The position numbers and the translations under genes are program-made. This document shows, piece by piece, positions 1 to 19,429 of a stretch of 19,429 nt of DNA. The notes under the pieces were generated by a model. It worked only from the letters and a program-made list of their open reading frames with translations. It did no database searches and was not told where the DNA came from. Each line of letters opens with the position of its first letter. The first letter of the stretch is position 1. Source of the DNA: an uncultured Saprospiraceae bacterium (lineage in GTDB: Bacteria > Bacteroidota > Bacteroidia > Chitinophagales > Saprospiraceae); NCBI GenBank assembly GCA_937959095.1, contig CALGLY010000296.1, forward strand, positions 1-19,429, given 5' to 3'.

Positions 1-1446
1 GCACAAGGCATTCTAGTAGGAGGGAATTGTCAAGCCATTGAGTTACGAAATAACGATATTAGTAATATCAATTTCTCTACAAATCCTAGCACGCCTGCCA
101 ATGCAAGCCGCAATAGTCAGCCGCTAATTGTATACGGTACGAGTGGAACAACGCCTATACGAGACTTGATAATTGATGGCAATAAAGTCCACGATAGTCG
201 TACTGGATACAGCGAAGCCTTAGCCGTGAATGGCAATGTGAATGGCTTTGAAGTGACGAATAATGAAGTCTATAATATCACTAATATTGGCATCGACATC
301 ATCGGACATGAAGGCAGTGCGCCAGCGAATGATCAAGCGCGAAATGGAATCATTAGCGACAATTTAATTTATGAATGCAAATCGCCCTATGCAACCGCAG
401 CAGGCATTTATGTGGATGGCGGACGCGATCTAATTATAGAACGCAACATCATCCATGATAGCCAATGGGGAATAGAAATGGGCTGCGAAAATGTAGGCAA
501 AACAGCTTCTAATCTCATTGTGCGGGATAATTTTATTTATGATAATGAAGATGCTGCCATCACGGTAGGCGGTTTCGATTATCCTTCGGGATCGGGCAAG
601 GTAACAGATGTCTATTTCCTGAATAATAGCTGCTATAATAACGATACCAATGCTGGTGGCACAGGTGGACAAACGAGCGATATTGTGGTTTCTTATGTCG
701 AGACCTGTGTCTTCAAAAACAATATTTTTCACTCCACCAATAGCAATAATCAGATGATGTATGTAGCACCTGTCGGCTCAAGTGGTGTTGTCTTTGATTA
801 CAATTTATACTATACCTCCAATAATGCAGCCACGCTTATTTTTGACTATCTCGGCGGCTATTTTATGGGCTTCAATACCTACAGAACCAATGCGAGCCAA
901 GATGCGAATTCTTCCTTTCAAGATCCGCTATTTGTAAGTACAAGCGACTTGCATCTCGCTACTGGTTCTCCTGCGATTGATACGGGCGATCCAAGCTTTA
1001 TAACAGCTTCGGGCGAAACCGATATTGATGGAAATACACGCCTCCAAAACGCACGGGTAGACATAGGTGCGGATGAATTTGGAGGACTTCTAGTACAAAT
1101 AAAAGTCTACCTACAAGGCGCGTTCAATGGTATGGACATGGGAACTAATCTACAAACGGCTAGTCTCTTGCCGATGACAAATCCCTACGGACTTTCTGAA
1201 ATGGCAATAAGCATCCCTGCCGATGTAGTAGATTGGGTAAAAGTAGAAATCCGAGCAGCAGCTAACAGTAGTACGATTCTTGCAAGTCGGGCGGCATTCT
1301 TGCGAAAAGACGGACAAGTCATAGATTTAAATGGTAATCTAGGTGTCGCTATTGATGGCTTGCTCCCAGGTAGTTATTATGTAGCTGTTCGGCATCGTAA
1401 TCATTTGGGGGTGATGACGAGTACAGGTGTGAATTTGAGTAATTAA
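1..1446 (+). CDS. Right-handed beta-helix surface/secreted protein, 5' end missing
   Basis: The frame is open from the first base, so the N-terminus lies outside the window; 481 codons are visible. Residues about 1-300 are rungs rich in N, D, G and I (repeated patterns of the type IIDGNKV, NLIYECK, NFIYDNE), typical of a parallel beta-helix as in pectate lyases and other polysaccharide-acting or adhesive proteins. They are followed by LATGSPAIDTGDP and, at residues 354-360, DIGADEF, which usually close helices of the choice-of-anchor Q type. Residues about 364-481 (KVYLQGAFNGMDMGTNL, VDWVKVEIRAA, YYVAVRHRNHLGVM) match a domain I know from large Bacteroidota surface proteins. In those proteins the domain normally continues after this point; here it stops at VNLSN and no type IX sorting domain follows. 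Substrate unknown. The next gene, 19 bp downstream, is also a beta-helix protein, so the two may be co-transcribed. Confidence 0.85.
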   Translation, partial: AQGILVGGNCQAIELRNNDISNINFSTNPSTPANASRNSQPLIVYGTSGTTPIRDLIIDGNKVHDSRTGYSEALAVNGNVNGFEVTNNEVYNITNIGIDIIGHEGSAPANDQARNGIISDNLIYECKSPYATAAGIYVDGGRDLIIERNIIHDSQWGIEMGCENVGKTASNLIVRDNFIYDNEDAAITVGGFDYPSGSGKVTDVYFLNNSCYNNDTNAGGTGGQTSDIVVSYVETCVFKNNIFHSTNSNNQMMYVAPVGSSGVVFDYNLYYTSNNAATLIFDYLGGYFMGFNTYRTNASQDANSSFQDPLFVSTSDLHLATGSPAIDTGDPSFITASGETDIDGNTRLQNARVDIGADEFGGLLVQIKVYLQGAFNGMDMGTNLQTASLLPMTNPYGLSEMAISIPADVVDWVKVEIRAAANSSTILASRAAFLRKDGQVIDLNGNLGVAIDGLLPGSYYVAVRHRNHLGVMTSTGVNLSN

Positions 1447-1465
1447 GTAGCTAAAAATTATCAAA

Positions 1466-2863
1466 ATGAAAAACAAAATTTTCCTCCTTTGCTGCTTGCT
1501 ATTTGCAGCATCTGTTGTTTCTGCAAGTGTATTGGATACGCTTCCTAATACGCCTGTTACCATCAATGATTCGACGATCTTTATTAGTAATACACACTTT
1601 GCTGTCGGGCAACCTAATGTCATGTTCAGTGGTGTACCTTGCAGCAGTACATCCAATTTACAAATTGTAGTTTCAGACTCCTTAGGGCAATTATCGACTA
1701 TAGAAATGGGGGCTTTATTATCACTCCTACAGCAGCAACAAGGCATACTGACACCGCAACAATTTGGAGCTATTCCAGATGATAATCAATGCGATGATGT
1801 TGCTTTTAATGCCATGTTTCAGGCGGCACAAAATGGCGCGCATACCATCAATATTCCGCCTGGGGTCTACAATATTTGCAATACCGTCAATTTGCCAAAT
1901 ACGACTGTTAGTCCTTATCTAAAAATTGCAGGCTATGGCGCACACTTAAAAGCATCGGGAGATTTTACACTATTCCGTAGAATGCCCACCAATATGACAG
2001 AGGCAGGTGTCATGATTAATAATCATATTCTGCGTTTGGAAGGTTTTGTATTTGAAGGAATGCAAGCAGGCATTGGCTTAGAAATTGGGGCGACCTATAG
2101 TTTACAAGTACTCAATTGTCATTTCATTGATCTGGATATTGGATTACTATCAGAATTTAGTTTAAATGGTCGCTATGAAGGTTTGCGCTTCACGAATTGT
2201 ATGGATAAATCCTTCGTGGGCGCGGATGGAAGCTGGGCAGGCGCAAATGCTATAAATGCTAGTTTCAATGGCAATAGAATTGAGAGTTGTCGCGTATTCG
2301 GACGAGCAGGGCAAAGCACCCATTTTGAACTCATAGCAGGCGATTTGAATATCATAGAAAATTGCATTAGCGAAGGCAGTTCCCCCGATGTCAATGTGCT
2401 GATAGATACCAAAGCCGCTAGTGTAGTGAATCATGCGGTTACAGTCCGAAATTTCTGGATAGAATCACAGGCTTATGCGGGGCATCCTGGCTCTACCTAT
2501 TTCAAGTTTGTCAATTTCCGCGATTACGCTACTTTAGAAGATGTACAAGCGTATCCAGGCGTGCAAGCAGATACCCTAGTGCATGTAGAAAGTGGCGTAG
2601 CAAGTTCCATCCTGAACATTAAAGGCTATCGTGGATATACCGAATTAATAAACAATTTGGATGGCTCTATCTATGGTCCTTATTACATCATAGACCATAC
2701 GCCTGCAACGCCCAATACAAGAGATGATAATCCTTGGCTGAATGGAGATAATTGGGTCGGAGGAGCAGTGCCGCGCCAACTAAATATGGAATGGCGCAGA
2801 AGTCAAAATACAGGCGAAACCATTATTTCGAGGCACAATGTTCAGTTGGAGAGTAGGCAATGA
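1466..2863 (+). CDS. Exported pectate-lyase-3-like beta-helix protein
   Basis: 465 aa. Residues 1-20 form a clear signal peptide (MKNKIFLLCC start, cleavage near VSA/SV). Residues about 50-90 look like a short spacer with a glutamine run. From about residue 93 the sequence LTPQQFGAIPDDNQCDD, then AFNAMFQAA and INIPPGVYNI, is the classic entry of the Pectate_lyase_3 / GH28-like fold, also used by phage tail spikes and GH55 enzymes. Rungs such as LQVLNCHFIDLD, RIESCRVFG and LNIIENCISEG follow to about residue 390. No catalytic residues can be assigned from sequence alone. The C-terminus lacks a recognisable type IX sorting domain. It sits 19 bp after the preceding beta-helix gene and ends before a strong hairpin, consistent with a two-gene unit. 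Alternative: a structural or adhesive protein rather than an enzyme. Confidence 0.8.
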   Translation: MKNKIFLLCCLLFAASVVSASVLDTLPNTPVTINDSTIFISNTHFAVGQPNVMFSGVPCSSTSNLQIVVSDSLGQLSTIEMGALLSLLQQQQGILTPQQFGAIPDDNQCDDVAFNAMFQAAQNGAHTINIPPGVYNICNTVNLPNTTVSPYLKIAGYGAHLKASGDFTLFRRMPTNMTEAGVMINNHILRLEGFVFEGMQAGIGLEIGATYSLQVLNCHFIDLDIGLLSEFSLNGRYEGLRFTNCMDKSFVGADGSWAGANAINASFNGNRIESCRVFGRAGQSTHFELIAGDLNIIENCISEGSSPDVNVLIDTKAASVVNHAVTVRNFWIESQAYAGHPGSTYFKFVNFRDYATLEDVQAYPGVQADTLVHVESGVASSILNIKGYRGYTELINNLDGSIYGPYYIIDHTPATPNTRDDNPWLNGDNWVGGAVPRQLNMEWRRSQNTGETIISRHNVQLESRQ

Positions 2864-2890
2864 TCTATGTCTGATTTCTTTTAGAATTTC

Positions 2891-2942
2891 TTTCATTCTG
2901 GCTGTAAGTGGATCGAAAATAGTACTTACAGCCAGAATGAAA
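2891..2942. terminator. Perfect 19-bp hairpin between convergent genes
   Basis: Positions 2891-2909 and 2924-2942 are perfect reverse complements (arm TTTCATTCTGGCTGTAAGT) with a 14-nt loop. It lies between the end of the beta-helix gene (+) and the end of kptA (-). On the plus strand a T-rich stretch follows about 10 nt later; there is no clean U-tract directly after the stem. A bidirectional terminator is the simplest reading. Confidence 0.6.
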
Positions 2943-2978
2943 TTTGATGATTTTTTATTCCACCACATCCAACTCTAT

Positions 2979-3515
2979 CTATGCGAACGAAATATACTCC
3001 GCAGCTACAAAGTCAGTAAGCCAAACCCCATTTTCAGAACGATAAAATAGAACACCTGTCTCGTGCATTTTCGCCGTATCTATCGTTAGTATTACAGGCT
3101 TTCCATGTCGTTGTCCAACCTTCGTAGCGGTTTCTACATCTGCTGATAAATGGACATATTCACGCTTGCGCTTCTGGATGCCTTCTCTGAGAATAGCTGC
3201 CTGATTTTTGGTAGCTGTACCATGAAAAAGTACCGCAGGAGGTTCTATAGCCTCCATGCCTAAATCTACAGGAATAGAATGTCCTTGATTGGCACGAATC
3301 CGACTGGCATCATCGGATAGTTTGAAGCGTTGCTTATCGTTGGTAGCGACTACTTCTTGTAGCATTTCTAGAGTGACGGACATTCCTTTGGCATTCATGC
3401 CATCAATTATTTCTTGCGTTGTTGCCCAACCTTCTGGATCTAGGGTAATGCCTATAGTTTCGGGTTTATGTCGAAGAATGAGGCTTAGAAATTTGCTTAT
3501 TCGTCTTGTGTTCAT
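2979..3515 (-). CDS. kptA: RNA 2'-phosphotransferase (KptA/Tpt1 family)
   Basis: 178 aa, normal length for bacterial KptA. The family transfers an internal RNA 2'-phosphate to NAD+, giving 2'-OH RNA, nicotinamide and ADP-ribose 1'',2''-cyclic phosphate; in eukaryotes this finishes tRNA splicing, while the bacterial substrate is largely unknown. Motifs in order: LILRHKPE (R15-H16), NDKQRF (59-64), IRANQGHS (73-80), LFHGT (96-100), YVHLS (120-124), GQRHGKPV (134-141) and FYRSENGVWLT (157-167). The conserved arginines and histidine expected of the active site are visible (R15, H16, R74 and R136 are the likely ones; that mapping is by inspection). The ATG overlaps the TGA of the upstream DUF4291 gene as ATGA, so the two are probably translationally coupled. 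Confidence 0.93.
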   Translation of the reverse strand: MNTRRISKFLSLILRHKPETIGITLDPEGWATTQEIIDGMNAKGMSVTLEMLQEVVATNDKQRFKLSDDASRIRANQGHSIPVDLGMEAIEPPAVLFHGTATKNQAAILREGIQKRKREYVHLSADVETATKVGQRHGKPVILTIDTAKMHETGVLFYRSENGVWLTDFVAAEYISFA

Positions 3516-4204
3516 GCGTTTTGAGTTTTAATAATTCCAATGTGCTGACAAAGAGTTAAATCTGCGGGGAGATATACGCGTTCCTCTGGTACAAGCAAAG
3601 CTGATGGATTGGTGTCCAATACCGCTTTTTGTGCCTGCACAAAATCCGTAATATCTTCGATACGGTGTATCATTTCTTTTCCGAATCGTTCTAATATTTC
3701 CCCTTTCAATCCTAGCTGAACAGCTCTGCGGACTTGCTTTTTTCCATAAGGATCATGGTCTGGATCCCATTGCAAGCGCACCGCTTTTTCTGCTAATACG
3801 GCTTTCCAGGTTTTCATATCTCCATAAATAGCTGCTTGAAAAGAAGTGTATGCTGCATTTTCTAGAATGGTATCAAAATCACTTTTCTGTATCCAAATAG
3901 CAAGCACTCGTTTTTGGTTCTCTTTCGATGCCCAACCACAGCGATACATCATCCACAGAAAATTTGGTTTTATCCAAGACATTCGAGTATAGCTGTAATG
4001 ATCGCCACCAAAGCATTGATGTTCTACCGCAAAACGCGCAATATTAGGATTGAAGGCTTGATAAACGATAATTTGGTCAGCTGTTTGTTGGGCTAGAATA
4101 TGCTGCCCTTCAGCGGGAATTTGGTTTAAGTAGTTTGTATATTTTTCGGTTTTGAGTTGCATAGTTAAATCAAGTTTTAGTTCATAATATTTATCCCAAA
4201 ACAT
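3512..4204 (-). CDS. DUF4291 family protein
   Basis: Up to 230 aa. The core IIVYQAFNPNIARFAVEHQ, FGGDHYSYTRMSWIKPNFLWMMYRCGW and the following KENQKRVLAIWIQ identify the DUF4291 family, which is cytosolic and whose function I do not know. No signal peptide or membrane segment is visible. The first ATG (4204) adds 14 residues before MQLKTEKYTNYL; the family normally begins close to the latter, so translation from 4162 is equally possible. Neither start has a visible Shine-Dalgarno sequence. The stop codon overlaps the kptA start (ATGA), which suggests a joint role with the RNA 2'-phosphotransferase. The upstream side ends at a hairpin element (4248-4395), so any promoter lies in the short AT-rich gap or within that element. 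Confidence 0.85.
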   Translation of the reverse strand: MFWDKYYELKLDLTMQLKTEKYTNYLNQIPAEGQHILAQQTADQIIVYQAFNPNIARFAVEHQCFGGDHYSYTRMSWIKPNFLWMMYRCGWASKENQKRVLAIWIQKSDFDTILENAAYTSFQAAIYGDMKTWKAVLAEKAVRLQWDPDHDPYGKKQVRRAVQLGLKGEILERFGKEMIHRIEDITDFVQAQKAVLDTNPSALLVPEERVYLPADLTLCQHIGIIKTQNA

Positions 4205-4247
4205 CTATTGAACTAAAATAAGTTCCATACTACCTATTTTTATTTTT

Positions 4248-4395
4248 GGTTCTACCTGATTTCAAATGGTAATCAAGGCAGTAAGAGTCGTCGTACGCTT
4301 TTTGCCCTTATTTATAAGAGGCTGTCTGACAAATTCATATCTTTAGAAAAATTGAAGTGTCCGACGACTTTTACTGCCTAAATTCATGTAGAATC
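4248..4395. mobile_element. MITE-like hairpin element A (148 bp)
   Basis: Ends are inverted: GGTTCTACCTGATTT at 4248-4262 and, read on the minus strand from 4395, GATTCTACATGAATT. Inside them lie 18-bp arms, 4276-4293 (AGGCAGTAAGAGTCGTCG) and 4362-4379, that pair except for one G/T wobble, with a 68-nt centre. Flanks are TTATTTTT (4240-4247) and TTATTTTC (4396-4403), a 7/8 match that looks like an aged 8-bp target duplication. No coding capacity. It sits between the DUF4291 gene and the phosphate transporter. Confidence 0.6.
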
Positions 4396-4414
4396 TTATT
4401 TTCTAAAACCCTAT

Positions 4415-5389
4415 TTAAGCCGCCAAGAAGCGAATCAAATAAACTAAGACAATACTAATCACTAATCCGAAGATTACCTTCCCCAAATCCATGAGTATAT
4501 CTTGTATTTCGTGGCGTTGTAGCTTCCCATCCATACGCCAGCGAATTGCTATTTCACGACCTGCCAAAAGCCCTATAAATACCCAAGTGGTGCTCATCGG
4601 TACATTATTCAATTCCTTGAAATAAAAGAGGACAATACCATAAATAAGGTCAATGATCGTAGCAGAGCGGATGTCTGTCGTATTCGTTTTGGCTTTCACG
4701 ATATTCTGTATCGCGCCACCTCTGCTGTAGAAGATGAAACCAAGCATCGCTAATAGAATAGTGAGCGAAATAGCCAACTCTGTCGCAGTCAATGAACGAG
4801 GCAAATAGACATAAATATTAGCAAAATCCTGTGCCAGCCATTGTGTCCAAAGGAAACCTGTGGAAAGCCATTGCAGCGGTATCCATATCCGCTCTTTTTC
4901 AGGCGTGATGGGATTTTCGACGAAGCGTTTTTCTAGTAATTTAGTCGTAAAAATATAGACGAGGAAAGCCGCTGCAAAGGCTACAAAATAGCCCGTTACG
5001 GACTTTACGAGCATCGACTCTAGGTTTTTGGGAGAGAAAAAGGTCAATATCAAGAAGGACGTACTCACGGGAATACCGAAGCGCGTCACGAACATCAGCA
5101 CAAAAGGCGGCAGCAGATAATACCACGGAAAAGGATCGGGAAGCGGATATTTTGGGTCACTTGGATCATCGCCAATGAGACGCTGATAGGACACATCACC
5201 GCCATAGGTATGCCAGCTATAAATCAAGGTAGCTGCAAGAATCGTTCCTGCAAAAATCCAAAGCACCCACCACGGGCGTTTTTCATTGGAACTCAAGAAG
5301 GTGCCCAAGGTCTGAATCACATCGTTTCCTACTACCGAGTAGGATGCTAGTGCAAATCCTAGCCACATCACAATTAGCGTAGTATCCAT
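4415..5389 (-). CDS. PiT family inorganic phosphate transporter-like permease
   Basis: 324 aa from the chosen start. The protein is an integral membrane permease with roughly eight to ten hydrophobic segments. Signature features of the PiT family (phosphate:cation symport) are SVVGNDVIQTLGT near the N-terminus, matching the GxND motif, a degenerate partner in the second half (LAQDFANIYVYLPR), and paired P-x-STS/STT elements (GIPVSTSFLILTF and NVPMSTTWVFIGLLAGRE). The frame stays open upstream to an ATG at 5452, but those extra 21 residues are translated from a hairpin element and have no transporter character. The start MDTTLIVMWLGF at 5389 is therefore preferred. The second motif is less canonical than in PitA, so the substrate (phosphate or sulfate) is inferred. 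The gene is single, with elements on both sides. Confidence 0.8.
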   Translation of the reverse strand: MDTTLIVMWLGFALASYSVVGNDVIQTLGTFLSSNEKRPWWVLWIFAGTILAATLIYSWHTYGGDVSYQRLIGDDPSDPKYPLPDPFPWYYLLPPFVLMFVTRFGIPVSTSFLILTFFSPKNLESMLVKSVTGYFVAFAAAFLVYIFTTKLLEKRFVENPITPEKERIWIPLQWLSTGFLWTQWLAQDFANIYVYLPRSLTATELAISLTILLAMLGFIFYSRGGAIQNIVKAKTNTTDIRSATIIDLIYGIVLFYFKELNNVPMSTTWVFIGLLAGREIAIRWRMDGKLQRHEIQDILMDLGKVIFGLVISIVLVYLIRFLAA

Positions 5390-5407
5390 AATGGATAAAG
5401 GTTTTGT

Positions 5408-5571
5408 GGTTCTACATGATTTTACATGGTAAAATCTAAAGTTCAATTGCAAGTATCAAGCGCAAGCCCGACAAGCTTGTCTGCTACAAGCAGGCATTCA
5501 GGCGGGCTTGCGCTTGATACTTGCAATTGAACTTAAAAATTTAAACATACCATATAGTTTCAGATAGAACC
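5408..5571. mobile_element. MITE-like hairpin element B (164 bp)
   Basis: Outer ends are inverted copies: GGTTCTACATGATTTTACAT from 5408 and, on the minus strand from 5571, GGTTCTATCTGAAACTATAT. The left end matches the left end of element A at 22 of 25 positions. Flanks GGTTTTGT (5400-5407) and TATTTTGT (5572-5579) agree at 6 of 8 positions, consistent with an old 8-bp target duplication. The core (5439-5534) is a separate perfect palindrome. The element ends 18 bp upstream of the transporter start codon and may carry or disturb its promoter. No coding capacity. Confidence 0.6.
5439..5534. repeat. 96-bp palindrome with perfect 32-bp arms
   Basis: Positions 5439-5470 and 5503-5534 are exact reverse complements over 32 bp (arm begins AAGTTCAATTGCAAGTATC). 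The 32-nt centre contains the self-complementary ACAAGCTTGT (5471-5480) and a small tip hairpin, CTGCT-ACA-AGCAG (5481-5493). The inner part is clearly more GC-rich than its surroundings. It forms the core of hairpin element B. Confidence 0.9.
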
Positions 5572-7513
<1,942 letters not shown>

Positions 7514-7522
7514 TAGTCTAAT

Positions 7523-7605
7523 AGAATAGACACCACTTCGTTGAGATAGTAGATATTTTTAAAAAGATAAAGTGTCTATTCTCTCAATGAAGTGGTCTCT
7601 ATTCT
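7523..7605 (+). terminator. Dyad downstream of pyrG with two alternative pairings
   Basis: Arms 7523-7546 and 7582-7605 pair over 24 bp with two mismatches. The first 11 bases of the left arm (AGAATAGACAC, 7523-7533) can instead pair perfectly with GTGTCTATTCT at 7572-7582. The structure begins 9 bp after the pyrG stop. It may terminate pyrG transcription, although a U-tract is not obvious. Confidence 0.5.
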
Positions 7606-7639
7606 CTGTTCTAGAGAATACACGTGCTAATTAATACGG

Positions 7640-7647
7640 TAAGTTTG
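7640..7647 (+). promoter_or_regulatory. Possible -7 promoter element (TAAGTTTG)
   Basis: An exact match to TAnnTTTG lies 94 bp before the ATG of the lipocalin-like gene and after the pyrG dyad, so it is well placed to start the lipocalin/lhgO/lipoprotein unit. No convincing -33 TTTG is seen at the right spacing. Confidence 0.35.
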
Positions 7648-7741
7648 TTAAACCTTCGGCTTCTAAGCCATATATATTCTACACACCATTTCATTTCTCA
7701 AATTAACTTCTTATCTTGACTCTTCAATAAACAAAAAAGCT

Positions 7742-8167
7742 ATGCAATTAAGAATCATCCTATTATTTGCTTTCCTGATAGTATCCGTTTCAACTAGCTT
7801 CGCGCAAAACACTAAACTCTTAGGAGAATGGGAATTGGTAGAAGCCCGCGAACAAGGCCGCGTATTTTACGTACAACGTAATCAGGAAGCCGAGCCGAAA
7901 GAAGTGCTTGAATTTTCCAATGATGGTACATATCGAAAAATGCACCAAAGCCAAACACCAAGTACTTGGGAAGGCGATTGGAAAATGAATGAACGCAGCG
8001 ATAATCTCGGCTTACGAACTACAGAAACAAATGGACAACTTATCGCGAATCCAACATTCGATTATCAATGGAAAATCATGAAAGTCGCAGAGAATTTACT
8101 GCAACTTGCCCAGCTAAGCGAATATGGAGAGGAGCGTTTCGTTTATACGTATTATCGCAAGCAGTGA
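7742..8167 (+). CDS. Exported lipocalin-like domain protein
   Basis: 141 aa. Residues 1-21 are a signal peptide ending SFAQ (cleavage A|Q), so the protein is periplasmic or secreted. The mature part starts KLLGEWELVEA and continues with VLEFSNDGTYRKM, WEGDWKM and ERFVYTYYRK. This is the beta-strand pattern of small Bacteroidota lipocalin-like proteins (GxW near the start, then F..DGTY). No lipobox cysteine. Ligand and role are unknown. It lies 39 bp before lhgO in the same direction and could share a transcript, although the functions are not obviously linked. Confidence 0.75.
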   Translation: MQLRIILLFAFLIVSVSTSFAQNTKLLGEWELVEAREQGRVFYVQRNQEAEPKEVLEFSNDGTYRKMHQSQTPSTWEGDWKMNERSDNLGLRTTETNGQLIANPTFDYQWKIMKVAENLLQLAQLSEYGEERFVYTYYRKQ

Positions 8168-8206
8168 TAGAATACAACGCCCCAAACAGACAGCAAGAAG
8201 TAGAAT

Positions 8207-9418
8207 ATGAAATTTGATGTAACTATTGTAGGCGCAGGCATTGTAGGCTTAGCGACTGCCTTTCAGCTTTCGGAGCAACAACCAGAGCTAAAAATTGCCA
8301 TTATTGAAAAGGAGCGAAAACCCGCGCAACACCAAACGGGTAATAATAGCGGGGTCATTCATTCAGGCATCTACTACAAACCTGGTGGCTCAAAAGCGAT
8401 TAATTGTAGGAAAGGCTACCAATATTTACTCGATTTCTGCGATAAATATGGCATAAAATACGACCTCTGTGGCAAAGTCATAGTAGCAACCAAAGAAGAA
8501 GAACGCCCCGAACTAGAGAAAATCTATCAGCGTGGTCTTGCAAATGGAATGCAGGGCATCCGAAAAATAAGTAAGGAAGAAACCCTCGAAAAAGAGCCGC
8601 ATGTGCGCGCAGTAGAGTCTATTTGGGTACCACAAGCAGGTATTATTGACTACAAAGAAGTAGCTGAAAAATATCTCGAAATCGTGAAAGAGCGTGGTGC
8701 AAAATTCTTCCCTAGTCAATCGCTTTATCGAGTGATTGATAAAGAAACAGAATTGCGAATAATCACCGATAAACGGGAGATAAAGACCGACGTGATTGTC
8801 ACTTGTGCAGGCTTATACTCCGATAAAGTGGCTAAAATTACGGGACAAGAAATCAACTATAAAATTCTTCCTTTCAGAGGGGAATATTACAACCTAAAAC
8901 CTGAAAAAGAATACCTCGTCAATAACCTGATTTATCCTGTTCCGAATCCTGCTTTCCCCTTCCTTGGTGTACATTTCACGCCGCGCATATATGGCGGCAT
9001 AGAAGCTGGCCCGAATGCCGTACTTGCGTTCAAGCGCGAAGGCTACACGCGTTGGCAATATGACTCGAAGGAATTTAAAGAGACGCTTCGCTATTCAGGT
9101 TTCAAAGCCATTGCCAAACAGTATTGGAAAACGGGCATCCTTGAGCAACACCGTTCCTACTCAAAGCGCGCCTTTGTGAAAGCGCTGCAAGGACTTATTC
9201 CTAGCATCACAGAGGATGATTTAGTACGCGGTAGCGCAGGCGTTCGTGCTATGGCAGTCGCGCCAGACGGCGAAATGCTTGATGATTTCCTTATCTTAGA
9301 GCAGCCTCGCATCGTGAATGTGTGCAATGCGCCTTCGCCAGCAGCTACGGCTTCGCTTGCGATAGGGGAAATGGTGGCAGAGAAGGCGATGGGGCAGTTG
9401 AAGGCGGTGCAGTTTTAA
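8207..9418 (+). CDS. lhgO: L-2-hydroxyglutarate oxidase
   Basis: 403 aa, full length for the LhgO/L2HGDH family of FAD-dependent (DAO-type) oxidoreductases. It oxidises L-2-hydroxyglutarate to 2-oxoglutarate, recycling a metabolite formed by promiscuous dehydrogenases. The Rossmann motif VGAGIVGLATA spans residues 8-18, and the dinucleotide-binding acidic residue follows in IIEKE. The family block HQTGNNSGVIHSGIYYKPG is present, as are PFRGEYYNL in the middle and VRGSAGVRAMAV / NAPSPAATASLAIGE in the C-terminal FAD-binding part. Translation starts at MKFDVTIVGAG, where the family begins. The downstream lipoprotein remnant starts 36 bp after it. Confidence 0.95.
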   Translation: MKFDVTIVGAGIVGLATAFQLSEQQPELKIAIIEKERKPAQHQTGNNSGVIHSGIYYKPGGSKAINCRKGYQYLLDFCDKYGIKYDLCGKVIVATKEEERPELEKIYQRGLANGMQGIRKISKEETLEKEPHVRAVESIWVPQAGIIDYKEVAEKYLEIVKERGAKFFPSQSLYRVIDKETELRIITDKREIKTDVIVTCAGLYSDKVAKITGQEINYKILPFRGEYYNLKPEKEYLVNNLIYPVPNPAFPFLGVHFTPRIYGGIEAGPNAVLAFKREGYTRWQYDSKEFKETLRYSGFKAIAKQYWKTGILEQHRSYSKRAFVKALQGLIPSITEDDLVRGSAGVRAMAVAPDGEMLDDFLILEQPRIVNVCNAPSPAATASLAIGEMVAEKAMGQLKAVQF

Positions 9419-9454
9419 AGTGGAATTTCTATGAGTGGTAGATATTAAAGAAAA

Positions 9455-10263
9455 ATGAAAAATCAAGTTAAAATATTCATAGCAATGATCTTGGTTTTGA
9501 ATTCTTGCAATTCCAAAAAATCAAAGACTGAATATTCTTCAAACAATATTGGATTAGAACTAAAGAACAATTTATTAAGTGATAAAATCTGGATAGGAAT
9601 ACCTACTCCATATGAAATTAAGAATACCAATAATAAAGAGTATTTTATAGAAGAAGTAGATACCGAATCAAAGCGAATAGTAAAGAAAGACAAAAACCAA
9701 TACTTCATACTAGTAAAAAGAGGCGGAAAACATAGTATTTCAATATTAAATAGGGCGAAGGCAATTATAATAAGAAAGGAAATAGAAGGAAAATATTTAC
9801 CAAATCTAATTCCATTTCTCTGTGGAGCAACAGGAGGCAAAATAGGGATGAAACAGTTATCGTCCTGTATTGAAAGAGGAATAGTAGTAACTTCTGTAAA
9901 CTATGATATTGATATTAGATATAAAGTTAAAGAATTTGGCTACCCTTCTAAGATTGTAAATTACTATAAATCAGCATTTTGTACAATTGACTGATGTTCA
10001 AATTTTTAGTACTTAAAACCAGCAATTTTTTAACTAAAAACGTTCAACCTTAGAAGAATAGCCAAGAATTTGAATTAGTAATTTTTGATAAAAGAGGAAA
10101 ATCAATAATCACTAAATCCGAGTCTGAATATTTTAATACGGAGCAAATCGAACACTTACTAAAATTAAAAACTGGAGATAGATTTTACTTAGAAAAAATC
10201 ATAGTTGAACGATTAGACAAAAGAAATGAAGAAGTAAGAATAATGAGTTTTGAAATACTATAA
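9455..10263 (+). pseudogene. GldM C-terminal-like lipoprotein gene disrupted by a small element
   Basis: The 5' part (161 codons to 9937) has a lipoprotein-like signal (LVLNSC, C18). Its layout recalls the last domains of GldM: a strand-rich first domain, then GATGGKIGMKQLSS, GIVVTSVNYDIDIRYKVKEF. At 9938 a 126-bp element begins; 18 foreign codons follow and then a TGA at 9992-9994, giving a 179-aa product today. The 3' part reads on in another frame from 10072: ELVIFDKRGKSIITK, EQIEHLLKLKTGDRFYLEK, RIMSFEIL, stop at 10261-10263. Deleting the element plus one 8-bp target copy (134 bp) joins both parts in frame as VKEF|ELVIFD, giving 224 residues. The gene is markedly more AT-rich than its neighbours, which hints at transfer. 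The GldM relation is my reading of pattern, not a search result. Confidence 0.8.
9938..10063. mobile_element. 126-bp MITE inserted in the GldM-like gene
   Basis: Terminal inverted repeats are GGCTACCCTTCTAAGATTG (9938-9956) and, on the minus strand from 10063, GGCTATTCTTCTAAGGTTG, identical at 16 of 19 positions. The direct repeat AAGAATTT stands immediately outside both ends (9930-9937 and 10064-10071). The interior is AT-rich with stops in every frame that I checked and no transposase. An 8-bp duplication and ends starting GGCT would suit mobilisation by an IS1595-type transposase; that assignment is inference. Confidence 0.85.
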
Positions 10264-10293
10264 AACTGTCTTTGTAACTCAGTAATTATTTCT

Positions 10294-11208
10294 CTACCCT
10301 TCCCCCGCCAACAACGCCCGCCGCAAGGTCTTAGCCCGCTTATCATCTCCATCGTGGCTCCAGCCTGGGGCGTAGAAGATATACTTGAGTTTATCGCTCC
10401 ATTTATCAGCACGTTGGACATCCTTCCAAATCGCACCATATTCATGCGTAGCGACATAGGCAGGATTGTAAGAATTGATATTGACAGTCAATCCATAAAC
10501 AGGTCTGTCGAAGGCTTTTTCTTCTGAAAATGTCCCAAACAATCTGTCCCAAATAATGAGTGCGCCCGCATGATTGCAATCCAAATAGCGAATATTAGAC
10601 GCATGATGTACGCGATGATGCGAAGGCGTATTGAGAATAAATTCTATTGGACGCGGTAGTTTATCCACGAGTTCGGTATGCACCCAAAATTGATAGAGTA
10701 AATTAACAGACATCGCTAAGAATAGCATCACAGGATCGAAGCCTAAAAGTGGAATCCAGAGCCAAAAGAAGTATTTATGCAATCGCTCCCCTACTCCTTG
10801 GCGGAGTGCTGTCCCGAAATTCATATACTCCGACGAATGATGCGGCACATGCCCCGCCCAAAACAAACGCACCTCATGGTTCGCACGATGAAACCAGTAA
10901 TAGGCAAAATCATCGGCAAAAAACAGGATAATCCATGCCCACCATTGATGCACTATGACATCACGCAGAGGACTAATTTCATGCAGATAAAAAAAGGCAA
11001 TGAACGCCAATAATTTGGGCAAAAACTCCACGATTGCCGTGATAATTGCCATCGAAAAAGAGACCCAAAAATCTTTTCTGTTATAGAGTTCTTTGTCCAG
11101 CTTTTTATCTACATACATTTCCACTAGCACCACCGCTAGGAAAAGCGGCAAACTCATGACCAATAATTTATCTTGCGCGACTTGTTCGAGGAAGTATTGT
11201 ATATCCAT
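10294..11208 (-). CDS. Sterol desaturase / fatty acid hydroxylase family membrane protein
   Basis: 304 aa. An integral membrane, probably di-iron enzyme of the sterol desaturase superfamily. Hydrophobic segments lie near residues 15-32, 48-74, 88-105, 136-172. The histidine clusters are WFHRANHE (H107, H111), HVPHHSSE (H120, H123, H124), VHTE (H177), SHHRVHH (H197, H198, H201, H202) and CNHAG (H213), followed by the typical WDRLFGTF. The family hydroxylates or desaturates lipids using O2; the substrate here cannot be told. The gene converges on the broken GldM-like gene (30 bp between stops) and diverges from the rhomboid gene. Confidence 0.9.
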   Translation of the reverse strand: MDIQYFLEQVAQDKLLVMSLPLFLAVVLVEMYVDKKLDKELYNRKDFWVSFSMAIITAIVEFLPKLLAFIAFFYLHEISPLRDVIVHQWWAWIILFFADDFAYYWFHRANHEVRLFWAGHVPHHSSEYMNFGTALRQGVGERLHKYFFWLWIPLLGFDPVMLFLAMSVNLLYQFWVHTELVDKLPRPIEFILNTPSHHRVHHASNIRYLDCNHAGALIIWDRLFGTFSEEKAFDRPVYGLTVNINSYNPAYVATHEYGAIWKDVQRADKWSDKLKYIFYAPGWSHDGDDKRAKTLRRALLAGEG

Positions 11209-11368
11209 GTTATATATTCATTTAGCTACCAACAAGATAATTCAAAAGGAGATAATGTCATTGGATTCTTTCAAATAAAGCTAAAAAATCTTTAGTTTGC
11301 CCTGACTTTTTAGATTTCTGTAACGTCAAAAGACTATTATCTCATTCCTTTGGCACAAAATCAAAACT

Positions 11369-11998
11369 ATGTCGCTTACACTTATTCTAGTCATTGTCAC
11401 GAGTTTGATTTCTTATCAAGCTAACCAAAATCCGAATATGCTCGCGCAATTGGTGCATTCGCCTTATCGCGAAAAACACCATAAAGAGTATTACCGAATG
11501 CTGACATCGGGCTTCATTCATAGTCCTCGCACTTGGGCGCATTTGCTTATCAATATGTTGGTATTATATCAATTCGGGGAGATTGTTGAAAATGTTTTTG
11601 TGCAACTCTTCGGAGAAACTTTGGGGCGTATCAATTACTTGGGCTTGTATCTACTCACGATTGTGTGTGCTAGTCTGCCTTCTTATTTTCGGCATAAGGA
11701 TAATCCATCCTATAGCGCGCTAGGTGCATCGGGTGGTGTATCGGGCATTATGTTTGTGTATACACTCTTTTTTCCGTGGGCGACCTTGTTGTTATTCTTT
11801 ATTGTTCCTTGTCCTGCTATCATAGCGGCAGTGCTGTATATTGTGTATTCGCATTGGGCAGATCACAACCAAAATGATAATGTCGGACATGATGCACACC
11901 TGTATGGGGCTTTGTTTGGACTGGCATTTGCTTTGATTTTGAAGCCTTCTATTTTTAATATTTTTATTAGAGAGTTGGTGGAAGGGTTTCCTTTCTGA
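11369..11998 (+). CDS. Rhomboid family intramembrane serine protease
   Basis: 209 aa with about six membrane segments. The serine nucleophile S121 lies in ALGASGGVSGIMF, and the partner H177 in DAHLYGALFGLA of the last helix. HLLINMLVLYQFGE (H58, N62) is the conserved oxyanion-side helix. The catalytic set is therefore complete, and the protein should cleave substrates within the inner membrane; its substrates are unknown. There is no N-terminal cytosolic domain. TTCCTTTG at 11345-11352, close to the TAnnTTTG consensus, lies 17 bp before the start and could be the -7 box. Confidence 0.93.
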   Translation: MSLTLILVIVTSLISYQANQNPNMLAQLVHSPYREKHHKEYYRMLTSGFIHSPRTWAHLLINMLVLYQFGEIVENVFVQLFGETLGRINYLGLYLLTIVCASLPSYFRHKDNPSYSALGASGGVSGIMFVYTLFFPWATLLLFFIVPCPAIIAAVLYIVYSHWADHNQNDNVGHDAHLYGALFGLAFALILKPSIFNIFIRELVEGFPF

Positions 11999-12152
11999 TA
12001 TTGAATGTGGAGGCTCGGAGGCACAGAGTTTTTTTACTTTGCTTTTTTCGTTTTTTCTGACCGCATCAAGAGAAGCAGAGGGTAAGTTAGGTTTTGATTT
12101 GCCTTAAAAAAAGGAGTGCGGGAACTTGGTGAAATAATTTTCAATGATCCAT
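11999..12152. other. Gap between convergent rhomboid and trmD genes
   Basis: 154 bp with T- and A-runs (for example a T run after GGAGGCACAGAG at about 12017-12037 and CCTTAAAAAAAGG near 12102). The phrase GGAGGCTCGGAGGCACAGAG (12009-12028) resembles a purine-rich intergenic phrase I recall from other bacterial genomes. No gene is seen. Terminators for both flanking genes may lie here, but no strong stem stands out. Confidence 0.3.
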
Positions 12153-12833
12153 TTACTGTCTTTCTAGTAGATCAGGGCGACGTTCTTCGGTACGCTTGAG
12201 GGATTGTTCGTATCGCCATTCTTCTATTTTGGCATCGTGCCCTGAAAGTAGTACAGAAGGCACTTCCCAATCTTTAAATTTCGCTGGGCGGGTGTAGACG
12301 GGTGGCGCGAGCAAATCATCCTGAAACGAATCGAAAAGAGCGGATGTTTCATCATTTAGCACCCCAGGTAATAAGCGTCCGATGGAATCAACTACTACGG
12401 CAGCAGCCAATTCTCCACCAGATAGCACATAATCGCCTATCGAAATATCCATGGTGATATAATGCTCTCGGATGCGCTCATCTATGCCTTTGTAGTGTCC
12501 GCAAAGGAGCATGAGGTTTCCTTTCAAGGAGAGTTGGTTACTTATACTTTGGTTGAGGCGTTGTCCATCGGGAGTCATGTAGATGATTTCATCGTAGGTG
12601 CGCTCTGCTTTTAGACTTTCAATACAATTTGATAAAGGTTCTACCATCATCACCATACCAGCACCACCTCCAAACTGATAGTCATCAATTTGCCGATGTT
12701 TACCCAAACCAAAGTCCCGAAGATCGTGTACCTGTACTTCGAGCAAGCCTTTCTGTTGCGCTCGCTTCATAATGGAATGCTGCAAAGGACTATGCAATAA
12801 ATCAGGTACAACGGAGAGAATATCAATACGCAC
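12153..12833 (-). CDS. trmD: tRNA (guanine-N1-)-methyltransferase
   Basis: 226 aa, normal length. TrmD methylates G37 next to the anticodon of tRNAs for Leu, Pro and Arg with S-adenosylmethionine, which prevents frameshifting. The SPOUT trefoil-knot motifs are clear: [18 protein letters not shown] (49-66), [12 protein letters not shown] (84-95), [13 protein letters not shown] (109-121) and [20 protein letters not shown] (131-150), with GRLLPGV after it. YTRP and the basic C-terminal helix are present. GHYKGIDER replaces the commoner GRYEGIDER. The usual rpsP/rimM/rplS neighbours are absent. It is last in the row of minus-strand genes that starts with ubiX. Confidence 0.96.
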
Positions 12834-12855
12834 GTTGATTGGTATTAGATGTTAG

Positions 12856-12933
12856 TAGATATGAGATTTTGAGATGTGAGATAGGAGGCTTTAAAAAAAA
12901 TCTCACGTCTCACATCTTAAAATCTCACGTCTA
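12856..12933 (-). terminator. Imperfect dyad between the FKBP gene and trmD
   Basis: Arms 12856-12881 and 12908-12933 pair at 23 of 26 positions, with a 26-nt A-rich loop. The motif TAGATATGAG at the left edge recurs in the 16868-16936 dyad. It may terminate the FKBP transcript; trmD would then need its own promoter. Confidence 0.45.
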
Positions 12934-12941
12934 TCTAAATA

Positions 12942-13607
12942 TTAGTCGATGCTTAATAATTCTACATCGAAAATAAGTGTAGAGTTTGGCCCGATTGCAC
13001 CACCTGCACCACGATCGCCATATGCCAAGTTAGGAGGCAAAAATAGACGATACTTTGAACCTACGCCCATCAATTGTAAGCCTTCTGTCCAACCTGAAAT
13101 CACTTGATTTAGACCGAATGTAGCAGGCTTGCCACGATCTACAGAACTATCGAATACCGTACCATCTATCAATGTACCATGATAGTGTACTGTTACTTTA
13201 TCTGTTGCTGCTGGCTTTGCGCCGTCGCCTTGTGTTAGTACCTTGTACTGCAAACCACTTTCAGTAGTCATTACGCCTTCTGCTGTTTTGTTTGCTTCTA
13301 AGAACTTTGTTCCTTTTTCTGAATTCTTCATTACTGCGATTTGTCGTTGTTCTTGCATATAAGCCTGCATCATCTCATTCGCATCCGCTGGAGTTACTGT
13401 TGCAGTACCAGCCAAGTTTGCTTTCAATGCAGTCATCATTACGTCCGTATTGATATCTTCTAAGCCTTGTTGCTTCAAGCTTTCGGCGATCAATACGCCC
13501 ATGCTATAACTTAAAGAATCTGCTTTAGTTTTCGCTTCCTCCTGTGCGGAAAGTTGCTGTGTCATAAGTCCTAATGTGATTGTTAGGGCGTACATAAGAA
13601 ATTTCAT
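12942..13607 (-). CDS. Periplasmic FKBP-type peptidyl-prolyl cis-trans isomerase
   Basis: 221 aa with a signal peptide (residues 1-21, ending LSAQ). Residues about 25-112 form the helical dimerisation domain of Mip/FkpA-type enzymes (KADSLSYSMGVLIAESLKQQG). The FKBP catalytic domain runs from about 117 to the end: VTVHYHGTLIDGTVFDSS (138-155), VISGWTEGLQLM (169-180), LAYGDRGAG and NSTLIFDVELL. The usual aromatic pocket residues (Y, F, D, W, Y) are present, so the enzyme should be active as a folding catalyst in the periplasm. It lies in the ubiX-to-trmD row, 83 bp after the preceding gene. Confidence 0.93.
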   Translation of the reverse strand: MKFLMYALTITLGLMTQQLSAQEEAKTKADSLSYSMGVLIAESLKQQGLEDINTDVMMTALKANLAGTATVTPADANEMMQAYMQEQRQIAVMKNSEKGTKFLEANKTAEGVMTTESGLQYKVLTQGDGAKPAATDKVTVHYHGTLIDGTVFDSSVDRGKPATFGLNQVISGWTEGLQLMGVGSKYRLFLPPNLAYGDRGAGGAIGPNSTLIFDVELLSID

Positions 13608-13638
13608 GTTTACTCTTATTTTGCCTGTTAATGAATGT

Positions 13639-13669
13639 ATGAGGTATTAAGTATAAAGTAAATTCTTAG
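13639..13669 (-). other. Short imperfect dyad upstream of the FKBP gene
   Basis: AGGTATTAAGTA and TACCTGATACCT-like halves pair at about 10 of 12 positions in the 83-bp gap. ATGAGGTAT at 13639-13647 recurs at 16880-16888. It could be the remnant of a terminator for the upstream gene or part of an intergenic repeat family. Confidence 0.3.
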
Positions 13670-13690
13670 TACCTGATACCTTGTACTATA

Positions 13691-14443
13691 TTAAGGTAAT
13701 ATTGCCTCAAATGGGTCTTTTTCTAAACCCAATTCCTCAAACGTTTGAGCGGCTTTAATATTCTTCAATTCCATTTTTATTCCTTTTAGGTCATGCGATT
13801 TTGCAATTTTCGCGCCACCAGCTAGGGTTTCCCAATTCGTCCAAGTATTCTCGATTCCTTTTAGTGGAATGATACCTACCCACATGCGCCATGCCTTTGG
13901 TAAGCCGTTTTCATCCAATATCCAAAGGTAGGCATCCCCTGGAGTGACACCGCCCGAAGCATATTGCACGAGAAGTGCATCATCACCCGCTTCGGTTTTC
14001 AATGCGCTACGTTCTACACCTGGGTCGAAAACTTTTGAAGGGGCATTGAGCCAAAACGAGTCATTGCAGAAGTGCGCCCATGCTTTCTTTACCAATTTAT
14101 CAGCCGCATCACCTTCCAGTTCTACGCCATCTTGCCATGCTTTGCCACTTATCTCATTCGGGTTCAGGAGCACCTTGTTCGTCCCCCATTCCAATTGTAC
14201 TAAATGACGTTGCTTATCCCACACATAATGATTTTCGCCTCTAAAAAACGTCCATTGTACGATATTGGTTGTATCCCAAGCTGCATAATTTACTGCACCT
14301 AGCATTTTCTGGGCTAGTGCATCTGCCGCCGCGCCTTTTTCTCCTGTAGGAAGTGGTTTACTCATTATTTTCAATGCAATGAAACCTGCAAGTAACAAGC
14401 CTATCAAACCAATACCGAGCCATTTTAGTACTTTAAGAAGCAT
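13691..14443 (-). CDS. Membrane-anchored or exported protein of unknown function
   Basis: 250 aa. A single N-terminal hydrophobic helix (residues about 8-27, WLGIGLIGLLLAGFIALKI) anchors or exports it; the rest is soluble and tryptophan-rich. Visible pieces include VNYAAWDTTNIVQWTFFRG, ENHYVWDKQRHLVQLEWG, DDALLVQYASGG and YLWILDENGLPKAWRMWVG. The alternating strand pattern (W..FRG..HYVWD) resembles LolA/LolB-like beta-sheet lipoprotein carriers in style, but I cannot assign it. It lies 63 bp downstream of ubiX and 83 bp upstream of the FKBP gene on the same strand, so co-transcription is possible. There are no frameshifts. Confidence 0.75.
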   Translation of the reverse strand: MLLKVLKWLGIGLIGLLLAGFIALKIMSKPLPTGEKGAAADALAQKMLGAVNYAAWDTTNIVQWTFFRGENHYVWDKQRHLVQLEWGTNKVLLNPNEISGKAWQDGVELEGDAADKLVKKAWAHFCNDSFWLNAPSKVFDPGVERSALKTEAGDDALLVQYASGGVTPGDAYLWILDENGLPKAWRMWVGIIPLKGIENTWTNWETLAGGAKIAKSHDLKGIKMELKNIKAAQTFEELGLEKDPFEAILP

Positions 14444-14506
14444 AGTCTATTATTTTTTTGCATGAAATGTTTAGGGATTTCGTGCGAAGGTACAAATTTT
14501 CAGAAA

Positions 14507-15085
14507 TCATTTCTCCTCTTTGCTTTCCCCCCAACGATAACTCTCCAAATCGAAGCCCGCCAAGTCCAATGCTCTATCTACTACGGTAGCCGCAAGTTCT
14601 TCAAAGGTTGTTGGGCGACTATAGAAAGAAGGCGAGGCAGGGCAAATAATCGCGCCTGCTTCGGTGAGTAATTTCATATTATTGATATGAATAAGGCTGT
14701 AAGGCGTATCACGCGGAAGCAGTATGAGGCGACGACGTTCTTTCAAGATGACATCTGCCGCGCGCGTGGTCAAGTCATTGGAAGTTCCCATTGCAATTCG
14801 CGCCATCAAGCCCATAGAGCAAGGGCAAACAATCATGCTCTCATAGCGTGCCGAACCCGATGCAAAAGGAGCCATGAAATTATTTTTAGCATAAAAATCA
14901 AAAGGATAGGCTTCAAAGGCTCGGTTGCCTAATTCATATTCCCAGTTGAATTTAGCATTATCACTCATCACTACGCCTACGCGCTCTACTTGTGCTTCTA
15001 GCTGTTGCAGTTTGTCCAAAAGTACCTTCGCATAAATTGACCCGCTAGAGCCTCCAATGGCAACTACTACCTTTTTCTTATTCAT
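14507..15085 (-). CDS. ubiX: Flavin prenyltransferase UbiX
   Basis: 192 aa. It joins a dimethylallyl group to FMN to make prenyl-FMN, the cofactor of UbiD-type decarboxylases. Motifs: IGGSSGSIYAK (10-20, flavin phosphate site), MIVCPCSMGLMARIA (84-98), GTSNDLTTRAADV (100-112), RRLILLPRDTPYS (118-130) and the C-terminal FEELAATVVDRALDLAG. CPCSMG replaces the more common PCSMKT-type loop. No ubiD is in the window; in Bacteroidota the partner could be a decarboxylase of quinone synthesis, which is inference. It is first of four same-strand genes. Confidence 0.93.
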   Translation of the reverse strand: MNKKKVVVAIGGSSGSIYAKVLLDKLQQLEAQVERVGVVMSDNAKFNWEYELGNRAFEAYPFDFYAKNNFMAPFASGSARYESMIVCPCSMGLMARIAMGTSNDLTTRAADVILKERRRLILLPRDTPYSLIHINNMKLLTEAGAIICPASPSFYSRPTTFEELAATVVDRALDLAGFDLESYRWGESKEEK

Positions 15086-15481
15086 ATTTTGATATCTAAT
15101 GACACTTTTTGGTTAAAGCTTTCTTAACATTCCAACTTCTTACTGAAACAAGCGTATTTTTGGTGTCGTATTCTTTGAACCATATAAGACATTGAGATAT
15201 ATAAGGACATTTAAAGCAAAAATGTCATGTTCTTATAGTCCTATAAAATATAGTTTTCACTTATTTTAACGACACTTAGGCAAATTAAAATAATAAATCA
15301 GCCTTTTTATTCCGTTCTTTTTCCTTCTAATAAATCTTAAAAAAGTCTTATGTCCGTACGGATACGCGATTTTTGAAGATCCATTAGAAGAAAAAATAAC
15401 TAGTCTAAAATGACCAATTTATTAATTTAAATTGCCTTACCAAACAAAACCGTTTGGGCTACGTGACATAAAACAGATAAA
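15086..15481. promoter_or_regulatory. 396-bp divergent intergenic region with several dyads
   Basis: It lies between ubiX (-) and the thioredoxin-like gene (+), so it should hold both promoters. Visible structure: a hairpin at 15200-15237 (TATAAG+GACATTT against AAATGTC+CTTATA with a 5-nt bulge), and a perfect 10-bp palindrome TCCGTACGGA at 15353-15362 that could be an operator. No clear TAnnTTTG box was found in front of either gene. No ORF of note. Confidence 0.4.
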
Positions 15482-16045
15482 ATGAAAAAAGTTTTGTTTC
15501 CTGTTGCTATTCTTGCCTTATGTGCAAGTTTCTTAGCATTTACCCTTCCAGTAGAAGAAGAAAAAGCAACGATAGAATGGCACACTTGGGAAGAAGCCAT
15601 TGCAAAAAACAAGGAAAATCCAAAGAAAATATTCATTGATATTTATACCGATTGGTGTGGCTGGTGCAAGGTGATGGACAAAAAGACTTTCACAGACAAG
15701 AAGGTGATAGAATATATGAATGAAAACTTCTACGCTGTAAAATTCGATGCAGAGCAGAAAGAAACCATCGAATTCGATGGGCATGAGTTTGCTTATATCA
15801 ACTCTGGTCGCCGAGGTGTGCATGAGTTGGCGTATAGCTTATTGGATGGGCGTTTAGGCTATCCTTCTGTGGTCTATTTAGATGAAGAAAATAAACGTAT
15901 TTCGGTATCGCCTGGCTACAAAGAGGCTAAAGGAATGATAAACGAATTGCAGTTTGTGGCAGAAGAACACTACAAAACGACTTCTTTTGAAAAATTTGTA
16001 GCAAGTTTGGAAGGCGGAGAAGAGAAAGTAGATAAGAAGCAATAG
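15482..16045 (+). CDS. Exported thioredoxin-fold protein (CGWC)
   Basis: 187 aa. The N-terminus is a signal peptide or anchor (MKKVLFPVAILALCASFLAFTL). The thioredoxin-like domain follows: IEWHTWEEAIAKNKENPK, KIFIDIYTDWCGWCKVMDKKTF with redox pair C59/C62, and the cis-proline loop LGYPSVVYLDE (P128). This is the Thioredoxin_7/DUF255-like type common in Bacteroidota, where WCGWC proteins act in periplasmic thiol exchange. An unusual insert of about 15 residues (YINSGRRGVHELAY) precedes the cis-proline. The C-terminus is lysine- and glutamate-rich. Its partner, such as a DsbD-like reductant, is not in the window. A hairpin follows the stop closely. Confidence 0.88.
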   Translation: MKKVLFPVAILALCASFLAFTLPVEEEKATIEWHTWEEAIAKNKENPKKIFIDIYTDWCGWCKVMDKKTFTDKKVIEYMNENFYAVKFDAEQKETIEFDGHEFAYINSGRRGVHELAYSLLDGRLGYPSVVYLDEENKRISVSPGYKEAKGMINELQFVAEEHYKTTSFEKFVASLEGGEEKVDKKQ

Positions 16046-16048
16046 TAA

Positions 16049-16097
16049 TTTAGGAGGTGCGAATATGGAAAAATCACCTTTATTCGTACCTTCTAAA
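16049..16097 (+). terminator. 17-bp hairpin after the thioredoxin-like gene
   Basis: TTTAGGAGGTGCGAATA (16049-16065) pairs with TATTCGTACCTTCTAAA (16081-16097), all positions paired with two G-U wobbles in the plus-strand RNA and a 15-nt loop. It begins 4 bp after the stop. A T-run occurs about 5-10 nt later, so intrinsic termination is likely. Confidence 0.65.
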
Positions 16098-16433
16098 TAA
16101 AGCTTTTCATAAAAAAGGAAATTAGAAAAGCGTAAAAAACGATAAATAGGCAACGAAAAACGATAGTCCCTTAAAATGCAATCTATTGATAATCAATATC
16201 GAATTTTCTTATTTTCTCTCTTTCCATTCGTCTAAGTTTTCATTCGTCTCATTTTAGCTGATAGATTTCAAAGAAAAGCTATCCTACTATTTTAGCTTTC
16301 CAAATTGAGATTTATACTACTTTTGGCGCGGTTTTTGATGGAGTATAGCAATATATCCTTCTTCAAAAGAAACTTCTTGTAGAAGAAGGGAGTTTATAAA
16401 AATGGAAAAAAATTCAATAGGATCATATATACT
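16098..16433 (+). promoter_or_regulatory. Leader region of the HAD-fold gene
   Basis: The gap holds TACTTTTG at 16318-16325, an exact TAnnTTTG -7 box; no good -33 box is seen. A hairpin follows in the presumed 5' UTR, CCTTCTTC (16357-16364) against GAAGAAGG (16382-16389). The rest is AT-rich and includes two CATTCGTCT copies near 16226-16252. A short upstream ORF at 16402-16437 is listed separately. Confidence 0.45.
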
Positions 16434-16437
16434 ATGA
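16402..16437 (+). other. Possible 11-codon leader ORF overlapping the HAD gene start
   Basis: ATG at 16402 opens MEKNSIGSYIL and stops at TGA 16435-16437, which overlaps the ATG of the next gene (16434-16436) as ATGA. A purine-rich stretch (GAAGAAGGGAG, 16382-16392) precedes it by about 9 nt. It might couple translation to the HAD gene; it could also be chance in AT-rich DNA. Confidence 0.25.
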
Positions 16438-16865
16438 AAAAGAAAGATTTTAGTTTACAGCAGGTTTTTGATGAAAAAGGCCGCCCAATAAGTCCAATAT
16501 TAGAAGATGGAATCAAGAACTATTTGATTGATATTGACGGAACGGTCTGCGACGATGTACCTAATGAAGAGCCAGAGCGCATGGGTACGGTACTGCCTTA
16601 CCCTGATGCATTGGATATCTTGAATAAGTGGTACGACCAAGGTCATGTCATTACCTTCTTTACGTCTCGCACTGAAGAGCATCGCGAGATTACAGAATAT
16701 TGGTTGAAGAAACACAATTTTAAATACCATGGCTTACTCATGGAGAAGCCACGTGGTGGTAATTATCACTGGATTGATAATCATATCGTGAAGGCGACTC
16801 GCTTCAAGGGACGTTTTACCGATTTGGTGGTTGCTACGAAGGAAATTGAGGTATTCGAGCAATAG
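16434..16865 (+). CDS. HAD-superfamily small phosphatase
   Basis: 143 aa, cytosolic. HAD motif I is LIDIDGTVCDD (D33 nucleophile, D35), motif II TFFTSRTEEH (S78), motif III the lysine K105 in LLMEKPRGGN, and motif IV WIDNH (D115). All catalytic positions are present and the cap is minimal, so a small or polymer-linked phosphorylated substrate is plausible. Close homologues in Bacteroidota are, to my recollection, often labelled phosphoheptose isomerase, but the motifs are those of a phosphatase. The gene is single and convergent with the reductase gene. Its start overlaps the stop of a short upstream ORF. Confidence 0.88.
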   Translation: MKKKDFSLQQVFDEKGRPISPILEDGIKNYLIDIDGTVCDDVPNEEPERMGTVLPYPDALDILNKWYDQGHVITFFTSRTEEHREITEYWLKKHNFKYHGLLMEKPRGGNYHWIDNHIVKATRFKGRFTDLVVATKEIEVFEQ

Positions 16866-16867
16866 GA

Positions 16868-16936
16868 TAGATATGAGTGATGAGGTATGAGTGATAAGTT
16901 AAGTTACGACACTCAAAACTCATCACTCATCACTCA
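16868..16936. terminator. Dyad between convergent HAD and reductase genes
   Basis: TGAGTGATGAG (16874-16884) has two overlapping reverse-complement copies, CTCATCACTCA at 16919-16929 and 16926-16936. It fills the whole gap between two converging stop codons and probably terminates both. The arms are built of repeated TGAGTGA/TATGAG words shared with other gaps in the window. Confidence 0.5.
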
Positions 16937-18025
16937 CTATACATCATACGTAAGCTCCACTTCATCCGTCATTGGGTGCGATTGGCAAGTCAAGATAAAG
17001 CCTTGTGCTATTTCATCATCGTCTATTGCATAATGTACGTCCATTTTCACGCTTCCTCTTATAGTTTTCGCTAAGCAAGTAGAACATGCGCCAGAAGTAC
17101 AAGAATATGGCGGATCGTAGCCTTCCTTAATCAAGGTATCCAATATTGTTTTATCGCTTGGTACATTCACCTCAATAACTTCCCCGTTCATATGTACTTT
17201 CACGAGACTTCCTGCTGCACCTTTTATTTTATCACCCTCTGCTACATTCGATGTGAAATGTTCCGCATGAATATTAGCCGCAGGCAAATCCATATTTTTC
17301 AAGGTGCGCTCTACAGTCGAAATCATATCGCCAGGCCCACAAATGAAATATTCGGATTGCTGCGTATGTGCAGGATGATCGGCTAGGAAGGTTTTCACAG
17401 TCTTAGCACCTAAGCGTCCGATTTTACCCGTCCAACTAATCTTTGCTTTCGATAGCCAACCGCTTTTTTCTTTCTTTGGTTGGCTCAAGATATGCTCTAC
17501 CACCAATTGCCCAGCGTAGCGCGTCTGCAACATATCCAAATCCGATTTGAAGATGATACAATCTTCATTACGATTGCCATAAAACAGGTTGACCGTGCTT
17601 TTTGGCTCTTCTTCTAGTACCGTTTTCAGAATAGACATAAGCGGTGTGATACCACTCCCTGCACCAAAAAGATAATAGGTCTTCTTTTGTTCAGGATTAG
17701 GTTTAATATAGAATTTTCCTTCCGGGCGCATTACTTCTATCTGCGTTCCCGCCTTCACCTTATCGCCAATATGATTGGATACTAAACCATCTTTCACCCG
17801 CTTCACGCTCACTGCAATTCCCTCTTCCATCGGGCTACTACACATAGAGTACGCACGACGTACTTCTTGTCCGTTGAGGTTGAATTTTAGCGTTAAGTAT
17901 TGCCCTGGCTTATAGGCAAATGTTGATTTTAAATCAGCAGGTATATCGAATGTTACGGTATTTGTATCAGCAGTTTCTGCTTTTACAGTACGTACATTCA
18001 GCGTATAGAATTTATGTTCTGACAT
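16937..18025 (-). CDS. PaaE-like ferredoxin reductase (FAD, NAD(P)H, 2Fe-2S)
   Basis: 362 aa in three domains. The FAD-binding barrel (about 1-108) has RAYSMCSSP (57-65); the NAD(P)-binding domain (about 115-245) has LFGAGSGITPLMSIL (119-133) and the distal ICGPGDM (228-234); the C-terminal plant-type [2Fe-2S] ferredoxin domain has C309, C314 and C317 in PYSCTSGACSTC plus C347 in LTCQS. This domain order is that of PaaE, the reductase of phenylacetyl-CoA epoxidase. No paaABCD genes are nearby, so it more likely serves another oxygenase or desaturase; a link to the window's sterol desaturase is conceivable but unsupported. There is a low-complexity lysine-rich insert at about 183-205. Confidence 0.92.
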   Translation of the reverse strand: MSEHKFYTLNVRTVKAETADTNTVTFDIPADLKSTFAYKPGQYLTLKFNLNGQEVRRAYSMCSSPMEEGIAVSVKRVKDGLVSNHIGDKVKAGTQIEVMRPEGKFYIKPNPEQKKTYYLFGAGSGITPLMSILKTVLEEEPKSTVNLFYGNRNEDCIIFKSDLDMLQTRYAGQLVVEHILSQPKKEKSGWLSKAKISWTGKIGRLGAKTVKTFLADHPAHTQQSEYFICGPGDMISTVERTLKNMDLPAANIHAEHFTSNVAEGDKIKGAAGSLVKVHMNGEVIEVNVPSDKTILDTLIKEGYDPPYSCTSGACSTCLAKTIRGSVKMDVHYAIDDDEIAQGFILTCQSHPMTDEVELTYDV

Positions 18026-18043
18026 GAATTTTTATCTTTTCTG

Positions 18044-18051
18044 CAAAAATA
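18044..18051 (-). promoter_or_regulatory. -7 promoter element of the reductase gene (TATTTTTG)
   Basis: Read on the minus strand, TATTTTTG matches TAnnTTTG and ends 18 bp before the ATG at 18025, so any transcript would have a very short leader. No clear -33 TTTG lies at the expected spacing. Confidence 0.4.
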
Positions 18052-18133
18052 AGAAATCGTAGATATTTCTTCTTAGAAGAATAAAGGATGACACGAAAAT
18101 GTTCATATTCTACCTTTAAAAAATGATCTATAA

Positions 18134-18168
18134 ATAAAAAAGGCGACGTAGCTAAGCCACATCGCCTT
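18134..18168 (-). terminator. Intrinsic terminator downstream of the coiled-coil gene
   Basis: On the minus strand AAGGCGATGTGGCT (from 18168) pairs with AGCTACGTCGCCTT (to 18140) through 14 positions including two wobbles, with a single-base loop if fully paired. It runs into TTTTTTAT. This is the cleanest rho-independent terminator in the window. It lies about 100 nt after the stop of the 18266-18922 gene. Confidence 0.85.
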
Positions 18169-18265
18169 GAAAAACCGTACTAATTTTGTAAGTATTAGGT
18201 ACAAAATAGGAGATTGACCTCTTCATGTTGTACTTAAACCTTACTCAAATCATAATTGCTAATTC

Positions 18266-18922
18266 TTAAATCTTCTTCAAACGTGTCTTAATGTCATTTA
18301 TAACTTTCTGTTGTGCATCTATCTCTCCATCCTTAGCATCTTGCGCCGATTCATTTTCAGAAATATCTTTTTTCGCTTCTGCTATCTTCTCCTCGCACTT
18401 CTTGATTTCGTTTTCATAGCCCTCTTTGTCTTTAGCTAGATCATCCTTGTCTTTTTCTAATTTCTTCAACTTTTCTTCTTCCTCCGCTAATAACTCTTCC
18501 ACTGCTGCTGTCGATACTTGCTCTGCAAATTCTATCAGCATCGCATTTGCTTTGCCATAGCCTTTAGCATGTTCTCCTGATGCTAGATAAGCACCGCCTA
18601 AATCGTACCATACTACTAGTTCTGTATCCGCGCCCTGTGCTACTACCTGTGCATATATATCCACAGTATTATCGCTCATGTCCTCTATTTCTGCATTATC
18701 CGTGAAGGTGAGTCCTTTTTTCTTGTCGAACTTTGTTTTGCCTTTATAATCGTCTATATATTTTCCCCATGCTTTCTCTACTTCTTTCTTATTTGTCTTT
18801 TTCAGCATGATAGACATTGCATTGTTCTTTCCTTTTGGCATTGTTCTTAAGCCTTCATTTACTTGTGCAAAAGTGGTACTGCCTATAAATACAAATACTA
18901 ACAAAAATAATAGCTGTTTCAT
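18266..18922 (-). CDS. Exported protein with C-terminal coiled coil, unknown function
   Basis: 218 aa. Signal peptide at residues 1-19 (cleavage after TTFA, before QVNEG). Residues about 25-135 are a globular domain (KGKNNAMSIMLKKTNKKEVE, KGLTFTDNAEIEDMSDNTVD, ELVVWYDLGGAYL). Residues about 140-218 are almost wholly charged heptads of K, E and D with leucine/isoleucine spacing (EEEEKLKKLEKDKDDLAKDK), a long coiled coil to the end. I do not recognise the family. It is periplasmic or secreted. A full-consensus promoter lies about 170 bp upstream and a strong terminator downstream, so it is a single-gene transcript. Confidence 0.8.
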   Translation of the reverse strand: MKQLLFLLVFVFIGSTTFAQVNEGLRTMPKGKNNAMSIMLKKTNKKEVEKAWGKYIDDYKGKTKFDKKKGLTFTDNAEIEDMSDNTVDIYAQVVAQGADTELVVWYDLGGAYLASGEHAKGYGKANAMLIEFAEQVSTAAVEELLAEEEEKLKKLEKDKDDLAKDKEGYENEIKKCEEKIAEAKKDISENESAQDAKDGEIDAQQKVINDIKTRLKKI

Positions 18923-19249
18923 CGTTTTCTAATTGAATGAATTAATAATGTAGTAAGACTTTTCATCTTACCAAAAACTAAATCGTTTGTGACATATTAG
19001 ACGAACAATTAAAAAAAGGTAACTAATTATAAACAAGTAGAAATCATAAAAATTCGTTAATTATTAAGAGACAATCGGTTTTTACAAATACAAAGATATA
19101 AAAATAAGTGATTTGAACAAAAAGCAGTCAAAATTGATATTTTCTTGGGGTTTAAACAGGCTCTTTGTCTATTTGTACTAGAAGGAAAAAGAGCTTATTT
19201 TTAAGGACAAAATCAATCCTCTATGAGCTAATTTTAATCCATAAAAAAA
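18923..19249. promoter_or_regulatory. Divergent, very AT-rich upstream region
   Basis: 327 bp between two divergent exported-protein genes. Besides the minus-strand promoter at 19091-19123, there is a small hairpin GTAAGA (18953-18958) / TCTTAC (18966-18971) in the leader of the coiled-coil gene. No matching TAnnTTTG box was found for the plus-strand gene. Confidence 0.4.
19091..19123 (-). promoter_or_regulatory. Full Bacteroidota consensus promoter
   Basis: Minus strand: TTTTTG ending at 19118, a 19-bp spacer, then TATCTTTG at 19098-19091. This fits the known TTTG-N19-21-TAnnTTTG pattern of the primary sigma factor in Bacteroidota. It would transcribe the 18266-18922 gene with a leader of about 165 nt. 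Confidence 0.65.
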
Positions 19250-19429
19250 ATGAAAAAAAAGTTAAATTATTTATTACTATTTATTTTTACATGCTCTAGC
19301 ATGAATGCACAAGATGTTAATGAGATTTCTAGAAACTGGACGTCTTTCGTTCAAGAGTTAGATGTTAAATCGAAGACAAAGAAAAAATTTAAAGTTAAGG
19401 CTTCAGTAAAATTAGAGACAAATGATACC
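19250..19429 (+). CDS. Start of an exported protein, 3' end missing
   Basis: 60 codons are visible and the frame is open at the window edge. MKKKLNYLLLFIFTCSSMNAQD is a signal peptide with a likely cleavage after NAQ; the TCSS stretch is a poor lipobox because threonine stands at -1, so lipidation is doubtful. The mature start VNEISRNWTSFVQELDVKS is followed by a lysine-rich segment. No family recognised. It is divergent from the coiled-coil gene. Confidence 0.7.
   Translation, partial: MKKKLNYLLLFIFTCSSMNAQDVNEISRNWTSFVQELDVKSKTKKKFKVKASVKLETNDT

Follow-up and report, generated by a model that had tools for sequence, protein, structure and literature searches.

The stretch of DNA analysed here, referred to below as the window, covers 19,429 nucleotides of an uncultured Saprospiraceae bacterium, whose source assembly is a fragmented MAG of 857 contigs and 74% completeness. 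It carries a plus-strand gene that is split in two, a 5′ part of 161 codons with a lipoprotein-like start (positions 9455–9937, the start being judged by eye) and a 3′ part of 63 codons plus stop that encodes a GldM C-terminal domain (PF12080; 10072–10263). Between them lies a strandless 126-bp element (9938–10063) enclosed by exact 8-bp repeats, AAGAATTT, at 9930–9937 and 10064–10071, so that the range 9930–10071 comprises the element and both copies of the duplication. Its terminal inverted repeats, GGCTACCCTTCTAAGATTG on the plus strand (9938–9956, where the adjoining TAAA completes a TGTAAA at 9955–9960) and GGCTATTCTTCTAAGGTTG in the minus-strand reading (10045–10063), agree at 16 of 19 positions, the best value among the 159 cases of exact 8-bp direct repeats spaced 60–300 bp apart in the window (runner-up 11/19). 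Element length, ends and duplication were recomputed and are all as the initial annotation had stated. As it now stands in the ORF listing, the open frame (9455–9994, plus strand) stops inside the element after 179 amino acids, the final 18 of which are encoded by the element itself.

Removal of the element together with one duplication copy, 134 bp in all, yields a single frame of 224 residues, confirming the rejoining that had been proposed earlier. The GldM_4th profile (PF12080), which scores 25.9 bits against the product of the 3′ piece alone and finds no match in the 5′ piece alone, rises to 41 bits for the rejoined protein and matches residues 149–222, spanning the junction at 161/162; the target gene is described here as coding for a putative lipoprotein that ends in a GldM C-terminal domain. 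Among 60 related genomes the sole strong orthologue outside the own genome lies in a member of the same genus (G002:C478), is 58% identical and unbroken, and upon DNA alignment with the window leaves gaps at the junction that total exactly 134 bp, with a leeway of a few bases as to where each gap is set. Since the gene neighbourhood of this orthologue is unlike that of the window, its orthology rests on sequence. The rejoined protein found three matches in a large protein database, one of them the window's own truncated frame, while the other two (P0122 and P0124, 86% and 60% identical in alignment) are uninterrupted and continue through YKVK(E/T)FELVIFDK. Insertion into the gene is shown by the G002 empty site, the two unbroken homologues and the gain in GldM_4th score, and it deprives the lipoprotein of its GldM C-terminal part. 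The comparison of empty sites and the homologue search suggested in the initial annotation have thus both borne it out, and neither G002 nor either homologue carries the 126 bp as coding sequence, whereas its description of the insertion as recent holds only in the sense of an event after the split from G002.

Bacterial MITEs are short, gene-free elements with inverted ends and a target-site duplication. The window element is likewise short, lacks a transposase gene, and has inverted ends (16/19) flanked by an exact 8-bp duplication; it is a non-autonomous MITE, ordinary of its kind, an assignment that is now well supported. What sets it apart from other bacterial MITEs, for which Porphyromonas gingivalis provides a published example (PMC4596501), is the combination of ends of the form GGCTAYYCKTCTAA, 8-bp duplications and a likely DUF6399 partner. 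A single complete copy of the element was found in the own genome. Beyond the window, a DNA search of the 60 genomes with the whole element returned no more than two partial matches to internal stretches, 33 and 37 bases long. Its ends are far more widespread: in the own genome they gave 21 matches with up to three mismatches (6 for the reversed pattern), and a widened pattern with up to two mismatches gave 20 against none, with 12 versus 1 in G002, 1 versus 0 in G003 and 0 versus 1 in G001, all of the same genus. A search for further copies therefore succeeded for the ends and not for the whole 126 bp, and with 20 end matches and the G002 empty site at hand, the earlier provision that the element might prove to lack both did not come true. 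Exact 8-bp repeats flank three of six own-genome end pairs (C296, C343, C380), a fourth (C246) matches at 7/8 positions and two (C229, C536) have no duplication; of five pairs in G002, one has an exact repeat and one a repeat matching at 7 of 8. The interiors of 14 other elements gave no sign of kinship with that of the window element, no score exceeding those of 50 interior shuffles each. On four own contigs (C326, C669, C516, C536) a window-type end lies less than 100 bases from the contig end, as expected from its repeat nature.

Two further observations concern the own genome. Within the right end of another MITE on contig C246 sits a 48-bp insert (L015:1625–1672, equivalent to G000:C246:4465–4512; boundaries counted by eye) with palindromic ends GAACGCGAAAT..ATTTCGCGTTC and CTTAG on both sides, possibly a second, smaller mobile element. 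Single, partnerless end motifs also occur in the loop of short palindromes (GGGGAGG..CCTCCCC and similar) at L006 around 1501 (G000:C421) and L014 around 206 (G000:C756).

The ends of the window element are members of a group of ends that has so far been seen in relatives within a single taxonomic family. A stricter end pattern occurs in seven of 150 genomes of that family. In genome_contigs a 23-base pattern retrieved 86 stretches, all of them from four MAGs whose titles read Phaeodactylibacter (mag.14, mag.15) or uncultured Saprospiraceae; viral contigs gave no match to the end pattern. Each perfect end was paired, with its flanks unseen, to the inward partner with fewest mismatches, so that 94 perfect ends resolved into 72 distinct pairs, with 15 ends partnerless and four at an edge. 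An exact 8-bp repeat flanks 53 of the 72 pairs (57 when one mismatch is tolerated), as compared with none of 71 at that tolerance when the flanks were displaced by 20 bases, and 51 distinct 8-mers occur among the 53 duplications. The modal length of the paired elements is 113–115 bp. At three loci of Phaeodactylibacter mag.15 (L072:1023–1295, L152:718–961, L121:2310–2655) different MITEs adjoin with one shared 8-mer between them, which is the same or nearly so throughout (GCATCTCC occurring three times in L072) while the interiors differ, as if new elements had inserted at the duplication of older ones.

Full-length insertion sequences whose ends are related to those of the window element, a search for which the initial annotation had suggested, occur in other genera and encode DUF6399. 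One 1689-bp element (L153) is bounded left and right by such ends and contains two ORFs that overlap; the larger, ORF2, scores 146.2 bits against PF19936 (cut-off 35.4, E 9.3e-43); it starts at the first base of its contig, where a duplication cannot be read. A full-length DUF6399 protein compared with 398 genomes of the family gave matches in nine and revealed three further full-length elements, all identified by match to protein P0054: L184 (1680 bp, with AAGAAATT on both sides), L186 (1693 bp, no duplication) and L187 (1690 bp, with a single stop in ORF2, one altered end and no duplication). A PF19936 protein thus sits between window-type ends in each of L153, L184, L186 and L187, and an 8-bp duplication flanks one of the three copies readable on one contig. 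Among copies broken between contigs, all four ORF1-side ends pair with an ORF2-side end by an identical 8-mer (GTGTGGCA and ATTAAGTA in the L153 genome, CCCAGTTT and AGAAAAAA in G006), while of the five ORF2-side ends in G139, three have no partner among the loci compared; in total, five full-length copies have 8-bp duplications and two do not. Relative to ORF1, ORF2 is in the −1 frame in all four elements of full length, the overlap containing an in-phase T_TTT_TTG, and the two ORFs are apparently joined by a −1 frameshift at U_UUU_UUG; the two parts are fused in one frame of more than 500 residues in three of 120 homologues among the matches listed. ORF2 matches 2864 proteins at E ≤0.001. 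No DUF6399 match was found in phages and none was confirmed in viral contigs, and of four plasmid records, the two cyanobacterial plasmid genes inspected have no recognisable ends. A scan of 395 genomes of the phylum at E 1e-20 gave no match, a result that carries no weight as absence. Pfam catalogues DUF6399 as of ‘unknown function’; a search of 5.39 million papers, preprints and most subscription journals aside, returned none that names it and, judged by titles and abstract openings, none on MITEs of Saprospiraceae.

The conserved residues of DUF6399 (D144, D198, E443 and a DxxH motif) and its predicted fold suggest a DDE transposase. A model built on full-length homologues, an earlier one from alignment A1 having been poor (pLDDT 74.4, pTM 0.56), predicts an RNase H-like fold into which a helical domain is inserted, its nearest structural match being the IS256-family transposase ISCth4; a sequence search of the PDB with the DUF6399 profile gave two weak matches, to a DNA-binding domain only. 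ISCth4 (PMC7780238) has DDE residues, an insertion domain that is all-helical and bears a C/DxxH motif, 8-bp duplications and a subterminal TGTAAA. DUF6399 resembles it in its putative DDE residues, predicted helical insertion, DxxH motif and, as in IS256, the 8-bp duplications at its elements. A subterminal TGTAAA is present at the left end of the window element and at either end of L184 and L186; the right end of the window element lacks it, as do the ends of L153, L187 and G006. It differs, moreover, in being only 10% identical in structural alignment, and unlike IS256 its elements have two ORFs and an apparent −1 frameshift. In profile searches NCBIfam IS256_Zn_var scored 14.2 bits (cut-off 150) in one of five proteins, with no IS256 model among the Pfam matches. 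The order D, D, DxxH, helical stretch and E is also similar, by eye, to that of ISL3 transposases, for which DDE_Tnp_ISL3 (PF01610) reached 14.1 bits (cut-off 23) in P0015 and was not listed for the other four of five proteins scanned, and a direct profile comparison with DUF6399 gave a probability of 6% (E 0.0063 over 78 columns).

ISL3 elements also make 8-bp target duplications, and it could be supposed that the MITE was moved by this or another family with such duplications and similar ends, e.g., IS256, the DUF6399 elements having like ends through distant kinship only. In its favour, no DUF6399 gene was found in the own genome, which does hold a C-terminal remnant of an ISL3-family transposase (L042:1257–1427, G000:C383), an intact gene being present in the same-genus G003. 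Yet none of these ISL3 loci has the window end pattern at fewer than four mismatches, the intact G003 one having other ends by eye, and DUF6399 genes do sit between window-type ends; we regard this possibility as rather unlikely. ISL3 itself, suggested as partner by the length of the duplication, was set aside, the own remnant and three loci elsewhere being without window-type ends.

A REP- or attC-like hairpin palindrome, with no transposon involved, would accommodate the partly palindromic ends GGCTACC..GGTTGCC, the own-genome copies in which one end alone lies within a palindrome (G000:C421, C756) and a DNA fold z-score of −3.2 for the element, but the exact 8-bp duplication with its clean empty site and the duplications at 53 of 72 end pairs in relatives make it very doubtful. 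Hardly credible, finally, are chance repeats or an assembly artefact within a coding region: while the MAG is fragmented, the best inverted ends in 100 first-order Markov control windows reach 14/19 at most, and the homologues lack exactly the inserted length.

We consider it likely, therefore, that the window element is a MITE inserted in a GldM-type lipoprotein gene by a trans-acting transposase, for which DUF6399 (PF19936) is the foremost candidate. Supplied in trans, the DUF6399 transposase would bind both inverted ends of about 20 bp, cleave at the outer GGC of each and join the cut ends to target strands 8 bp apart, whereupon repair would yield the 8-bp duplication and the inserted element would truncate the lipoprotein. 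These steps from binding to joining are modelled on the DDE class, and the reaction would presumably resemble the one carried out by other DDE transposases whose catalytic domain holds a helical insertion; it is DUF6399 that probably cuts and joins window-type ends and moved the window copy. Since the search for a DUF6399 gene in this 74%-complete genome came back empty, both the mobilisation by DUF6399 and the present activity that the initial annotation thought possible are points that we only infer. The MITE insertion is in itself ordinary, and the new part is the link to DUF6399. Beyond the window, we lean, with some reserve, towards the view that DUF6399 serves as transposase to an IS family of its own, as yet undescribed and characterised by a DDE site split by a large helical insertion, −1 frameshifting at U_UUU_UUG, 8-bp duplications and the common ends given above, with home genomes seeded with many MITEs of unrelated interiors and the same ends, even side by side at one 8-bp target. 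By tracing the ends, a Pfam family so far listed without a function is given one that can be tested. If this is right, it would provide a prokaryotic relative of the helical-insertion transposases, together with short substrates by the hundred and many empty sites of known date for study, and explain the repeated breaks in these genome assemblies.

As to which subfamily of ends the window matches, over 26 bases its left end is closest to one L186 end (23/26), as is its right end (20/26), whereas a comparison of 19 bases places the left end nearest to one from G006 (17/19). As for an autonomous element with matching ends, related ends occur on DUF6399 elements of other genera, and none was found in the own 74%-complete genome. 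A window-type end occurs in five of 398 genomes (one in the own genome, one each in G153 and G708, four in G750 and 36 in G777), the control giving none in all those listed. MITEs with such ends in G750 and G708 have exact duplications (AGTTTTAC, TTATAATT), and the one in G153 does not. No DUF6399 match was found in G777, and the ten of its 36 ends that were listed (contigs C72, C95, C102, C139, C162, C182, C217, C266, C284 and C293) all run into a contig end after 50–54 bases, which points to a long element of high copy number that the assembly lacks.
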